Shown here one piece after another: positions 1 to 64,000 of a stretch of DNA of 64,000 nucleotides. Source of the stretch: Streptomyces sp. NBC_01224. Lineage in GTDB: Bacteria > Actinomycetota > Actinomycetes > Streptomycetales > Streptomycetaceae. Each line of letters begins with the position of its first letter. Positions within the stretch are counted from its first letter, which is position 1. Below the pieces are notes generated by a model that ran no database searches, was not told the origin of the DNA, and was given only the letters and a program-made list of their open reading frames with translations. Made by a program: the position numbers and the translations under genes. Where the stretch lies: assembly GCF_036002945.1 (NCBI RefSeq), contig NZ_CP108529.1, forward strand, positions 2,170,001 through 2,234,000, read 5' to 3'.

Positions 1-26
1 CTTGTGGCACCGCCCCATGAAGGCCG

Positions 27-431
27 CTATGGCTGCTTCGCTGTAGCCGTAATAGCGCCCCAGGGTGGTGGCAGTGCGGTCGCCCTCGAGCGTGAGTGGT
101 CTCTCTCCCCCCACTCGACAACGAAGCAGGGATCCGGGTGAGACGACCACTGCACGCGCAGGTCGGGGAAGCCCGGACACCCAAGAAGGAGGTCACAGAC
201 CTTGAGCCCGGAGAACAGACACGACGCCGGGTAGCCCCTGCCGCGCCTCGTGCCCCCGACGGGGACTGCGAGGAACGGCATGCGCGTGGTGCGCATGGCG
301 ACGCTCTTCTCCAGGAGCCAGTTGTCGGAGATCCGCTTCTCGTAGTACTCGAAGTCGTACGCGTCTTGCGGGAGGGCCATCGCCCTGGCCGTCACGACCG
401 AGCGCCGAGCGGAGTCAAGGTTGTGCGTCAC
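27..431 (-). CDS. hypothetical protein, coupled to DUF6415-like gene
   Basis: 134 aa. I do not recognise the family with certainty. The N-terminus (SARRSVVTARAMALP, then DFEYYEKRISD) resembles short Streptomyces proteins that sit beside DUF6415 and GHKL ATPase genes. The rest is basic and Cys-containing with no catalytic motif, signal peptide or membrane segment. Its ATG at 431 overlaps the end of the upstream gene (428-880), so the two are probably translationally coupled. The C-terminal third is rich in R, A and P and could be partly degraded. Function unknown. Confidence 0.55.
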   Translation of the reverse strand: MTHNLDSARRSVVTARAMALPQDAYDFEYYEKRISDNWLLEKSVAMRTTRMPFLAVPVGGTRRGRGYPASCLFSGLKVCDLLLGCPGFPDLRVQWSSHPDPCFVVEWGERDHSRSRATALPPPWGAITATAKQP

Positions 432-880
432 TCCGCCTCCTTGATGTAGTGGGCTTCGATGAGCTCTTCGACCAGGTCAGAGGTGACTAAGGCCAGACGA
501 CGAGCGAGGCCGACGGCCTGCTGGTAGTCGGCCGGCACGCACTCCTCCCGCAGGGGGACCCCGCGTACAACGAGTCGGAGCATCTCCGCGGTGGGCGGGT
601 ACTGCTCGTCCGCGACAGCGATGTTGCTGAGCTGCTTCAGATGGTCCCGAAGACGGTCAACCAGGGTGTCGGTCACCGCGGCGGGCGGCGTCTGGTTGCC
701 GATCGCCGTGTCGAGGTCGTCAAAGACCTCCTCCACGTCGAGCGGCTTCCAGTTCTTGATCCGTTCCAGGACGGACCACAAACCCTCTGCGTCGAGTGGA
801 GGGCTCCACTGCGGTGTGCGGGGCTCGTCGGCTGGCGGAAGAACCACGTCATTCTCCGGAACCAGAACGGTGAGGGACAT
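428..880 (-). CDS. DUF6415-like protein
   Basis: 150 aa, acidic and mostly helical, with no signal peptide or membrane segment. The central RLRDHLKQL stretch and the C-terminal ARRLALVTSDLVEELIE helix fit the small DUF6415-type proteins (annotated only as natural-product biosynthesis or regulatory associated) found beside GHKL ATPase genes in Streptomyces. It lies 39 bp downstream of the ATP-binding gene and overlaps the next gene by 4 bp, so the three probably form one operon. The family name is from memory; the biochemical role is unknown. Confidence 0.55.
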   Translation of the reverse strand: MSLTVLVPENDVVLPPADEPRTPQWSPPLDAEGLWSVLERIKNWKPLDVEEVFDDLDTAIGNQTPPAAVTDTLVDRLRDHLKQLSNIAVADEQYPPTAEMLRLVVRGVPLREECVPADYQQAVGLARRLALVTSDLVEELIEAHYIKEAE

Positions 881-919
881 CGGGACTCCTGGGAAGAGCC
901 AAGTACCGGCCGCGGAGGG

Positions 920-1393
920 CTACAAGTGCTCAGTCAGTTCCGGGATCGCCATGAAGACCCACACGTCCTTGCCCGCTGGGGTCATGGACACGGACGTGTC
1001 GTCGGCCAGAGCACCCAGCAGCATCAGCCCGCGCCCCTCCTCGGCCAGGGGGGCCGGTGACGAGTACACCGGCGGACAGCGGTCCTGGTCGCGAACGATG
1101 GCGGTGACACCGTCCGGCACCTTCTGGAGGAGCAGGCTGGCCATCCGGCACCCGTCGGCGTCCGCAGGGGTGTGCTGCAAGACGTTGGTGAGTAGTTCGT
1201 TGACCACGGTCAGGACGCGGAACGCGGTGCCGTTGTCGACGCGCCACCAGCAAAGGTGCGCTGCGACGATGTCCCGCACGGTGCCCAGATCTTCGGCCCG
1301 GACGTTGAAACTCATGTCGAGTTGACCGTCCACGCTCCTGGACGTGGCTCGAACAGAAGCATCCCGCTCGCGGGTGTCGACAAGTAGTTCCAT
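920..1393 (-). CDS. GHKL-type ATP-binding protein (anti-sigma-factor kinase-like)
   Basis: 157 aa, the usual size for the stand-alone HATPase_c_2 (RsbW/SpoIIAB-like) proteins of Streptomyces. Visible parts are an N-box-like VVNELLTNVLQH around residues 65-76, a D-box region IVRDQD near 100, and a glycine-rich lid EEGRGLMLLGALAD near 118-131. Such proteins bind and may phosphorylate or sequester anti-sigma antagonists, but no partner sigma or anti-anti-sigma gene is adjacent. It is the first gene of a three-gene minus-strand group, divergent from the XRE regulator at 1557. Confidence 0.8.
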   Translation of the reverse strand: MELLVDTRERDASVRATSRSVDGQLDMSFNVRAEDLGTVRDIVAAHLCWWRVDNGTAFRVLTVVNELLTNVLQHTPADADGCRMASLLLQKVPDGVTAIVRDQDRCPPVYSSPAPLAEEGRGLMLLGALADDTSVSMTPAGKDVWVFMAIPELTEHL

Positions 1394-1556
1394 CGCTGCT
1401 TCCTCCGTTCTGCCGGAACCCCTTCAGCAGGGGTGGGTTGCGGTGTGTACTGGACTGGAACCGATCAGCAACCATTTAGGCAGAGCGCACCGAAAACGTG
1501 CAGAGCCTGATGCCGAGAGGTGAAGAGTTCGGCATCAACGACTTCGGGGGCAGAAC

Positions 1557-2960
1557 ATGCCGCAGCCAATGAAACAGCTCGATCCCGGGGCGTCCCCCAG
1601 GGAGTGGTTCGGTAACGAGCTGCGCAGACTGCGCCTTGGGCAAGGGCTGTCGGCCAAGGAGCTGGGGCGGTTAGTGCAGGTCAGCGACGACATGATCCTG
1701 TCGATCGAGAAGGGAAAGTACCCGAGTTGTCGCCGCGATGTGGCTCAGCGGCTCGACGACGTCCTCGGCACGGGAGGACTCCTCGACCGGGCGTGGCCGA
1801 TGGTCTTCGGCAACCGTGATACCGATAAAAAGCGAGCTGATGCCGATAAGGCCTCCACGCGCCGAGAGGAGAAACCCACGCGGGTGCCGACAGGCCGCAT
1901 CCTGGGCAGAGACGAAACAACTCTTCGCCCTGGGAGCCATGATCCCGTGATTCGACGCTCGTTCCTCCACATCGGAGGCCTCGCCGCCATAGCCCCTCTC
2001 AACTTCACCGACGTCTTCGCGCCCGCCGAACTGTCTCTCCCGACTAACGTCAACCCGAGCCACGTCGACCAGGTCCTGGCGGCCGCCACCGCCATCAGCG
2101 GCATGGACAACGAGCTGGGTGGGGGTGGCGTGGTGCGTGACGTAGCCGCCCGAGCGATGCAGTGGTCGGCCGGCCTGCTGCAAACCCGGTTCCCCGAGCA
2201 CATGCGAACCGACCTGTTCGCCGCCGTATCACGGCTTGGCATCGTGGTCGGCGCCTCTGCCTTCGACTCCTACCACCACGATGAAGCCACCAAGACGTTC
2301 CGATTCGCAGCAGACTGCGCCGAGGAGGCAGGCGACTGGCATCTGCGGGCCAAGACCTACTCGTTCCTCGCACGGCAAGCCGTATGGATCGGGGCCCCCG
2401 ATGACGGCCTCACGTACGCCGAGAAGGGGCTTGTGCGCTCCGACCGTCTGACGGCGACCGAGCAGGCGATGCTTCACACGGCAAGGGCCAGGGCCTTCGG
2501 GAAGATGGGCAACGTCCGGGACACCATGGCGGCCGTCGGCGCCGCAGACGAGGCGTTCACTCGGGCCCGGCCCACCGAAGAATCGCCGTGGATGGCCTAC
2601 TACGACGAGGCGCAGCACAACGGGGACACGGCTCACGCCCTGTTCGATCTCGCGATCCTCGCCGGACAGGACCCGGGCCGGGCAGCGCGCCGATTCAACA
2701 CAGCGGTGAACGGACACACGGACGCCTACAAGCGGTCACGTGCGATCTCGCGGACGAAGCTGGCCTCCCTGCTCATGGCCAAGGGAGACCCTCGCCAGGC
2801 GGCGGCGCTCGGCCACGACGCCTTGAACGAGGTAGGCCGACTCACCTCCCGGCGAGCCGCCGACGATCTGCGGCAGCTCGGCCGCTTCGCCTCCAAGCAT
2901 CGGACTGTCCAGGAGGCTTCAGCGCTGCGAGATCGGATCGCCGCTACGGTTTCCGCATGA
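1557..2960 (+). CDS. XRE-family regulator with C-terminal helical-repeat region
   Basis: 467 aa. An N-terminal Cro/C1-type helix-turn-helix spans about residues 14-70 (RRLRLGQGLSAKELGRLVQV, then LSIEKGKYP). A linker follows, then a long alpha-helical TPR-like region (about 190-460). This layout is common in Streptomyces regulators that control a neighbouring gene, with the repeats sensing a peptide or protein. The start is the ATG after the GGGGG tract. The TGA stop shares bases with the ATG of the phosphotransferase gene (ATGA overlap), so the two are coupled and probably co-regulated. Confidence 0.85.
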   Translation: MPQPMKQLDPGASPREWFGNELRRLRLGQGLSAKELGRLVQVSDDMILSIEKGKYPSCRRDVAQRLDDVLGTGGLLDRAWPMVFGNRDTDKKRADADKASTRREEKPTRVPTGRILGRDETTLRPGSHDPVIRRSFLHIGGLAAIAPLNFTDVFAPAELSLPTNVNPSHVDQVLAAATAISGMDNELGGGGVVRDVAARAMQWSAGLLQTRFPEHMRTDLFAAVSRLGIVVGASAFDSYHHDEATKTFRFAADCAEEAGDWHLRAKTYSFLARQAVWIGAPDDGLTYAEKGLVRSDRLTATEQAMLHTARARAFGKMGNVRDTMAAVGAADEAFTRARPTEESPWMAYYDEAQHNGDTAHALFDLAILAGQDPGRAARRFNTAVNGHTDAYKRSRAISRTKLASLLMAKGDPRQAAALGHDALNEVGRLTSRRAADDLRQLGRFASKHRTVQEASALRDRIAATVSA

Positions 2961-3844
2961 CTCCTTCGGCATCCGAATCTGCACGTCATGTCCTGAAGCA
3001 GGCCTGTTCGGCGGTGGGATTGGACTCCGACGGAGCGGAGCCTCTCCGCTTGGCCGAGAACCAGATATGGCGGCTGCCTCGTCAGCGAGTGATCGTGCGG
3101 ATCGCCCGGGGAGGACAGAGCGCTGCGGCGGCCCGCGAAGTGCGCGTCGCACGCTGGCTCGCCCATGAGAACGTCCCGGCCGTTCGCCTGGCCGACGTGG
3201 AGCAGCCGGTAGAGGCAGACGGTAGACCCGTGACCTTCTGGGTAGAACTGCCACCGCAGCAGCACGGCTCGGTTGAGGATGTCGCTGAACTCCTCACGAG
3301 GCTCCACTCCCTGCCCACGCCGGCGATCGAGCTGGGGTACCTCGATCCCTTCGTCCGGGTCGGCGAACGGCTGCACGCGGCCATCACGATCCGCGACGAC
3401 GACAGGCAGTGGCTGCACGCCCTTCACCGCGACCTCGTAGCAGCCTGGGCCGAGCGGCCGGCCGGTCTCCCTGATCGGGCCGTGCACGGTGACGCCTGGC
3501 CCGGCAACATCGTCCGCACGGCCGATGGGGTCCTGATGATGGACCTGGAGCGCTTTTCTGTCGGGCCGCCGGAGTGGGATCTCGTGTCCACTGCCGTGCG
3601 CGCGAAGACCACGGGCGCCGTCAGCGCCCGCGAGTACGACCGCTTCTGTGCGGCGTACGGGTACGACGTGACGGCGTGGGAGGGCTATCCCGTCCTCGCG
3701 CGCGCCCGTGAGCTACGCATGGTGACGTACGCGGCGCAGCACTCAGCCAGCAACGCGGAGTGGAGAAGCCAGGCGCAGTACCGGATCGACTGTCTCCGTG
3801 GTCGATCCGGCCCGCGGCCGTGGTCCTGGACGGGAATCCTCTGA
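2957..3844 (+). CDS. aminoglycoside-phosphotransferase-family kinase-like protein
   Basis: 295 aa from the ATG embedded in the ATGA overlap with the regulator. The protein-kinase-like fold is recognisable: VIVRIARG (beta-3 region) near the N-terminus, the catalytic loop VHGDAWPGNIV near residues 175-185 (Brenner motif HGDxxxxN), and the metal-binding MMDLERF about ten residues later. The family phosphorylates small molecules such as aminoglycosides, choline or homoserine. No resistance-specific signature is visible, so the substrate is open. XRE regulator/APH pairs recur in Streptomyces and suggest small-molecule sensing and modification. Confidence 0.8.
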   Translation: MTPSASESARHVLKQACSAVGLDSDGAEPLRLAENQIWRLPRQRVIVRIARGGQSAAAAREVRVARWLAHENVPAVRLADVEQPVEADGRPVTFWVELPPQQHGSVEDVAELLTRLHSLPTPAIELGYLDPFVRVGERLHAAITIRDDDRQWLHALHRDLVAAWAERPAGLPDRAVHGDAWPGNIVRTADGVLMMDLERFSVGPPEWDLVSTAVRAKTTGAVSAREYDRFCAAYGYDVTAWEGYPVLARARELRMVTYAAQHSASNAEWRSQAQYRIDCLRGRSGPRPWSWTGIL

Positions 3845-3980
3845 CCCGGGGTGCTTCAGAAAGGACCTCCGACGCACGTCAGATGCCCTTTCTAAGGCGA
3901 AGTCGCAGTACGCGGTAGACGAGTCGCGCTATACGCCGGGTTCTGTCGCCCTGCCGACACAATCGCACCAGGCGTACCCA

Positions 3981-4638
3981 AGCCTTTTGCATCTTGATCA
4001 GGTGGCGAGTTTGAGGGCGACGACGGCACGGACGACGGCGGTGATCCGGGTGGTGCTGCAGCGGAGTTTCCGCAGGAGCCGCCAGCATTTGAGGGTGGCC
4101 ATGGCGCGTTCGCTGAGGCTGCGGGTCTTGGCGTGATCGCGGTTGTGACGTTGGCGGCAGCCGCGCAGGTTCTTTCCCCGGAACGGGACACGGATCGCAG
4201 GGCCAGCGCCCTGATATGCCTTGTCGGCCCAGCATTTGATGTCGTCTGCGGCGAGGGCAGCGGGAATGCCGTGGACCCCCGCGCCGCGGTCTGGTCGTGT
4301 GTGGCTCCCGGCAGCGCGTCCGAGCCCCAGAGCAGGTGTCCGGGAAGGACCGGCGAGGACTTGCACCTTCATCCCATGGTGCCTCTTCTTCCTGGAGTAG
4401 TCGGCCGGTTGCGGCGATGCGGTCGATCGGCAGCACGGTGCCGTCGAAGATCACGTACGCCCTCTTCCGCACGGCCTCCATGGCCTGTTCCAGCGTGGCG
4501 CGAGGGCGGCCAGGAGGTCGACGGCCTCGCGTATCTACCGGTGGACCGTCGCGATCCCGACGCAAAAACTTGCTGCGAGACGGGCGTAGGTGTCGCCTCA
4601 ACGCAGGAGCGCCAGGACGGACAGGGCCTGCCGACCAC
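3981..4638 (-). pseudogene. decayed IS5-type transposase, copy A (C-terminal part)
   Basis: A minus-strand transposase remnant, base-for-base identical to the plus-strand copy B at 5857-6514 (position x pairs with 10495-x). Recognisable pieces lie in different frames: YVIFDGTVLPIDRIAA, then ADDIKCWADKAYQGAG, and finally SERAMATLKCWRLLRKLR in the stretch 3998-4372. Several frameshifts separate them, so no functional transposase can be made. The N-terminal part, present as a relic in copy B, is missing: homology stops abruptly at 4638, 25 bp from the stop of the next gene. Confidence 0.85.
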
Positions 4639-4662
4639 CCCGTCGCGTCTGCGATGGCGTCA

Positions 4663-5241
4663 TCAGACGCCAAATTCAGCATGTCGCAGCATGTCCAGGG
4701 CGTTTATTACTGATTTCCTGAGTACCACATCGCTATAGCCCAATAGAATTTTGTCCCCCGCCATCAATTCCGCTAGATCTCCGAGTGTAGACGCATCCTC
4801 TTCGTGTTCCAAGGAATACATGTACACCAAGATCGCCTCCATTGCAGTTGCTCGCTGAATCGTCGGGTCACCAGCGGTAAATTTTCTTATACTCCTGATC
4901 CAGGTGAGTAGGATCGAGAGGACATCCTCTAGCGGGGAGTCGCGCGTCTGAACGCTGAGCGCCTTGGCCTTCAGCACTAGGCGCAGCAGTGAATCGCACC
5001 GCGCCTCAAATTCTTTAGGGTATTCGACTTTCTTTGACCAGTCGGCAAGATGAAGAAACGACATCTCTCTCACGGTGCGACAGAAGTCGTCCAGTAGGGC
5101 ATTCCCCTCTGCGTATATATCAAGGACCAGCTCATGGCGGACCCTATCCAGCCCGCCTGTCGCCCCGAAAATAATATGCTCAGCGTTGTACTGGTTTCCT
5201 GTGACGCTTTGTCGGCTCTGATTGAAACTAGCTTCAGCCAC
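4663..5241 (-). CDS. FNQ/GNQxNAE-module protein with helical body (cassette gene 2)
   Basis: 192 aa from a GTG start that overlaps the stop of the upstream gene by 8 bp (5234-5241), so translation is probably coupled. The N-terminus carries FNQSRQSVTGNQYNAE (residues 6-21), matching the module of the upstream protein. The remaining ~165 residues are alpha-helical and not recognised: no nuclease, NTPase, TIR or membrane motif is visible. Base composition is clearly AT-richer than the flanks (many atttt/tatt runs), a sign of transfer. It may be an effector or sensor partner in a conflict system; that is inference from the module, coupling and mobile context only. Confidence 0.7.
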   Translation of the reverse strand: MAEASFNQSRQSVTGNQYNAEHIIFGATGGLDRVRHELVLDIYAEGNALLDDFCRTVREMSFLHLADWSKKVEYPKEFEARCDSLLRLVLKAKALSVQTRDSPLEDVLSILLTWIRSIRKFTAGDPTIQRATAMEAILVYMYSLEHEEDASTLGDLAELMAGDKILLGYSDVVLRKSVINALDMLRHAEFGV

Positions 5242-5566
5242 TCAAGCCCCCGGCAATCTGGCCGACGGTTGCTGCCAGTGTCGCCAACCCAACAGCATCT
5301 GCGAGCCAAGCACGTGCACGCTCGAGGCGCCGCCTTGCGGTGGCGGTGTCGCCTGTCTCCAGGTCTCGACGGGCCGCAATTAGCTCGTCTCGCCCTAGTT
5401 GGTCAAGCTGGGAGTCCTCTGCGCACGCGACATCGATGACCTCGTCCAGCTGTTCACGAGCTGCTTCAAGAGTGATGCGTTCTGTCCTGTACTGGACCTG
5501 ATTGATGGTCTCGGCGTTGTTCTGGCCGCCGTAAACGGTCTGGTTGTGCTGGTTGAAGGTCGCCAT
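5234..5566 (-). CDS. small FNQ/GGQxNAE-module protein (cassette gene 1)
   Basis: 110 aa from the ATG at 5566; a TTG six bases upstream is the alternative. FNQHNQTVYGGQNNAE (residues 4-19) matches the start of the protein encoded downstream. Helical segments follow (AAREQLDEVIDVA; DELIAARRDLETGDTATARRRLERARAWL). The C-terminal ~25 residues (LADAVGLATLAATVGQIAGG) are small and hydrophobic, as in helical adaptor or pore-like tails. Short proteins with Asn/Gln/Gly-rich V-x-G-x-Q-x-N starts occur in bacterial conflict systems, but I cannot name this family. First gene of the cassette; no clear Shine-Dalgarno. Confidence 0.7.
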   Translation of the reverse strand: MATFNQHNQTVYGGQNNAETINQVQYRTERITLEAAREQLDEVIDVACAEDSQLDQLGRDELIAARRDLETGDTATARRRLERARAWLADAVGLATLAATVGQIAGGLSG

Positions 5567-5742
5567 GGGCAAAGACTATTGCCAGTCCCCGTTGCGCGTC
5601 GGCTGTCTCTCGCATCTCTGCACATACAAGGAGCCGTTTCCGACCTGACGGGTGGTTGGACGGGCAACCCCGGCGGTGGGCATGAAGAAGGCTCCTGGTA
5701 GACGGGTTCACGACCAAGATCACCAATCCGCCAGGAGCTTTC

Positions 5743-6498
5743 GCGTGCTTGTCTACCCGTCCGGTATCGATCCGTCCGGCCGCACCCTGCGACACCTCTC
5801 CGGTCTCCTCGCAGGTCGCCGTCGTCGGATCGGCTCCCGGTGGCGTCGCCTGACTTGTGGTCGGCAGGCCCTGTCCGTCCTGGCGCTCCTGCGTTGAGGC
5901 GACACCTACGCCCGTCTCGCAGCAAGTTTTTGCGTCGGGATCGCGACGGTCCACCGGTAGATACGCGAGGCCGTCGACCTCCTGGCCGCCCTCGCGCCAC
6001 GCTGGAACAGGCCATGGAGGCCGTGCGGAAGAGGGCGTACGTGATCTTCGACGGCACCGTGCTGCCGATCGACCGCATCGCCGCAACCGGCCGACTACTC
6101 CAGGAAGAAGAGGCACCATGGGATGAAGGTGCAAGTCCTCGCCGGTCCTTCCCGGACACCTGCTCTGGGGCTCGGACGCGCTGCCGGGAGCCACACACGA
6201 CCAGACCGCGGCGCGGGGGTCCACGGCATTCCCGCTGCCCTCGCCGCAGACGACATCAAATGCTGGGCCGACAAGGCATATCAGGGCGCTGGCCCTGCGA
6301 TCCGTGTCCCGTTCCGGGGAAAGAACCTGCGCGGCTGCCGCCAACGTCACAACCGCGATCACGCCAAGACCCGCAGCCTCAGCGAACGCGCCATGGCCAC
6401 CCTCAAATGCTGGCGGCTCCTGCGGAAACTCCGCTGCAGCACCACCCGGATCACCGCCGTCGTCCGTGCCGTCGTCGCCCTCAAACTCGCCACCTGAT
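5743..6498 (+). pseudogene. decayed IS5-type transposase, copy B (nearly full length)
   Basis: Reading across frames recovers most of an IS5-type DDE transposase of about 250 aa. From the GTG at 5743 one reads VLVYPSGIDPSGRTLRHLSG and SRWRRL. Two in-frame stops follow (a TGA and a TAG in what should read ..LRxGDTYARL..ATVHRxxREAVDLLAALAP), then frame changes, YVIFDGTVLPIDRIAA, a segment LLWGSDALPGATHDQTAA in another frame, and the C-terminal ADDIKCWADKAYQGAG...VVALKLAT. At least four disabling lesions are present, all shared with copy A where they overlap. Not functional. Confidence 0.85.
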
Positions 6499-6523
6499 CA
6501 AGATGCAAAAGGCTCACGGCCAA

Positions 6524-6757
6524 TCAGACCGTGCGATCCACCGCCTGAGCTTCGAGCCATGCCTCCACCTCCGGCCAGCGGTAGCGCAAATAGCGGCCGA
6601 TCTTGTGGGCTCGCGGACCCTTGTGTCGGTGATTCCATATATAGACCGTATTCAGAGGTACGCCCAGGAAGTCGGCCAGCTCCTCCGCGCTCATCAAGGG
6701 ACAACGGCCCCCCGCGCCACTAGCGGCTTCTTCCTCGCGGGCAGTGGTTCGACGCAT
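6524..6757 (-). CDS. xis: AlpA/MerR-type excisionase-like DNA-binding protein
   Basis: 77 aa from the ATG at 6757, chosen because a GGAG lies five bases upstream; an ATG at 6826 has no better support. The HTH_17-type winged helix is clear: MSAEELADFLGVPLNTVYIW, then GPRAHKIGRYLRYRWPEVEAWLEA. Such proteins are recombination directionality factors or small repressors in actinobacterial integrative elements. It ends 10 bp from the inverted-repeat edge and is divergent from the integrase gene, whereas in many actinobacterial elements xis precedes int on the same strand. Confidence 0.75.
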   Translation of the reverse strand: MRRTTAREEEAASGAGGRCPLMSAEELADFLGVPLNTVYIWNHRHKGPRAHKIGRYLRYRWPEVEAWLEAQAVDRTV

Positions 6758-7174
6758 GGGCACTCCAGAACGGTTCGAGCGGGCAGGAAAGAACCACGTG
6801 AGCGGTATTCCGCCGTGGTGGTACACAGGACGTTTGCATTAAATTCCGGCCGGACCAAACAGAGGGCCTTTCGACGAAACGCCTACGACTCTTGCGAACT
6901 CTCGAAGGACACCGGCGAATCTTCGCTGAGGGTTCGGCGAGCCCTCGTCGAACCCTCAGCGAGCATTCGCCTAGGTGAAATCTTCTCTACCACTCTGCAC
7001 CCTTTGTCGCGAAGACCCCAAGAATGCATTTGACATCTTCAGCTCGCCTGGATCAACATCCAATTCACTCAGGGCGCGATGAACGGGCAGACAATCTCGC
7101 CGTCGACGATGACCCTGATTAAAAAGAGTCCACAAATAGACTCAAAGGGCCGTTGGAAACTAGGAGTTGAGTCG
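6758..7174. promoter_or_regulatory. xis-int divergent intergenic region with long palindrome at 6910-6977
   Basis: 417 bp without a gene, AT-richer than average. It holds a hyphenated palindrome: tcgctgagggttcg (6923-6936) pairs perfectly with cgaaccctcagcga (6949-6962) around a 12-nt loop. Outside a 2-nt mismatch, ggcgaat (6914-6920) pairs with attcgcc (6965-6971), and cacc (6910-6913) with ggtg (6974-6977). The location suggests an operator for xis/int control or recombinase/Xis arm sites. The role is inferred; the symmetry is directly visible. Confidence 0.7.
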
Positions 7175-8449
7175 ATGCCGTACGACCGCTGGCACAAGTC
7201 ACGCCCGAAAGATGGGGAGTCGACCTGCAAGGAACACGGCAAGGTCCCGACGCGGGATCACGGGACGGGGAAGCGGTGGCAGGCCCGATGGCGCAACCGG
7301 GAAGATGTCCAGCAGACGGAGCTGTTCCGCACCGAGGTCGAAGCCCGCAAGCACGAGACCAAGATGCGGTCCGGAGTGGACGACGGCTCGTACATCAACC
7401 CTCGCGCCGGTGAGGTCAGGGTCGGTGAACTCGCCCTCACGTGGCTCAAGGGGCACGAACACAAGAATCCACGGACTTACCGACGCCACAAGGAGCGGAT
7501 TCTCCTGCACGTCGTTCCTACCGCAGTTGGGAAGATGCGCGTAAAGGACGTGAACGCCTCATCTTTGCTGGACTGGCTGCACGACCGTCGCAGGCTACTC
7601 GAAAGTTCCACGCTGCGCCTGGTCTTCGACAATCTTCGGGCTGTCTTTGACCTGGCCGTGGACGACAGCCTGATACACAAAAATCCCTGCCTCGCCAAAT
7701 CGGTGCAGGACGCCAAGCCGAAGCGAGGAGGTGGCGGCCGGGCAGAGCTGACCCTAACGTGGGAGGACACCGAGAAGATCCGTGCCGAACTTCCCGACCG
7801 CTACAAAGCACTCGTTGACTGTGGTCGCGGCCTGGGTCTTCGGCAAGGAGAGATATTCGGCCTGTCACCGGAAGATATCGACTGGGCACATCCAGACGGC
7901 GTCATGGTGCACGTGCAACGGCAAGTAGTCCACGACGGCTCGTTCCTCGTATACGCCCTCCCCAAGGGCGGAGACGACGAGGAGCCGAAGGACCGGTGGG
8001 TCGAGCTGACCGACGACGTGGCCATCCCCCTGCGCGAGCACATGCAGAAGTACCCGCCGGTCGAGGTGACCCGACCGTGGGGCAGCAAAGGCGGCGACCC
8101 GGTCACGGTGCGGCTGATCTTCTACACCCGGGAGAAGACCGCCATTCAGTCGAATTGGTTCAACTCCTACCGCTGGAAGCCCGCCCTGGCGTCGGCCGGC
8201 CTCATCAAGCCCCTTGAGCCCGACGCGAAGGGACGACGCTGGGAGAAGTCCCGCGACGTGATGATGCACGCGCTCCGACACCTGTACGCGTCGATGATGA
8301 TCAACGGCGGGGTAGACGTGTACACGCTCGCGGACCGCCTCGGACACGCCGATCCCGCGTTTACCCTGCGTAAATACGTGCACCGGGTCGTGGGAGCCGG
8401 TTCCAAGGTCCGCATCGCGGTCCGGAGCGCCTACACCAGGGCCGCGTGA
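7175..8449 (+). CDS. int: tyrosine-type site-specific integrase
   Basis: 424 aa from the ATG at 7175, preceded by AGGAG at 8-nt spacing; the in-frame ATG at 7079 has no ribosome site. Layout: a short N-terminal basic region with paired Cys/His-like residues, a core-binding domain (about residues 75-185), and a catalytic domain. Catalytic residues are visible: R223 (GLGLRQGE), H365-x-x-R368 (MMHALRHLYAS), H391 (RLGHADPAFT) and nucleophile Y401 (LRKYVHR). All are intact, so it is probably active. It likely drove entry of the accessory DNA to its left; the attachment core could not be identified and no tRNA gene adjoins. Confidence 0.92.
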   Translation: MPYDRWHKSRPKDGESTCKEHGKVPTRDHGTGKRWQARWRNREDVQQTELFRTEVEARKHETKMRSGVDDGSYINPRAGEVRVGELALTWLKGHEHKNPRTYRRHKERILLHVVPTAVGKMRVKDVNASSLLDWLHDRRRLLESSTLRLVFDNLRAVFDLAVDDSLIHKNPCLAKSVQDAKPKRGGGGRAELTLTWEDTEKIRAELPDRYKALVDCGRGLGLRQGEIFGLSPEDIDWAHPDGVMVHVQRQVVHDGSFLVYALPKGGDDEEPKDRWVELTDDVAIPLREHMQKYPPVEVTRPWGSKGGDPVTVRLIFYTREKTAIQSNWFNSYRWKPALASAGLIKPLEPDAKGRRWEKSRDVMMHALRHLYASMMINGGVDVYTLADRLGHADPAFTLRKYVHRVVGAGSKVRIAVRSAYTRAA

Positions 8450-8503
8450 CTCCTGCTCCGTTCGGCCTGTGCAACAACCGTGCAAGATGATCTTCGAGAG
8501 GGG

Positions 8504-8650
8504 TCATTTGCCCAGGCCAGAAGCTTTGTCTATGAGTTCCGCGACATCTGACCGTCCGACGCCGTCGAGGACCACGTCGCGGGTGATCTCCGGCAGCAGC
8601 CCGCCGCCGCTGTTGGCCGGTGGTCGAGGTGGGGCGGAGTGAGCGAGGCG
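8504..8650 (-). other. possible 3' gene fragment between peroxidase and integrase
   Basis: The minus strand is open and plausibly coding just before the TCA at 8504: LLPEITRDVVLDGVGRSDVA followed by ELIDKASGLGK. It has no start of its own that makes sense and follows directly after the stop of the DyP gene. It could be the end of a gene truncated during rearrangement next to the integrase. Family not recognised; this may be chance. Confidence 0.25.
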
Positions 8651-8654
8651 GACT

Positions 8655-9866
8655 TCATGTCCAGAGCTGTTCGCCGAAAGTCCCGGCGGGTGCGGTGCCG
8701 GGCAGGACGTAGGCCACGGCCGAGGCGCGATGTTGGAGAAAGGGGGTGAGGGCGTCGCGGGCGGCCAGACGGTCCTGGACGCGGGTGAACTGGGCAGGGT
8801 CGCGCATGAAGGCGCAGAAGAGAAGGCCGCGGTCGGTCGGGCCGTCGTCGTAGCTGTAGCTGCGGCGGAGCATACGGGCGCCGCCGTCGAAGCGGGGGCT
8901 GGCAAGACGCACGTGGGCGGTGGCCGGGATGACGTAGGAACCGTCGGGGTTCTTGGCGTAGATGTCCGGCTCGTCATGCTCGGCGGTACCGCTGAGGGGG
9001 ACACCGTCGCGGGCGCGGCGGCCTATCACCCGGTCGCGCCGGCCCTCGGGAAGGGCCGCGAAGCCGGTGACGTCCATGTGGATCCTGCGGTAGACCAGAA
9101 CGGTGCCGTTCCGGTGGGCTCCGGATGGGCCCCAGACCCACCGCTCGGCCGCCGCGTGATCGGGGTTGGCGGTGCCGTCCTTGGAGCCGAACAAGTTGCG
9201 CGGGGTGGTGCCCGGCGCCGTGTGGGGCAGGAAGCCGGACTGGGTCCAGCGCGGTACGGCGCCGGCGGCGTGTGCGGCCGTGCCGACGAGTTCGGCGACG
9301 ATGGTGAGGGTCCAGCGGTCGGCTGCGCACAGTTGGACCAGGATGTCGCCGTTGCTGCGGTGCGGGTCGAGACGGTCGCCGGGGAAGGGCGGCAACTCGC
9401 CAAGAGAATCGGGGACGTTGAGGCCGAGGCGGGTGGCAAGGGCGGGGCCGATGCCGACCAGGGAGGTGAGCCGGGTCGCGCCGCCGCCCCGGAGTCGCGG
9501 GTCCGGCGGGGCGTCGGAGGCTGCGGTGGCGAGCGTGCGGGTCAACGCGTCGAGGACGCCGCGCAGGGTCTTCTGGTCGGTGGCGGCGGAGGTCTGCGGG
9601 AGGTCGAAGGAGAGCAGGTACGTCGCCGGTTGCTGGGGCGCCGTGACACCCGCCTGTCGGACGCCGTGGAAGGGAATCGCGGCCTCGGCCGCCGGGGCGC
9701 CGGTGGTGGCACGGACGGTTGTCCGGCCGTCTCTCGCCAGTTCGTCGGCCGCCGCGCCGATCCCGGCGGCAAGCACCGCTCCGCCGGCGAGCAGTGCTCG
9801 GCGCCGCCCGAAACGGGTTGCCGCGGGTCGGGGTGAATCCTGCGCATTTCCCTGTTCGGTGGGCAT
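8655..9866 (-). CDS. Tat-exported DyP-type heme peroxidase (EfeB-like)
   Basis: 403 aa, normal for secreted DyP peroxidases. The N-terminus has a twin-arginine signal (RFGRRRALLAGGAVLAAG). The family GxxDG motif is present (FGSKDGT, catalytic D230), the proximal heme ligand is H318 in TAHVRLASPR, and the distal Arg region is MLRRSYSY. The reaction is H2O2-dependent oxidation of porphyrins, dyes or phenolics. In EfeUOB systems the relative EfeB acts with an iron permease, but no efeU or efeO gene is nearby. Start is the ATG at 9866; the Shine-Dalgarno is weak. Confidence 0.9.
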   Translation of the reverse strand: MPTEQGNAQDSPRPAATRFGRRRALLAGGAVLAAGIGAAADELARDGRTTVRATTGAPAAEAAIPFHGVRQAGVTAPQQPATYLLSFDLPQTSAATDQKTLRGVLDALTRTLATAASDAPPDPRLRGGGATRLTSLVGIGPALATRLGLNVPDSLGELPPFPGDRLDPHRSNGDILVQLCAADRWTLTIVAELVGTAAHAAGAVPRWTQSGFLPHTAPGTTPRNLFGSKDGTANPDHAAAERWVWGPSGAHRNGTVLVYRRIHMDVTGFAALPEGRRDRVIGRRARDGVPLSGTAEHDEPDIYAKNPDGSYVIPATAHVRLASPRFDGGARMLRRSYSYDDGPTDRGLLFCAFMRDPAQFTRVQDRLAARDALTPFLQHRASAVAYVLPGTAPAGTFGEQLWT

Positions 9867-9896
9867 ACGCCTATTGGAGACGATAAAACAACTGCC

Positions 9897-11264
9897 ATGC
9901 AAATCCTGTCTGGAGAAGGCCTGTTGACGCGTTCGGCCGTTCCGGCGGCCGTCTTCCGGGCGGCGCTGCGTCTGTCGGTGCTGGTCGTCTCGGTCGCCAT
10001 GGCGGCCACCGGGTGCTCCGGTACGGGGTCGCCGTCGGACGATGCGCGGCATCCGGCGGGGAGCGTGCTGCGCGTTCCGCAGGACTTCCCCTCGGTGCAA
10101 CAGGCGGTCGACGCCGCTCGTGAGGGCGAGACGGTGCTGATCGGCCCGGGCGTGTACCGGGAGAGCGTGCGCGTCACCAGGCCCCGCGTGGTACTGCGCG
10201 GAACGGACCGCAACAAGGTGGTCTTCGACGGCGGCGTGCGTCTGGCCAACGGCATCACCGTGACCGGCGCCGGCTCGGTGGTCGAGAACCTCACCGTGCA
10301 CGGCTATCTCGCCAACGGCGTGCTGTTCACCGGCGTCACCGACGAGCGCTTGCAGCAGCGCGGCGCCGGCGGCTCCGCCTACGACCCGCTGGACACCACC
10401 CGCTTCCCTCCCGTCCGGGGCTTCCGCGCGACCCGGGTGACGTCGTACAACAACGGTCTGTACGGCATCTACGCCTTTGACGCGCGCGACGGCGTGATCG
10501 AGGACTCCTACGCCTCCGGGCACGCAGACTCCGGCATCTACGTCGGCCAGTGCAAGCCCTGCGCCACCGTCGTCCGTGGCAACACGGTGGAGCGCAACGC
10601 GGTCGGCATCGAACTGACCAATGCCTCGGACGGCCTGTCGGTGCTGGGCAATCGCGTCGCCCGCAACCGGGTCGGCGTCACGGTCAACTCCAACGACCTG
10701 GAGGCCCTCGCCCCGCAGCACGGCGCGGTGATCGCGGGCAACGTGGTCGCAGACAACAACGCCGCCGACACGCCCGAGCAGGCGGACGGGGGCTTCGGCA
10801 TCGGCATCGGCATCGGCGGCGGCACCGCGAACCGCGTCCAGCGCAACCTGGTCCGGGGCAACCGGGCGGCCGGAGTGATCGTCACCGACCCGCCGGGGCA
10901 TCCGGCGAGCGGCAATCGCGTCGAGGGCAACCGCGCCACCGGCAATGGCATCGACCTCGTGCTGGCCTCTGTCGACCCCGGCAACTGTTTCGCCGGCAAC
11001 CGGCCCGCCACCCAGAGCCCGGACGGCCTGGAGGGGCGCGCGGGCTGCGGCGCCCGCGGTCGGGGCGCGCTGCCCAGCGGCCGGACAGCGCCGGTGCAGG
11101 CGCCGCCCGGCGTTCCGTTCAGCCAGGTGCCGGCCCCACCCGCCCAGCCGTCCATGCCGGACCCGACGGCCCCGGGCAGCCCGGCGACCGGCCTGCCGGG
11201 GGCCGTCGACGCGGCCGCGTACCCGCTCCCGAAGGACGTGGACGCAGTGCCGCACTCGCGCTGA
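9897..11264 (+). CDS. secreted right-handed beta-helix lipoprotein
   Basis: 455 aa. A signal peptide ends in the lipobox MAATGC, so lipidation at that Cys is expected. VPQDFPSVQQAVDAAREG and GPGVYRESVRV are the classic entry to a pectate-lyase-like/NosD-type parallel beta-helix. Repeated Asn ladders (VRGNTVERN, VLGNRVARN, IAGNVVADNN) run through residues 90-350, followed by a Pro-rich tail. TTG at 9924 behind GGAGAAGG is an alternative and perhaps better start, as it gives a tighter signal peptide. Substrate unknown. Divergent from the DyP gene with only 30 bp between. Confidence 0.8.
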   Translation: MQILSGEGLLTRSAVPAAVFRAALRLSVLVVSVAMAATGCSGTGSPSDDARHPAGSVLRVPQDFPSVQQAVDAAREGETVLIGPGVYRESVRVTRPRVVLRGTDRNKVVFDGGVRLANGITVTGAGSVVENLTVHGYLANGVLFTGVTDERLQQRGAGGSAYDPLDTTRFPPVRGFRATRVTSYNNGLYGIYAFDARDGVIEDSYASGHADSGIYVGQCKPCATVVRGNTVERNAVGIELTNASDGLSVLGNRVARNRVGVTVNSNDLEALAPQHGAVIAGNVVADNNAADTPEQADGGFGIGIGIGGGTANRVQRNLVRGNRAAGVIVTDPPGHPASGNRVEGNRATGNGIDLVLASVDPGNCFAGNRPATQSPDGLEGRAGCGARGRGALPSGRTAPVQAPPGVPFSQVPAPPAQPSMPDPTAPGSPATGLPGAVDAAAYPLPKDVDAVPHSR

Positions 11265-11372
11265 GCATGGTGCCGCGGTGGACTCGGTCCCCGTTCACCG
11301 TGCCGCCCCGAAGGGTGGGCCGAGGAGCGTCGTCGGCACTCACGGAAGCCGGGGCGCATCGGCACAGAGATG

Positions 11373-12203
11373 TCAGCTGGTGGCCCACGGCGCCTCGGGG
11401 AGCTTCGCGCGGCCGTCGCGTCCGGAGAACTCCAGGGTGGTCGGGGTCCCCAGGCCCGGCATCCGCATCGTCACCCGTCGCAGGCCGCCGTCACCGTCGA
11501 CCCAGTACGTCAGCGGCGACCGTCCGCCGTCGGGCCCCGCACCGGGCGTGGCACCCTGGGCTCGCGGCCCGGCGAACCGGTCGTAGCTGCGGCCGTCGAT
11601 GCGTTCGCGCCCCAGCCGGCGAGCCCCGGACTGTGCGAGCAACAGCGGGTTGTCGGGGCGGTCCGCGCCCAGCCCGATCAGCAACTGAAGCCCGGCGTCC
11701 AGAGGATCGGTCGTGTAGGAGCGCGCGGACCAGCCCGAGCGCGGGATGTGCTCGGCCTGTTGCCAGGCCTGGCTGTTGTCTCCCTTGGGCGCGGGGGCCA
11801 GGCCGAGGCCGCCGGTGTCCCAGACGATCAGCCCGTGGTCGAGCTGCCCGGTGGCGGGTCCGGAGGTCCCGGAGGAACCGGAGGCCCCGGTGACCTGGTA
11901 GCTCCCCACGGCCCGGTGGGTTCGGTAGTCCACGACCCCCTTGACCCGCACCACCACTCCGCCGCCCTCGGTGGCCGTGAGGGTCACCGCCACGGGACTG
12001 GCCTGGTACAGATTCAGCCGCGACAGCGCCAGCCTGGACGCCTCCTCCGTCGTCACCGGCCGCTCGGTGGCGGTGTCGTCGGAGAAGGTCCGGTAGGCGG
12101 CCAGGCCGCCCACTGCGACACCGCACGCCGTGATCGCGATCAGTGTTCTCAACCAGAGGGCCCGACGCGGCGTACGGCCGTCGGTCTTTCTCTTCCGAGC
12201 CAT
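11373..12203 (-). CDS. membrane-anchored extracytoplasmic protein, unknown function
   Basis: 276 aa. A basic N-terminus (MARKRKTDGRTPRR) is followed by one membrane segment (LWLRTLIAITACGVAVGGLAA), then an extracytoplasmic domain. The domain pattern of a small hydrophobic beta-sheet protein with LTYWVDGDGGLRRVTMRMPG recalls LolA/LppX-like folds, but this is only an impression. It follows the sortase-substrate gene on the same strand after a strong hairpin, so it may be transcribed separately. Convergent with the beta-helix gene. Confidence 0.65.
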   Translation of the reverse strand: MARKRKTDGRTPRRALWLRTLIAITACGVAVGGLAAYRTFSDDTATERPVTTEEASRLALSRLNLYQASPVAVTLTATEGGGVVVRVKGVVDYRTHRAVGSYQVTGASGSSGTSGPATGQLDHGLIVWDTGGLGLAPAPKGDNSQAWQQAEHIPRSGWSARSYTTDPLDAGLQLLIGLGADRPDNPLLLAQSGARRLGRERIDGRSYDRFAGPRAQGATPGAGPDGGRSPLTYWVDGDGGLRRVTMRMPGLGTPTTLEFSGRDGRAKLPEAPWATS

Positions 12204-12238
12204 GCGGTCGCCTTCTCTCGTCGGTCGGTCACACAGGA

Positions 12239-12275
12239 GGGCGGGTTCGCGAACCGCTGGTCCGCGAACCCGCCC
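12239..12275 (-). terminator. GC-rich hairpin between surface-protein gene and 11373 gene
   Basis: gggcgggttcgcg (12239-12251) pairs perfectly with cgcgaacccgccc (12263-12275) around an 11-nt loop. It lies 46 bp after the stop of the surface-protein gene. There is no T-run, as is usual for streptomycete intrinsic terminators. Confidence 0.65.
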
Positions 12276-12320
12276 AGTCCGGCCCGGAGGGTCACCGGTG
12301 CCGGTCGCCCCGCTTCGGGG

Positions 12321-15092
12321 CTAGCGGTGCTGTGCCCTTCGCCTGCGCATCAGTACGACCAGAGCCCCGCCGAGGGCGGTGAGCGCGGCGCAGCCGGCCA
12401 GGGCCAGCAGAACCGCCTGGCTCATGCCGGTGGACGCTAGGCCCGAGTTGGACGCGTGGCCCGGTGCACCCGGTACACCCGGGGCGCCTGGAGCCCCCGG
12501 CGAACCCGGTTTGCCCGGCGCCGGCGTCGTCGGTGTCGGCGTCGGAGTGGGGCCGGGCAGCCGCTCGTTGACCGCGGTCACCGAGACCCCCTCGTCGAGG
12601 TTGTCGGAGGTCAGTACCAGCGGCCCGAACACCGCCACGTCGGGTACGGCGTACCCTTCGGGCGGGCTGACCTCCTGCCAGTAGTACGTCCCCGGCGCGC
12701 CGGCGCCCTGGCAGATGCCGTCGGTCCCGGTCAGGCAGGGCTTGTCGACCGGCGTGTCCGGCTCCGTCCCGGTGGCCTGCAAGCCGTCGGAACCATTCGT
12801 CTCCTTCCACAGCTGGAACTTCGCCTTCGCCAGCGGCTTGCCGTCCTGGTCGTGCTTGACCAGGCGCAGCGCGCCTTCCTGTTGCCGGAAGCCGAAGTCG
12901 TAGGTGTGGTCGTTCTCTCCCGGCCCGCCGGTGGTCAGCGCCCGTTCCGGGTACTTCGCGCCGGACGGGACGATTCCCTTGGAGTCGATGAAGTGGTTGT
13001 CGCCGACATCCGCCTCTGTGGGCACCCACTGGTGGAGCGGGCCGCCCTTGGCGTAGTCGGCCGGTTTGTCGAGGCGGATGGTGTACTTGGTCCTCGGCTT
13101 CAGGCCGCCGGTGACATTGGAGTCGTCGAAGTAGTACTCGCCACGCGCCGTCGTCTCGGTCGTGCCCACGAGCTTCCCCGACTCGTCGTACAGGTTGACG
13201 GTCGCGCCCACGACCGGCCGCTGGCCCGGGTTCTGGATGCCCTTGCGCTCGGGGTCGTACCAGACCCGGTTGCCGATCTGGAGCGGGGCCTGGTCGCAGA
13301 GCACCTCCAGGTCGCCCATCGAGGCGCCCTTGCCGAACGGGGCTACGGTGCCCGGCGGGTTGAGGCGCAGGCCGAACTTCGGGTCTTGCGTGCCGTCGCG
13401 CTGGAGGAACGACGTGCCGTACCCGAGGGCGGTGTGGTTGGGGTCGAAAGCGGAGGTCGCAATGGTGTTCTCGGCCTTGGAGAGCGTCATGCCGGCGAAC
13501 GCCGTGTTGCGGTGACCACCCCAGCTGGTGTCGAAGAAACGGGTGCCCCGGGGGGAGAGCCCGCAGCCGTTGTTGGTGTCCATCACATACATGCCGTCCG
13601 CCGGGCAGGCCTTGTTCAGGTCACCACCCGACATGACGATGGCGGCGGAGTTCGGCGTGGGACCGGCTGGCGCGCGGTCGCCGAAGCGGTCGCGGAAGGC
13701 CAGCAGCATCGAGCCGTCTGTCTCGAAGGCGATCTCGCCCAACTCCGGTTCGGGTTTGGCGATGGTGGAGTTGCCACACGGCCGGCCGTTCTGCGAGTCC
13801 GGGTAGGTGCTCGTCCACGGGAACCAGCCCGCGCCGTCGCATGGGCCACTGCCAACCGTGGACTGACGCGGGTAGTCCAGCGGTTGGTCCAGCACCGCCT
13901 TGCGGAACGCTCCGGTGGCGAGGTCGAAGGGCATGACCACCGCGCGCAGGTCCGAGAGCTTCCCGGTGGACTCGCCGGAGCACACGCCGCCGAGGTAGCC
14001 GACGCCGTCCTGCAGGCCGAGGCCGAAGGGGCGCCAGTCCCCGGCCGCCGGACAGCCCGGGTCCGGGATGGCGTAGACGGCCTTCGGCGCCGAAGCGGTC
14101 GCCGCCGTGGCGTCGTAGCGGTAGAGCTTGCGATTGTTGAGGTTGACGACGAACAGGTCCTTGCCGTCATCGGTGATCTTGATGCCGCCCAGGCTCTCCT
14201 TGCCCGGTACGGCAAGGAAGGCATCGTCAGGCCCCGACCCGTGCGCCGTCGTCCCCGCGTCCGGGACGACGGTGAACAGGGTGGTCTTCTTCTGCGCGCG
14301 ATCGGTCACGTAGATGCCCCCGGCGCCACCCGGACCGTAGTCCGTGGTGCGCTTGGCCACCGCCGAGGAGAACACCCGCTTGTCTGCCTTGTTCCACGCG
14401 ATGCCGAACAGCGTGCCGGTGTCGGCGTTGGTGGCGATGTCCGTGACGTTGACGTCGACGCCGTCCTGGCCGCGTGCGTCGTACGGGAAGGAGACCAGCG
14501 TGCGCTGAGCCCCACCCTCGCGCGTGGTGGGCTGACAGGTCGTCATCAGCGGTGCGTTCTTCTGGCAGTAGTCACCGGGGCTCCACAGCCCGGTGGTGTA
14601 CGCCACGCTCTTCCCGCCGGAGAGGTCGACGAACTCCTCGTTGCTGCTCAACTGGTTGGGCGCACCGTCCAGTCCCTGGCGCGAGGCGAAGGCCGGGAAC
14701 AGCACACCGGCTTTCGGATTCACCACCTGCACCCGGTACTTGCCGTTGGCGGTCCCGCCCGCCGCCGGGGTCAGAGTCACGGTGCCGTCGGCCACCGTCA
14801 CCCCCTCGATACCCGCCCCGGCGTCGTCGGTGAGGGTCACCTTGACGCCCGCGATGCCTGGTTCCAGCGCGGGCGTCCACACGCCGCTGGTGTCCACGGC
14901 CCGGATCACCCGGACCGTCACCGACCCGTCGTCCGCCTGCGAGTACGCCGCAGGCGCCATGGCTAACGAGCCACTACCGATTCCCAAGGCGAGCGCGACC
15001 ACGCAGCCAACAGTGCGGCGACCGAGCACGCTCGGCCGCCGCCGACGTGACTCGGGCGCGGCTCCCTTCGCTTGTTCATTTATAGATGTCAT
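12321..15092 (-). CDS. LAxTG sortase-anchored surface protein with Cna-B/SdrD-like domains
   Basis: 923 aa. It has an export signal (about residues 25-50), a large N-terminal region of about 550 residues with NHL/propeller-like loops (GTLFGIAW, GGIYVTD, FVVNLNNRKLYRYD), then an SdrD-B-like domain (IGNRVWYDPERKGIQNPGQ, VNLYDESG). A Cna-B/prealbumin-like domain follows (LRLVKHDQDGKPLAKAKFQL, YWQEVSPPEGYAVP), then a Thr/Pro stretch, a short collagen-like GxP run, LASTG (885-889), a membrane helix and RRRR. LAxTG is the class-E sortase signal of Streptomyces, so the protein is probably covalently attached to peptidoglycan. No sortase gene is in the window. Confidence 0.88.
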   Translation of the reverse strand: MTSINEQAKGAAPESRRRRPSVLGRRTVGCVVALALGIGSGSLAMAPAAYSQADDGSVTVRVIRAVDTSGVWTPALEPGIAGVKVTLTDDAGAGIEGVTVADGTVTLTPAAGGTANGKYRVQVVNPKAGVLFPAFASRQGLDGAPNQLSSNEEFVDLSGGKSVAYTTGLWSPGDYCQKNAPLMTTCQPTTREGGAQRTLVSFPYDARGQDGVDVNVTDIATNADTGTLFGIAWNKADKRVFSSAVAKRTTDYGPGGAGGIYVTDRAQKKTTLFTVVPDAGTTAHGSGPDDAFLAVPGKESLGGIKITDDGKDLFVVNLNNRKLYRYDATAATASAPKAVYAIPDPGCPAAGDWRPFGLGLQDGVGYLGGVCSGESTGKLSDLRAVVMPFDLATGAFRKAVLDQPLDYPRQSTVGSGPCDGAGWFPWTSTYPDSQNGRPCGNSTIAKPEPELGEIAFETDGSMLLAFRDRFGDRAPAGPTPNSAAIVMSGGDLNKACPADGMYVMDTNNGCGLSPRGTRFFDTSWGGHRNTAFAGMTLSKAENTIATSAFDPNHTALGYGTSFLQRDGTQDPKFGLRLNPPGTVAPFGKGASMGDLEVLCDQAPLQIGNRVWYDPERKGIQNPGQRPVVGATVNLYDESGKLVGTTETTARGEYYFDDSNVTGGLKPRTKYTIRLDKPADYAKGGPLHQWVPTEADVGDNHFIDSKGIVPSGAKYPERALTTGGPGENDHTYDFGFRQQEGALRLVKHDQDGKPLAKAKFQLWKETNGSDGLQATGTEPDTPVDKPCLTGTDGICQGAGAPGTYYWQEVSPPEGYAVPDVAVFGPLVLTSDNLDEGVSVTAVNERLPGPTPTPTPTTPAPGKPGSPGAPGAPGVPGAPGHASNSGLASTGMSQAVLLALAGCAALTALGGALVVLMRRRRAQHR

Positions 15093-15954
15093 CTCCTGCT
15101 CTCAGCGTTCAGAAGGGCCTGACGCCCTGCTCGTGGGGGAGTACATAGAGATGCGGAGAACCGCCTTGCCAGCGATCTTAGAAGGGCTTTGGGCAAGATC
15201 GTGGCGGAATGGCGAACTCGTCCTCCGCCAAACCCTCGCGCAACGGCCTCTGAGCGCATCGCAGGCGAGGTGGCGAGGTGGCGAGCGAAGCTCCCACGCC
15301 TGTCGCACCGGTCGCTGCAGACGCGGACGCCCTCCGGGTTCTGGCCGAACTCGACGACGACACAGTCATCGTGATCGTTCGCCGGGTCCGCACCGCCGAC
15401 CGCAGTTCCGGCCAGCGCGCCCGGGGGATCGCCGTACCGCACCGCCCCCTCACGGGGCCACACAAGTGAAGGGAAGGGGACCGGAAACGGCCGGGCCCGG
15501 GGCAGACCGTATGAGCAAGGCGCTGCGGCGGAGCGGGAAAGGAAGGTGACAGTGGTGCCCCCCAGGAGGGCGACGGGCGACGACGTCTGCTGCCGACCTG
15601 GGTGTCGCCGGGGCATGGTGAACCGGCCGTCGCGGATGTCTCGTCGGCAGACACGTGAGGGTACGGGCCCGGTCGGACGCGACATCCACCGCACCGACGC
15701 CCCCGCGCTGTCACACGCGCCGTAGAAAAAGGCGACCCGGAGAATCGCCATGCCCGCCGTGACGAACGAGCCCGCAAGCGCACTGTGCGACCCCGTCGCC
15801 ACACTGACGAGCAGCATCGCCCACTGCTCGTCAGAAAGATCCCCTCGCCCCACACCGCGAGATCATCACGGAGTGCGGGACGATACGCGAAGCCCCTTCC
15901 GCGACGTCCAGGGGGTGTGACCCGACGGTTCCCCGGTCCAGGCACTGCGCCTGC
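15093..15954. other. 862-bp gene-poor interval with IS relic and a doubtful small ORF
   Basis: No convincing full gene. At 15780-15853 on the minus strand, MGRGDLSDEQWA is the typical start of an IS5-type transposase, and similarity ends within about 20 residues. At 15278-15469 on the plus strand a 63-aa frame with good GC3 (DALRVLAELDDDTVIVIVRR) could be a small gene or a fragment; it has no recognised domain. The rest, including the 5' flank of the surface-protein gene, shows no feature I can name. Confidence 0.5.
15780..15853 (-). pseudogene. N-terminal stub of an IS5-type transposase
   Basis: The minus strand from 15853 reads MGRGDLSDEQWAMLL, the conserved opening of many actinobacterial IS5-type transposases, then diverges with no catalytic part. 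A separate relic from the copies at 4-6.5 kb, whose N-terminal sequence is different. Confidence 0.6.
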
Positions 15955-16797
15955 TCACGGGGCCGTCGGCCGTTCCGGGCGGCGCTGGCGACCGACGTCG
16001 CGGACGAGGTCCAGGCCGAGGACGCGGTCGAGATGGGCGAAGGTCTCGAACTTGGCACCGGCCGGCACATCGGACCGTCCCGCGACGTCGGCCAGCAGAT
16101 CCAGTACGGCGTCGACACCGAGGTCGTCGACGAGCGCTGCATGCGACTGTCGCAGCAGGTCGGCGGGGATCGGCCTGGACGGCTCCTGCGCCCAGTCGGC
16201 CACCTGCTGACGCCACTGCCGCAGTGTGCGCCGGGCGTCGGCCAGCGCTTCACCGGTGACCGTGACAGGTGTGCCATAAGGGCGGCCGAGCAACAGCAGG
16301 CGCACGGCCAGTGGGTCGGCGACCTCCGGTACGAGTACGTCCGGAAGATCCGGGGAGAGAAGGTGACCGGGGTCTGGGACACCATCGTCCAGCGGCGCCG
16401 TACTGACCTGCCCCACATCGATCCGGACCCCACCCATGGCGTCGTCCGTGTCGGCGCCCTGGGCGACCACGTGTACGTCGGCGGGGCCGCCGAGTGCCCC
16501 GTCCGGATGGTGGCCTGAGACGAGGAGGGGCGGATGGATGCCGAGCACCGTCATGACGCGGTCGAGCGCCCGGGCCTGATCGCGCGTCAAGTCGGGGGTG
16601 GTGAGGACCGTGACGACCTGGAGGCCGTTCAGCTCCGCGGTGCGCGCCAGTACGTCACCGACCAGCGGCACACGCAGGTACACCGGACCGACCCCGGTGC
16701 CGATGGCCGGCAGATGGACGCAGCTGCGCAGCAGGCGGCGGGGTGCGGCGGGGATCTCCACGAGGTGACCGGTGCGGGTGTCGGCGATACGCAGCAT
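15955..16797 (-). CDS. cysteinyl-tRNA-synthetase-like protein lacking HIGH and KMSKS
   Basis: 280 aa, far shorter than CysS (about 460). The order of elements still follows CysS: an opening strand CVHLPAIG, the region corresponding to HIGH reading PVYLRVPLVGDVLARTAELNG (38-58), VVTVLTTPDL (61-70) at the NITDIDDK position, then DPLAVRLLLLGRPY (161-174) corresponding to the CysS DPLALRYALLSAHY helix, and a DALR-like helical end (ALVDDLGVDAVLDLL). The HIGH histidines and the KMSKS loop (about 145-155) are absent, so aminoacylation is unlikely. Such paralogues could be amino-acid binding, or tRNA/peptide-modifying. Role unknown. Confidence 0.65.
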   Translation of the reverse strand: MLRIADTRTGHLVEIPAAPRRLLRSCVHLPAIGTGVGPVYLRVPLVGDVLARTAELNGLQVVTVLTTPDLTRDQARALDRVMTVLGIHPPLLVSGHHPDGALGGPADVHVVAQGADTDDAMGGVRIDVGQVSTAPLDDGVPDPGHLLSPDLPDVLVPEVADPLAVRLLLLGRPYGTPVTVTGEALADARRTLRQWRQQVADWAQEPSRPIPADLLRQSHAALVDDLGVDAVLDLLADVAGRSDVPAGAKFETFAHLDRVLGLDLVRDVGRQRRPERPTAP

Positions 16798-17011
16798 GCT
16801 CGGAGGCTAGTCGCGGGTACCACCCGCTCGTGGGAGAAACCGGTCGGGGCGGCGGTGTTGCGAAACACGGAGCAGCACATGGGGCGAAGATGACGGGCCC
16901 GCGCCGCTTCAGTCCACCAGTCCGCGCCACTGATGCCTTCTGACGGAAATGTCCCCCAGGCGTATCATGTTTGGGTTGGTGCACGCTCACGTGCACGGCC
17001 CGGAAGGGCGG

Positions 17012-17032
17012 CCCCGGTGCGTATTGCCGGGG
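17012..17032 (+). terminator. candidate hairpin between the CysS-like and DUF5994-like genes
   Basis: ccccgg (17012-17017) and ccgggg (17027-17032) form a short stem, with T-rich cgttgttgtgt following on the plus strand. It lies 25 bp beyond the stop of the minus-strand gene at 17057. A second small hairpin, gcacg-ctca-cgtgc, lies at 16981-16994. The T-rich side points the wrong way for the minus-strand gene, so the role is uncertain. Confidence 0.3.
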
Positions 17033-17056
17033 TCGTTGTTGTGTATTGCCTCCCGG

Positions 17057-17530
17057 CTACGTGGCGACGATACCGGCGGCGTCGAGAATCTGCTCTGCCG
17101 ATGCGCAGTTACCGTCCCGTACAGCCATGGTCATCGCGGCGTGTGCGGCCGAGGCGGAGGCGTGCGGCGGGATCACCAGGAACGAGAAGTGGTCCTGATG
17201 GCCGCGGGTGACGATCATTGTGCTGTCGTCGACTGCGGACCAGTCGATACGAATCCTGCGGTCGCCGATGACCAGGTGTCCCGGGGCTTCGTCCCAGGCA
17301 CTCGCGTCGAGGCCGACCCGCGCGATGGGGCCCAGCCTGACCGTCAGCGCGTCGATCAGGTCGGGCAACTGGCTTTTGATGTCACGGGAGCGCGGCCACC
17401 AGGCGCCGTCGAAGAACCCGGCCCGGCTGGAGGTCGTCTCCATCCGCAGAACAGCGCTGCCGGGCACCGGCTGATCACCGGTGTCCGCCAGGAGCAGGAC
17501 AAGCCCCGGGGTACGTTCGTCGGCAGTCAT
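17057..17530 (-). CDS. DUF5994-like protein
   Basis: 157 aa, cytoplasmic. The hallmark GFFDGAWWPRSRDIKSQLPD, an internal Trp/Asp-rich strand (IRIDWSAVDD) and FLVIPPHASASAAHAAMTMA fit the DUF5994 proteins that are multiplied in Streptomyces genomes. Function unknown. It lies 60 bp downstream of a second, divergent-in-sequence paralogue on the same strand; the pair looks like an old tandem duplication. Confidence 0.75.
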   Translation of the reverse strand: MTADERTPGLVLLLADTGDQPVPGSAVLRMETTSSRAGFFDGAWWPRSRDIKSQLPDLIDALTVRLGPIARVGLDASAWDEAPGHLVIGDRRIRIDWSAVDDSTMIVTRGHQDHFSFLVIPPHASASAAHAAMTMAVRDGNCASAEQILDAAGIVAT

Positions 17531-17590
17531 GAGTTGCCACCTGTCTGGAGATCACCTGCTGGAGCCGGCAACCCTTGGTGCCGAAGGTCT

Positions 17591-18184
17591 TCACGCCCCT
17601 CCGCCCGGGGCCGTTCCCTCGGGAACGGCTCGTCGGGCGGCCGGCATCCGGGGAGATGCGCCCTGGCCACCCTCGGAGTCCCAGACCAGTTCCCGCGTCG
17701 AGTCCCAATCGGCGTCGGCCGCGATCCGGAAGAACTCCGCCTCCCGCATCAGACCGCTCGCGGTGAGAACCCGCAAGGGGTCGGTGGCTGCGGTCATGAG
17801 CCGGGCAGCTGTGGCCGGGCCGGTTTCCGGCGGGATCACCAGCAGGTCCCAGCGACCGGTCGTGTAGGAGAGCAGCAGGAGCTTATGGGGGTCCTGTTCG
17901 GCCTTGAACCAGCCGACATGGACCAGATGCCCGGTGACACGCACCTTGCGCGGGACAACCGGCCAGAACGTGGGGTTCACGGTGACCCGGGTGATCCGGC
18001 CCCACAACGGATCCAGCACCGCCGTCAGCGACGGAAGTTCCGTCGTCAGGTCGCGGGAGCGGGGCCACCATGCACCGTCGACCAGAGCCGGAGAGGTGCC
18101 GGCGGGCGCCAGCATGAGTCGGAGCGGCAACGAAGAAGGGGTCCGGTCTTCGACCGCGGACGTGTACTGACTGATCGCGGTCAT
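17591..18184 (-). CDS. DUF5994-like protein (paralogue)
   Basis: 197 aa. The shared core DGAWWPRSRDLTTELPSL, HLVHVGWFKAEQDPHKLLLL and DLLVIPPETGPATAARLM aligns with the downstream protein. The C-terminal ~40 residues (SEGGQGASPRMPAARRAVPE) are extra and probably disordered. Function unknown. Confidence 0.75.
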   Translation of the reverse strand: MTAISQYTSAVEDRTPSSLPLRLMLAPAGTSPALVDGAWWPRSRDLTTELPSLTAVLDPLWGRITRVTVNPTFWPVVPRKVRVTGHLVHVGWFKAEQDPHKLLLLSYTTGRWDLLVIPPETGPATAARLMTAATDPLRVLTASGLMREAEFFRIAADADWDSTRELVWDSEGGQGASPRMPAARRAVPEGTAPGGGA

Positions 18185-18361
18185 GACGCGAACCCTGCTC
18201 CGGGCCGGTCATGACCGGCCCGGTGTCGTGAATCGCCGAGAGCGGCACCAACCTGAAAGCGGGTGCACGAATTGTCCTCGGTAACTCCAGGGTACTCCTG
18301 GCCGGACCGAGCCGGGCCGTTCCGCTGCCGTATGGCCATGGGCCGTGTCCGGGAGAAGCGG

Positions 18362-18937
18362 CTAACGCGTCGGGGACGGCACCGGCCGGCGTCCGAGGAA
18401 TGCCACGAGCCGGTCCACGGCCGTCGCGTCCGCGTCGACGCGAACGATCTGGCCGAAGGGCATGTTCTCGCCCCGGTACTGCGGCGGCAGGGTGGCCTCC
18501 GCGCGGGCGAGGGTCTCTGCCGCTTCCTGGTCGGTGTAGGGGATCGGCTGCCCGGTGGCGACCGCCAGGTCCCAGCCATGGGTCAGGTACTCCATGACGG
18601 TCATGCTGAACACCGATTCGCCCGGCATTTTGCCGCCCGTGACGGTGACCTGGCGGTCGAAGCCGTACTTCTCCCAGCCCTCGACGACGCCGGCCGCGGC
18701 GGCGCGGAACTCGCGGGCGGGGTCGGCGCCGCATCTGTGGTTCGCCGCGTCGGCTTCGTGGGGCCGGCCCTGGGCGCCGGCCTCGAATACGAGGAGCCAC
18801 CCGACGATGTGATTGACAAGAGCCTCGACGTCGTAGTCGTCGCACGGCGTCGGAAGGCTCAGCTGGTCGGCTCCGACCCCCTCGATGACGTCGCCGGTCT
18901 TGGACAGCACACCCGCAAGAAGATCGACTTCACTCAT
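18362..18937 (-). CDS. TIGR03086-type DinB/MDMPI-like protein
   Basis: 191 aa. The N-terminal LSLPTPCDDYDVEALVNHIVGWLLVFE is the mycothiol-dependent maleylpyruvate isomerase/DinB metal-binding segment (conserved His in LVNHIVG); the later VMEYLTHGWDLAVATGQPIPY gives the second His. TIGR03086 proteins are four-helix-bundle, probably metal-binding and perhaps thiol-dependent enzymes of unknown substrate. Divergent from the AraC-type regulator at 19011, 73 bp away, so the regulator may control it. Confidence 0.85.
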   Translation of the reverse strand: MSEVDLLAGVLSKTGDVIEGVGADQLSLPTPCDDYDVEALVNHIVGWLLVFEAGAQGRPHEADAANHRCGADPAREFRAAAAGVVEGWEKYGFDRQVTVTGGKMPGESVFSMTVMEYLTHGWDLAVATGQPIPYTDQEAAETLARAEATLPPQYRGENMPFGQIVRVDADATAVDRLVAFLGRRPVPSPTR

Positions 18938-19010
18938 GGCCGGAGCCTAGGCGGCCCTGTTGACGCAGTCTTGAAGAAACCCGACACCGCGGCCTCGTTA
19001 GCATGGTTCC

Positions 19011-19829
19011 GTGACCCGGCCCACCGATCAGGACACCCGCGGCATCGTCGACTTCCGCGCCGGATTCGAGCACTTCGAGCTGACCCGGCACCTGCCCTCA
19101 CCAGACCTGGCCTGGGCGGTGGACTGCTACTGGGTCGTTCGCTGGGACATGCCGGACGGGGAGTCCTACGAGCAGCGCGTGATCCCGCACGCCGCCGTAC
19201 ATCTGGTGTTCGAGGCCGGTGCCGCCACGATCGAGGCCATTTCGCCGCACGAGTTCGTGCGACGGCTGGAGCGCCGTGGCCAGGTCTTCGGCGTCAAATT
19301 CCGGCCGGCGGGATTCCGGCCCTTTCTGCGTGGCCGGGTGTCCGCCGTCGCCGGGCAGCGGTTCGCGGCGTCGGCCGTGTTCGGCGCGGAGGCCGACGCC
19401 ACGGCGCGTGTGCTGGCTGGGGCGGACGACGTGAACGGGTCGACGGCCGTCGTCGAGAACCTTCTCCGTTCCCTGGACGCACAACCGCTGCCCGCGACCG
19501 GGCCGTTGAACGCCGTGGTCGGCCTCATCGTCGCCGACAGGTCGCTGACCAGAGTCGGCGATCTCGCCGATCGGCTGGGAATGAACACGCGCAAGCTGCA
19601 ATGGCTGTTCGCCGATCATGTGGGCCTCAGCCCCAAGTGGGTCATCAACCGGTGCCGGATCCACGAAGCCGCGGAGGCGGCCATGCGCCGGGCGTCCATC
19701 GACTGGGCCGAACTGGCCACCGAACTCGGTTACAGCGACCAGTCCCACCTCGTCCGTGACTTCACCGCCACCGTGGGCACCTCCCCGGACCAGTACACCC
19801 GCCGGGCCGCGCGAACCCCGACGCACTGA
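19011..19829 (+). CDS. AraC-family regulator with DUF6597-like N-terminus
   Basis: 272 aa from GTG 19011. The N-terminal half (DLAWAVDCYWVVRWDMPDG, QRVIPHAAVHLVFE, VFGVKFRPAGFRPFL) is the DUF6597-type sensor typical of a common actinobacterial AraC subgroup. The C-terminal half holds two HTH motifs (VGDLADRLGMNTRKLQWLF and DWAELATELGYSDQSHLVRDF). Probably activates the divergent TIGR03086-type gene or acts on itself; the ligand is unknown. Confidence 0.88.
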   Translation: MTRPTDQDTRGIVDFRAGFEHFELTRHLPSPDLAWAVDCYWVVRWDMPDGESYEQRVIPHAAVHLVFEAGAATIEAISPHEFVRRLERRGQVFGVKFRPAGFRPFLRGRVSAVAGQRFAASAVFGAEADATARVLAGADDVNGSTAVVENLLRSLDAQPLPATGPLNAVVGLIVADRSLTRVGDLADRLGMNTRKLQWLFADHVGLSPKWVINRCRIHEAAEAAMRRASIDWAELATELGYSDQSHLVRDFTATVGTSPDQYTRRAARTPTH

Positions 19830-19942
19830 CCGTCACCCCGCCTCGCGTTCAGGACGCCGGACCGCCCCGATGTCACCCCTACCGACCGCGCCCGCTCCCG
19901 GCCGGAGCGCGGCGCGCCACGACTGCTGACGGCGGGAGAGGG

Positions 19943-20296
19943 TCAGCGCTCCTCGGTCAGCTGCTCGTCCAGTTCGTCGAAGAGCAGCTCGCTGTGGCCG
20001 GTCTGGCCGGTCCGGTAGGCGGATCGCGCCACCAGGTGGGCGGCGACCGGGCCGGTCATCAGCTGGAAGAAGCCGATCAGCGCGAGGGTGGCGAGATCCA
20101 TGCCGCTGCGCAGCCGCAGGGCCACTCCGGCGAGGACCAGGAGCATGCCGAGCGTCTGCGGTTTGGTGGCGGCATGGCTGCGGGACAGCACGTCCGGCAG
20201 CCGTAGCATCCCGATCACACCGAGCAGACAGATGGCCGCACCGATGAAGACCAGCACCGCACCGGCCGTGTCGAGGATCTGGAGCCAGAGACTCAC
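19943..20296 (-). CDS. mnhG: Mrp-type cation/proton antiporter subunit G
   Basis: 117 aa from GTG 20296. Three membrane segments (AGAVLVFIGAAICLLGVIGMLRLPD; TLGMLLVLAGVALRL; LATLALIGFFQLMTGPVAAHLVA) carry the MnhG signatures GMLRLPD and the TxPVxAHL-like end. Last gene of the antiporter operon; the acidic C-terminus (LFDELDEQLTEER) is cytoplasmic. Its start overlaps the end of mnhF by 4 bp. Confidence 0.9.
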   Translation of the reverse strand: MSLWLQILDTAGAVLVFIGAAICLLGVIGMLRLPDVLSRSHAATKPQTLGMLLVLAGVALRLRSGMDLATLALIGFFQLMTGPVAAHLVARSAYRTGQTGHSELLFDELDEQLTEER

Positions 20297-20655
20297 CGTG
20301 TTTCCCCCTCGCGTCCGTCGCTGCCGCCCTGTCCGTCGCTGCTTTCGGTTCCGTCCGCACCTCGCCGCAGCGCCGGCCGGTCGCGTGCGGCGATGAAGCG
20401 GGCGATGCCGACCGACCCCGTGAACCCGAGAAAGGCCAGCACCAGCATGATCGGGAAGTAGAACGGGTCGCGCGCGAAAGCGGACTTGGCGCCGAGACCC
20501 GCGATGATGAGGGCGGCGCACACATCCAGCGAGATGGCCCGGTCCAGCATGGAGGGGCCTCGCCAGATCCGGGTGAGGAGCCCCGCTCCGGCGACGGTGA
20601 TCACGACGACGGCCGCGGTGAGCAGTACCCGGTCGACGGTCTCCGGCACGCTCAT
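20293..20655 (-). CDS. mnhF: Mrp-type antiporter subunit F
   Basis: 120 aa from ATG 20655. Three membrane helices, with the MnhF signature RIWRGPSMLDRAISLDV after helix 1 and FLGFTGSVGIARFI in helix 3. The hydrophilic tail rich in G, D and S is unusually long for the family. Start-stop overlaps on both sides. Confidence 0.9.
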   Translation of the reverse strand: MSVPETVDRVLLTAAVVVITVAGAGLLTRIWRGPSMLDRAISLDVCAALIIAGLGAKSAFARDPFYFPIMLVLAFLGFTGSVGIARFIAARDRPALRRGADGTESSDGQGGSDGREGETR

Positions 20656-21275
20656 GCGCCGTCCCCCCTGTCGTGCCTGATCGGTGGCGGTGGTTCGGCG
20701 ACGCGGGCGATCTCGTCGGGGGTGCCGAAGGCCCGTACCGTCAGCTCCTCGAGCCGCCAGACGGAGTGCCGCGCCGCGTCGAGTGCGGCGGGTCTGTCCG
20801 CGTCGAGGACATGCAGGAAGACGGTGGCCGTGGCGCGGCGCACTTCGACGACCGATCCGCCGGGCACATTCGACACGGCGACGGCGGTGGCCGCGAGCAT
20901 CAGGTCGGAGCGGCAGCGCAGCGGTACGGCGATGACGGCGGCCCGGTGCGGATGGTCGACGAAGATCTGCCGGGTGACCCGTACACCCGAGGTGTACATG
21001 TCGTAGAGCAGATAGCCGGCGAGCATCAGGATGCCCCATGGGTGCAGACGGAGCCCGAGGTCGACCCGGGGCAGCGGGAAGGCCAGGCAGACGGCGACCG
21101 CGACGAGCACACCGGTCAGTACGTTGGCCCAGTTCGGGCTGGACCACAGCAGCACCCAGATGAGGGTGAGCCAGGCGATCAGCGGGAGGTCGAGCACACG
21201 TCCCCGCCCGCCGAACTCACAGCTGAAGGGCGGCAGGTCCTTGTTCCGGAAGGACGGCTTGATCAGGCGTTTCAC
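20652..21275 (-). CDS. mnhE: Mrp-type antiporter subunit E
   Basis: 207 aa from GTG 21275. Two or three N-terminal membrane segments (LIAWLTLIWVLLWSS; VLTGVLVAVAVCLAFPLPR; GILMLAGYLLYDM) are followed by a cytoplasmic domain with the MnhE-like stretch SNVPGGSVVEV and HVLD. GTG start overlaps the mnhD stop by 4 bp. Confidence 0.88.
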   Translation of the reverse strand: MKRLIKPSFRNKDLPPFSCEFGGRGRVLDLPLIAWLTLIWVLLWSSPNWANVLTGVLVAVAVCLAFPLPRVDLGLRLHPWGILMLAGYLLYDMYTSGVRVTRQIFVDHPHRAAVIAVPLRCRSDLMLAATAVAVSNVPGGSVVEVRRATATVFLHVLDADRPAALDAARHSVWRLEELTVRAFGTPDEIARVAEPPPPIRHDRGDGA

Positions 21276-22927
21276 CGGCCGAGCACCGCCTCGACATAGG
21301 GGGCACGTGCGAGGAGTTCGGCGGCCGCACGGTCGGTGTAGGAGGTCAGCGGTCCGGCGAAAACGGTGAAGGCGAGTCCGAGGGCGACGGCTGCGGCGGT
21401 GGCCGCGGTCATCGGCCGCGGCAGTTTCGTGGTGGTGGTGACGGCGTGTCCGTGCAGGGTGGCCGCGACCGCGCGCCCGGCGGGCTGATGGCGGGGGCGG
21501 ACAGGTTCGTCGCCGCTGCCCGGGATGTGGTCGGGGCCCTCGTCGGCGTCGGTGTCGTCCTCGTCGGCGTCGGACTCCAGGACGGTGCCGTACGCGGCCT
21601 GCCCGGGGGGCGCGGCCCGCCAGAACGCCAGGTTCCAGACCTTGGCCATCACGTACAGCGTGAGGAGGCTGGTCACGGCCGACCCGATGACGAGGATCCA
21701 CGCCCAGACGCCGCCGTCGGCGACACCGGCCCGCATCAGCCCGAGCTTGCCGATGAATCCGGACAGCGGCGGGATGCCGGCCAGGTTCATGGCGGGTACG
21801 AAGAAAAGGAGCGCGAGCAGCGGGGCGGCCTTGGCCAGTCCGCCGATCCGGGTGAGTTCGGTGGTGCCGCTCCGGCGTTCGATCAGCCCTGTCACCAGGA
21901 AGAGCGTGGTCTGGACGGTGATGTGGTGGGCGACGTAGACGATCGCGCCGCCGTACGCGTCCCGGGTGGCGAGGCCGATACCGAAGACCATGTAGCCGAT
22001 GTGGCTGATGAGGGTGAAGGAGAGCATCCGCTTCAGGTCGGTCTGGGCGACGGCTCCGACGATGCCGACGACCATCGAGGCGAGTGCGGCGGCCATCAGC
22101 AGATCGCCGAGCCGGTTGCCGGGGAATAGCAGGGTCTCCGTACGCAGCATGGAGTAGACACCGACCTTGGTGAGCAGACCGGCGAAGACCGCGGTGACGG
22201 GTGCGGGCGCGGTCGGATACGAGTCGGGGAGCCAGGCGGCGAGCGGGAAGACGGCGGCCTTGATGGCGAAGACGGTGAGCAGCATCGCCTGGATCAGGGT
22301 CTGTACCCCGAGCGGGAGTTCGGCGAGCCGTCCGGCCAGCTGGGCGAAGTTGGCGGTGCCGGTCGCCGCGTATGTCATGGCGATGGCGGTGAGGAACAGC
22401 ATCGACGAGAACAGCGAGATGATCACGTAGGTGGAGCCTGCGCGGACGCGGGGTCCGGTGCCGCCGAGGGTGAGCAGGACGAAGCTGGCGACCAACATGA
22501 TCTCGAAGCCGACATAGAGGTTCACGAGGTCACCGGCGAGGAAGGTGCAGGAGACCCCGGCGACCAGGATCAGATACGCGGGGTGAAAGACCGCGACGGG
22601 TGTTACCTCGTCCCGGTCGGCCATGCCCTGGCCCAGGGAGTAGACCAGCACGCAGAGCGTGATGGCGGAGGAGACGGTCAGCATCAGCCCGGACAGCCGG
22701 TCGGCGACCAGGGTGATGCCGAGCGGTGGTGCGAAGTCGCCGAGGTGGACGGAGAGCGGGCCGCGGGTGTCGGCGACGATCATCAGAGTGAGGGAGAGTG
22801 CGAGTACGGCGCTGAGCACGGCGACGCTGATGAGGCGTTGGACCTGCTTGAGCCGGGTGCCGAAGGCGAGGCTCAGGCCGGTGGCGCAGAGCGGCAGCAG
22901 CACCGGCAGGGGGACGAGTGCGTTCAT
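21272..22927 (-). CDS. mnhD: Mrp-type antiporter subunit D
   Basis: 551 aa polytopic protein homologous to NADH-dehydrogenase ND2/ND4-type subunits, with about 14 membrane helices. Conserved proton-path features include the Lys in AIKAAVFPLAAWLPDSYPTAP (TM7-type motif) and the LLTKVGVYSMLRT segment. An acidic insertion (ESDADEDDTDADEGPD) near residue 450 in a cytoplasmic loop is not typical of the family. Part of the heteromeric Mrp complex exchanging Na+ (or K+) for H+. Confidence 0.92.
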   Translation of the reverse strand: MNALVPLPVLLPLCATGLSLAFGTRLKQVQRLISVAVLSAVLALSLTLMIVADTRGPLSVHLGDFAPPLGITLVADRLSGLMLTVSSAITLCVLVYSLGQGMADRDEVTPVAVFHPAYLILVAGVSCTFLAGDLVNLYVGFEIMLVASFVLLTLGGTGPRVRAGSTYVIISLFSSMLFLTAIAMTYAATGTANFAQLAGRLAELPLGVQTLIQAMLLTVFAIKAAVFPLAAWLPDSYPTAPAPVTAVFAGLLTKVGVYSMLRTETLLFPGNRLGDLLMAAALASMVVGIVGAVAQTDLKRMLSFTLISHIGYMVFGIGLATRDAYGGAIVYVAHHITVQTTLFLVTGLIERRSGTTELTRIGGLAKAAPLLALLFFVPAMNLAGIPPLSGFIGKLGLMRAGVADGGVWAWILVIGSAVTSLLTLYVMAKVWNLAFWRAAPPGQAAYGTVLESDADEDDTDADEGPDHIPGSGDEPVRPRHQPAGRAVAATLHGHAVTTTTKLPRPMTAATAAAVALGLAFTVFAGPLTSYTDRAAAELLARAPYVEAVLGR

Positions 22928-23529
22928 CCGGTGGCTCCTGGGTCGGCGTCGGCGGGGTGGTCCTGTTGCTGGGCGTAGTCCGCGGGGTCCGCGCCCAGTA
23001 CGTCGTGCCAGAGGTCTCCGGTGGCGTACCGGCCGCGGGCCTGCAGGGCTCGGTCGGCGCGCAGCCTGGCCCTCAGGCGGCGGCGCTCCTCGCGGTACCG
23101 GGCGCGTTCCTCGTCCGTGACGTCCGGGGCGGCCCGGTACCGCTCACGCAGTTCGTCCCGCTCCCCCAGTACCTCGGAGCGCAGCGCGATGCGCCGGTCC
23201 TCCAGGTCGTCGTGGACCTCGTCCGTGCCGGTCAGCTGGTGGCTGCGGTAGGCCATGGCGAGGAGGAACGCCGTGGTGGCGAGGGTGATGACGATCGCAG
23301 TGAGTGCGATGGCCTGCGGCAGGGGGTCGGTGACCTGTCCCAGCGGGACGCCGTAGAGGAGTGGTTCCCGGCCTGCCGATCCGCTCGCGGCGAGGACGAG
23401 CAGATTGATGCCGTTGCCCGCGATCACCGCGCCGAGCAGGATGCGGGTGAGGGGCCGGGTGAGCATGAGGATGCCGCCGACCGCGCACAGCACCGAGGCG
23501 GTGGCCAGGAGCGAGAAGCTGACCCTCAT
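22924..23529 (-). CDS. mnhC: Mrp-type antiporter subunit C
   Basis: 201 aa from ATG 23529. The NuoK-like core of three helices spans about residues 1-100 (ILLGAVIAGNGINLLVLAAS; DPLPQAIALTAIVITLATTAF). A long charged C-terminal extension of about 90 residues (RERYRAAPDVTDEERARYRE..., Arg-rich, probably coiled or helical) is additional to the usual ~115-aa subunit; its role is unknown. Overlaps neighbours by 4 bp on both sides. Confidence 0.9.
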   Translation of the reverse strand: MRVSFSLLATASVLCAVGGILMLTRPLTRILLGAVIAGNGINLLVLAASGSAGREPLLYGVPLGQVTDPLPQAIALTAIVITLATTAFLLAMAYRSHQLTGTDEVHDDLEDRRIALRSEVLGERDELRERYRAAPDVTDEERARYREERRRLRARLRADRALQARGRYATGDLWHDVLGADPADYAQQQDHPADADPGATG

Positions 23530-26453
23530 CCGGGCGTGCCTCCCGTCCCGGGTGCGGTTCCCGGGCGGGTGGTGGTGCTCGCCGCGGCTGCCTTTTCGAC
23601 CGCTGCTCGCTCGATCTGCCGGTCGATCTTGGCGCCGAGGGCGCGCACGATGTCCAGCACCACGCCCAGGACCAGCAGATAGACGCCGAAGTCGAAGAGG
23701 ACCGGGGTGCCCAGGTGGTACTCGCCGATCAGGGGCAGCCGGCCGTGGTGGGTCCAGGCGTGCAGGACCGTTCCCTCGCCGAGGCCGAGCAGGGCGACGC
23801 CGGTGGAGATGAACAGGCCGAGGCCGGTGAAGAGTCCGGGCTGCAGCGGCGCGGCCTCGGCGAGTTCGAAACGGCCGCCCGCCAGGTAGCGGGTGATCAG
23901 GGCGAGCCCGGCGACGAGCCCGCCGACGAAGCCGCCGCCCGGCATGTTCTCGGCGCAGAACAGCAGATAGACCGAGAGCACCAGGATTGGGTGGAACAGC
24001 AGCCGGGCCACGACCTCGAAGACGATCGAGCGGTGCTCGGGTGCGAGCGTCGAGCCGGCCGCCAGCCAGCTGCGCTCCGGTGCCCCTTCGTCGCCGTGCG
24101 GAAGCCCCGTCATTTCGGGGGCCGTGAGCGACCAAGCGGTACGCCCGTGCAACTCTTCCCGCAGCGACGATCCCTCGGTGCGGCGGTGCAGGTAGATCAG
24201 GCTCGTCACCCCGATCGCCGCCGCGGCAAGCACGGCGGACTCCCCCATCGTGTCCCAGGCGCGCAGGTCGACCAGGATGGTGGCCACGACGTCCTTGAGG
24301 CCGTGGTGGGCGGTCTCCTCCACCATGGCCGCGCCCGCCGGGGCGGCCCTGCGGGCGGCCGCAGCGACCCACACCACCACGCCGAGTGTCGCCGCTGCGG
24401 CCAGCGCCACCGGAATGCGTGCGGCACGCCGCCAGGTACTGACCGACTCCTGGAAGTGCACCGGCATCCGCCGCAGCACCAGCACGAACACGATCATCGA
24501 CACGGTCTCGACGCAGAACTGGGTGAGCGCCAGGTCCGGACCGCCCTGGACGACGAAGAGCAGCGCCGCGCCGTACCCGGTCAGCCCGGCCAGGACCACT
24601 GCCTTCATCCGGCGCCTGACGGTGAGACAGAGGAGTGCGGCCGCACAGGTCAGCACGGCGATGGCGCCCTGCAGCGGTGCGTCCCAGACCCTTGGGACGG
24701 CCGCCCCGTGCCAGGGCCGGTCCACTCCGAGGACGGTGAGCTGGCCGGCCAGCATCACGAGCAGGGTGGTGGCGAGGTAGACGGAGAGCGAGCCGCGCTG
24801 GACGAGGCCGGTGAGCTGGAGGGAGAGCCGTTCCAGGCCGAGCAGCAGGTGACCGAAGACGCTGTCGGCGGTCGGCCAGGCGATCCGCCGGGAGAGCCGG
24901 GTCACGGTGGTGCGTACGGCGAAGAGCACCACGCCGCCCGCCATGGCGACGGCCGAGAGCAGGAGGGCGGTCCCGAATCCGTGCCAGAGCGAGAGATGGT
25001 ACGGATGCGGGGACGGGGGGAACGTGTCCGCGTACGCACTGAGCAGCCGGTCGGCCCATCCGACGCCAGGTCCCAGCACCAGCCCGCAGACCGCGAGCAG
25101 GGCGGGCGGCGCGAGGAACGCCCAGCCGACCCGGTGCACCGGGGTGTCCTCGACCCCGGGTTTTCGGGCGAAGGCACCCCAGACGAACCGCAGCGTGTAC
25201 GCGACGGTCAGCGCCGAGCCCGCGACCGTGCTGCCCAGCGCCCAGCGGTCGGCGGTGTCTCCGTGCAGCAGCGCCTCGAACGCGGCCTCCTTCGCGGCGA
25301 AGCCCAGCAGCGGGGGCAGGGCGGCCATGGACGCCGCGGCCACCACCGCGACCGTGCAGACGTGCGGCAGCGCCCGGCCCACACCGGAGAGCTTGCGCAG
25401 ATCCCGGGTGCCGGCCGCGTGGTCGACGATGCCGGTGACCAGGAACAGCGGGGCCTTGAAAAGGGCGTGGGCCAGGATCATGACGGCGGCGGCCAGTGCG
25501 GTGTCCCGGTTGCCGACTCCGGCGAGCAGAGTGAGGAAGCCGAGCTGGCTGACGGTGCCGTAGGCCAGGACGAGCTTGAGGTCGTTCAGGCGCAGCGCGC
25601 GCCAGCCGCCGAGCAGCATGGTCGCGGCGCCGAGGACGATCACGACGGGGCGCCAGACCGGCACGTCGGCGAAGCCGGGCGCAAGCCGGGCAACCAGGTA
25701 GACACCGGCCTTCACCATCGCGGCGGCGTGCAGATAGGCGCTGACGGGGGTGGGCGCGGCCATGGCGTTGGGCAGCCAGAGGCTGAACGGCCAGATCGCC
25801 GACTTCGACAGGGCCCCGCACAGGATCAGCACCACGGCGACCGAGACGCCGAGGCTCGCCCCGGGCGGGTCGGCGAGGATGGCGGAGATCCGGTAGGTAC
25901 CCGCCGACTGACCGATGATCAGGAAGCCGACGAACATCGCGAGGCCGCCGAGCGTGGTCACGGTGAGCGCCTGGAGCGCAGAGCGGCGGCTGTGTTTCTG
26001 CTCGCTGTCGTACCCGATCAACAGGTACGAGAAGACGGTGGTCAGTTCCCAGAACACATAGAGCGAGATCAGGTCGTCGGCGAGGACCAGGGCGAGCATG
26101 GCGCCCGCGAACGCGAGGAGGTTCCCGGCGAAGCCGGCCAGCTGTGGGGTCTCGTCCGTGAAGTACGAGGCGCAGTACAGCAGGACGAGCGTGCCGATTC
26201 CGGCCGCGAGCAGCACCATCAGTTCGGCGAGTGCGTCGAGCCGCAGATCGGCGGTGACGTCGTACGCCGGCATCCACTGCCACGACCAGGTGACCGAGCC
26301 GCCGGACGCCGCGGTGTCCCACTGTGTGGCGGCCCATACGGTGGCGGCGGCAGGTGGCAGCGCGAGCACGATGAAGGCGCGCCTGCCCAGCGCTCGTACC
26401 AGCGGGCTCGCGCAGGCGGCCAGGACGAAGTGGCAGACGACGAGCGCGGTCAT
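23526..26453 (-). CDS. mnhA: Mrp-type antiporter subunit A fused to subunit B domain
   Basis: 975 aa, first gene of the operon. The N-terminal two-thirds is the ND5-like MnhA (LYVFWELTTVFSYLLIGYD; SKSAIWPFSLWLPNAMAAPTPVSAYLHAA; HALFKAPLFLVTGIVDH). The last ~160 residues form the MnhB-like domain (NMPGGGFVGGLVAGLALITRYL and DFGVYLLVLGVVLDIV). The AB fusion explains the lack of a separate B gene. The operon mnhAB-C-D-E-F-G is complete and every junction overlaps by 4 bp, implying tight stoichiometric translation. Confidence 0.93.
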   Translation of the reverse strand: MTALVVCHFVLAACASPLVRALGRRAFIVLALPPAAATVWAATQWDTAASGGSVTWSWQWMPAYDVTADLRLDALAELMVLLAAGIGTLVLLYCASYFTDETPQLAGFAGNLLAFAGAMLALVLADDLISLYVFWELTTVFSYLLIGYDSEQKHSRRSALQALTVTTLGGLAMFVGFLIIGQSAGTYRISAILADPPGASLGVSVAVVLILCGALSKSAIWPFSLWLPNAMAAPTPVSAYLHAAAMVKAGVYLVARLAPGFADVPVWRPVVIVLGAATMLLGGWRALRLNDLKLVLAYGTVSQLGFLTLLAGVGNRDTALAAAVMILAHALFKAPLFLVTGIVDHAAGTRDLRKLSGVGRALPHVCTVAVVAAASMAALPPLLGFAAKEAAFEALLHGDTADRWALGSTVAGSALTVAYTLRFVWGAFARKPGVEDTPVHRVGWAFLAPPALLAVCGLVLGPGVGWADRLLSAYADTFPPSPHPYHLSLWHGFGTALLLSAVAMAGGVVLFAVRTTVTRLSRRIAWPTADSVFGHLLLGLERLSLQLTGLVQRGSLSVYLATTLLVMLAGQLTVLGVDRPWHGAAVPRVWDAPLQGAIAVLTCAAALLCLTVRRRMKAVVLAGLTGYGAALLFVVQGGPDLALTQFCVETVSMIVFVLVLRRMPVHFQESVSTWRRAARIPVALAAAATLGVVVWVAAAARRAAPAGAAMVEETAHHGLKDVVATILVDLRAWDTMGESAVLAAAAIGVTSLIYLHRRTEGSSLREELHGRTAWSLTAPEMTGLPHGDEGAPERSWLAAGSTLAPEHRSIVFEVVARLLFHPILVLSVYLLFCAENMPGGGFVGGLVAGLALITRYLAGGRFELAEAAPLQPGLFTGLGLFISTGVALLGLGEGTVLHAWTHHGRLPLIGEYHLGTPVLFDFGVYLLVLGVVLDIVRALGAKIDRQIERAAVEKAAAASTTTRPGTAPGTGGTPG

Positions 26454-26599
26454 ACGGCCCCGGGGGGCGTTCCGCGCCCGCCCCGGTCGGGCGTCCGGGG
26501 CCTGGGCGATGCGTCACGGGCAAAGGGCACTAAATACAGATATATCCCCGACCGTGCTTCACCCGTACGGCGCGCCGCGCCCCGCTCGGCGCGGTGGGT
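26454..26599 (-). promoter_or_regulatory. upstream region of the mnh operon
   Basis: An AT-rich island (aaatacagatatatccccg, 26531-26549) stands out in GC-rich sequence and could supply a -10 element for mnhA on the minus strand. Immediately upstream on that strand is a hairpin (cgcgccg / cggcgcg around 26567-26592) likely ending the CDGSH-like gene. No specific sigma-factor consensus can be assigned. Confidence 0.3.
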
Positions 26600-26692
26600 T
26601 CACTTGTGCTCGCCGCAGACCCCGCCGTGGTCGCAGTACGGCGCGTTCCCGGTGCGTCCGCAACCGCACAGCATCATCCGGGTCTCCTGGAG
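26600..26692 (-). pseudogene. CDGSH-like iron-sulfur motif fragment
   Basis: The minus-strand frame ends RMMLCGCGRTGNAPYCDHGG, a CDGSH-type cluster motif (C-x-C-x-R-x-G-x3-P-x-C-D-H-G) in which the usual C-D-G-[ST]-H is changed to C-D-H-G-G. The frame extends upstream without a sensible start and overlaps the next gene's coding strand. It is either a very small protein from ATG 26677/26680 or a truncated gene. The canonical His ligand appears one position early, so cluster binding is uncertain. Confidence 0.45.
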
Positions 26693-26876
26693 CGACGCCT
26701 GTGCGACATCCCGCAGGTTCCTCCGAGCTCCGCCGCGGCGCGATGGCCGGTGGGACCAGCAGCCGTCGGCCTCGTCCGGGAAACAGCCGCTGATCGCCGC
26801 ACAGGGGTGGCTGGTCTTGTACTCGGCGACACCGGGCCCGCGCAGATGAACGTAGTTTCTGCCGTTTCTGGGGAAG

Positions 26877-27563
26877 CTATTTGATCTTCGCGGCGATGGT
26901 CTGGACGAACTCAGGGAGCACATCGTCCCGCCAGACGAAAGGTGCTGGGGCCGGCATGCCCTTGAAAGTCACGGTGGTCTGCCCGCCTACGGTGAACAGC
27001 AGCGGGCCTTTGCGGCAGTTCCAACTGCCCTCGTGGTTCCCGGTGATGACACAGTGATCCGCACCCCTCGCACCCTGGTTGGTATTGGTTCCCAGCGCGG
27101 CACGATCGACGTAGCTGGCAATCAACTTGGGGTCGGCCACGGCCTCGATCCGGAACCAGAACTGGGTAGCGCTGTAGGTCTCGCCCGGAAGGCGCATGCT
27201 GTAGAGGCACTGGCCGGACTCGGACCTGTCACTCTCTTTCCACGAAGAGTCCGCAGCAAATTCCTTGATGGACAAGGCATTGATCGGGCGGCTCTCCTGT
27301 TCGATGTTCTTGACGCCAGGGAAGATCGCCTTGATCTCCTCCTGGTCCACGAACGAGCACGCGTCCGGCCACTGATTCGCGGGCAGGATTGCCCCACCCT
27401 TGAGCACAGGAAGGTTGACAGGCGCACCTCGGGGGGCGGCCTTGCCTATCGCAACATCACCCTCGGACAACATGTTCGTACTGACCAGGATCGTCAGCAG
27501 GACGACATTTGAGATCAGGAGGATGCCCGCCAGGATCAGTATCGTGGCTCTGTTCTTCCGCAT
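26877..27563 (-). CDS. membrane-anchored protein, unknown function
   Basis: 228 aa. A single N-terminal membrane anchor (ATILILAGILLISNVVLLTIL) is followed by an extracytoplasmic domain with Cys in DACSFVDQEEIKAIFPG, GQCLYSMRLPG, DHCVITG and WNCRKGP: four cysteines, perhaps two disulfides. The layout (ACSFVD/L-x-E-I at the domain start, then a Cys-bounded sheet) recalls DUF3558-like lipoproteins, but the anchor here is a membrane helix. Codon use is slightly AT-richer than neighbours. No partner gene adjoins. Confidence 0.7.
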   Translation of the reverse strand: MRKNRATILILAGILLISNVVLLTILVSTNMLSEGDVAIGKAAPRGAPVNLPVLKGGAILPANQWPDACSFVDQEEIKAIFPGVKNIEQESRPINALSIKEFAADSSWKESDRSESGQCLYSMRLPGETYSATQFWFRIEAVADPKLIASYVDRAALGTNTNQGARGADHCVITGNHEGSWNCRKGPLLFTVGGQTTVTFKGMPAPAPFVWRDDVLPEFVQTIAAKIK

Positions 27564-27681
27564 GGCGGCCGATTCTCCCTGCGGAGCGAGCTGATTGTCG
27601 ACCGCATTCGCTACACCGAGGCATCCCGCCCGGGAGATTGACGGGCCGCCTCCGCGCGGGTCCCGGCGTCGACCCGGTCGG

Positions 27682-27962
27682 TCAGGGCTTGTTCAGGTAG
27701 GTGAGGACCGCGAGGACGCGACGGTGTTGTCGCCACTGGTGATGCCGAGTTTGCCGAACAGGAAGGTGGTGTACTTGCTGATGGCGCTTTCACTGAGGAA
27801 GAGCTGCCGGCCGATGGCCTGATCGGACAATCCTTCGGCCATGAGGCCGAGCACGGAGTGCTCGCGTTCGGTGAGCCGTCCGAGTCGTCGGTTCGAGGAC
27901 CCGCTGGACAGCAGCTTGGCGATGACGGCCGGGTCCATGGCGGCCCCGCCATCGGCGACGCG
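27682..27962 (-). pseudogene. LuxR/NarL response-regulator C-terminal relic with frameshift
   Basis: The minus strand reads RRRVADGGAAMDPAVIAKLL, then the complete LuxR helix-turn-helix (LTEREHSVLGLMAEGLSDQA, SAISKYTTFLFGKLGI). Just before the normal end a one-base lesion near 27730 changes the frame: the expected RRVLAVLTYLNKP ending is intact in the next frame, with a stop at 27682. The receiver domain is absent upstream, so this is a truncated, frameshifted remnant. Confidence 0.8.
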
Positions 27963-28364
27963 TCTCCTGCCGGCAGATGCTCGTGACAGTACGTCACATC
28001 AGCGGCCCACTCGGCCTCATCCCGGCCCGGCGTGAAGAACAGATGCACCTCGTGCGCGGTGATCAACCGCTTGAACCACGGAGCGTCCCTCGCGATCACC
28101 CGACCCGCTACTCGGACCGGTCCGGACCGGGCGGCACCTCCGGGTCTCGATGGCGGAGATGTGCGTGATCAGTGATGCACTGGTGAGCCCACTTTCTTTT
28201 CATTTTTGCAGTGTGACTAATATCGATGCGTCGAAGTTCTCAACGGATTTGACCAGTCGTGAGGCTGGCATCATCGTCAAGGAGCACGCCCTGCGCACGC
28301 GCGCCTCACGGCGGACCGAATCGACCACCATGTCGCTGCGGACGGCCCTGCTCGTACTGGCCGT

Positions 28365-28577
28365 CGCTTCTTCGAGAGCCGGGACATCCCGTTCGCGGTC
28401 TCGATCAACCGCTTCCACGGCCACAACACCCGTACGCCGGACGAGATCAGGGCCACTCTCGACCTCGATCCGCATGTTCCGCTGCTGATCGGCGACGTCC
28501 GTGAGCGGCCGTTCGGCCGGGACGTGCTGCTGGCCCTGGTGGACCACCTGATGAGCCTGCCCGTCGCGGCCGGCTGA
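28365..28577 (+). pseudogene. cvnD-type GTPase C-terminal relic
   Basis: The frame reading RFFESRDIPFAVSINRFHGH, then TPDEIRATLDLDPHVPLL and GDVRERPFGRDVLLALVDHL, is the last third of a conservon Ras-like GTPase. It contains the NRF segment corresponding to the NKxD guanine-specificity motif. The P-loop half is missing upstream. It ends 43 bp before the FAD monooxygenase gene. This is a vestige of a second conservon, separate from the intact one at 51.6-55.6 kb. Confidence 0.75.
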
Positions 28578-28620
28578 CCGTTCGTTCCCCCTTACTTTTC
28601 TCGCTCTGGAGAGATCTGAG

Positions 28621-29754
28621 ATGGCATCACCCCTGCACGTCCTGATTCACGGCGGCGGCATCGGCGGGCTCACCCTCGCCACCGCGCTGGCCCGGCGCGG
28701 CCACACCGTCGAGGTCGCCGAGCTCCGCGACGAGCTGGACGCACTCGGCGTCGGCATCATCCAGCCGTCCAACGCCCTCCATGTGATGCGGGAGATCGGG
28801 GTTCTCGACGACTGCCTCAAGGCGGGCTTCGAGTGGGAGATCCTGACCATCGCCGACCCGGCGGGCAACACGCTCGCCGAGATACCGCAGCCGCGGATGG
28901 GCGACGCGCCCTCCAACAACGGCATCCCGCGCCCCGCCCTGGCCCAGGTGCTCAGCGCCGCCGCCGTCGCCGCCGGGGCCACGATCCGCTTCGGAACCAC
29001 CATCACCGAGCTGACCGACGACGGCTCCGGCGTGGACGTCGCCCTCTCCGACGGCTCCACCGGCCGCTGGGACCTGGTGGCCGGCTTCGACGGCATCGGT
29101 TCGCCGCTGCGCACCCGGCTGTACGGGGACCGTTACGCCCCCGAGTACACCGGCTTCGCCAACTGGCGTGTAACAGTGCCCCGGCAGCCCCAGGTGCGGG
29201 GTGTGGTGATGGGCACCGCGGGCAAGGAGGCCAAGGCGTTGCTCACCCCGATCACCGATGAACTGATGTACCTGGGTGCGGTGTTCGCGGAGTCCGAGGA
29301 ATTCCGGCCGGACCCGGAGCGGGCCCATGAGCAGCTCACGCAGCGGCTGGCGATGTTCTCCGGACCGGTCGCCGAGGCGCTCGCCGCCGTCACCGAACCG
29401 GCCGCGGTGGTGTACTCACGGATCTCCCAGGTGACGGTCGAGGAGCCGTGGCACGTCGGCCGGGTGGTGCTGGCCGGTGACGCCGCGCACGCCTCCACCC
29501 CGCACATCGCGCAGGGTGCGGCGATGGCCGTCGAGGACGCGCTGGTGCTCGCCGAGTCGCTGGACGCCGAGGCCGGTGTGGCCGCGGCCCTCGAAGCGTG
29601 GGAGGCGCGCCGTCGTCCGCGCGCCATGTGGGTGCAGGCCATGTCGCGTGCGGTGCTCAAGCAGGAGACGGGCACCGGGACCACGCCCGAGGAGGACGAA
29701 CTGCTGAAGGTCGGCATTCCGGGCGCGGCGCATGTGCTGGTGAAGCCCTACTGA
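28621..29754 (+). CDS. FAD-dependent aromatic-ring monooxygenase
   Basis: 377 aa group A flavoprotein monooxygenase (UbiH/PHBH type). The N-terminal dinucleotide fold is IHGGGIGGLTLATALARRGH (GxGxxG), the FAD/NADPH DG motif lies in DLVAGFDGIGSPLRTRLYGD, and the second FAD GD motif is VVLAGDAAHASTPHIAQGAA. It hydroxylates an aromatic acid or phenol with NAD(P)H and O2. It lies next to the CoA-thioester aromatic cluster and points towards it, so a funnelling or ring-modifying role is plausible. Preceded by a GAGAG ribosome site. Confidence 0.85.
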   Translation: MASPLHVLIHGGGIGGLTLATALARRGHTVEVAELRDELDALGVGIIQPSNALHVMREIGVLDDCLKAGFEWEILTIADPAGNTLAEIPQPRMGDAPSNNGIPRPALAQVLSAAAVAAGATIRFGTTITELTDDGSGVDVALSDGSTGRWDLVAGFDGIGSPLRTRLYGDRYAPEYTGFANWRVTVPRQPQVRGVVMGTAGKEAKALLTPITDELMYLGAVFAESEEFRPDPERAHEQLTQRLAMFSGPVAEALAAVTEPAAVVYSRISQVTVEEPWHVGRVVLAGDAAHASTPHIAQGAAMAVEDALVLAESLDAEAGVAAALEAWEARRRPRAMWVQAMSRAVLKQETGTGTTPEEDELLKVGIPGAAHVLVKPY

Positions 29755-29774
29755 TCCGCGCGGATCCGCGCATT

Positions 29775-29808
29775 GCCGGACGGGCTCGGCATGGCCGGCC
29801 CGTCCGGC
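29775..29808. terminator. bidirectional hairpin between convergent FAD monooxygenase and ridA-type genes
   Basis: gccggacgggc (29775-29785) pairs perfectly with gcccgtccggc (29798-29808) around a 12-nt loop, exactly in the 58-bp gap between the two convergent stops. Confidence 0.75.
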
Positions 29809-29812
29809 GCGT

Positions 29813-30214
29813 TCACGGCAGCACCGCCACCCCGTCGATCTCGACGAGCGCCTGCTCGTCCCAGAGTCTCGCCACTCCGATGACCGCCATCGCCGGATAG
29901 TCGCGGCCCGCCAACTGACGCCAGATGCGGCCCAGTTCCCCGGCATGGGTCCGGTAGTCGGCCACATCGGTGGCGTACACGGTGACCCGGGCCAGGTCCG
30001 CCGGGGCGCCGCCCGCCGCGCGCAGGGCGGTCAGCAGATTGGTGAGCGCCGTCGCGAACTGCTCGGGCAGGGCGGCGCCGATGACCTTGCCGTCCTGGTC
30101 GAGGGAGGTCTGCCCGGCCAGGAAGACCAGTTGGCCGCCGGTGGCCGTGACGGCGTGCGAGAAGCCCGCGGGCGGCGAGAGTTCGGCGGGGTTGATCCGG
30201 TGGACCGGACTCAT
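29813..30214 (-). CDS. RidA-family enamine/imine deaminase
   Basis: 133 aa from ATG 30214, overlapping the dehydrogenase stop by 4 bp. RidA/YjgF features are LVFLAGQTSLDQDGKVIGA, the LARVTVYATD strand, and the C-terminal RLWDEQALVEIDGVAVLP with the Glu that positions water; the substrate-binding Arg is not in its usual place. The family hydrolyses reactive enamines or imines to ketones plus ammonia. In a 2-aminobenzoyl-CoA route the reduced ring carries exactly such an enamine, so the placement is meaningful. Confidence 0.85.
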   Translation of the reverse strand: MSPVHRINPAELSPPAGFSHAVTATGGQLVFLAGQTSLDQDGKVIGAALPEQFATALTNLLTALRAAGGAPADLARVTVYATDVADYRTHAGELGRIWRQLAGRDYPAMAVIGVARLWDEQALVEIDGVAVLP

Positions 30215-31338
30215 GCGGACGCCTCCCGGTTCGCGTACAGCTCCTTGGCGATGATCGTGCGCTGGACCTCGCTGGCGCCCTCGTAGATCCGTGGGGCGCG
30301 GACCTCCCGGTAGAGGTGTTCGAGGAGGTGACCGCGGCGCAGGGCGCGGGCGCCGTGCAGTTGGACGGCGGTGTCGACGACGTACTGCGCGGTCTCGGTG
30401 GCGTACAGCTTCGCCATGGCCGCGCGGCGCGGTACTCCGGCCTCCCCCGCGTCGTATGCGGCGGCGGCCGCGTACACCAGGAGCCGGGCGGCCTCGGTAC
30501 GGGTGGCCATCTCGGCGACCTGGTGGGAGACGGCCTGAAGGTCCTTCAGCGGACCGCCGAACGCGGTGCGTTCGGCGGTGTACGCGATCGTGGCATCGAG
30601 GGCGGCGCGGGCCATGCCGACGGCGAAGGCGCCGACGCTGGGACGGAACAGGTTGAGGGTGTTCATGGCGACCCGGAAGCCGCGGTCCGGTTCGCCGAGC
30701 ACATCGTCGGGGGTGACCGGGACGCCGTCGAAGACCAGGCCCCCGATGGGGTGCGGCGAGAGCATGTCGAGTGCGGTGCCGGTCAGTCCGGGTCGGTCGG
30801 CGGGGACCAGGAACGCGGTGACGCCACGTGATCCGGCGCCCTGGGTCGTACGGGCGAAAACGGTGTAGAAGTCGGCCTCGGGTGCGTTGGAGATCCAGCA
30901 CTTCTCGCCGGTCAGCCGCCAGCCGTCGGGGGCGTGTTCGGCGTTCAGGGCCAGGGCGGCCGCGTCGGAGCCCGCGCCCGGTTCGCTGAGCGCGAAGGCG
31001 GCGACAGCGCGGCCGGCGCGCACCTCGGGGAGCCAGCGTTCGCGGTGGGCCGGGGTGCCTGCCTGGACCACGGGGTGGGTGCCGAGGCCCTGGAGGGCCA
31101 GTGCGGTTTCGGCCTCCGTACAACCGCGGGCCAGGGACTCGCGGAGCAGGCAGAGGTCGAGGGCGCCGGAGTTCAGCAGTCGGTCGAGGAGGCCGGACTC
31201 ACCGAGTGCGGCGATCAGGGGGCGGTTGACGTGGCCCGGGTCGCCTTTTTCGGCGAGGGGGCGCAGTTGCTGCTCGGCAAGGGCTCTTAGCTCTTCACAC
31301 CAGGCGATTTGTGCCGGATCGAGCGAGAATGCCGTCAT
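30211..31338 (-). CDS. acyl-CoA dehydrogenase
   Basis: 375 aa, normal length. The family signatures are present: FALSEPGAGSDAAAL and EKCWISNAPEADFYTVFART around the FAD site, QVAEMATRTEAARLLVYAAA in the C-terminal helices, and YEGASEVQRTIIAKEL with the ending typical of the family. The usual catalytic Glu position near the end reads IYEGASEVQ. It catalyses alpha,beta-dehydrogenation of an acyl-CoA. Divergent from the CoA ligase gene and upstream of the ridA-type gene, with coupled starts. Confidence 0.9.
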   Translation of the reverse strand: MTAFSLDPAQIAWCEELRALAEQQLRPLAEKGDPGHVNRPLIAALGESGLLDRLLNSGALDLCLLRESLARGCTEAETALALQGLGTHPVVQAGTPAHRERWLPEVRAGRAVAAFALSEPGAGSDAAALALNAEHAPDGWRLTGEKCWISNAPEADFYTVFARTTQGAGSRGVTAFLVPADRPGLTGTALDMLSPHPIGGLVFDGVPVTPDDVLGEPDRGFRVAMNTLNLFRPSVGAFAVGMARAALDATIAYTAERTAFGGPLKDLQAVSHQVAEMATRTEAARLLVYAAAAAYDAGEAGVPRRAAMAKLYATETAQYVVDTAVQLHGARALRRGHLLEHLYREVRAPRIYEGASEVQRTIIAKELYANREASA

Positions 31339-31442
31339 ACCGGCGCCTCTCTTGTCGCGTCTCGTCTTCTCTTCTTATCGCGGACCGTTGACTACCGTCA
31401 CCCAAACGATACGCTCCAGAGGCGACAAGGGGGCGATCCGTC
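31339..31442. promoter_or_regulatory. divergent promoter region with inverted operator-like repeat
   Basis: cttgtcgc (31351-31358) and gcgacaag (31422-31429) are perfect inverted repeats. The similarity extends outward (cgcctctcttgtcgc against gcgacaagggggcg), and one arm lies close to each start codon. A single repressor binding both arms could control the dehydrogenase/ridA operon and the ligase together; no regulator gene is in the cluster. Confidence 0.45.
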
Positions 31443-33044
31443 ATGGACCCGAAGACCTCAGCGCACCTCGACACCTTCGCCAGGGAGCACCTGCCACCCT
31501 CGGACCAGTGGCCGGAACTGCTCTTCGACCTTCCCGAACTGCAGTATCCGGCCCGCCTCAACTGCGCGGCCGAACTGCTGGACCGTACGGTCGACCGCTT
31601 CGGCCCCGGGCGCACCGCCTTCCGTACGCCCGACGGCGGAGTCTGGAGCTATGGGGAGCTGCGGGACCGGGTGGACCGGATCGCCCATGTCCTCACCTCC
31701 GATCTGGGGGTCGTACCCGGCAACCGTGTCCTGCTGCGCGGCCCCACCACACCCCGTCTGGCCGCCTGCTGGCTCGCGGTGCTGAAGGCGGGCGCGATCG
31801 CCGTCACAGTGCTGGCCCAGCAGCGGTCCGCCGAGCTCGCCACCATCTGCTCGATCGCCCGGGTGAGCCACGCACTGTGCGACATCCGGGCGGTCGACGA
31901 CCTGGTGAAGGCTCAGGTGCCGGGGCTGCGGATCACGGCGTACGGAGGTGACGCCCCGGACGATCTGCTGCACCTGGCCGAGGCCAGGACGGGGCCGTAC
32001 CGTCCGGTGGACACGGCGGCGGACGATGTCGCACTGATCGCGTTCACCTCGGGCACCACTGGGCGCCCCAAGGGCTGTATGCACTTCCACCGGGATGTGC
32101 TGGCCATCGCCGACACGTTCTCGCGCCATGTCCTGCGCCCCACGTCCGACGATGTGTTCGCGGGCAGTCCGCCGCTCGGCTTCACCTTCGGGCTCGGCGG
32201 TCTGGTGGTCTTCCCGCTGCGGGCCGGTGCCAGTGCCCTGCTGCTCGAACAGGCCGGCCCGACGCAGCTGCTGCCCGCGCTCGCCGCCCACCGTGTCTCG
32301 GTGCTGTTCACCGCACCGACCGCCTACCGCGTGATGCTCGACCACATCGACGAGCACGACCTGAGCGCGCTGCGGCGCTGTGTCTCGGCCGGCGAGAACC
32401 TTCCGGTCGCCACCTGGCGGTCCTGGTACGAGCGGACGGGTCTGCGCATCATCAACGGCATCGGCGCCACCGAACTGCTGCACATCTTCATCTCCGCCGC
32501 CGACGACGCGGTCCGCCCCGGCACCACCGGAGTTCCCGTGCCCGGCTGGCAGGCCCGGGTGCTGGACCGCGAGGGCAGGCAGGTGCCGGACGGGGAGCCC
32601 GGACTCCTCGCCGTCCGCGGTCCGGTCGGCTGCCGCTATCTCGCCGACGAGCGCCAGCGGGACTACGTGGCGCACGGCTGGAATCTCACCGGCGACACCT
32701 ATGTGCGCGAGCCGGACGGCTACTTCCGTTACGTCGCCCGCGCCGACGACATGATCATTTCCTCCGGCTACAACATCGCGGGCCCCGAGGTCGAGGACGC
32801 CCTGCTGCACCACCCCGCGGTGGCCGAGGCCGCGGTGGTGGGCCGGGCGGACGAGCTGCGCGGCCAGATCGTGGTGGCGTACGTGGTGCTGCGAGAGGGC
32901 GCGGAACTGGACGCCGACGAGCTGCGCACGTACATGAAGAGCGAACTGGCCCCGCACAAGTGCCCGCGCGTCATCGAGTTCCTGCCCGCCCTCCCCCGCA
33001 CCGCCACCGGGAAGCTGCAGCGCTTCCGGCTGCGGGACGACTGA
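31443..33044 (+). CDS. benzoate/2-aminobenzoate-CoA ligase-like AMP-forming synthetase
   Basis: 533 aa, the size of benzoate- and 2-aminobenzoate-CoA ligases. ANL-superfamily motifs: P-loop FTSGTTGRPKG (about 200-210), A5-type NGIGATELLHIFIS, A7 GDTYVREPDGYFRYVARADDMI, A8 SSGYNIAGPEVEDAL, and A10 lysine K524 in TATGKLQRF. The N-terminal PARLNCAAELLD and the SGYNI...EVEDALL block resemble the aryl-CoA ligases more than fatty-acyl ligases. Converts an aromatic acid, ATP and CoA to the aryl-CoA; the neighbouring fused monooxygenase suggests anthranilate (or salicylate) as substrate. Confidence 0.85.
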   Translation: MDPKTSAHLDTFAREHLPPSDQWPELLFDLPELQYPARLNCAAELLDRTVDRFGPGRTAFRTPDGGVWSYGELRDRVDRIAHVLTSDLGVVPGNRVLLRGPTTPRLAACWLAVLKAGAIAVTVLAQQRSAELATICSIARVSHALCDIRAVDDLVKAQVPGLRITAYGGDAPDDLLHLAEARTGPYRPVDTAADDVALIAFTSGTTGRPKGCMHFHRDVLAIADTFSRHVLRPTSDDVFAGSPPLGFTFGLGGLVVFPLRAGASALLLEQAGPTQLLPALAAHRVSVLFTAPTAYRVMLDHIDEHDLSALRRCVSAGENLPVATWRSWYERTGLRIINGIGATELLHIFISAADDAVRPGTTGVPVPGWQARVLDREGRQVPDGEPGLLAVRGPVGCRYLADERQRDYVAHGWNLTGDTYVREPDGYFRYVARADDMIISSGYNIAGPEVEDALLHHPAVAEAAVVGRADELRGQIVVAYVVLREGAELDADELRTYMKSELAPHKCPRVIEFLPALPRTATGKLQRFRLRDD

Positions 33045-33092
33045 CCCGGAAATGCGGGTGTCTCGCTCCACGCACACCCGGCAGGATGAGGC

Positions 33093-33914
33093 ATGACCTG
33101 GACCTTCACCGATGACGTCAACGCCTTTCTCGACGCGGCCGGCGCCTCGCTGGTCGCCCGGCCCGCCGAGAACACCCTTGTTCTGACCGTGACCGCGACC
33201 CTGCGCCGCAGCGGCCCGCACGCCTACGGTGACGCCGACCCGCTGCTGGGCTGGTGGCGCGGGGCGGACGGCGAGGTCGCGGGGACGCTCGTGCAGACAC
33301 CGCCGCATCCGCCGGTACTGACAGCCATCGCCCCGGAGGCGGTCGCTCCGCTGGCCGCCTCGCTCTCTTTGACCGAGGTCAACGCGGACCGGGCCGTCGC
33401 CGAGGCGCTGGCCGCCAACTGGCCCGGCCACCGGGTCGTCCAGGAGCAGCGGCTCTACCGGCTGGGGACACTGATCCCGCCCTCCCCCGCCCCCTCGGGC
33501 CGGCCCAGAACCGCCACCGCCGCCGACCGGGAACTGCTGGTGCGCTGGTTCCTCGCGTTCGCCGACGAGGTCGGCCGGCCCGCCACCCATGCCGAACGGC
33601 AGGTGGACGAACGGACGGCGTCCGGCAGGCTGACCCTCTGGGAGGTCGACGGCGTCCCGGTGTCGATGGCGGGCGTCTCCCCGCGGATCGCGGGCACGGT
33701 GCGGATCGCGCCGGTCTACACGCCTGCCGAGCACCGCGGCCGGGGCTACGCGGCCGCGGTGACGGCGGAGGTCAGCCGGGCGGCACGGGAGGACGGCGCG
33801 CAGGAGGTGCTGCTCTTCACCGACCTCGCGAACCCGACCAGCAACGGCGTGTATCAGCGCATCGGTTACCGGGCGGTCTCGGACCGGTTGCTGATCAGCG
33901 CGGCAGAGCGATGA
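33093..33914 (+). CDS. GNAT-family N-acetyltransferase
   Basis: 273 aa. The N-terminal ~130 residues form a degenerate GNAT-like half. The C-terminal half has the acetyl-CoA pyrophosphate loop motif A (VYTPAEHRGRGYAAAVTAEVSR, R/Q-x-x-G-x-G/A) and the motif B end (NPTSNGVYQRIGYRAV). Substrate unknown. ATGA overlap with the frameshifted gene at 33911. Confidence 0.85.
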   Translation: MTWTFTDDVNAFLDAAGASLVARPAENTLVLTVTATLRRSGPHAYGDADPLLGWWRGADGEVAGTLVQTPPHPPVLTAIAPEAVAPLAASLSLTEVNADRAVAEALAANWPGHRVVQEQRLYRLGTLIPPSPAPSGRPRTATAADRELLVRWFLAFADEVGRPATHAERQVDERTASGRLTLWEVDGVPVSMAGVSPRIAGTVRIAPVYTPAEHRGRGYAAAVTAEVSRAAREDGAQEVLLFTDLANPTSNGVYQRIGYRAVSDRLLISAAER

Positions 33915-34341
33915 GCCGACCGCCGGAACCTGCGTGGCTGGTCGCGGCGAATGTGGTGCGGTGGCGGCGGTACGGGGACCTCGGGCAGGAGCTCCGTCCC
34001 GGCACGAAGGCGTACCGGGACGGGCGAAGGTGTATGTCATCGACACCTGTCCCGGGATGGGCCACCAGCAGCTGACCACGATGGGACATGCGCGGCACAC
34101 CGGCCGCTGGATCACCGTCGCCACGGGGACCCGCCATCTGCACGCCTGCCGGGCGCAGCTGGTGTACATCCCGGCCGTGCTGCAGCGGCGTGCCGGTCCG
34201 GGCGCTGCCACGAGACAGGAGGCCGACGAGCCGGCCGCCCTGCTGGAGCGGGTCGCCGGGGAGGAACGGCATGCCCGTCACGGGGCTCCGCACCCCGATG
34301 CCTGTCTCTGCCACGCGTGCCTGCCTGTCATCCCAGAGTGA
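33911..34341 (+). pseudogene. frameshifted hypothetical gene
   Basis: From ATG 33911 the frame reads SRPPEPAWLVAANVVRWRRY and TKAYRDG, then leaves frame. One base further on, AKVYVIDTCPGMGHQQLTTM, HTGRWITVATGTRHL and HACRAQLVYIPAVLQRR continue to the stop at 34341. Adding a single G in the GGG near 34022-34024 restores one continuous ~143-aa protein, of a kind often seen in Streptomyces (WLVAANVVRW start). Either a recent lesion or a base-call error. The 3' end overlaps the convergent monooxygenase gene by 14 bp. Confidence 0.7.
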
Positions 34342-36670
34342 GCCGCGGCTTCGGTGCGTCCGTGCGGCCCGTCGGCGGGGTGCGGCTGCCCGCACGGTAC
34401 GGGAGCGGCCAGGGCGCGCCCGGTCCGCTGTAGCCCTGGTCGGCCGCCGCGTGCAGCGTCCAGTGCGGGTCGTAGAGATGGGGACGGGCCAGGGCACACA
34501 GGTCGGTCCGGCCCGCGAGCAGCAGTGAATTCACGTCGTCCCAGGAGGAGATCGCACCGACCGCGATGACGGGCACGCACAGCGTGTTACGGATCCGGTC
34601 GGCGTACGGGGTCTGGTAGGAGCGGCCGTACTCGGGGCTCTCGTCGGGGACGACCTGACCGGTGGAGACGTCGATGGCGTCGGCTCCGTGGGCGACGAAG
34701 GCGCGGGCGATCTCGACGGCGTCCTCGGCCGTCGTGCCGCCCTCGGCCCAGTCCGTGGCGGAGATACGGACGGTCATGGGCCGGTCGTCGGGCCAGTCGG
34801 CGCGCATCGCGTCGAAGACTTCGAGGGGGAAGCGGAGTCGGCCCTGCAGCGATCCGCCGTAGTGGTCGGTGCGGTGGTTGGTGAGCGGCGAGAGGAAGCC
34901 GGAGAGCAAGTAGCCGTGGGCGCAGTGGAGTTCGAGCAGGTCGAAGCCGCAGAGGTCGGCACGCCGGGCCGCGGCTGCGAATTGTTCGCGTACGGCATCG
35001 AGGCCGGCCCGGTCCAAGGCGTGCGGGACCTGGTTGACGCCGTCGGTGTACGGGATCGGGGAGGCGGCGGTGAGCGGCCAGTTGCCGTGGTCGAGGGGCT
35101 GGTCGATGCCTTCCCACATCAGTTTGGTGGAGCCCTTGCGCCCGGAGTGACCGAGTTGGACGCCGATGGCCGTACCGGGTGCGCTCGCATGGACGAAGTC
35201 GGTGATCCGGGTCCAGGCGGCAGCCTGTTCGGGGGTGTAGAGGCCGGTGCAGCCGGGGGTGATGCGGCCGTCGGCGCTGACGCACACCATCTCCGTCATG
35301 ACGAGCCCTGCGCCGCCGAGTGCGCGTGCGCCCAGGTGGACGAGGTGGAAGTCGCCGGGGACGCCGTCGACGGCCGAGTACATGTCCATGGGTGAGACGA
35401 CGACGCGGTTGCGGAGTTCGAGGCCGCGCAGCCGCAGCGGGGTGAACATCGGCGGGGTGCCCGGGGCACAGCCGAATTCCTCCTCGACGGCGGCGGTGAA
35501 GGAGGGGTCGCGCAGCCGCAGATTGTCGTGGGTGACGCGGCGGCTGCGGGTGAGAAGGTTGAAGGCGAACTGGCGGGGCGGCTGGTCGACGTAGGTGCCG
35601 AGCTCCTCGAACCAGCGCAGGCTGGCCGCGGCGGCCCGCTGGGTCGATTCGACGACCGGCCGGCGCTCGGTCTCGTACGCGGCCAGTGCGCCCGGCAGGT
35701 CGGGCTGTTCCTCGATGCAGGCGGCGAGCGCGAGGGCGTCCTCGACGGCCAGTTTGGTGCCGGAGCCGATGGAGAAATGCGCGGTGTGGGCGGCATCGCC
35801 GATGAGGACCGTGTTGCCGTGCGACCAGCGGGCGTTGACGACGGTACGGAAGGTGAGCCAGGAGGAGTTGTTGGAGCGCAGCGGCCGGCCGCCGAGCGCC
35901 TCGGTGAAGATCTTGGCGCAGCGTACGGTCGAGTGCTCCACGTCGCAGGTGTCGAATCCGGCGGCGAGCCAGACCTCCTCGCGCATCTCGACGATGACGG
36001 TGGAGGCGTCGGCCGAGAAGGGGTAGCCGTGGAGCTGCATCACCCCGTAGGCGGTCTCGGCGATCTCGAAGCGGAAGGCGTCGAGGGCGAAGTCGGCGGC
36101 GAGCCAGATGTAGCGGCAGCGGTGGGTGGTGAGGCGGGGGCCGAAGGTGTCGGCGTGCGCGGCGCGGGTGAGGCTGTGCACGCCGTCGGCGGCGATCACC
36201 AGGTCGTAGGCGGCGGCCAGCTCGGCGGCCGGCGGTGCCTCGGTGCGGAAGCGGAGCCGTACGCCGAGCCAGTCGCAGCGTTCGTGCAGGATCTCCAGGA
36301 GTCTGCGCCGGCCCAGCGCCGCGAAGCCGTGACCGCCGGAGGTCTGGGTCACGCCGCGGTGGACGATGTCGATGTCGTCCCACCGTACGAACTCGTCCTG
36401 GAGTGCCCGGTAGACGACGGGGTCGGCGTGCTCGATGCCGCCGAGGGTTTCGTCGGAGAGGACGACGCCGAAGCCGAACGTGTCCTCGGGGGCGTTGCGC
36501 TCCCAGACGGTGATGTCGCGTTCCGGGTCGAGCCGCTTGAGCAGGGCCGCGGCGTAGAGTCCGCCGGGGCCGCCGCCGATGACCGCGATGCGCTTCACGC
36601 CGGTCCGATTCGCGCCGGGCGCCGTCGCGGCGGACGGCCCGGTTCCGGTCGCGCTGGTGTCGGGCGGCAT
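34328..36670 (-). CDS. fused FAD monooxygenase / old-yellow-enzyme reductase (2-aminobenzoyl-CoA or salicylyl-CoA type)
   Basis: 780 aa from ATG 36670, four bases after the hydratase stop; the frame is open to 36742, but that start would lie inside the hydratase gene. Residues ~25-400 are a group A flavin monooxygenase (IAVIGGGPGGLYAAALLKRL; GDAAHTAHFSIGSGTKLAVEDA). From about 415 on it is an OYE-type FMN reductase (MFTPLRLRGLELRNRVVVSP; GVQLGHSGRKGS; HCAHGYLLSGFLSP, NHRTDHYGGSLQGR). This exact fusion is that of 2-aminobenzoyl-CoA monooxygenase/reductase, which hydroxylates and then reduces the ring. Databases also label such fusions salicylyl-CoA 5-hydroxylase/oxidoreductase. No gentisate dioxygenase is present, favouring the former. 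Confidence 0.85.
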   Translation of the reverse strand: MPPDTSATGTGPSAATAPGANRTGVKRIAVIGGGPGGLYAAALLKRLDPERDITVWERNAPEDTFGFGVVLSDETLGGIEHADPVVYRALQDEFVRWDDIDIVHRGVTQTSGGHGFAALGRRRLLEILHERCDWLGVRLRFRTEAPPAAELAAAYDLVIAADGVHSLTRAAHADTFGPRLTTHRCRYIWLAADFALDAFRFEIAETAYGVMQLHGYPFSADASTVIVEMREEVWLAAGFDTCDVEHSTVRCAKIFTEALGGRPLRSNNSSWLTFRTVVNARWSHGNTVLIGDAAHTAHFSIGSGTKLAVEDALALAACIEEQPDLPGALAAYETERRPVVESTQRAAAASLRWFEELGTYVDQPPRQFAFNLLTRSRRVTHDNLRLRDPSFTAAVEEEFGCAPGTPPMFTPLRLRGLELRNRVVVSPMDMYSAVDGVPGDFHLVHLGARALGGAGLVMTEMVCVSADGRITPGCTGLYTPEQAAAWTRITDFVHASAPGTAIGVQLGHSGRKGSTKLMWEGIDQPLDHGNWPLTAASPIPYTDGVNQVPHALDRAGLDAVREQFAAAARRADLCGFDLLELHCAHGYLLSGFLSPLTNHRTDHYGGSLQGRLRFPLEVFDAMRADWPDDRPMTVRISATDWAEGGTTAEDAVEIARAFVAHGADAIDVSTGQVVPDESPEYGRSYQTPYADRIRNTLCVPVIAVGAISSWDDVNSLLLAGRTDLCALARPHLYDPHWTLHAAADQGYSGPGAPWPLPYRAGSRTPPTGRTDAPKPRLTLG

Positions 36671-36674
36671 CGTG

Positions 36675-37502
36675 CTACCGGCCTTGCCACTTCGGTGGCC
36701 GCTTCTCCGTGAAGGCGGCGTGGAATTCGGCGTAGTCGTCACCGTGCATCAGCAGGGCCTGGGTCGCGGCGTCCATCTCGACCGCGGCGGCGAGCGGCAT
36801 GTCGAGTTCGGCGGTGAGCAGCGCCTTGGTCTGGGCGAGGGCGAGGGCCGGTCCGTCGGCGAGGCGGCGGGCGAGTGCTGCCGCACGCACATCCGCCTGG
36901 CCCTCTTCGGTCAGCTCGCTGATCAGTCCGATCCGTTCCGCTTCGGGTGCGCGGACCGGTTCGCCGAGCATCAGCAGCCGGGTGGCATGGCCGAGGCCGA
37001 CGACGCGCGGCAGCAGATAGGCGGCGCCCATGTCGCCGCCGGAGAGACCGACCTTGGTGAAGAGGAAGGCGAAGCGGGCGGACGGATCGGCGATCCGGAA
37101 GTCGGCGGCCAGCGCAAGAACCGCGCCGGCACCTGCGGCCACGCCGTGTACGGCGGCGATGACGGGGAAGGGGGTTTCACGTAGGGCCCGCACCACCTGG
37201 CCGGTCATGCGGTTGAAATCGAGGAGCTGGGCGGTGTCCATGGCGAGTGTCGCGCCGATGATGTCGTCGACATCTCCGCCTGAGCAGAAACCGCGGCCCT
37301 CCCCCGCGAGCACCAGAGCGCGCACGGTGCGTTCGCGGGACAGTTCGGCAAGCAGGTCGCGCAGGTCGGCGTAGGCACCGAAGGTGAGAGCGTTGAGTTT
37401 CTCGGGGCGGGCGAGGGTGACGGTGGCAACTCCGTCGTCCGTCGTCAGCCGCAGATGGCGCCAGTCATCCGTACGGGGGGCGGAGCTGGGAAACGGGCTC
37501 AT
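36675..37502 (-). CDS. enoyl-CoA hydratase/isomerase family protein
   Basis: 275 aa crotonase-fold protein. The oxyanion-hole segments are GFCSGGDVDDI (about 72-82) and HGVAAGAGAVLALAADFRIAD. The second segment is followed by FTKVGLSGGDMGAAYLLPRVVG, where GDMG stands at the usual P-E/D-x-G catalytic position, so the acid there is Asp. It acts on an unsaturated or ring acyl-CoA; in the CoA-dependent aminobenzoate route a hydratase is expected after ring reduction. First gene of a two-gene minus-strand operon with the fused monooxygenase. Confidence 0.88.
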   Translation of the reverse strand: MSPFPSSAPRTDDWRHLRLTTDDGVATVTLARPEKLNALTFGAYADLRDLLAELSRERTVRALVLAGEGRGFCSGGDVDDIIGATLAMDTAQLLDFNRMTGQVVRALRETPFPVIAAVHGVAAGAGAVLALAADFRIADPSARFAFLFTKVGLSGGDMGAAYLLPRVVGLGHATRLLMLGEPVRAPEAERIGLISELTEEGQADVRAAALARRLADGPALALAQTKALLTAELDMPLAAAVEMDAATQALLMHGDDYAEFHAAFTEKRPPKWQGR

Positions 37503-37606
37503 CGAGGGGGCTCCCCTTCAGCCGTCGGGCTGCTACCTGCGAACGAACTTATCACTCGTACGTGACTCCCGTCACGAGCACGCAATAGGCGGAGCGTGAG
37601 AACTTA

Positions 37607-38161
37607 ATGCCGAACGTCCCCTTCGTACCGGTCGGCGGCCCCTTGCCCGTGTCGTTTCACTTCGTAAAGTTGAAACCGAGAAGTCTTGACCTCCAGGAAG
37701 TTCGTGAACTCCGGAACGGAAACCGTGCTGTGCCCTCCGATGTCCCTCTCCCCGCCTCCTGGCGGATCGCCCTGCCGCATTCGACGGTGGCCGTACCGGT
37801 CGCTCGCGCCCTGATCCGTACGGCACTGGCGGACATCGCAGCACCGGCCGATTCCGATACCGCCGAGCTCCTCACCGCCGAACTGGTCGCCAACGCCGTG
37901 GAGCACACCCGCAGCGACGAACCCATCGAGCTGGTGGTGGAGCTCCTGCCGACCGGCTGCCAGGTGGAGGTGCACGACCGCGACCCGGCCCCGCCGGGCG
38001 ATCTCTCCTATCCGGAGCCCGGCAGTGCGCCGGACCCCTGGCAGGAACACGGCCGGGGTCTGCTGCTGATCCGTACACTCAGCTCGTCCTGCGGTCACCG
38101 CACGACGGAGCACGGCAAGGCGGTGTGGTTCACCCTGCCGTCCCGTACGCCTCGGAGCTGA
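37607..38161 (+). CDS. GHKL-type ATP-binding regulatory protein
   Basis: 184 aa. HATPase_c_2 core: N-box LLTAELVANAVEHTRSDEPI, D/G1 region VEVHDRDPAPPGDL, and G2 HGRGLLLIRTLSSS. An N-terminal extension of about 55 residues precedes the domain; a later GTG or ATG start is possible, since the conserved part begins only at LPASWRIALPHSTVAVPVAR. Anti-sigma-factor-like kinase or sensor; partner unknown. Monocistronic. Confidence 0.8.
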   Translation: MPNVPFVPVGGPLPVSFHFVKLKPRSLDLQEVRELRNGNRAVPSDVPLPASWRIALPHSTVAVPVARALIRTALADIAAPADSDTAELLTAELVANAVEHTRSDEPIELVVELLPTGCQVEVHDRDPAPPGDLSYPEPGSAPDPWQEHGRGLLLIRTLSSSCGHRTTEHGKAVWFTLPSRTPRS

Positions 38162-38193
38162 CCGGACATCTCGGAGCTGACCGGCCGCCCTCA

Positions 38194-39633
38194 TCAACCC
38201 GCGTCGGCAGCGGCCAGACGGGAACGGCTGCGGCCGTAGAAGGCGTACACCGCCGCACCGACGATCAGGAAGACGGCGAACTGCACCCAGGTCGCCCAGC
38301 CCGTCCCGTACATCAGATAGAGGCAGAAGACGACACCCAGGAGCGGGCTCACCGGGTAGAGCGGCACCCGGAACGAGCCCGTCACCTCAGGGTTTCGGCG
38401 GCGCAGCACGATCACCGCGATGTTCACCGCGACCATGGTGCCCAGCGTGCCGATGGTCGTCAGATTCACCACCACGTCGAGCGACGAGAAGGCCGCCGGG
38501 ATCGCGAAAACGGCCGCCACGATCCAGGTGTTCGCGACCGGTGTCGCCGTCCGCGGCGAGACCCGCTCGAAGACCCGCGGGATCAGACCGTCGCGGGACA
38601 TCGACATCAGGATGCGGGTCTGCCCGTACATCACCGCGAGCACGACGGACGCGATCGCGACGACCGCTCCGAAAGCGATGATTCCACCGCCGACGGTCGA
38701 GTCGGTGACCTGGTCGACGACGATCGAGAGCGCGGCCGGCTTGTCGGCGACGGCCTCCGGGCCGAGGGCACCGATGGCGGCGAGCGCGACGGCGCAGTAG
38801 AGCAGGGTGACGAGGCCGATGCAGACCATGATCGCGATCGGGATGTTCCGCCGCGGGTTCTTGACCTCTTCGCCCGCGGTGGTGATGGCGTCGAAGCCGA
38901 TGTACGAGAAGAAGGCCAGCGACGCACCGGCGGTGACCCCGCCCGCCCCGTGGGCGACGAACGGCGTGAGATTCCCATGCTCGAAGGCGGTGAAGGCGAT
39001 GACGCAGAACATGATCAGAATGGCGATCTTGAGGACCGCCATCGCGGTGGTGGCCCCCGCACTCTCCCGGACGCCGCGCACCAGCAGGGTGGCGGCCATC
39101 ATGACCACCAGGACCGCGGGCAGATTGATCACTCCGCCGTCGCCGGGTCCCGCCGAGAGGGCCGCCGGCAACTGCCAGCCGAACAAGCTGTTCAGCAGCT
39201 CATTGACGTACTGGCTCCAGCCGACGGCGACCGCGGAGACCGAGACTCCGTACTCCAGCAGCAGACACCAGCCGACGAGGAACGCGATGCGTTCGCCGAG
39301 GGTCGCGTAGGCGAAGGAGTACGAGCTGCCGGACACCGGGATCGCACTGCCCAGCTCGGCGAAGGAGAACGCGGTGAAGATGCAGGTGATCGCGGCGAGC
39401 ACGAACGACAGCACGACCGCGGGGCCCGCCTCGGCGACGCTGTCGGAGAGGCCGACGAAGATTCCGGTGCCGACGACGGCGCCGACACCGAAGCACACCA
39501 GCTGGAAGAGCCCCATGGTGCGTTTGAGGCCGTGCCCCTCCAGGTCGGCACCGGACTCGGCGATCAGCTGGTGGGGGCTCTTGATGCGTGGCCCGGAGGG
39601 ACGCAGGGAGCTCGGTGGGCGCAGCGGACTCAC
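38194..39633 (-). CDS. APC-family cationic amino acid permease
   Basis: 479 aa from GTG 39633. Twelve to thirteen membrane helices. Helix 1 has the APC signature LVCFGVGAVVGTGIFVGL, helix 6 the FFSYIGFDAITTAGEEVKNPRRNIP motif, and the overall type matches the CAT/YfnA amino acid-polyamine permeases. Downstream of arcA and arcB on the same strand, so arginine, ornithine or citrulline transport is plausible. The terminator after arcB suggests partly separate expression. Confidence 0.88.
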   Translation of the reverse strand: MSPLRPPSSLRPSGPRIKSPHQLIAESGADLEGHGLKRTMGLFQLVCFGVGAVVGTGIFVGLSDSVAEAGPAVVLSFVLAAITCIFTAFSFAELGSAIPVSGSSYSFAYATLGERIAFLVGWCLLLEYGVSVSAVAVGWSQYVNELLNSLFGWQLPAALSAGPGDGGVINLPAVLVVMMAATLLVRGVRESAGATTAMAVLKIAILIMFCVIAFTAFEHGNLTPFVAHGAGGVTAGASLAFFSYIGFDAITTAGEEVKNPRRNIPIAIMVCIGLVTLLYCAVALAAIGALGPEAVADKPAALSIVVDQVTDSTVGGGIIAFGAVVAIASVVLAVMYGQTRILMSMSRDGLIPRVFERVSPRTATPVANTWIVAAVFAIPAAFSSLDVVVNLTTIGTLGTMVAVNIAVIVLRRRNPEVTGSFRVPLYPVSPLLGVVFCLYLMYGTGWATWVQFAVFLIVGAAVYAFYGRSRSRLAAADAG

Positions 39634-39720
39634 GGGGATGGTCTCTTCTCTGGTGGAGCATGTGGGGGGATATGCACCCGGGGCCCTGTGGGGGAGCTCC
39701 GGGTTCTGGTGACACACGCG

Positions 39721-39754
39721 AAAATGGGGTTCGAACGTGCGAGCTCGAACCCCA
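39721..39754 (-). terminator. intrinsic terminator after arcB
   Basis: On the minus strand tggggttcga pairs perfectly with tcgaacccca (39725-39734 with 39745-39754, 10-nt loop), followed by TTTT (39721-39724). One of the few hairpins in the window with a T-run. Confidence 0.8.
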
Positions 39755-39820
39755 CCAAGAGACAACATATTAGTCGCCTTCGCGCATGTTCACCCAATCA
39801 GGCGCATGATCATGCAGCAG

Positions 39821-40828
39821 TCAGCTTGTGGCCGTCAGGGTTGCCACCAGAACGGCCTTGATCGTGTGCATCCGGTTCTCGGCCTCGTCGAAGACGACCG
39901 AGTGCGTGGACTCGAAGACCTCGTCGGTGACCTCCAGCTCCGTCAGCCCGTGGGCGGCCTCGATCTCCCGCCCGACCTTGGTGCCGAGGTCATGGAAGGC
40001 CGGGAGGCAGTGCAGGAACTTCACGTCGGCGTTGCCGGTGGCGCGCAGGACGTCCATGGTCACGGCGTACGGCGCGAGAGCCTCGATGCGCTCGCCCCAG
40101 ACCTCCTTGGGCTCGCCCATGGAGACCCAGACATCGGTGGCGACGAAGTCCGCGCCCTTGACGCCCTCGGCGATGTCCTCGGTGAGAGTGACCGTCGCAC
40201 CACTGGCCTCGGCCAGCCTGCGGGCCTCGGTGACGATCTCCTCGGCCGGCCAGTACGACTTCGGCGCGACGATCCGTACGTCCATGCCCAGCAGGGCGCC
40301 GGTGACCAGGTAGGAGTTGCCCATGTTGAAGCGGGCGTCGCCGAGGTAGGCGAAGGCGATCCGCTCCAGCGGCTTCTCGCTGTGCTCGGCCATGGTGAGG
40401 ACGTCGGCGAGCATCTGGGTCGGGTGCCAGTCGTCGGTGAGTCCGTTGAAGACCGGAACGCCGCCGTACGCAGCCAGCTCCTCGACGGCCGCCTGGCTGT
40501 CACCGCGGTATTCGATGCCGTCGAACATCCGACCGAGGACGCGGGCCGTATCCTTCACCGACTCCTTGTGCCCCAGCTGCGAGCCGGAGGGGTCGAGATA
40601 CGTCGTGGACGCACCCTGATCGGCGGCCGCCACCTCGAAGGCGCAGCGGGTACGGGTCGAGGTCTTCTCGAAGATGAGCGCGATGTTCTTGCCGCGCAGC
40701 CGCTGCACTTCGGTCCCCGATTTCTTGGCGGCCTTGAGCTCGGCCGCGAGATCGATCAGGCCGCGGAACTCCTCGGCCGTGAAGTCCAGCTCCTTGAGGA
40801 AGTGGCGGCCTGCGAGATCTATGGCCAT
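39821..40828 (-). CDS. arcB: ornithine carbamoyltransferase (catabolic, arginine deiminase pathway)
   Basis: 335 aa from ATG 40828, with AGGAG 8 nt upstream (the frame is open further but lacks a ribosome site). The carbamoyl-phosphate motif STRTR is at 57-61 ([14 protein letters not shown]) and the active-site HCLPAFHD near residue 271; [12 protein letters not shown] and DDWHPTQ complete the set. In the arginine deiminase pathway the enzyme converts citrulline and phosphate to ornithine and carbamoyl phosphate; the same fold serves biosynthesis, and position next to arcA favours the catabolic role. No carbamate kinase gene (arcC) is in the window. Confidence 0.9.
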
Positions 40829-40860
40829 GAGACTGCTCCTGGGTCCGGTGAGGTCGTGCA

Positions 40861-40920
40861 TACAATGACCCTGGAAGTCTATACGAAGCACTGCATTGCT
40901 ATACGGAGCCCTTATACGAC
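40861..40920 (-). promoter_or_regulatory. arcB upstream region with three TATACG repeats
   Basis: tatacg occurs at 40880-40885, 40900-40905 and 40913-40918, the first two in the larger context ctatacg and 20 bp apart. Between and beside them are ATTGC/TGCAT halves (ctgcattg, gtgcatacaatg) like those of actinobacterial ARG boxes. The site probably controls arcB separately from arcA; ArgR or another arginine-responsive factor is the natural candidate. Not proven. Confidence 0.4.
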
Positions 40921-41014
40921 GACTCTTCGGGCGGAGTCTTTTCGTGGGGGACTCTTTGTGCAGAGTCTCTTTCCTTGCGCCGTGTCGCGCACCGCTGCAC
41001 CAGGTCGTGCACCG

Positions 41015-42247
41015 CTACACCGGATCACGCACCACGGGGCAGCTCATGCAGCGGGGGCCGCCCCTGCCCCGGCCGAGTTCGCTGCCGCGGATCTCTATGA
41101 CCTCGATGCCCTCCTTGCGCAGATAGGTGTTGGTGGTGGCGTTGCGCTCGTACGCGACGACGACGCCCGGCTCGACGGCCAGCACATTGCAGCCGTCGTC
41201 CCACTGCTCGCGCTGGGCGGCGTGCGCATCCTGGGTGGCTGTGAGGACCCGGATCGAGTCCAGGCCCAGGGCGTGCGCGATCGCGTCGTGCATGTGCTCC
41301 GGCGGATGGTCGGTGACCTTCAGGTCCCTCGGCCCTTCACCGGGCTCGATCGTGTACGAGCGGAGCATGCCCAGCCCCGCGTACTTGGTGAAGGTGTCGC
41401 CGTCGATCATCGTCATGACCGTGTCGAGGTGCATGAACGCCCGGCGCTTGGGCATGTCGAGCGCGACGATCGTGTGCGCCGAGCCGGCGTCGAAAAGTCC
41501 ACGGGCCAGCATCTCCACCGCCTGCGGGGTGGTGCGCTCGCTCATCCCGATGAGTACCGCGCCGTGGCCGATGACCAGTACGTCGCCGCCTTCGATGGTG
41601 GAGGGGTAGTCGTCCTGCCCCTCCGACCAGTGGTGGAAGACGCCTGCGTCGGGGCCGGTGAAGAGGGGGTGATGGCGGTAGATCGCCTCGAAGTGGACGG
41701 TCTCGCGCTGCCGGGCCGGCCAGCGCATCGCGTTGATCGACACCCCGTCGTATATCCAGGCCGAGGTGTCCCGGGTGAAGAGATGGTTCGGCAGCGGGCC
41801 GAGCAGGAAGTCGTCCAGGTCCATGACATGGAAGCGGACGGAGGTCGGCTCGCTGTGCCGCTCCAGGAACTCCCGCTTGGTCATCCCGCCGACCAGCGCC
41901 TCGGCCAGCTCGGCGCTGGGCAACTCCTCGAAGGCGGCCCGCAGATGCTCGGTGGCGAGCGGGCCGTACTCCTTCTCCTCGAAGACCCGGTCCAGGACGA
42001 GCCGCCTGGCCACCGGAATCTCCAGCGACTCGCGGAGCAGATCGCCGAAGAGGTGCACCTCCACTCCGCGGTCGCGCAGCACGTCCGCGAAGCCGTCGTG
42101 CTCCTGGCGGGCGCGGCGCACCCAGAGCACGTCGTCGAACAGGAGCGCGTCCTTGTTGCTGGGGGTGAGCCGCTTCAGTTCAAGATCGGGACGGTGCAGG
42201 ATGACGCGGCGCAGCCGCCCGGCCTCGGAGTCGACATGGAATCCCAT
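41015..42247 (-). CDS. arcA: arginine deiminase
   Basis: 410 aa, the family length. The nucleophilic Cys is C400 in [11 protein letters not shown]. The substrate-binding and catalytic segments are [20 protein letters not shown] (Glu/Asp), [12 protein letters not shown] (catalytic His) and the opening [26 protein letters not shown]. Hydrolyses arginine to citrulline and ammonia. In an obligate aerobe the pathway may serve arginine turnover, pH balance or ATP under oxygen limitation. Two imperfect 20-nt repeats (gcaccgctgcacc / gcaccgctacacc) lie just past its stop. Confidence 0.92.
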
Positions 42248-42339
42248 GCATCCATCCTCACCGTGCGGAGCGCCGTTCACCCGGCGAATCGCCAGCGGTT
42301 TTCCGTTGATCTCACCGGAAAACCCGCTGACGCCACTGC

Positions 42340-44913
42340 CTACAGCCGTGGGTCGACCGGCTCCGACTCCAGGGCCAGCACCGCGAACACCGCCTCGTGG
42401 ACCCGCCACAGCGGCTCCCCGTCGGCCAGCCGGTCCAGCGCTTCGAGCCCCAGCGCGTACTCCCGGAGCGCCAACGACCGCTTGTGGCCGAGGAACCGGC
42501 CGCGCAGCCGCTCCAGATTCTCCGGGCGGGTGTACTCGGGGCCATAGATGATCCGGAGGTACTCCCGGCCGCGCACCTTGATGCCCGGCTGGACCAGCCT
42601 GCCCTTGCCGTCCCGTACGAGCGCGGCGAGCGGCTTGACGACCATGCCTTCGCCGCCGCGGCCGGTCATCTCCAGCCACCAGTCGATACCGGAGCGCACC
42701 GACGCCTCGTCACCGGTGTCGACGACGAGCCTGCGGGTGACCTGGAGCAGACCGGTCGGATCGTGCTCGACCAGCCGGTCGAGCCAGGCCAACTGCTCGT
42801 CGTGCGGTACGGAGGCCAGCGAGCGGCCCTGCACGGCGAGGATCTGGAACGGCGCGAGCCGCACCCTGTCCAGGCCCTGGGTGCTCCAGCAGTAGCGGCG
42901 GTACGCCTCGGTGAACGCGATCGCGTCCTCGGCCCGTCCCTGCTGGCGGTCCGCGAGCGCGCCCACGTCCACCCCACGGGCCACCGCTGCCGCGAGTGCC
43001 GCGTTGGCCTCCGGGAAGACCGCCCCGGATGCGGCACCGACCGCGGCGTACTGCGAGCGCAGCAGCCCGGCCGCCTTGAGAGACCACGGCATCAGCTCGG
43101 CGTCGAGCAGCACCCAGTCGGTGTCCCATTCCTCCCAGAGTCCGGCGGCGGCGACGGCGGTGCGCAGCCTGCCGAGGATCACCTCGGTGAGTGCGACGTC
43201 GTCGAGGAACGGCCTTCCCGTGCGGGTGTAGAGAGCCCCGGTCGGACCTCCCTCACCGCCGGAGGCGTGGGAGGTCCCCCCTGCGCCGAACCTCTCACGG
43301 GCGGTGTTCGCGTCCCGGCAGACCAGCACCACCGCGCGTGAGCCCATGTGCTTCTCCTCGCACACGACCTTGGTGACACCGTCCGCCCGGTACTGGGCGA
43401 AGGCCTCGGCCGGGTGCTCCAGATAACCGTCCTCGTGCGAGGTGGCGGTGGGCGCCATGGTCGGCGGGAGGTAGCCGAGCAGCCGCGGGTCGATGGCGAA
43501 CCGGCTCATGACTTCGAGCGCCGCCGCGGCGTTCTCCTCGCGGACCGAGATGCGGCCCATGTGCCGGGTCTCCACGATCCGGCGGCCGTGCACATCTGCG
43601 AGGTCCAGCGGCCTGCCCTCCCTGCCCCCGGGCGCCTCGGTGGTCAGCGGCTTGGCCGGCTGGTACCAGACCTTCTCGGCCGGTACGTCGACGAGCTCGC
43701 GCTCCGGCCAGCGCAGCGCGGTCATCTTCCCGCCGAAGACCGCACCGGTGTCCAGGCAGATGGTGTTGTTGACCCAGGAGGTGTTGGGCACCGGGGTGTG
43801 GCCGTAGACCACGGCGGCACGGCCGCGGTACTCCTGCGCCCACGGGTAGCGCACGGGCAGGCCGAACTCGTCGGTCTCACCGGTGGTGTCCCCGTACAGC
43901 GCGTGCGAACGGACCCGCCCGGAGGTGCGCCCGTGGTACTTCTCGGGCAGTCCGGCGTGACAGACGACGAGCTTGCCCTCGTCGAGCACGTAGTGGCTGA
44001 CGAGCCCGTCGATGAACTCCCGCACCTGCTCACGGAAGGCGGGGTCCTTCTCGTCCTCGCGGTCCAACTGCTCGATGGTCTCGGCAAGTCCATGGGTGTG
44101 CTGGACCTTGCGGCCCTTGAGGTAGCGGCCGAGCTTGTTCTCGTGGTTGCCCGGCACGCACAGGGCGTTGCCCGCCGACACCATGGACATGACGCGGCGC
44201 AGTACCCCGGGGCTGTCGGGGCCGCGGTCCACGAGGTCGCCGACGAAGACCGCCGTACGCCCTTCGGGGTGCGCACCGTCGACGTAGCCGAGCTTGCCGA
44301 GCAGGGCCTCCAGCTCCGAACTGCAGCCGTGGATGTCGCCGATGATGTCGAAAGGTCCGGTGAGGTGGCGGAGGTCGTTGTAGCGGCGCTCCAGCACCAC
44401 TTCGGCGTGCTCCGCCTCCTCTTCGGTGCGCAGAATATGCACCTTGCGGAAGCCCTCGCGCTCCAGGCCGCTCAGCGAGCGGCGCAGTTCACGGCGGTGG
44501 CGCTGGATGACGTGGCGCGGCATGTCGGCGCGGTCGGGGCGGGCCGCATTGCGCGCGATACAGACCTCTTCGGGCAGGTCGAGAACGACCGCGATGGGCA
44601 GCACGTCGTGGCTCCTGGCCAGCTGGACCAGTTGCTTGCGGCTCTCGGACTGGACGCTGGTGGCGTCCACGACGGTCAGCCGCCCGGCGGCGAGCCGCTT
44701 GCCCACGATGTAGTGCAGGACGTCGAAGGCGTCACGGCTGGCGCTCTGGTCGTTCTCGTCGTCGGCGACCAGGCCGCGGCAGAAGTCCGAGGAGACGATC
44801 TCCGTGGGCTTGAAGTGCTTACGGGCGAAGGTGGACTTGCCGGAACCGCTGGCTCCGATGAGCACCACGAGGGAGAGGTCGGTCACCGGCAACGTGCGCG
44901 AAGTACTGGTCAT
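42340..44913 (-). CDS. pnkp: bacterial polynucleotide kinase-phosphatase-ligase (RNA repair)
   Basis: 857 aa, the full three-domain Pnkp. The N-terminal kinase has the P-loop GASGSGKST (20-28). The metallophosphatase domain shows [19 protein letters not shown] and GNHENK. The C-terminal nucleotidyltransferase has K521 in [13 protein letters not shown] as the AMP-accepting lysine (KxxG-type motif I). The enzyme heals both ends of cleaved RNA and, with Hen1, seals and protects it. Overlaps the hen1 stop/start by 4 bp. Only a minority of bacteria carry the pair. Confidence 0.93.
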
Positions 44914-46451
44914 GCGACTTTCGCCTCCTTCTCGGTCTCGTTGGCGGTCTCGTGCCAGGACTCGTTCTTGCTCTCGTTCTTGCTCTCGCTCTCAGTCGTG
45001 CCCCCATCGGCCGGGGTCATCGTGAACACCGCCATCTGTGTGGGCGGCCCCACCTCGGGGTCGTCGGGCCCCACGGGGACGAGATCGACGCCGTATCCAT
45101 GCCGCTGTGCCACCTCCTGGGCCCAGTCGCGGAACTCGGCCCTGGTCCACTCGAACCGGTGGTCGCCGTGGCGCACATGCCCGGCCGGAAGGGTCTCCCA
45201 GCGGACGTTGTACTCGACGTTCGGCGTCGTCACGAGCACGGTCCGCGGTCGGGCCGAACCGAACACGGCGTATTCCAGCGCGGGCAGCCTCGGCAGGTCG
45301 AGGTGCTCGATGACCTCGCTGAGCACGGCCGCGTCATACCCCTTGAGCCGCTTGTCGGTGTAGGTGAGGGAGCCCTGCTGAAGTGTGACCCGTCCGGCCT
45401 GCCGCTCCCCCATCCGGTCCATCTTCAGCCGTCGTGAGGCGATGGTGAGGGCGCGCATCGAGACATCGACGCCGACGATCTCCGTGAAGCCCACGTCCTT
45501 GAGCAGTGCCTGCACCAACTGGCCCTGACCGCAGCCCAGGTCGAGGATCCGGCTCGCCCCGGCGGTGCGCAGCGCGTCGAGGATCGCGGTGCGCCGCTGC
45601 TCAGCGAGCGGCACCGGCTTCTCCTCGGTGTCGGTCGTCTCGTCCACCGCGTTGTCGATGCTCTCGACGTCCAGGTCGTCCGATTCGGCGAGCCGCACCA
45701 GTTCGAGCCGCTGCATCGCCTGCCGCGTCAGCCCCCAGCGTCGGGACAGATAGCGGCTGGTGATCAGCTTCTGCTCGGGGTGGCCTGCCAGCCAGCCCTC
45801 GCCGGCCCGCAACAGCTTGTCCACCTCGTCCGGTGCGACCCAGTAGTGCTTGGCGTCGTCGAGCACCGGCAGCAGGACATACAGCTGCCGCAACGCATCC
45901 GCCAGCCGCAACTCGCCTTCCAGCACCAGCCGTACGTACCGCGAGTCCCCCCACTCCGGGAACTGCTCGTCCAGAGGTACGGCCACGGCGTCCACGCTCT
46001 TCCAGCCGAGCGGCCCGAAGAGCTTGCGCACCAGTTCCGCGCCGCCGCGCGCCGGCAGTGCGGGCACCTCGATCCTCAGCGGAAGCGGCGCCTGTGCACG
46101 TTCGGGCAGTGCGCGGCACACACCGTTCAGCGCGGTCTTGAAGACCGTGCTCATCGCGACGGAAAGCAGCGAGGACGCCGCATACGGACGGTCGTTGACG
46201 TACTGCGCGAGCGCCGCGTCGGGGGCGCCGCCCCGGCCCTTGCCCTTGCCGCGCCGCACCAGCGCCACGGGATCCACCTCCAGCAGGAGCGCCGCTGTGC
46301 AGCGCTCGGCGGATGCCTCGGGATAGAAGACATGCGCGGTGCCATGGGAGGTGGAGAACGTCTGCGCCTTCTCGGGATGCTTGTGCAGCAGAAAGCCGAG
46401 GTCGGTCGCGGGACGTTCCGGGTTGCCGGTCGCGCTGATTGTCAGGAACAC
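44910..46451 (-). CDS. hen1: bacterial Hen1, 3'-terminal RNA ribose 2'-O-methyltransferase
   Basis: 513 aa from GTG 46451 (VFLTISATGNPERPATDLGF, the conserved opening); GTG 46475 behind a GGGGGG tract is the alternative. The N-terminal half stimulates Pnkp ligation. The C-terminal methyltransferase has SAM motif ILDLGCGQGQLVQ and metal-binding SEVIEHLDLPR plus HGDHRFEW. It adds a 2'-O-methyl at the break during repair, preventing re-cleavage. The last ~25 residues are a low-complexity SESKNESKNESWHE tail encoded by 12-nt tandem repeats. Confidence 0.93.
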   Translation of the reverse strand: MFLTISATGNPERPATDLGFLLHKHPEKAQTFSTSHGTAHVFYPEASAERCTAALLLEVDPVALVRRGKGKGRGGAPDAALAQYVNDRPYAASSLLSVAMSTVFKTALNGVCRALPERAQAPLPLRIEVPALPARGGAELVRKLFGPLGWKSVDAVAVPLDEQFPEWGDSRYVRLVLEGELRLADALRQLYVLLPVLDDAKHYWVAPDEVDKLLRAGEGWLAGHPEQKLITSRYLSRRWGLTRQAMQRLELVRLAESDDLDVESIDNAVDETTDTEEKPVPLAEQRRTAILDALRTAGASRILDLGCGQGQLVQALLKDVGFTEIVGVDVSMRALTIASRRLKMDRMGERQAGRVTLQQGSLTYTDKRLKGYDAAVLSEVIEHLDLPRLPALEYAVFGSARPRTVLVTTPNVEYNVRWETLPAGHVRHGDHRFEWTRAEFRDWAQEVAQRHGYGVDLVPVGPDDPEVGPPTQMAVFTMTPADGGTTESESKNESKNESWHETANETEKEAKVA

Positions 46452-46503
46452 ACGTCCGAGTATGGTCCGCTTCACTCGCCCCCCACCAGGTATTTTCATG
46501 TGT

Positions 46504-47469
46504 CTACGGCACTGTCGACCCTCCTTTCCCTTCACCTGCCGTCGCTGCGCCGAGCAGCCCGGCCAGCTCCGCGATGGTCTCCGGGCCGACCCGGCAGCAG
46601 CCACCCACCAGCCGGGCGCCGGCGTCCTTCCAGGCCCGTACTCTCCCGGGATCGAAGGTGGGGGCACCAGCCCACTCCCGGCCGCCGGCATCCCACCGCT
46701 CACCGCTGTTCGGATAGACCACGACCGGTTTCCCGGCCACCTCCGCCGCCGCCCGCACCGCCCGGTCCGCGTCCGACGGATCACAGCAGTTCACCCCGAC
46801 TGCCAGCACACGGTCATGCCCCGAGGCGAGGGCGAAGGCCGTCTCCAGCGACTGCCCCGCACTGGTCCGGTCCCCCGCCACGCTGTACGAGAGCCAGACG
46901 GGCACCCCGCACCCCTCGACCGCCCGCAGCAACGCCTCGGCCTCGTCGATGTCCGGCACCGTCTCCAGCGCCAGCACATCGGGCCCTGCGGCGGCCAGCG
47001 CCTCCACCCGCGGCCGGTGAAACCGCTCCAGCTCCCGGACGGAGAGCCCGTAGCGGCCCCGGTACTCGCTGCCGTCCGCCAGCATCGCCCCGTACGGGCC
47101 GACCGAGGCGGCGACCCAGATCTCCCGCTCCACCGCACCCGCGGCCCGCCGCGCCAGCCGCACACTGCGGGCGAACAGCTCCGCCGCCTGGGCCCGTCCT
47201 ATACCCCGCCCCTCGAATCCCTCGAAGGTCGCCTGGTAACTGGCCGTGATGAGCACCTGCGCACCCGCCCGCACATAGGCAGTGTGCGCGGCCTCGATCT
47301 GCCCCGGCCCGTCGGCCAGCAGCCCGGCCGACCACAGGGCGTCGGACAGATCGCAGCCCTGCGCCTCCAGCTGGTTGGAGAGACCACCGTCGAGCAGGAC
47401 CGTCCCCTCCAAGAGGGCACGATCGAGCGCACGGGCGGGCGAACCGTTGGCTGAACGGACGGGTTGCAT
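46504..47469 (-). CDS. mmuM: homocysteine S-methyltransferase
   Basis: 321 aa. The TIM-barrel homocysteine methyltransferase has its zinc cysteines in VGVNCCDPSD and in the C-terminal VGGCCRVGPETI. TASYQATFEGF and VWLSYSVAGDRTSAGQSLE are family segments. It makes methionine from homocysteine using S-methylmethionine or SAM. Only 53 bp upstream of hen1 on the same strand, so possibly co-transcribed with the SAM-consuming Hen1; that link is speculative. Confidence 0.9.
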   Translation of the reverse strand: MQPVRSANGSPARALDRALLEGTVLLDGGLSNQLEAQGCDLSDALWSAGLLADGPGQIEAAHTAYVRAGAQVLITASYQATFEGFEGRGIGRAQAAELFARSVRLARRAAGAVEREIWVAASVGPYGAMLADGSEYRGRYGLSVRELERFHRPRVEALAAAGPDVLALETVPDIDEAEALLRAVEGCGVPVWLSYSVAGDRTSAGQSLETAFALASGHDRVLAVGVNCCDPSDADRAVRAAAEVAGKPVVVYPNSGERWDAGGREWAGAPTFDPGRVRAWKDAGARLVGGCCRVGPETIAELAGLLGAATAGEGKGGSTVP

Positions 47470-47484
47470 GGGTGACTCCCTCGT

Positions 47485-47589
47485 GAGCCGGACCCGGACC
47501 TGGTTCGGGTGAGCGGCGACCGATCCCTGACTCGGGTGAGCCGGGATGGTTCCCGGTTCAGGCGAGCCGGGATGGTTCCCGGCTCAGGT
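47485..47589. repeat. four tandem ~26-nt repeats with inner hairpins
   Basis: Units at 47485-47510, 47511-47537, 47538-47563 and 47564-47589, each opening gagc and ending cgggt or caggc/t. The last two differ at two positions only and each contains gccggga-tgg-ttcccggc. The array fills the gap between the mmuM start and the oxidoreductase stop (47584), overlapping its last codons. Confidence 0.75.
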
Positions 47590-48507
47590 GAACTGGGACT
47601 GGACCTGGGAGGAGATCAGCTCCAGGTGCTCCAGGTCGTCCAGATCCAGGACCTGGAGGTAGATCCGGGACGACCCGATCGCGCCGTACCTGCCGATCTT
47701 GTCGACCACCTCGGCGGGTGAGCCCGCGAGCCCGTTCGCCTTCAGCTCCGCCACCTCACGGCCGATGACGGAGGCGCGCCGCGCCACCTCGGCGTCGTTC
47801 TTACCGACGCAGACCACCAGGGCGTTGGAGTACACCAGGTCGTCCGGTCCGCGGCCGACCGCCTTCGCCGCCTCCTTGACCCGGCCGAACTGCTTCTCGC
47901 TGTCCTCCAGCGACGCGAAGGGAATATTGAACTCGTCCGCGTACTGCGCTGCCAGCCTCGGTGTGCGCGTCGCACCATGACCGCCGATCAGGACCGGCAC
48001 CTTGGCCTGCGCCGGCTTGGGCAGCGCGGGCGAATCGGTCAGCTGGTAGTAAGTGCCGTCGAAGCTGAACGTCTTGCCGATCTCGGTCGCCCAGAGCCCG
48101 GTGACGATCTCCAGCTGCTCCTCCAGCCTGCCGAACTTCTCCTTGGGGAACGGAATGCCGTAGGCCTTGTGCTCCTCCTCGAACCAGCCTGCGCCGAGGC
48201 CGAGCTCGACGCGTCCGCCGGACATCTGGTCGACCTGCGCGACCTGGATGGCGAGCACGCCGGGGAGCCGGAAGGTACCCGCGGTCATCAGCGTGCCGAG
48301 CCGGATCCGCTTGGTCTCGCGCGCCAGCCCGGCCAGGGTGATCCACGCGTCGGTCGGGCCGGGCAGCCCGTCCCCCGGGCCCATGCGGAGGTAGTGGTCG
48401 GAGCGGTAGAAGGCGTCGAAGCCGAGGTCTTCGGCCGCTTTGGCGACGGTGAGCAGGGTGTCGTAGTCGGCCCCTTGCTGGGGCTCGGTGAAGATTCGAA
48501 GATCCAT
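47584..48507 (-). CDS. LLM-class, probably F420-dependent, oxidoreductase
   Basis: 307 aa from ATG 48507. Luciferase-like TIM barrel: the N-terminal DYDTLLTVAKAAEDLGFDAFYRSDHYLR, RIRLGTLMTAGTFRLPGVLA, SGGRVELGLGAGWFEEEHKAYGIPFP and PVLIGGHGATRTPRLAAQYADEFN. Streptomyces homologues with this pattern use F420 rather than FMN. Substrate unknown. Confidence 0.88.
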   Translation of the reverse strand: MDLRIFTEPQQGADYDTLLTVAKAAEDLGFDAFYRSDHYLRMGPGDGLPGPTDAWITLAGLARETKRIRLGTLMTAGTFRLPGVLAIQVAQVDQMSGGRVELGLGAGWFEEEHKAYGIPFPKEKFGRLEEQLEIVTGLWATEIGKTFSFDGTYYQLTDSPALPKPAQAKVPVLIGGHGATRTPRLAAQYADEFNIPFASLEDSEKQFGRVKEAAKAVGRGPDDLVYSNALVVCVGKNDAEVARRASVIGREVAELKANGLAGSPAEVVDKIGRYGAIGSSRIYLQVLDLDDLEHLELISSQVQSQFT

Positions 48508-48643
48508 GCATCCATCCTGCACCTCCGGATGCCGGTCATTCCCCTCCTTCTCCCTGCCACGCGCCGCCACTGCCGAAGCCCTCCACGGTCACGGCCGTCC
48601 CCTACACCGTCCCGTCCCTCGTCACTTCCTGAATCCTGCGCGG

Positions 48644-49180
48644 TCACAGCTGTCCCGCCGCCGAGCCCGCCGGTCCGCGGATCGCACCGTAGGGGCCGTC
48701 CCGCTCCCGGCCCCGCTCCAGATCCTGCTGCCGCTCCCGGTCCTGCTCGTCGAGGCGCCGGAGCATTCCGTGCACCCGGTCCATGGACTCGTCGGCCGCG
48801 TCGATCGCCTCCATGCACTGCCAGTAGAGCCCCTGCTCGTCGGTCTCGCAGGCCACCCCGACCAGGGCTATCCCCACCTCCCCGAGCAGTGTGCCCAGCC
48901 CCGTCAGCGTCGCCCTCGGTTCGGCGAGCTCGGAGAGCTGCGCGGCCCGCGCCACTCCGGCCCGCGCCGCCGGGTGGTCCAGCGCCCCGCCGCTCCTTCC
49001 GCCGATCTCGCTGAGCCCACGCGCCTCTCCCCGTAGCTCCTTGGGCCCGTCCGCCGCCAGCCGGCTGCCGATCGCCTGAGCGAGCGCCTGGGCCTGCCAT
49101 GCCTCGGCGATGATGTCCGGCGTGCAGCGGCTCTGTGCCAGAGCACGCCGGCTGACTCCCACAAGCCGCTCCGCTTCCAT
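48644..49180 (-). CDS. DUF6099-like protein
   Basis: 178 aa, helical, cytoplasmic. The N-terminal MEAERLVGVSRRALAQSRC and AWQAQALAQAIGSRLA, then a helical middle with GIALVGVACETDEQGLYWQC, and a charged tail (DEQDRERQQDLERGRERDG) fit the small DUF6099 group of Streptomyces. The family name is from memory; function unknown. A GTACGGACGGGGG tract precedes the start. Confidence 0.6.
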   Translation of the reverse strand: MEAERLVGVSRRALAQSRCTPDIIAEAWQAQALAQAIGSRLAADGPKELRGEARGLSEIGGRSGGALDHPAARAGVARAAQLSELAEPRATLTGLGTLLGEVGIALVGVACETDEQGLYWQCMEAIDAADESMDRVHGMLRRLDEQDRERQQDLERGRERDGPYGAIRGPAGSAAGQL

Positions 49181-49304
49181 GCGTTACCCCCGTCCGTACG
49201 AAAAGCCGCTCAACTCATCCATTACCCACAGTGAGGGTGCTGGTACCGAAAAGCCAGGGGAATTCGGAAATCTGTGGACACGAAGTCGACTGTGAATAAG
49301 TTGA

Positions 49305-49673
49305 TCACTCCGAAGAGTGACGATCTGGCGAATCAAGGGGGTCCGGGCGCTCCGGCACCGGGAATCGGGCCTCATTCCGGTCGATCTTCTCCGCCAGCGC
49401 CGCCAGTGCGTCGATCCCCAACACCTCGCAGAACTGCAGCAGATAAGCGAGAACATCCGCGACCTCGTCCGCCACCCGGTGCGCCGTCTCGGGTGTCTCC
49501 ATCACCCGCACCGACTGCTCCGGCGTCAACCACTGGAAGATTTCGACCAGTTCGGACGCCTCGACGCTCAGCGCCGCCGCCAGGTTCTTCGGGGTGTGGT
49601 ACTGCTCCCAGTCCCGCGCAGCCGCGAACGCGGCGAGCCGTTGCTGCAGGGCACGTACATCAAGTTCTGTCAC
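49305..49673 (-). CDS. MazG-like nucleotide pyrophosphohydrolase
   Basis: 122 aa. The all-alpha NTP-PPase motif E-x-x-E...E-x-x-D is clear: LAAALSVEASELVEIFQWL and RVADEVADVLAYLLQFCEVLGID, with HTPKNLA at the entry. Such short iMazG proteins hydrolyse (d)NTPs to monophosphates, often non-canonical or damaged nucleotides. Start ATG 49673 overlaps the ATPase stop by 4 bp, so it is coupled to that gene. Confidence 0.88.
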   Translation of the reverse strand: MTELDVRALQQRLAAFAAARDWEQYHTPKNLAAALSVEASELVEIFQWLTPEQSVRVMETPETAHRVADEVADVLAYLLQFCEVLGIDALAALAEKIDRNEARFPVPERPDPLDSPDRHSSE

Positions 49674-50953
49674 GCCTTCAGGTCTACCACCGTCACCCCG
49701 GCCGTCTCCCGGGCTCGCACCGCACCCGACTCCGTGACCGTCCCCACCAGCCTGAGGTGCCCGGCCGCCCCGATCGACACCGCCAGATCCAGCAGTCCGC
49801 GCAACTGCCTTCCGTCCAGGTCCCGGTCGAGTCCGTCGGCCAGCACGGTGAGGGTCTGCATGGCCGACGGCACCTCGCCCGCGGCGTCCACCGCCAGCAC
49901 CCCGGGGCCGGTGTGCAGCACCAGAGCGAGCGCGAGGTACCTCAGCTCACCGTCGCCGAGCCGGCCGACCGGCGTCGCATGACCCCCGCCGCGCCCGACG
50001 GTCGCGCGCAGCAACCCGTCCGCGAGCCGCTCGACACCGAGTGCGGTCACCGGCCCCGCGCATCCTGCGTGAGTCGCCGCGACCAGCCGGGCGTGGCGTT
50101 GGGCGCACTGCGTGTGTGTGCGCTCCAGCACCGCCGCGAGGTTGTCGCAGCCGCGGCGCAGCCGGCCGTCGCCCGCGGGTACGGGCGCACGCATCCGCGG
50201 CGGCTGCGGTTCACAGGCGAAGACCGACCGCAGAGCCACGACCATCTGTTCGGCGGCGGCAAGGACCTGTAACTGCCCCTCGGTCCTGCCCGCCACCCGC
50301 AGCGGCAGCAGGGCAGTTCCGAGGCGGTCGTCCGGCAGCGGCGCACGCGTCACAGGGACCGCGCCCGCGGTGTGCCAGGCCGCCTGGACCGTCGAGCGCC
50401 CCGGGTCACGCAATGCGGTGGTGAGCAGGGTCTCGCCACCGCCGGTGAGCCGTTCACCGACGATACGGAGGGTGGGCTCCGCCTGAACCGCCACGTCGAG
50501 CCGTACCGGTCCTGCCGGACCGTCCGTCGTGCAGCCGATCCGGAATCCGCGGCGGCCCTGCGCATCGGCCACGGCGCCTTCCGGTACGCACCCCGCCGGG
50601 TCCGGGAAGACCTCGTCGAGCGGGTCTCCGCTGCCCAGCCGCGCCAGCGCCTCGTACGCACGCAACGCACTCGACTTGCCGCTGCCGCCGGGTCCGGCGA
50701 AGAGCGTGACCGGGCCGATGGGGAAGCCGGCGCCCCGGTGCGAGGCGAAGGCGGACAACCGCAGTTCGGTGACGACAGGTCCGGCGGAGCGGACAGGACC
50801 GCCGGAACGCCACACGGCTTCCGGCCGGGCCGGCGTATCCGTAGCGGCGGGGCCATCACCGAACACGGATGTGCCGGCAGCGGCAGGAGCTTCGCCAAGC
50901 ACGGATGTACGGGCGGACGGTGGCGGGGTGATCCCCGGGCGGAGTGCACTCAT
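49670..50953 (-). CDS. AAA/ABC-type ATPase-like protein
   Basis: 427 aa. After ~60 disordered residues (repeated SVLGEAPAA/SVFGDGPAA), VTELRLSAFASHRGAGFPIG leads to the Walker A GPGGSGKSSALRAYEAL. Near the C-terminus GRLGDGELRYLALALVLHTG is an ABC-type signature and GVLAVDAAGEV the Walker B, with Asp but no following Glu. Resembles small SMC/RecF-like or OLD-like ATPases, but no nuclease domain is visible. Coupled to the MazG-like gene; the pair could process nucleotides or DNA ends. Function unknown. Confidence 0.75.
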   Translation of the reverse strand: MSALRPGITPPPSARTSVLGEAPAAAGTSVFGDGPAATDTPARPEAVWRSGGPVRSAGPVVTELRLSAFASHRGAGFPIGPVTLFAGPGGSGKSSALRAYEALARLGSGDPLDEVFPDPAGCVPEGAVADAQGRRGFRIGCTTDGPAGPVRLDVAVQAEPTLRIVGERLTGGGETLLTTALRDPGRSTVQAAWHTAGAVPVTRAPLPDDRLGTALLPLRVAGRTEGQLQVLAAAEQMVVALRSVFACEPQPPRMRAPVPAGDGRLRRGCDNLAAVLERTHTQCAQRHARLVAATHAGCAGPVTALGVERLADGLLRATVGRGGGHATPVGRLGDGELRYLALALVLHTGPGVLAVDAAGEVPSAMQTLTVLADGLDRDLDGRQLRGLLDLAVSIGAAGHLRLVGTVTESGAVRARETAGVTVVDLKA

Positions 50954-51003
50954 GGGCGGACCGTACGCAGACCGCGGAGCGGCGAACCGTTCCGCCTGAA
51001 CGA

Positions 51004-51147
51004 CCTTCCTACGATCGGGCTACGCCTGCCGCGGCAACCCCGCCCGGACGGCATTCCCACGATCGAAGGACGTCGACCGCCGCACCTACCCTGGCAACAC
51101 CCCCGGCGGCCTTCCTACGGCCCGGGTACGCCTGCCGCCGTAACCCC
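51004..51147. repeat. degenerate repeats around the sepF-like 3' end
   Basis: 51004-51041 (ccttcctacgatcgggctac and the following bases) is repeated at 51111-51148 with six mismatches. A weaker third copy (cattcccacgatcgaagg...) lies between, starting near 51051. The downstream-most copy is the end of the sepF-like coding region, so the other copies look like tandem duplications of that gene end. Confidence 0.55.
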
Positions 51148-51513
51148 CTCGACCTCCATGCCGAGCGGCGACAGCAGGAAGACATTCCGGTCGACCCGGT
51201 GCATTCCGCTGCCCAGACCGAATACCACCCCGCTGGTGAAGTCCAGGATGCGCTTGGCCACATCCGTCTCCGCGCTGGTCAGATCGAGCAGCACCGGGAT
51301 CTGTGCGACCAGGTACTCCGCCACCTCCCGCGCGTCCGCGAAGACCTGGACCCGCAGCACGACGAGGCGCCGCTGTTCGGCTGCCGCGCTCTCGTCGGGG
51401 ACCGTACGGTGATCGACCCTGGAAGGCCACTGGTCGCGGCCGCGCAGAGGTACGACCTGGGCAAGCCCCTCCCACTGCTCGTCCGTGACGTCGTACCTGT
51501 CGTACCTGCTCAC
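51115..51513 (-). CDS. SepF-like cell-division protein (short paralogue)
   Basis: 132 aa from GTG 51513 (VSRYDRYDVTDEQWEGLAQV); the frame is open to 51576, but that start would give an unusual basic leader. The SepF core is VVLRVQVFADAREVAEYLVA, QIPVLLDLTSAETDVAKRIL and DFTSGVVFGLGSGMHRVDRNVFLLSP. It lacks the N-terminal membrane-binding amphipathic helix of true SepF. Streptomyces carries such extra SepF-like proteins (SflA/SflB in S. coelicolor), which influence septation and hyphal branching. Confidence 0.87.
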   Translation of the reverse strand: MSRYDRYDVTDEQWEGLAQVVPLRGRDQWPSRVDHRTVPDESAAAEQRRLVVLRVQVFADAREVAEYLVAQIPVLLDLTSAETDVAKRILDFTSGVVFGLGSGMHRVDRNVFLLSPLGMEVEGVTAAGVPGP

Positions 51514-51617
51514 CGGACCACCCCGTCTGTGCTTCGGTCGGCGTTGCGCCCGCTGCGCTCGCTGTTCATCGGGCAATTCTCTCGCCCCTCACCCGTTCGG
51601 CGTACCACCGACACGGT

Positions 51618-52892
51618 TCACGGGCTGATCGACACCGCTGACGGCCCGTCCGAAGCGCCCTCGGCCGCGTCGTGCCGGTCCGTTTCCGCAGTCATGTCGA
51701 CGGGCGTGAAACGTACCGGAAGCCGCACCAGAGCACGGTGGAACGGTCCCGGCCGCCACTTGAGTCCGTTGACCGGAACGTCCAGTTCTGCGTCGCACAG
51801 CTGGCTGGTGAGCTGCTCGATCGCGGTCATGGCGATGAGCAGCGCCGGCTGCTTCGCCGGGCACCGGTGCGGACCGGCCGACCAGGCCAGATGGGCACTG
51901 GCTCCGGAGCGGACCCCGGGGTTCGAAAGGTCGGGCACGGACTGGGTGTTGGCGGCGGCGTAGGAGACGAGGAGCAGCTGTCCGGTGCGCAGCCGGACGC
52001 CGTGGAACTCCGTGTCGTGGCGCGGGTAGTGCGCCGCGAAATTGGCCAGCGGCGGGTCCTGCCAGAGGACCTCGTTGATCGCCTCGTGTGCCGTCATCGC
52101 GCCGCCGTGCAGCGAGCCGGCGTAGCGTGCGTCGGTGAGCATGTGCAGCAGCGCGTTGCCGATCAGATTGGTCGTCGGATCGTGGCCCGCGCTCATGATC
52201 AGAGTGATCTGACGCACAGTCTCGTCGTTGTCGAGGTTGGCCGGATGGGCGAGGAGGTACGAGGTGAGGTCGCGGCGCGGCCGGGCGCGCCGGTCGGCGA
52301 CCAGATCGGTGACGACTTCGACGAGGTCGGCGTACGCGGTGGCGGCGTCCTCGGCCGAGTTGAACATGCCGGCGATGCCGTTGACGATGCGTTCGCTGTC
52401 GCCCGGCGATACGCCGAACCAGGTGACGAAGACGTGCACCGGGAGTCGTCGGGCGTACTGGGCGATCAGGTCGCCGCTGCCGGTGGCGGCGAATTCACCG
52501 ATGAGCATCTGGGCGACCCGGGCGACCTCGGCCCGCAGGACGTGGGGCTCGATCAGGGCGAGGCTGTCGTTGATGGCGTCGCGGTAACGGGCGTGTACGT
52601 CGCCGTCGCTGAAGAGCGCGGTGGGCCGGTAGCCGAGCATGGGCAGGACCGGCGAGTCGTCGGGGACGGTGGCCTGCCAGGCGCGCGGGTCCTTGGTGAA
52701 GGTGTGGGTATCGCGCAGCAGGTCGACGGCGGCCTGGTAGTCCGTGACCAGCAGGGCTTCGATGCCGGGCGCAAGCCGGACGGGGGCCAGGGGGCCGTGT
52801 TCACGCAGGCGCCGGTAGTGGCTCTGCGGGTCGGCGGCGAAGTCCGGGCCGTACAGCGCGAGAGGCTGCGGCGGCTGTACGGGCGGTGTCAT
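51618..52892 (-). CDS. cytochrome P450, CYP157-like, lacking the ExxR arginine
   Basis: 424 aa from ATG 52892, overlapping the cvnD stop by 4 bp. The heme-thiolate segment WSAGPHRCPAK (C344) and the I-helix oxygen-binding AGHDPTTNL are present. The K-helix reads INEVLWQDPP: E274 is followed by W277 where R is otherwise almost invariant. That change is known for the CYP157 family, whose genes sit at the end of conservons. Likely a redox or regulatory partner of the CvnA-D signalling complex. The C-terminal ~25 residues past FTPVDM are extra. Confidence 0.9.
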   Translation of the reverse strand: MTPPVQPPQPLALYGPDFAADPQSHYRRLREHGPLAPVRLAPGIEALLVTDYQAAVDLLRDTHTFTKDPRAWQATVPDDSPVLPMLGYRPTALFSDGDVHARYRDAINDSLALIEPHVLRAEVARVAQMLIGEFAATGSGDLIAQYARRLPVHVFVTWFGVSPGDSERIVNGIAGMFNSAEDAATAYADLVEVVTDLVADRRARPRRDLTSYLLAHPANLDNDETVRQITLIMSAGHDPTTNLIGNALLHMLTDARYAGSLHGGAMTAHEAINEVLWQDPPLANFAAHYPRHDTEFHGVRLRTGQLLLVSYAAANTQSVPDLSNPGVRSGASAHLAWSAGPHRCPAKQPALLIAMTAIEQLTSQLCDAELDVPVNGLKWRPGPFHRALVRLPVRFTPVDMTAETDRHDAAEGASDGPSAVSISP

Positions 52893-53504
52893 GACGGGTC
52901 CTCGGGCCGGGGCATTCCGGCCAGCACATGCTCGGCGAGCACGATCAGTGCGTCGATACTGCCGCGGCGTTCGCGGGCGTCGCACTGCACCAGCGGGGTC
53001 TCGGGGGCGAGGTCGAGGTGTTTACGCAGGACCTCGTCGGTGTGGGCTGGGGCGTCGGGGAAACGGTTGACGGCGACGGCGTACGGCAGTCCCTGCTCCT
53101 CGACCATGTCCATGACCGCGAAGGAGTCGGCGAGCCTGCGGGTGTCGACCAGGACGAGTGCGCCGAGCGCACCGCGTGCGATGTCCTCCCAGAGTGGGAG
53201 GAACCGCTGCTGGCCCGGCGTGCCGAACATGTAGAGCACCAGGTCGTCGAGGACGGTGAGCCGGCCGAAGTCGATGGCGACGGTGGTCGTGGTCTTGTCC
53301 GGCAGGCCTGCGGTGTCGTCGAGCCGGGTGCTGGACTGGGTCATCGCCTCTTCGGTGTGGAGCGTGGCGATCTCCGACAGCGTACGGATCAGGGTGGTTT
53401 TGCCCACGCCGAAGGGACCCGTGACGACGAGCTTCATCAGGGTCCGGGCGGCAGGCGGCAGATAGCCGATGCCGGTCCGGTCAGTGGAGGGAGCGGAGTC
53501 CAAC
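52889..53504 (-). CDS. cvnD: conservon Ras-like GTPase
   Basis: Up to 204 aa from TTG 53504 (LDSAPSTDRTG); ATG 53437 (MKLVVTGPFG) would give 182 aa. Other CvnD proteins have a short N-terminal extension, so I favour the former. G1 P-loop GPFGVGKTTLIRTLSEI, G3 YMFGTPGQQRFLPLWEDIA, G4 AVNRFPDA (N-R-F in place of NKxD). CvnD cycles GTP under control of CvnA-C in a G-protein-coupled-like system at the membrane. Confidence 0.9.
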
Positions 53505-53834
53505 GAGCAGCCTCTCGACGAGCGACCGGTCGATCTCCCCGGCGCTGGGGATGGGCGGTCGGGTGTGCAGATGTCCGGCGGCCGCGAGGTCCGTGGCCAG
53601 GAAGACGGTGGCGCTGACCGGCAGATCCAGGTGGGCCGCGGATTCGACGACGGTGAGCGCGCCCGGTTCGAGCAGCTCGCACAGCCTGCGCTGTTCCGAG
53701 CCGGTGTCCGGGGGCAGGTCCGTGTCGGTGCGTACGAGCACGGCAAGCCGGTCGAGCGCGGGACCGGCGGGCCGGGCCCGGCCGCCGGTGACCAGATAGG
53801 CGGGGATCAGACGGCGTCCGCGGCCGGAGGTCAT
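53481..53834 (-). CDS. cvnC: conservon DUF742 protein
   Basis: 117 aa. RRLIPAYLVTGGRARP and LDRLAVLVRTD, then CELLEPGALTVVESAAHLDLPVSATVFLATDLAAAGHL and the ending DRSLVERLLVGLRSL: the DUF742 winged-helix-like protein of conservons. Overlaps cvnB and cvnD. Confidence 0.9.
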   Translation of the reverse strand: MTSGRGRRLIPAYLVTGGRARPAGPALDRLAVLVRTDTDLPPDTGSEQRRLCELLEPGALTVVESAAHLDLPVSATVFLATDLAAAGHLHTRPPIPSAGEIDRSLVERLLVGLRSLH

Positions 53835-54256
53835 GGCCGGGCGGCGGTGTCCGGTTGGCGGGCGGGCGCGTTCATCGCCCGGGTCAGGGCGGTGACCTGC
53901 ACCTGCATCTGGTAGGCGATGTCGCCGAGTTTGGCTCCGGGTTCCGCGAACAGGGCGAGTGTGGTGTTGTTCCCGGCCGGTACGACGATGGCGAAGCCCT
54001 GGTCGGACTCGACAACCGTCTGGGCCAGGCGTGGTGCCTCGACATCGGTGAAGGCCGTGGTGAACGCGCGGGCCGCGGCGTGCACCGTGGCGGTCATGGC
54101 GGCGACCCGCTCGCCGGACGCCCGGTCCAGGCCGGGTGAGGCACCCTCGACGAGGCCGTCGCCGGTGGCGACGACGGCGTGCTGGACTCCGGGCAGCTCC
54201 AGCAGGGGGGTCAGCACCCATGCGAGGTCACCGGTGGTGGGAGTGGGGGCGCTCAC
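53831..54256 (-). CDS. cvnB: conservon roadblock/LC7 protein
   Basis: 141 aa from GTG 54256. The Roadblock/LC7 fold has GVQHAVVATGDGLVEGASPG, ERVAAMTATVHAAARAF and VVPAGNNTTLALFAEPGAKL. Probable GTPase-regulating partner of CvnD. Starts inside the last codon of cvnA (GTGA overlap). Confidence 0.92.
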   Translation of the reverse strand: MSAPTPTTGDLAWVLTPLLELPGVQHAVVATGDGLVEGASPGLDRASGERVAAMTATVHAAARAFTTAFTDVEAPRLAQTVVESDQGFAIVVPAGNNTTLALFAEPGAKLGDIAYQMQVQVTALTRAMNAPARQPDTAARP

Positions 54257-55629
54257 TTCTCGTCGTCTCCTTGGTCGTCCTGGCCGTCGTGGTCGTCCGG
54301 GTGGTGATCGTCCGCTGCCGGTGCGGATGACCGCCCGGCGACGCTCCTGCCATTGAGGGTGCCCTGTTGGAGTGCCGCCCAGGAAGCCTCGGCCTGCTCG
54401 GGTGTACGGGACACCTGCTCCTGGTCCCGGGCGACGGCGGCGGATGCGGACCGGGCCGGGGTCGGACGTGGTGAACGTCGGCGCCGGCTGGGCAGCTCGG
54501 CAGGGTGCCCGCCGGCGGCTTGCGGTGCCGGTGCGGGTTCCGGCTCGGCGGGGGCGGAAACCGAAGAAATGGCGTGCGCCTGCACCGGCTTCGGGGCGAG
54601 GGCGGAGAGGCTGCGGTCGTCCTCCATCACGGTGAGCAGATGGGCGGGGACACGCAGGATCGTACGCATTCCGCCGAACGGCGATGCCTCGATGTGGCAA
54701 TTGAAGCCGTACTGCACGACGAGCCGGCCGACGACTGCGAAACCGGTCTGCGGTGGGTCTCCCAGCTCGGTCAGGAGCACTTCGGACGGGCCCGCCAGCA
54801 GTGCGCGGGCCCGGTCGAGCGCATCGTCGTCCATGCCGATGCCCGCGTCGTCCACGACCAGGAACGCGCCACGGCCACCGCTCTGCTGGACGGTCACCTG
54901 TACATCGGTGTCGGGGTGCGAGTAGGCCGTGGCGTTGGCCAGCAATTCGGCGAGCGCGATCGCGAGAGGTTCGGCGGCGCGGGCGACGAGCGCGAGCCGT
55001 TCGTCGCGCAGATGGTTGGCGACCTTGATCCGCTCATAGCCGGCGACCCGGGACTGGGCGCCGAGCACGATCTCGACGAGCGGCGAGTTCTGGCGGGCGA
55101 GCCCCGGCCAGGCGTCGCAGAGCACAGCAGTGGACTGGGTACGCCGCAAGGCCAGTTCGTTACGGAAGTCCAGCTGCAGGATCCGCGGGTCGTCGTACTC
55201 GTGCTGGAGCTCGTGCAGCAGTTGCTGGGACTGGTTGAGCAGGGACTGGATCTTGGCCGAGGTGCCGCGCATCGCCGCCCGGGCGGCCGCGTCGACGCGC
55301 CCGCGCTCCTCGACGACCGCCGTGCGAGCGGCCTGTACGGCCTCGGTGAGCAGCCGCGCGGAATCGCCGTCGACCTCGGCCGCCTCCCGCAGTCCGGGGA
55401 CCTGGGCGGTGGGGTGGGAGAGGGCGAGCGCCGCGGCGGGTATCCGCTTGCGGGCCAGCTGCCGGATCTCGTCGGTGAGGGCGGCGGTACGGGTCTCTGC
55501 CGCCTTCGACTGCCGTTCGGCCAGCTCGGCGCGGGCCAGGGCCAGGCGCTCCGAGCGCGCAGCGTTCTGTGCGCGAACAGCCACCGCCACGGCAGCAGCG
55601 ACGGCGATCACCGCCACGATCCATCCCAT
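54253..55629 (-). CDS. cvnA: conservon sensor histidine-kinase-like protein
   Basis: 458 aa from ATG 55629 (MGWIVAVIAVAAAVAVAV, one membrane anchor); the frame is open further upstream. A coiled-coil region (about 30-200) with AEVDGDSARLLTEAVQAARTA precedes the ATPase domain: N-box LAELLANATAYSHPDTDVQV, G1 VVDDAGIGMDDDAL, and a G2-like GFAVVGRLVVQYGF. No typical phosphoacceptor H-box was identified. The Pro/Ala-rich C-terminus ends in HHPDDHDGQDDQGDDEK. First gene of the conservon. Confidence 0.9.
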   Translation of the reverse strand: MGWIVAVIAVAAAVAVAVRAQNAARSERLALARAELAERQSKAAETRTAALTDEIRQLARKRIPAAALALSHPTAQVPGLREAAEVDGDSARLLTEAVQAARTAVVEERGRVDAAARAAMRGTSAKIQSLLNQSQQLLHELQHEYDDPRILQLDFRNELALRRTQSTAVLCDAWPGLARQNSPLVEIVLGAQSRVAGYERIKVANHLRDERLALVARAAEPLAIALAELLANATAYSHPDTDVQVTVQQSGGRGAFLVVDDAGIGMDDDALDRARALLAGPSEVLLTELGDPPQTGFAVVGRLVVQYGFNCHIEASPFGGMRTILRVPAHLLTVMEDDRSLSALAPKPVQAHAISSVSAPAEPEPAPAPQAAGGHPAELPSRRRRSPRPTPARSASAAVARDQEQVSRTPEQAEASWAALQQGTLNGRSVAGRSSAPAADDHHPDDHDGQDDQGDDEK

Positions 55630-55712
55630 GCCGTCACCGCATTTCTGTTGTCGGATCGGCCTTCCGGCCGAAGCGGCGGCGGAAGCTCCGCTCATTTCTC
55701 CGCCGGGCCTGC

Positions 55713-56714
55713 TTACTTCTCCGCCGGCCCCGCCGACTCACGGGCCTGCTCCACCTCTTGAGCGACCACGGCGACATCGGTCATCACCTGGAGCACTCCG
55801 GGCAGTTCGGAACCGTCGAGCTGCCGGTACTCGCTTCCGATGGTCACCACCAGCCGCTCGGGGAGGCCGAGCTCTGGGTAGCGCCCCTCGGCAATGACCC
55901 GGCGGGCCGCCTCAAGGGCGGGAATCCCAGCTGTGTGAAAGGCGTGGGCGCGCTCGCGCACATACTCCAGATACACGATGTGATCGCGCACCCCGGCCTG
56001 GTCGAGGACCGGTCCGTGCCCCGGGACGATGGTCTCGGCGCCGGTGGCCAGCACCCGCTCGCAGGCCCCGATCACATTGCTCAGCGGACCCGCCCAGTGC
56101 ACCGGGTGGTCGCCCGGCCGAGCGGGGGTGGAGGAGAAGATGATGTCCCCGCTGAACACGGCACGCTGCGCGGGCAGATGGACCATCAGGTCGCCGGTGG
56201 TGTGCGCGGACGGCAGGGCGGAGAGCTGGACCGGGTACTCCCCCAGGGCCAGTTCGAGCTCCCCGGTGAAGTATGTCGTCGGCTGCACCGGCTCGGTCTG
56301 CGACCAGTCGAAGGGGCCGAAGTGACGTCCGAGGTAGGCCCCGAGCGCGGTGGCCGGATCGCCGGTGGTGACCAGCGCGTGCTGCTGCATGGGCGTGGGC
56401 TCGTAATGGATGTGCTCGCGGGCCTCCCGGGTCGCGATGATCTCCGCGTCCGGGAGTACGCCCGCTCCCCAGAAGTGGTCGCCGTTCGCGTGGGTGACGA
56501 TCACCCGGTCGATGGAGACACCGTCGGGCAGCCGTTTCGTGGACTCGGCCAGGAACTGGCCGGCCAGCACGGCGTCGTACGGGGTGTCGATCCAGAGCGC
56601 GCCACGGGGCGAGACGAGGAGACCGCAGTTCGCCAGCCCCCAGCCCCGTTTCGGCGGGAGCCATGCGTACAGGCCCCGCCCCAGGTCAACGACGTCTCCA
56701 CCCGTGATCGACAT
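55713..56714 (-). CDS. MBL-fold metallo-hydrolase
   Basis: 333 aa from ATG 56714. Metallo-beta-lactamase fold: IDRVIVTHANGDHFWGAGVL (H-x-N-x-D-H, Asn in place of the third-position His), LPSAHTTGDLMVHLP, AVFSGDIIFSS and TIVPGHGPVLDQAG. The H-x-N-x-D-H variant occurs in many actinobacterial MBL hydrolases. Substrate unknown. Follows the conservon on the same strand (with respect to transcription, it precedes cvnA by 83 bp). Confidence 0.88.
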   Translation of the reverse strand: MSITGGDVVDLGRGLYAWLPPKRGWGLANCGLLVSPRGALWIDTPYDAVLAGQFLAESTKRLPDGVSIDRVIVTHANGDHFWGAGVLPDAEIIATREAREHIHYEPTPMQQHALVTTGDPATALGAYLGRHFGPFDWSQTEPVQPTTYFTGELELALGEYPVQLSALPSAHTTGDLMVHLPAQRAVFSGDIIFSSTPARPGDHPVHWAGPLSNVIGACERVLATGAETIVPGHGPVLDQAGVRDHIVYLEYVRERAHAFHTAGIPALEAARRVIAEGRYPELGLPERLVVTIGSEYRQLDGSELPGVLQVMTDVAVVAQEVEQARESAGPAEK

Positions 56715-57049
56715 GGACGCGATTATGCCGACCACGATCCGGCCATGCGTTCGAACTCGGCCACCACGAGATCCCATTGGCGCAAAATCGCCGCTCGCGC
56801 TCGCCGGTGCCACAGGCTCGGTGACCGTACGAGACCGGCACCCCGCACCCCCATACGACATCTTCCGGATGATCACCCATAATTCACCCGCCGGTGTCAC
56901 GCATCGCGGCGGACACCGATCGAGCCATCGCCAAACCGGAAAGAGCCGACTACCCACCGAGCATGGCTGAAAACAGCTGTACCGAGACTTCCGGTGACGG
57001 CGCCGGAAGCGCTGTCACCGGAAGTCGTCGAAACGCCTCGTGCCGGTTC
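56715..57049 (-). terminator. 335-bp intergenic with strong terminator at 56986-57026
   Basis: gacttccggtgac (56986-56998) pairs perfectly with gtcaccggaagtc (57014-57026), 15-nt loop, 24 bp beyond the stop of the Gfo/Idh gene; a gttttc tail follows on the minus strand. This closes the sugar operon. The rest (56715-56985) holds only the untranslated region and presumably the promoter of the MBL gene; nothing else was found. Confidence 0.75.
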
Positions 57050-58222
57050 CTAGCGGACCTGACCACGTTCGAAGTACGCAATCAGCTCCGGGGCGAGGGC
57101 CGGTACGTCGTACGGTGCACCGCCCTCGCGCAGGGAACGGGTCGCGAGCACACCGGCGGCGACGCTCATCCGGGCGGCGACCGGCGAGGTGTCGGTGACG
57201 CCCCCGTCGCGCACGAACCGGCAGAACTCCTCCATGATCCGGGTGTCCCCGCCGCCGTGCGAACCGCCGGCGTCCGGCACCCGGTAGGTGATGTCGGCGT
57301 CACCGCGGTATCCGCTGGGGCCGGTGTTCCAGACCTTGACCTCGTCACCGGGGCTGTCACCGAAGTTCTCCAGACGGCCCTCGGTGCCGATGACGGTGTA
57401 GTTCCGCCAGTAGTCCGGAGTGAAGTGGCACTGCTGGTAGGCGGCCACGACGCCGTTGTCGAGCTGCATGTTCATCACCGAGACGTCCTCGACGTCCACG
57501 ATGTGGTGCAGGTCCTTGCGGGCCGTCGGCGGCCAGTCGAACTCGCGCAGCCAGTTCGCCGGGCGCGGGGTGTCCGGCTCGCGGCGCGGCAGGTCGCCGT
57601 AGACGAGGAGGTCGCCGAGCGCGTTGACACGGCGGGTGTAGCCGCCGGCCAGCCAGTGCAGGACGTCGATGTCGTGGGCGGCCTTCTGGAGCAGCAGGCC
57701 GGTGGTACGGGTCCGGTCGGCGTGCCAGTCCTTGAAGTAATAGTCACCGCCGTAGCCGACGAAGTGCCGCACCCACACGGCCTTGGGCTCGCCGATGTCG
57801 CCGCGGGCGATGATGTCGCGCATCAGCCGCACGACACCCATGTGGCGCATGTTGTGTCCGACGTACAGCCGGGTCCCGGTCTCGTAAGCGGCACGCAGGA
57901 CGTTGTCGCAGCTCTCGACGGTGATGCCGAGCGGCTTCTCGACGAAGACGGCCTTGCCGGCCCGGAGCGCATCGATGGCGATGGTCTCGTGGGTGTCGTC
58001 CGGCGTGGCAATGATGATCGCGTCGAGGTCGTCCCGGTCGAGGAGCAGCTTGTAGTCCTCGACCGCGACATCGGTGCCGAAGCGCTCGGCCTCCCGCTGC
58101 CGCACCTCGGGGTCGAGGTCGCAGACGGCGGTGATCGCCGAACCCTGTCCGGGGTGGTGGGCGGACATCGCGATGGAACGGCGCAGGCCGAGCCCGATGA
58201 CGCCGAGTCGCAGGTCTGACAC
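57050..58222 (-). CDS. Gfo/Idh/MocA-family sugar oxidoreductase
   Basis: 390 aa. N-terminal Rossmann fold LRLGVIGLGLRRSIAMSAHH (GxGxxx), AVCDLDPEV, and the catalytic VEKPLGITVESCDN (EKP motif). The C-terminal half has FLxHDIDVLHWLAGGYTRRV with the family catalytic His. It uses NAD(P) to oxidise or isomerise sugar carbons. Last gene of the sugar-uptake operon, so the imported sugar is its likely substrate. Confidence 0.9.
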   Translation of the reverse strand: MSDLRLGVIGLGLRRSIAMSAHHPGQGSAITAVCDLDPEVRQREAERFGTDVAVEDYKLLLDRDDLDAIIIATPDDTHETIAIDALRAGKAVFVEKPLGITVESCDNVLRAAYETGTRLYVGHNMRHMGVVRLMRDIIARGDIGEPKAVWVRHFVGYGGDYYFKDWHADRTRTTGLLLQKAAHDIDVLHWLAGGYTRRVNALGDLLVYGDLPRREPDTPRPANWLREFDWPPTARKDLHHIVDVEDVSVMNMQLDNGVVAAYQQCHFTPDYWRNYTVIGTEGRLENFGDSPGDEVKVWNTGPSGYRGDADITYRVPDAGGSHGGGDTRIMEEFCRFVRDGGVTDTSPVAARMSVAAGVLATRSLREGGAPYDVPALAPELIAYFERGQVR

Positions 58223-58284
58223 GGTGGTCCCTTCTGTCTGTACTGGTGGTGCGGGCGCGTCCGTCCTGGCGGTGCGGACGGGGG

Positions 58285-59925
58285 CTACTTACCGGCGAGC
58301 GATGCCTCGTACTCGGCGCGCATCTTGTCGCCGCCACCGGAGCGCCACTTGCTCAGCTCCTCCTTGTAGGCGGAGATCGGCTTGCGACCCGCGACGATGT
58401 CCTTCTGGACGTCGCTCATGGCCGTGGTGAGAGAGGCATATTTGCGGGTGTATGTGTCGGAGAAATGACCGCTGGCCGGGTTCGTCTGGCTGATCTTGAG
58501 GAGTTCCTGCTGCCAGCCGTGGCTCTTTCCGGCCAGTTCTGCCTTGCCGGGCAGGTAGATGTACTCGGGCCCGGCGCCCAGGAAGGCCAGCGGCATGGCG
58601 GTGGTGACTGCCTCGGCGTTCCCCTTGGCCGTGAGCTTGATATCGCCGTTCGACGCGCGGGTGAAGTGCTTGCCCTCGATGCCGTTGTCGAGGAAGAGCC
58701 GCTCCTCGGTACCGAATGGAGCCGCCAGGTAGTCCAACACGCCCAGCAGCATCTTGACCCGCTTGTCGTCGGCCTTCTTGCTGATGGCGGTGTAGCCGAC
58801 GGAGCCGTAGCCCATGGTGTACCGCGGGTTCGCGCCGGGCTTGGCGGCGAACGGCACGATGACGCCGAACGGGAAGTCGTAGTTCTTGACGTCCACCAGG
58901 AAGCTCGGGAAGGACTGCACATAGGCGCCCAGCGAGCCCTGTGCCATCTTCTCCATGGTGGTGGAGAGGTTGGGGTCGGGCCAGAAGAGACCGGCCTTGG
59001 CCACCTTGACGCCGAAGGCCAGGGCTTCCTGGTACTCCTCGGTCTCGTACATATGGGTGAGCTTGCCACCCTCCAGCCGCCAGCTGCTGGGGGCGCCGAA
59101 CCACTGGCCGAACATGCCGACGTGGTTCACGTACGCCGGCTCCAGGACGTACTTGTTGCGCTTGGCGTCGAGGAGCTCCTTGCCCTTGGCGAGGAAGTCC
59201 TCGGCGCTGGTGAACTCGGCGCCGCCGACCGGCTTCCAGAAGTCCTGGTTGACGACGTAGACCTGGCCCATGGAGCCGTAGGCGACGGTGACACCGCGGA
59301 TCTTGCCATTGATCACGGCGGTCTTCCACGCGGTGGTCGGCAGGTTCGCCAGGTTGGGGTACTGCTTGACCGCGTCGCCGGACAGGTGCGGCGTGAGGTC
59401 GTGGAACTTGGCGTCCAGCAGCTCGGGCACCCGCTGGATGCCCTGGTTCGGGGGGAACCAGACCAGGTCGGGGATGTCACCGCTGGCCATCATGGCGTTG
59501 AACTTCGTGAGGTAGGCGTCGACGCCCTGGTCGACGACGATCGTCATGTCGAACTGCGCCCCGAGGCGCTTGTTCAGCTCCTGCCAGTAGGCGTTCTTGG
59601 CCTGCGGCGGCGCGGGGGTGGTGAACGTCTCGGTGAGGGCCGTGATGCGGCTGCCGTCGCCGGGCACCTTGGCCACGGACTTGGTCAGCTTCTCCGGGTA
59701 GCGCAGATATGTGGCGTCCAGCCCGGCCGCATTGCCCGCGAGGTCCGCGGGGGCGGTCTGCGCGGCGACGTACGCCGGGAGCTTCAGCTTGGCGGACGCC
59801 TTGGCTCCGCCCTTGCTGATGGTCGCGCCGCTGCCGCACGCGGTCAGGGACGTCAGACCGGCCGCGGTCAGGCCGGCGATCCCCGCCGCGCCCATGAAAC
59901 CGCGCCTGGACAAGTTGGTGGACAT
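58285..59925 (-). CDS. Tat-exported sugar-binding lipoprotein (ABC transporter, LipO/LplA-like)
   Basis: 546 aa, as in the larger LipO-type binding proteins. MSTNLSRRGFMGAAGIAGLT is a twin-arginine signal, and LTACGSG is the lipobox (Cys about 29). The body has GSMGQVYVVNQDFWKPVGGA, YTAISKKADDKRVKMLLGVL and other features of extracellular solute-binding family 1. Paired with two LplB/YtcP-like permeases downstream in gene order upstream; the long size suggests an oligosaccharide or uronate substrate. Confidence 0.9.
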   Translation of the reverse strand: MSTNLSRRGFMGAAGIAGLTAAGLTSLTACGSGATISKGGAKASAKLKLPAYVAAQTAPADLAGNAAGLDATYLRYPEKLTKSVAKVPGDGSRITALTETFTTPAPPQAKNAYWQELNKRLGAQFDMTIVVDQGVDAYLTKFNAMMASGDIPDLVWFPPNQGIQRVPELLDAKFHDLTPHLSGDAVKQYPNLANLPTTAWKTAVINGKIRGVTVAYGSMGQVYVVNQDFWKPVGGAEFTSAEDFLAKGKELLDAKRNKYVLEPAYVNHVGMFGQWFGAPSSWRLEGGKLTHMYETEEYQEALAFGVKVAKAGLFWPDPNLSTTMEKMAQGSLGAYVQSFPSFLVDVKNYDFPFGVIVPFAAKPGANPRYTMGYGSVGYTAISKKADDKRVKMLLGVLDYLAAPFGTEERLFLDNGIEGKHFTRASNGDIKLTAKGNAEAVTTAMPLAFLGAGPEYIYLPGKAELAGKSHGWQQELLKISQTNPASGHFSDTYTRKYASLTTAMSDVQKDIVAGRKPISAYKEELSKWRSGGGDKMRAEYEASLAGK

Positions 59926-59977
59926 GGATGCTCCTTGAAGTTTGTGAAGTGCGTGGGGCGGTGTCCGGGCGGGCGGA

Positions 59978-60937
59978 TCAGCCCTTGATCGCCCCGGTGA
60001 GGACGCCCTTGACGAAGAACTTCTGCAGGAAGGGGTAGACGCAGAAGATGGGCACGATGGCGATGATCAGCACGGCCATCTGCAAGGAGGTCGCGGGCGG
60101 CACCGCGTGAACGCCCATGGCCTGCGCGTTGATGCTCTGGCCGTTGAGGACGTAGCTGCGCAGGATCACCTGAATGGGGAACTTGCTGGAGTCGTTGAGG
60201 TAGAGCACCGCGTTGAAGAAGCTGTTCCAGTAGCCGACCGCGTAGAAGAGGCCGACCACGGCGAGGACCGCCTTGGAGAGCGGGAGGACGATCCGGAAGA
60301 GGACGGTCGCCTCACCCGCGCCGTCGATCCGCGCGGCGTCGTACAGCTCCTCGGGAATGCTCTGGAAGAACGAGCGCACGACCACGATATTGAACGCGTT
60401 GAGCAGTACGGGCAGGATCAGCGCGGCGTAGGTGTCGAGCATCTTGAACTGCTGGACGGCCAGGTACGTGGGGATGATGCCCGGGGCGAAGAGGAAGGTG
60501 CCCAGTACCAGCAGCAGGATCGGCTTGCCGAGAACGGTGCCCGGCCGCGAGGTGCCGTACGCGATCAGCACCGTGCACGCCAGGCTCAGCGCGGTGCCGA
60601 TCAGCGTGATGAAGATGGAGACCACGGCCGCCTGGGTGACGACGCCGCCGGAGAGGATGACCCGGTATGCCTCAAGCGTCGGGTGCTTGGGCAGCAGGAC
60701 GTAGCCGCCGTTGGCGTTGAGCTCCTCGCGCCCGGCGAGGCTGGTGCCGATGGCGAGGACGAACGGGTAGAGCACGATCACTGTCAGGACGACCAGGGCG
60801 GCTGCCTTCGCGCCCTGCCCGTACCAGTGCGGGCGCTCCATCCACGGCGGGCGGCCGGACGAGGCGCGGCGGCGCTCGCCGCCACGGGGGCCGAACCGGG
60901 CGGTGCGCAGCCGTGACGCAAGGGTCTGCTGACTCAT
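59978..60937 (-). CDS. carbohydrate ABC transporter permease (YtcP/LplC-like)
   Basis: 319 aa, six membrane helices. The conserved EAA loop is SIPEELYDAARIDGAGEATVLFRIVLPLSKAVLAV. An Arg-rich N-terminal extension of about 35 residues precedes helix 1. ATG 60937 overlaps the stop of the upstream permease by 4 bp. Confidence 0.92.
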   Translation of the reverse strand: MSQQTLASRLRTARFGPRGGERRRASSGRPPWMERPHWYGQGAKAAALVVLTVIVLYPFVLAIGTSLAGREELNANGGYVLLPKHPTLEAYRVILSGGVVTQAAVVSIFITLIGTALSLACTVLIAYGTSRPGTVLGKPILLLVLGTFLFAPGIIPTYLAVQQFKMLDTYAALILPVLLNAFNIVVVRSFFQSIPEELYDAARIDGAGEATVLFRIVLPLSKAVLAVVGLFYAVGYWNSFFNAVLYLNDSSKFPIQVILRSYVLNGQSINAQAMGVHAVPPATSLQMAVLIIAIVPIFCVYPFLQKFFVKGVLTGAIKG

Positions 60938-61944
60938 CGGTACACTCCCTGCTCACCGAAGCGGTGGGCCAGCTTGTTTGCGGCGAGGATGAGGGCGAAT
61001 CCGATGACGCCCTTCATGAGACCCGCGGCCGTGCTCATCCCCCAGTCGCCGTCGATGACGCCGTGGAAGTAGACGTAGGTGTCCATGACTTCGGAGGCGT
61101 CCGGGCCTACGGCGTCGCGCTGCAGAATGATCTGCTCGAAGCCGACCGAGAGGATGTCGCCGAGCCGGAGGATCAGCAGCATGAGGATCACCGGCCGGAT
61201 GCCCGGCAGGGTGATGTGCCAGATCCTGCGGAGCCAGCCGGCTCCGTCCATCGCGGCGGACTCGTACTGGGCCATGTCGATCGAGGCGATGGACGCCAGG
61301 AAGATGATCGTCCCCCAGCCACAGTCCTTCCAGATGGCCTGGGCGGTGATCAGCAGCTTGAAGGTGCCGGGGTCCGTCATCACGTTGCCGATGTTGACCC
61401 CGTGCTCCATCAGGAGCGTGGTGACCGAACCCGCGCCGCCGAGCACCTGCTTGAACATCGCGACCACGACGACCCATGACAGGAAGTGCGGGAGGTAGAC
61501 GACGGTCTGGATGAACCGCTTGATCTTCTCGCTGATGAGCGAGTTGAGCAGCAGTGCCAGGGCGATCGGTGCGGGGAAGTAGAGCAGCAGCTGGATCGCG
61601 GTGATCTGCAGGGTGTTGGAGACCGCGCTCCAGAAGTCCGGTTCGGCGAGCAGCGCGGTGAAGTTCGCGAGGCCGACGAACGGGCTCTGCTTGAAGCCCA
61701 GGAACGGCTGGTAGTCCTGGAAGGCGATGACGTTGCCTGCGAGCGGCAGGTAGAAGAAGAGCGCGAAGTACAGAACACCCGGCAGGCAGAACAGCAGAAG
61801 TGCCCTGTCCCGCTTGAGGCGATGGCGGAGCGGCTGCTTTGTTCGTATGTCTTTGCGCTTCTTCCCGGCGGAGCGATCCGCGTCGTCGGGATCACGGGGC
61901 TGCGGCACAGGCGACCGCACGGCCGAGACCGGCGCATCTGCCAT
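60934..61944 (-). CDS. carbohydrate ABC transporter permease (LplB-like)
   Basis: 336 aa from ATG 61944; the frame is open to 62013. Six helices. PLAGNVIAFQDYQPFLGFKQ is typical of LplB-type permeases, and the EAA loop is SIDMAQYESAAMDGAGWLRRIWHITLPGIRP. First gene of the operon permease-permease-binding protein-Gfo/Idh. No ATPase gene is present, as usual in Streptomyces, where the shared ATPase MsiK serves many sugar importers. Confidence 0.92.
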   Translation of the reverse strand: MADAPVSAVRSPVPQPRDPDDADRSAGKKRKDIRTKQPLRHRLKRDRALLLFCLPGVLYFALFFYLPLAGNVIAFQDYQPFLGFKQSPFVGLANFTALLAEPDFWSAVSNTLQITAIQLLLYFPAPIALALLLNSLISEKIKRFIQTVVYLPHFLSWVVVVAMFKQVLGGAGSVTTLLMEHGVNIGNVMTDPGTFKLLITAQAIWKDCGWGTIIFLASIASIDMAQYESAAMDGAGWLRRIWHITLPGIRPVILMLLILRLGDILSVGFEQIILQRDAVGPDASEVMDTYVYFHGVIDGDWGMSTAAGLMKGVIGFALILAANKLAHRFGEQGVYR

Positions 61945-62372
61945 CGTCACAGGCACCTCCAGGGCTGATGGAGCAAGGGAGTGTCCCGCATCCACGGAGG
62001 CGGCCCGCATCACTGTGGATGCGGCCGGCGCTCCTTCGCGGCGACAGGCACATAGTTCACGACTGTGCGCCCTGATGGCAAGACTTGTTCATTTCACAGA
62101 GGTAACGAACATCTATTGGCATAGAAAAGTTTCTACGTGGTCCCCATGAGCACCTCGTCGGCGTTACCCAAGACCCACAAAGGGCACAGAAGTGGCACGG
62201 AAGCGGCACGAGGCGACCGTCGGGAAGTCCTGCGGGCAAGCCAGGAGCCGATCCTGAATGCACGATCACGCACTCAAGGTCACTTCTGACGACATCCTCA
62301 AGCACAGTCCGGGACGCCGCCCCTACGCCCTTGTGCGTGGCCGAACCCGGTTCCGGCCACGCAGAAACAAAA
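61945..62372. promoter_or_regulatory. 430-bp intergenic, operator-like palindromes upstream of the sugar operon
   Basis: gcatccac (61988-61995) pairs with gtggatgc (62015-62022). A second perfect palindrome, tagaaa-ag-tttcta, lies at 62122-62135 in an AT-rich patch. Either could be the binding site of the neighbouring DeoR-type regulator or of a global carbon regulator. No gene was identified in the interval. Confidence 0.45.
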
Positions 62373-62411
62373 AACGGCGGGTCGCCACCCCCGTGGTGGC
62401 GACCCGCCGTT
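62373..62411 (-). terminator. strong intrinsic terminator of the deoR-type gene
   Basis: A 17-bp perfect stem: aacggcgggtcgccacc (62373-62389) with ggtggcgacccgccgtt (62395-62411), 5-nt loop. On the minus strand it is followed by TTTTTTGTTTC. It sits 12 bp past the stop. The clearest terminator in the window. Confidence 0.92.
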
Positions 62412-62423
62412 CGGACGAGTGGT

Positions 62424-63224
62424 TCAGACGGCGATGACGGTGACGCCGGCCTCCGTGAAGCGGGCGGTCGCCTCGGGCGTGATCCCCTTGTCGGTGACCA
62501 GGAAATCGACCTGCCCGAGATCGCAGACCCGTGCGAAGGCCCGCTTGCCGATCTTCGAGGAATCGGCAGCCACGACCACTCGTTGCGCCTGCTCGGCGAG
62601 CAGCCGGTTGATGCTGGCCTCGCCCTCGTGGTGTACATATGCACCGCGCTCGGTGTCGATCGCATTGACGCCCAGCACGGCGACATCCAGCGTGATCTCG
62701 CCCAGTACCCCGCTGGCCAGGGGGCCCGTCAGCTCGTACGACTGCGGCCTGGCCACTCCGCCGGTCACCACGATCTTGATCTGCGGCCGGATGACCAGCT
62801 CGTTGGCGATGTTGAGGGCGTTGGTGACAACGGTCAGGGTCGGCTGACCGCCCATCCCGGCCGCGGTGTCACCGACGACATCGGAGCGCACCGCCAGCGA
62901 ACGGGCCACCTCGGTCAGCGTCGTTCCGCCGGTCAGTCCCACCACTTCACCGACCGCCACCAGTTCCGAGACGGCGCGGCCGATGGCCTGCTTCTCCGGG
63001 GCGTGACGGCCGGTCTTGTAGCGCAGGGCCAGTTCGTAACTGACACCGTGCGCGACCGCGCCACCGCGGGTGCGCGTGAGCAGCTGCTGCTCGGCGAGCT
63101 GGTCCAGGTCACGACGGATGGTCGCGGCCGAGACATCCAGCGTCGCGGCGGCGTCCTCGACCTCCACCCTGCCGTTCTTACCGACAAGTTCCAGCAGCGC
63201 GTTCCACCGGGCATCCCTGGACAA
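62424..63224 (-). CDS. DeoR/GlpR-family sugar-responsive repressor
   Basis: 266 aa from TTG 63224, chosen for AAGGAG seven bases upstream. The N-terminal HTH is VEVEDAAATLDVSAATIRRDLDQL. The DeoR C-terminal sensor domain has AIGRAVSELVAVGEVVGLTGGTTLTEVARSL, LDVAVLGVNAIDTERGAYVHHEGEASIN and VVAADSSKIGKRAF. It binds a sugar phosphate. It probably represses the divergent SIS-domain gene and the nearby sugar operon. Confidence 0.92.
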   Translation of the reverse strand: MSRDARWNALLELVGKNGRVEVEDAAATLDVSAATIRRDLDQLAEQQLLTRTRGGAVAHGVSYELALRYKTGRHAPEKQAIGRAVSELVAVGEVVGLTGGTTLTEVARSLAVRSDVVGDTAAGMGGQPTLTVVTNALNIANELVIRPQIKIVVTGGVARPQSYELTGPLASGVLGEITLDVAVLGVNAIDTERGAYVHHEGEASINRLLAEQAQRVVVAADSSKIGKRAFARVCDLGQVDFLVTDKGITPEATARFTEAGVTVIAV

Positions 63225-63410
63225 GAGAAATCTCCTTACGAGCCCGGGCTTCGGGCACCCATCCCCTTGGGTACGTGTCACCGGACACGCGCAAGCGTCG
63301 CACAAGGCTTTCCCCAGTCAAGCCTCCTGCAAGCAGAATGCTTGATAATGCTTGTACCACGTGTATAACGTGCGCAAACGAGCATCCCACTACGAGTACG
63401 GAGTGCAAGA
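63225..63410. promoter_or_regulatory. divergent deoR-SIS control region with 10-bp-spaced repeats
   Basis: aatgcttg occurs at 63337-63344 and 63347-63354, exactly one helical turn apart, and caagc at 63330-63334 forms an inverted partner (caagc-agaat-gcttg). Direct repeats with a 10-bp period are typical of DeoR-family operators. Also gcccg-ggctt-cgggc around 63242-63256. The site overlaps the likely SIS-gene promoter. Confidence 0.55.
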
Positions 63411-64000
63411 GTGTCATTTGTCGAGATCGAGACAGCCAGTCAGCCGGAGTGCTGGCGACGCGCCGCCGAGCTGGCCCAGACGCAGGCGGCCGCTCTGCCC
63501 GCCACCGGTGAGCGCATCGCGGTCGTCGGCTGCGGCACTTCCTTCTACATGGCTCAGGCATACGCCGCGCTCCGTGAGGAATCCGGGCAGGGCGAGTCCG
63601 ATGCCTTCGCCGCCTCGGAGTTCCCCTTCGGCCGCAGCTACGACCGGGTTGTCGCCCTCACCCGCTCGGGGACCACGACCGAGGTGCTGGAACTGCTCAA
63701 CCGGCTCCGCGGTGCCACCCGCACCGTGGCCATCACCGCCGACCCGGACACCCCGGTCATGACGTCCGCCGACGAGGTTGTCGTGCTGGACTTCGCCGAC
63801 GAGCAGTCCGTCGTGCAGACCCGGTTCGCCACCACGCTGCTCACACTGCTCCGCGCCCACCTCGGTCTGCACACCGACGCCGTGGTCCGCGATGCGGAGA
63901 CCGCACTGGCAGAGCCGCTGCCCGAAGGCCTGCTGGACTGCACCCAGTTCACCTTCCTCGGCCGTGGCTGGACGGCAGGTCTCGCCAACGAGGCCGCGCT
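63411..64000 (+). CDS. SIS-domain sugar isomerase/deaminase (partial, runs off window)
   Basis: At least 196 aa from GTG 63411, GGAG eight bases upstream. The first SIS domain is visible: RIAVVGCGTSFYMAQAYAAL, ASEFPFGRSYDRVVALTRSGTTTEVLELL, VAITADPDTPVMTSADEVVVL. The second begins at FTFLGRGWTAGLANEA. The two-SIS layout without a glutaminase domain matches AgaS-like and glucosamine-6-phosphate deaminase-like proteins. With the DeoR regulator and the ABC importer it suggests amino-sugar catabolism. Confidence 0.88.
   Translation, partial: MSFVEIETASQPECWRRAAELAQTQAAALPATGERIAVVGCGTSFYMAQAYAALREESGQGESDAFAASEFPFGRSYDRVVALTRSGTTTEVLELLNRLRGATRTVAITADPDTPVMTSADEVVVLDFADEQSVVQTRFATTLLTLLRAHLGLHTDAVVRDAETALAEPLPEGLLDCTQFTFLGRGWTAGLANEAA

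Follow-up and report, generated by a model that had tools for sequence, protein, structure and literature searches.

A probable two-site regulon for CoA-dependent anthranilate breakdown in Streptomyces, with the PaaX-type regulator gene missing in one strain

Introduction

The locus considered here lies in a 64-kb stretch of DNA from Streptomyces sp. NBC_01224, termed the window (G+C content 69%), and raises the question of which aromatic acid its clustered CoA-dependent enzymes degrade and how their genes are controlled. A sequence-only reading had placed a CoA-dependent 2-aminobenzoate-type degradation cluster at 28621 to 37502, possibly linked to tryptophan breakdown. The comparison with relatives given below indicates that the locus probably serves to degrade anthranilate aerobically via CoA esters, as a regulon with two operators and an Azoarcus-type enzyme make-up.

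Results

Conserved gene set

All five enzymes named in the sequence-only reading are present and have profile matches, and two further genes lie within or beside them:

28621-29754, no strand given: separate FAD monooxygenase (PRK06847)
29813-30214, minus strand: RidA-family protein, proposed enamine/imine deaminase (PF01042 69.2 bits, cut-off 27.3)
30211-31338, minus strand: acyl-CoA dehydrogenase, ACAD (PF00441 170.5 bits; kept in 37/37 type-A relatives' loci)
31443-33044, plus strand: aryl-CoA ligase, benzoate/anthranilate type (AMP-binding 252.7 bits; TIGR02262 350.2 bits)
33093-33914, plus strand: GNAT acetyltransferase (PF00583 44.9 bits), outside the conserved set
34328-36601, minus strand: fused FAD monooxygenase/old-yellow-enzyme (OYE) reductase, ACMR type, FAD_binding_3 plus Oxidored_FMN (NF006101 1212.8 bits, cut-off 1078)
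36675-37502, minus strand: protein of the crotonase family (PRK08258), proposed to act as a ring-opening hydrolase or isomerase (NF006107 391.5 bits, cut-off 330)

Within the genus, 172 of 199 genomes have an ACMR that scores over its cut-off, and 36 of the 39 same-genus ACMR stretches fetched carry the Azoarcus-like (type-A) five-gene set. Gene make-up and synteny can be read directly from these stretches, with the order and strands of RidA (-), ACAD (-), ligase (+), ACMR (-) and crotonase (-) kept in 36/36, so the grouping is not due to chance. The plasmid locus L039 brings the type-A relatives to 37, and counts over 38 loci also include the window. RidA adjoins ACAD in 36/37 of the relatives' loci; L039 has no RidA match and holds the rest of the set. 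The best named plasmid match is Streptomyces sp. BHT-5-2 (78.6%). Neither the flavoprotein at 28621 nor the GNAT acetyltransferase counts as a member of the set, since each occurs in 3/36 type-A loci, both in the same three close relatives (L074, L075 and L076), and the left boundary of the earlier reading is thus too wide.

The fused enzyme and the ligase each split into separate clades, A (including this cluster) and B, and clusters of the two types occur together in one genome (G069). ACMR is the single copy over the NF006101 cut-off in its own genome; its start is uncertain, being placed at 36601 by conservation with the ORF open to 36742, and the H-x-x-H-G-Y motif of the OYE half is kept in 38/38 A rows. 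The ligase falls under the strict cut-off of the benzoate-CoA ligase family TIGR02262 (375.25 bits), and its PDB matches include benzoate-CoA ligase 2v7b (271.5 bits) and anthranilate-CoA ligase 4wv3 (258.2 bits). It shares an FTFG motif with 4wv3 and with a measured plasmid anthranilate ligase; the motif occurs in 38/38 A, 85/85 B and 4/4 other ligases, and FAYG occupies its position in 2v7b. The C-terminal tail after TGKLQRF has 5 residues in the window and 6-30 in the 34 scored of 36 relatives. RidA scores 46.8 bits against TIGR00004, under the cut-off of 106.25.

The crotonase-family protein had been read as a hydratase. The family assignment stands (NF006107), but the residues argue against a canonical two-Glu hydratase: the usual first catalytic Glu is lacking, and D157, which aligns with an Asp of PaaG and is present in 42/43 aligned sequences (absent from L163), is the sole acidic catalytic candidate kept. 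PDB 3g64, titled "putative enoyl-CoA hydratase," is a solved close relative. No 3-hydroxyacyl-CoA dehydrogenase is found among the cluster ORFs; the search for this enzyme, which the sequence-only reading had listed as missing, gives matches at seven other places in the genome. Both it and the SDR of other operons are missing from the cluster, and no operator marks a replacement.

The many anthranilate-derived metabolites made by streptomycetes would fit a biosynthetic role, in which a natural product would, for example, draw anthraniloyl-CoA or a reduced ring unit from the cluster. Such a role is nevertheless highly improbable given the genus-wide conservation of the set alongside recurring neighbors (PNKP in 29/36 and an HATPase gene in 33/36 type-A stretches), the lack of recognizable biosynthetic genes among the ORFs scanned here, and the kynureninase or ABC uptake genes that adjoin related operons elsewhere.

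Substrate assignment

Anthranilate appears to be the best-supported substrate, as judged from gene context and the ligase motif, and together with the Azoarcus-like five-gene set this supports the 2-aminobenzoate type originally proposed. The genome encodes tryptophan dioxygenase (TDO) and kynureninase. A PF00848 search for the alpha subunit of a Rieske ring-hydroxylating oxygenase gives no match in it, which suggests that the common antABC-type anthranilate 1,2-dioxygenase is absent. As had been noted before, no ring-cleaving dioxygenase is recognized among the ORFs scanned from 28621 to 37502. The neighborhoods of some cluster relatives also point toward tryptophan, with kynU near the Aminobacter operon and in an Arthrobacter plasmid, TDO and a class-V aminotransferase in Rhodococcus, isatin hydrolase-like genes in 25/80 named loci, kynU in L154 and TDO in L063. 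These genes lend support to the suggested tryptophan link. In all 36 type-A loci, in L039 and in the window, the cluster has no kyn, TDO or isatin gene close by, and co-occurrence within the genus is uninformative on this link because TDO (194/199 genomes) and ACMR (172/199) are too uniformly present.

The NCBI name of the NF006101 family, salicylyl-CoA 5-hydroxylase, counts against anthranilate and suggests instead salicylate degradation as in strain WA46, in which a ligase and salicylyl-CoA 5-hydroxylase lead to gentisate and ring cleavage; a Streptomyces route via salicylyl-CoA and gentisate has been reported (PMC4600096). A gentisate dioxygenase gene elsewhere, co-regulated with the cluster, had been named as a finding that would refute the 2-aminobenzoate reading, and no match to gentisate 1,2-dioxygenase (TIGR02272) is present in the own genome. 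The fused reductase keeps the OYE catalytic residues, which plain hydroxylation should not need, and the accompanying RidA comes from a family with known activity on enamines. The neighbors of some relatives point to anthranilate, and the ligase scores 133.5 bits against the salicylate-AMP ligase 5wm2 compared with 258.2 bits for 4wv3. Arthrobacter sp. Rue61a, a clade B carrier, is reported not to grow on salicylate (PMC3534580). Salicylate is accordingly regarded as an improbable substrate.

A further reading retains the same chemistry for another ortho-amino or ortho-hydroxy aryl acid, such as a substituted anthranilate or a breakdown product of specialized metabolism, with anthranilate as a side substrate. 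The separate A and B clades of the fused enzyme and ligase agree with this, as does their presence together in G069, which could mean different substrates; the measured actinobacterial ligases belong to clade B and not to clade A of this cluster, and type A of this genus is without local tryptophan or isatin genes. The identical FTFG motif in A, B and other clusters argues the other way, and occurrence in at least 172/199 genomes is easier to reconcile with a common substrate than with a rare one, making this reading unlikely. The set, widespread in Streptomyces, most likely degrades anthranilate after its attachment to CoA, a kind of pathway already known.

Operator-like sites

Two operator-like sites, both with 0 mismatches to TATCRC-N7-TGACTNYCGTCAY, lie in the cluster:

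31376-31401, plus strand: operator-like site 1, TATCGCGGACCGTTGACTACCGTCAC, in the divergent ACAD/ligase promoter region
37550-37575, plus strand: operator-like site 2, TATCACTCGTACGTGACTCCCGTCAC, upstream of the crotonase-ACMR unit

The core of site 1 overlaps a TTGACT box. The palindrome TGACN4GTCA is present at the position of site 1 in 38/38 loci and at that of site 2 in 36/38, the window included in both counts, and 74/80 such palindromes fall in the two promoter stretches, which make up 17,307 of 758,740 bases. Within the 64-kb window alone, two core sites are only weakly surprising (0.51 expected; 8/100 shuffles reach 2).

A longer operator pattern found site 2 only and a shorter one found both. 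Its perfect matches in the 10-Mb genome number exactly two and lie inside the cluster, as expected of a pattern built on the pair of sites in the window and their counterparts in relatives. The informative part of the genome scan is that no third match has fewer than 3 mismatches, the other 11 matches having 3 mismatches and being at control level. Both halves of the cluster share one operator-like site, a feature that is new here. This site and the missing regulator described below were overlooked in the sequence-only reading.

Missing PaaX-type regulator gene

A PaaX-type regulator gene follows the ligase in 37/38 loci, the window alone being without it. The PaaX domains were confirmed in three relatives and in plasmid pAL1, all scoring below the strict PaaX equivalog cut-off. 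The ligase-ACMR gap was compared by blastn, anchored on both sides, against the relative L074 only, which locates the following junction:

33040-33049, strand not applicable: deletion junction, at which ~990 bp carrying the PaaX-type gene in L074 are missing

The alignment indicates that the regulator gene of the cluster has been lost in this strain by a clean deletion, with both likely binding sites remaining.

The best remaining PaaX protein of the genome is encoded 146 kb away (C1:2,353,066-2,353,941). It is 47% identical to the L074 PaaX, compared with at least 63.6% for the other cluster PaaX proteins, and was rejected on these values as a relocated cluster orthologue. When it is used as the query in five relatives the best match is the cluster PaaX itself, and the idea of an ordinary paralogue common to the relatives is therefore not borne out in these five. 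The protein is about equally distant from the clade A and clade B regulators.

Discussion

In the proposed pathway the ligase would form anthraniloyl-CoA, RidA may assist the conversion of an enamine into a ketone, the single-Asp crotonase may open the resulting beta-keto ring by hydrolysis, and the acyl-CoA dehydrogenase would begin beta-oxidation, to be completed by enzymes encoded elsewhere. A PaaX-type repressor encoded directly after the ligase would bind TGACTNYCGTCA at both promoter regions and be released by an aryl-CoA. The PaaX-type regulator of Rue61a, MeqR2, is reportedly a repressor with the site TGACGNNCGTcA that responds to anthraniloyl-CoA. We infer the pathway steps of this cluster, as well as PaaX binding, repression and release, from the genes and sites described above. 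With its regulator gene deleted, the pathway of this strain should be permanently on or under another PaaX protein.

A broader scheme for the actinobacteria is put forward tentatively, and we hold it to be possible rather than probable. One entry, consisting of ligase, fused flavoenzyme and RidA under PaaX-type control, would lead to two exits. In clade A the crotonase would open the ring without oxygen, and in clade B a thioesterase, a cupin and a fumarylacetoacetate-type hydrolase would bring about a probably oxygen-dependent cleavage. Exit A would be near-core in most Streptomyces for tryptophan-derived anthranilate, and the present strain, without its own repressor, would express it constitutively or under the PaaX 146 kb away, a protein absent from the five relatives checked.

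If the anthranilate assignment is true, most members of Streptomyces have a pathway dedicated to draining anthranilate, which as a hub links tryptophan to many Streptomyces natural products. Work on daptomycin strains has made use of kyn disruption (PMC9058172). The family named salicylyl-CoA 5-hydroxylase would gain a likelier role in this genus and a function would be suggested for the solved structure 3g64. The two-site regulon, with a natural regulator-less strain, would offer a test system for aryl-CoA sensing by PaaX-type proteins.

Comparison with known systems

The abm clusters of Azoarcus reportedly contain crotonase, dehydrogenase and RidA genes. An aerobic 2-aminobenzoyl-CoA pathway encoded by abm clusters is described for Azoarcus evansii (Schuehle et al. 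2001, via PMC4539516, PMC3534580). The present cluster resembles this type in its benzoate/anthranilate-type ligase, although this lies under the strict TIGR02262 cut-off, in the fused FAD monooxygenase and OYE reductase with the OYE catalytic residues, and in having crotonase, acyl-CoA dehydrogenase and RidA in one cluster. Compared by description and not by sequence, it differs in its divergent units, the shared operator-like site, the PaaX-type regulator of relatives (deleted here) and the lack, within the cluster, of both a 3-hydroxyacyl-CoA dehydrogenase and an SDR. Plasmid operons of Paracoccus, Comamonas, Deinococcus and Aminobacter have the fused enzyme, SDR, crotonase and ACAD in 4/4, RidA in 3/4 and, within the stretch, the ligase in 3/4; Azoarcus-like operons with crotonase, dehydrogenase and RidA are seen in Paracoccus and Aminobacter.

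The route is known in actinobacteria from Arthrobacter sp. Rue61a, for which anthranilate-CoA clusters are described on pAL1 and on the chromosome, and the plasmid ligase has been measured on anthranilate (PMC3534580). This ligase and relatives of the chromosomal ligase (by primer match) fall in the sister clade B, which as a whole is 50-58% identical in the ligase and 62-67% in the fused enzyme to the present cluster and has in common with it RidA, PaaX-type regulators and a related site core, TGACGNNCGTCA. pAL1 and its kin form a separate clade from this cluster, and in them a cupin, a fumarylacetoacetate-hydrolase-family protein and a 4HBT_3 thioesterase replace the crotonase and acyl-CoA dehydrogenase.

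Two Streptomyces systems are comparable. The sdg route of Streptomyces sp. WA46 is similar in that an ortho-substituted benzoate is activated with CoA and hydroxylated at position 5 but, compared by description, leads at its end to gentisate and a gentisate dioxygenase (PMC4600096). The latter enzyme has no match here. In Streptomyces thermocarboxydus DF3-3, abmG, kynU and TDO were predicted in 2022 as an anthranilate route (PMC9277890), and the present genome likewise has an abmG-type ligase, kynU and TDO. The DF3-3 route is an annotation-based prediction, and the part of the paper that describes it makes no mention of a fused enzyme, cluster, operator or regulator. The pathway in Arthrobacter and the prediction in one Streptomyces paper are thus known already, and the shared site and the regulator loss are new.

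Gene Content and Conservation of the Cluster

The aryl-CoA ligase, fused FAD-monooxygenase/old yellow enzyme (OYE) protein, crotonase, acyl-CoA dehydrogenase and RidA protein, which a sequence-only reading had combined into a CoA-dependent 2-aminobenzoate-type degradation cluster, were all located by family matches between 28621 and 37502 of the window, which has a G+C content of 69%. The fused protein is the sole one in the 10-Mb genome over the cut-off of the NCBI equivalog model NF006101.

Genes of the cluster region (window positions)
28621-29754, + strand, stand-alone FAD monooxygenase (PRK06847)
29813-30214, - strand, RidA
30211-31338, - strand, acyl-CoA dehydrogenase
31443-33044, + strand, aryl-CoA ligase
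33093-33914, + strand, GNAT acetyltransferase
34328 to about 36601, - strand, fused FAD-monooxygenase/OYE protein (NF006101, 1212.8 bits, cut-off 1078)
36675-37502, - strand, crotonase (NF006107, 391.5 bits, cut-off 330)

The NF006101 cut-off is exceeded in 172 of the 199 genus genomes, a count that is a lower bound because some of the other 27 match strongly just under the cut-off or in pieces (7.6e-248 in genome G028); all 199 match at E ≤ 0.001 because single domains are common. The 39 stretches fetched around fused-enzyme genes are a non-random sample hand-picked from the listed matches, and 36 carry an Azoarcus-like set (clade A) in which neither gene order nor strand varies (RidA-, dehydrogenase-, ligase+, fused enzyme-, crotonase-). 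The other three (L061, L063 and L070) carry a different set, clade B, and one genome (G069) has both. The best named plasmid match of the fused enzyme (78.6%) is from Streptomyces sp. BHT-5-2, whose plasmid locus L039 lacks a RidA match in an otherwise complete A set. The stand-alone monooxygenase and GNAT genes accompany the cluster in 3 of the 36 loci, all of them close relatives (L074, L075 and L076), and therefore are not core; the gene at 28621 is thus removed from the cluster as first drawn.

Substrate and Active-site Features

Anthranilate is the probable substrate, in view of the ligase motif, the remaining gene content of the genome and the neighbors of related loci. The ligase motif FTFG, at a place that we take to line the substrate pocket, is present in 38/38 clade-A, 85/85 clade-B and 4/4 other aligned ligases, as well as in the solved anthranilate-CoA ligase 4wv3, whereas the sole benzoate-CoA ligase compared (2v7b) has FAYG. 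The genome holds a kynureninase and a tryptophan dioxygenase that is over the Pfam cut-off and slightly under that of NCBI (380.9 versus 390.7). A gentisate dioxygenase gene elsewhere, co-regulated with the cluster, had been named as evidence that would count against the anthranilate assignment; searches of the genome gave no match to gentisate 1,2-dioxygenase and none to the Rieske oxygenase family PF00848.

The OYE half keeps H-x-x-H-G-Y in 38/38 clade-A, 88/88 clade-B and all but one of the 5 other rows, and ring reduction by the fused enzyme is plausible because of this conserved motif. The exception, L163:8001-10157, is a divergent haloarchaeal relative that lacks the first His; it lies on a Haladaptatus plasmid, in a neighborhood that encodes a benzoate-CoA ligase, RidA, acyl-CoA dehydrogenase, MaoC, SDR and crotonase.

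In the crotonase, what we assume to be the position of the usual first catalytic Glu is occupied by an aliphatic residue, and Asp-157, aligned with an Asp of PaaG, is present in 42 of 43 sequences. The solved structure of a relative, 3g64, presumably from S. coelicolor, bears the label putative enoyl-CoA hydratase. The crotonase would fit better as a hydrolase or an isomerase than as a canonical hydratase, so that the hydratase of the sequence-only reading stands as a crotonase-family gene but less well in its function. The hydroxyacyl-CoA dehydrogenase sought to complete the route is absent from the window cluster, but seven places elsewhere in the genome match the Paracoccus 3-hydroxyacyl-CoA dehydrogenase.

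Clade B and Neighboring Genes

Relatives of the enzyme of pAL1, the Arthrobacter sp. Rue61a plasmid carrying an anthranilate-CoA cluster, were taken as the organism-named best 80 of 431 and, with the three own-genus loci, give 83 clade-B stretches. These contain a pAL1-type RidA (82), thioesterase (81), cupin (80), ligase (80), PaaX (72) and FAA-hydrolase-family protein (70), and a clade-A-like crotonase or dehydrogenase is absent across all 83 save for a 33% crotonase match in L152. Cupin, FAA-hydrolase-family protein and thioesterase are carried by the clade-B anthranilate clusters L036 and L080-L159. Quick trees with 44 and 42 rows (SH-aLRT 96-100) separate A from B as distinct clades for both fused enzymes and ligases. 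The cupin, FAA-hydrolase-family and thioesterase genes hint that clade B follows the same first two enzymes as clade A with O2-dependent ring cleavage. L083 and L097 each have a ligase start that is an exact match to the forward primer for the measured chromosomal Rue61a ligase, and L036 matches the primer for the plasmid ligase; therefore the measured anthranilate ligases (PMC3534580) belong to clade B, the chromosomal one being placed via its primer-matched relatives.

Plasmid operons of Paracoccus, Comamonas, Deinococcus and Aminobacter combine the fused enzyme with SDR, crotonase and acyl-CoA dehydrogenase, with RidA and ligase each in three of the four stretches. A kynureninase gene lies near the Aminobacter operon, and the Deinococcus operon has a protein with isatin hydrolases as best PDB matches (275.3 bits). 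Neighbors of clade-B loci include tryptophan dioxygenase with a class-V aminotransferase at one locus, tryptophan dioxygenase in L063, kynureninase genes (L154 among these loci) and the quinolone dioxygenase AqdC1. Isatin-hydrolase-like genes occur in 25 of the 80 named loci (best 80 of 431; the annotated loci from which the query genes came are not counted), isatin hydrolases being the best match of both query proteins. These neighbors suggest that indole or indoleacetate breakdown feeds such clusters too. Genes of this type lie near the fused enzyme at L161:15360-16136, L164:12837-13604 and, for the 25, within L080-L159. No tryptophan dioxygenase, kynureninase or isatin-hydrolase-like gene was found near the own-genus clade-A clusters.

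Operator-like Sites and Loss of a PaaX-type Regulator

A conserved site, TATCRC-N7-TGACTNYCGTCA, is present at both divergent promoter regions of the cluster.

Operator-like palindrome sites in the cluster promoter regions
31376-31401, perfect match
37550-37575, perfect match

The palindrome TGACN4GTCA occurs in 38/38 dehydrogenase/ligase regions and 36/38 regions upstream of the crotonase, and 74 of its 80 occurrences in 758,740 bases sit in those promoter stretches (17,307 bases in total). Derived from these sites, the pattern TATCRC-N7-TGACTNYCGTCAY is matched perfectly at exactly two places in the genome, both in the cluster; the other 11 are all at three mismatches, and a reversed control likewise gives 11. 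The core is less telling in the window alone (2 found versus 0.51 expected, with 8 of 100 shuffles reaching 2). For the related clade-B core TGACGNNCGTCA, allowing at most one mismatch, 70 of 228 matches fall in 60,598 upstream bases of 1,884,576, and upstream matches occur in 66 of 88 loci; the PaaX gene of pAL1 has one exact site of this type 188 bases ahead of it. If MeqR2, a PaaX-type repressor of Rue61a, responds to anthraniloyl-CoA and recognizes TGACGNNCGTcA, the cluster site would be a variant of an operator already known, and anthranilate would be better supported as the substrate.

In 37 of 38 loci, with the window as the lone exception, the ligase is followed by a PaaX-family gene in the same direction, whose start lies between -5 and +45 bases from the end of the ligase gene. 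In the three relatives scanned, the protein contains PF07848, PF20803 and PF08223; scores against the strict PaaX equivalog stay under its cut-off. The loss is clean at 33040-33049, with ~990 bp missing relative to L074; for L075 and L076 the alignment is confined to the right-hand side of the junction. The window ligase keeps the conserved TGKLQRF end followed by a 5-residue tail, compared with 6 to 30 residues in relatives (34 of 36 scored). The best PaaX elsewhere in the genome, 146 kb from the cluster, has 47% identity to that of L074, versus at least 63.6% for the other cluster proteins, and in five relatives the best match to this remote PaaX is their cluster PaaX, with none closer. The remote gene (L187:1480-2358; C1:2,353,066-2,353,941) adjoins one that by eye resembles thymidine kinase. 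Both operator-like sites are intact despite the regulator loss; either the loss is recent or the sites are used by another protein.

Comparison with Known Systems

Neither the regulon with its two sites, nor the division into clades A and B, nor the deletion of the regulator was found described in the literature searched, which has most subscription journals outside it. CoA-dependent anthranilate breakdown itself is known in Azoarcus (as described in PMC4539516) and shown in Arthrobacter (PMC3534580), and a route of ligase, kynureninase and tryptophan dioxygenase has been predicted in one Streptomyces (PMC9277890).
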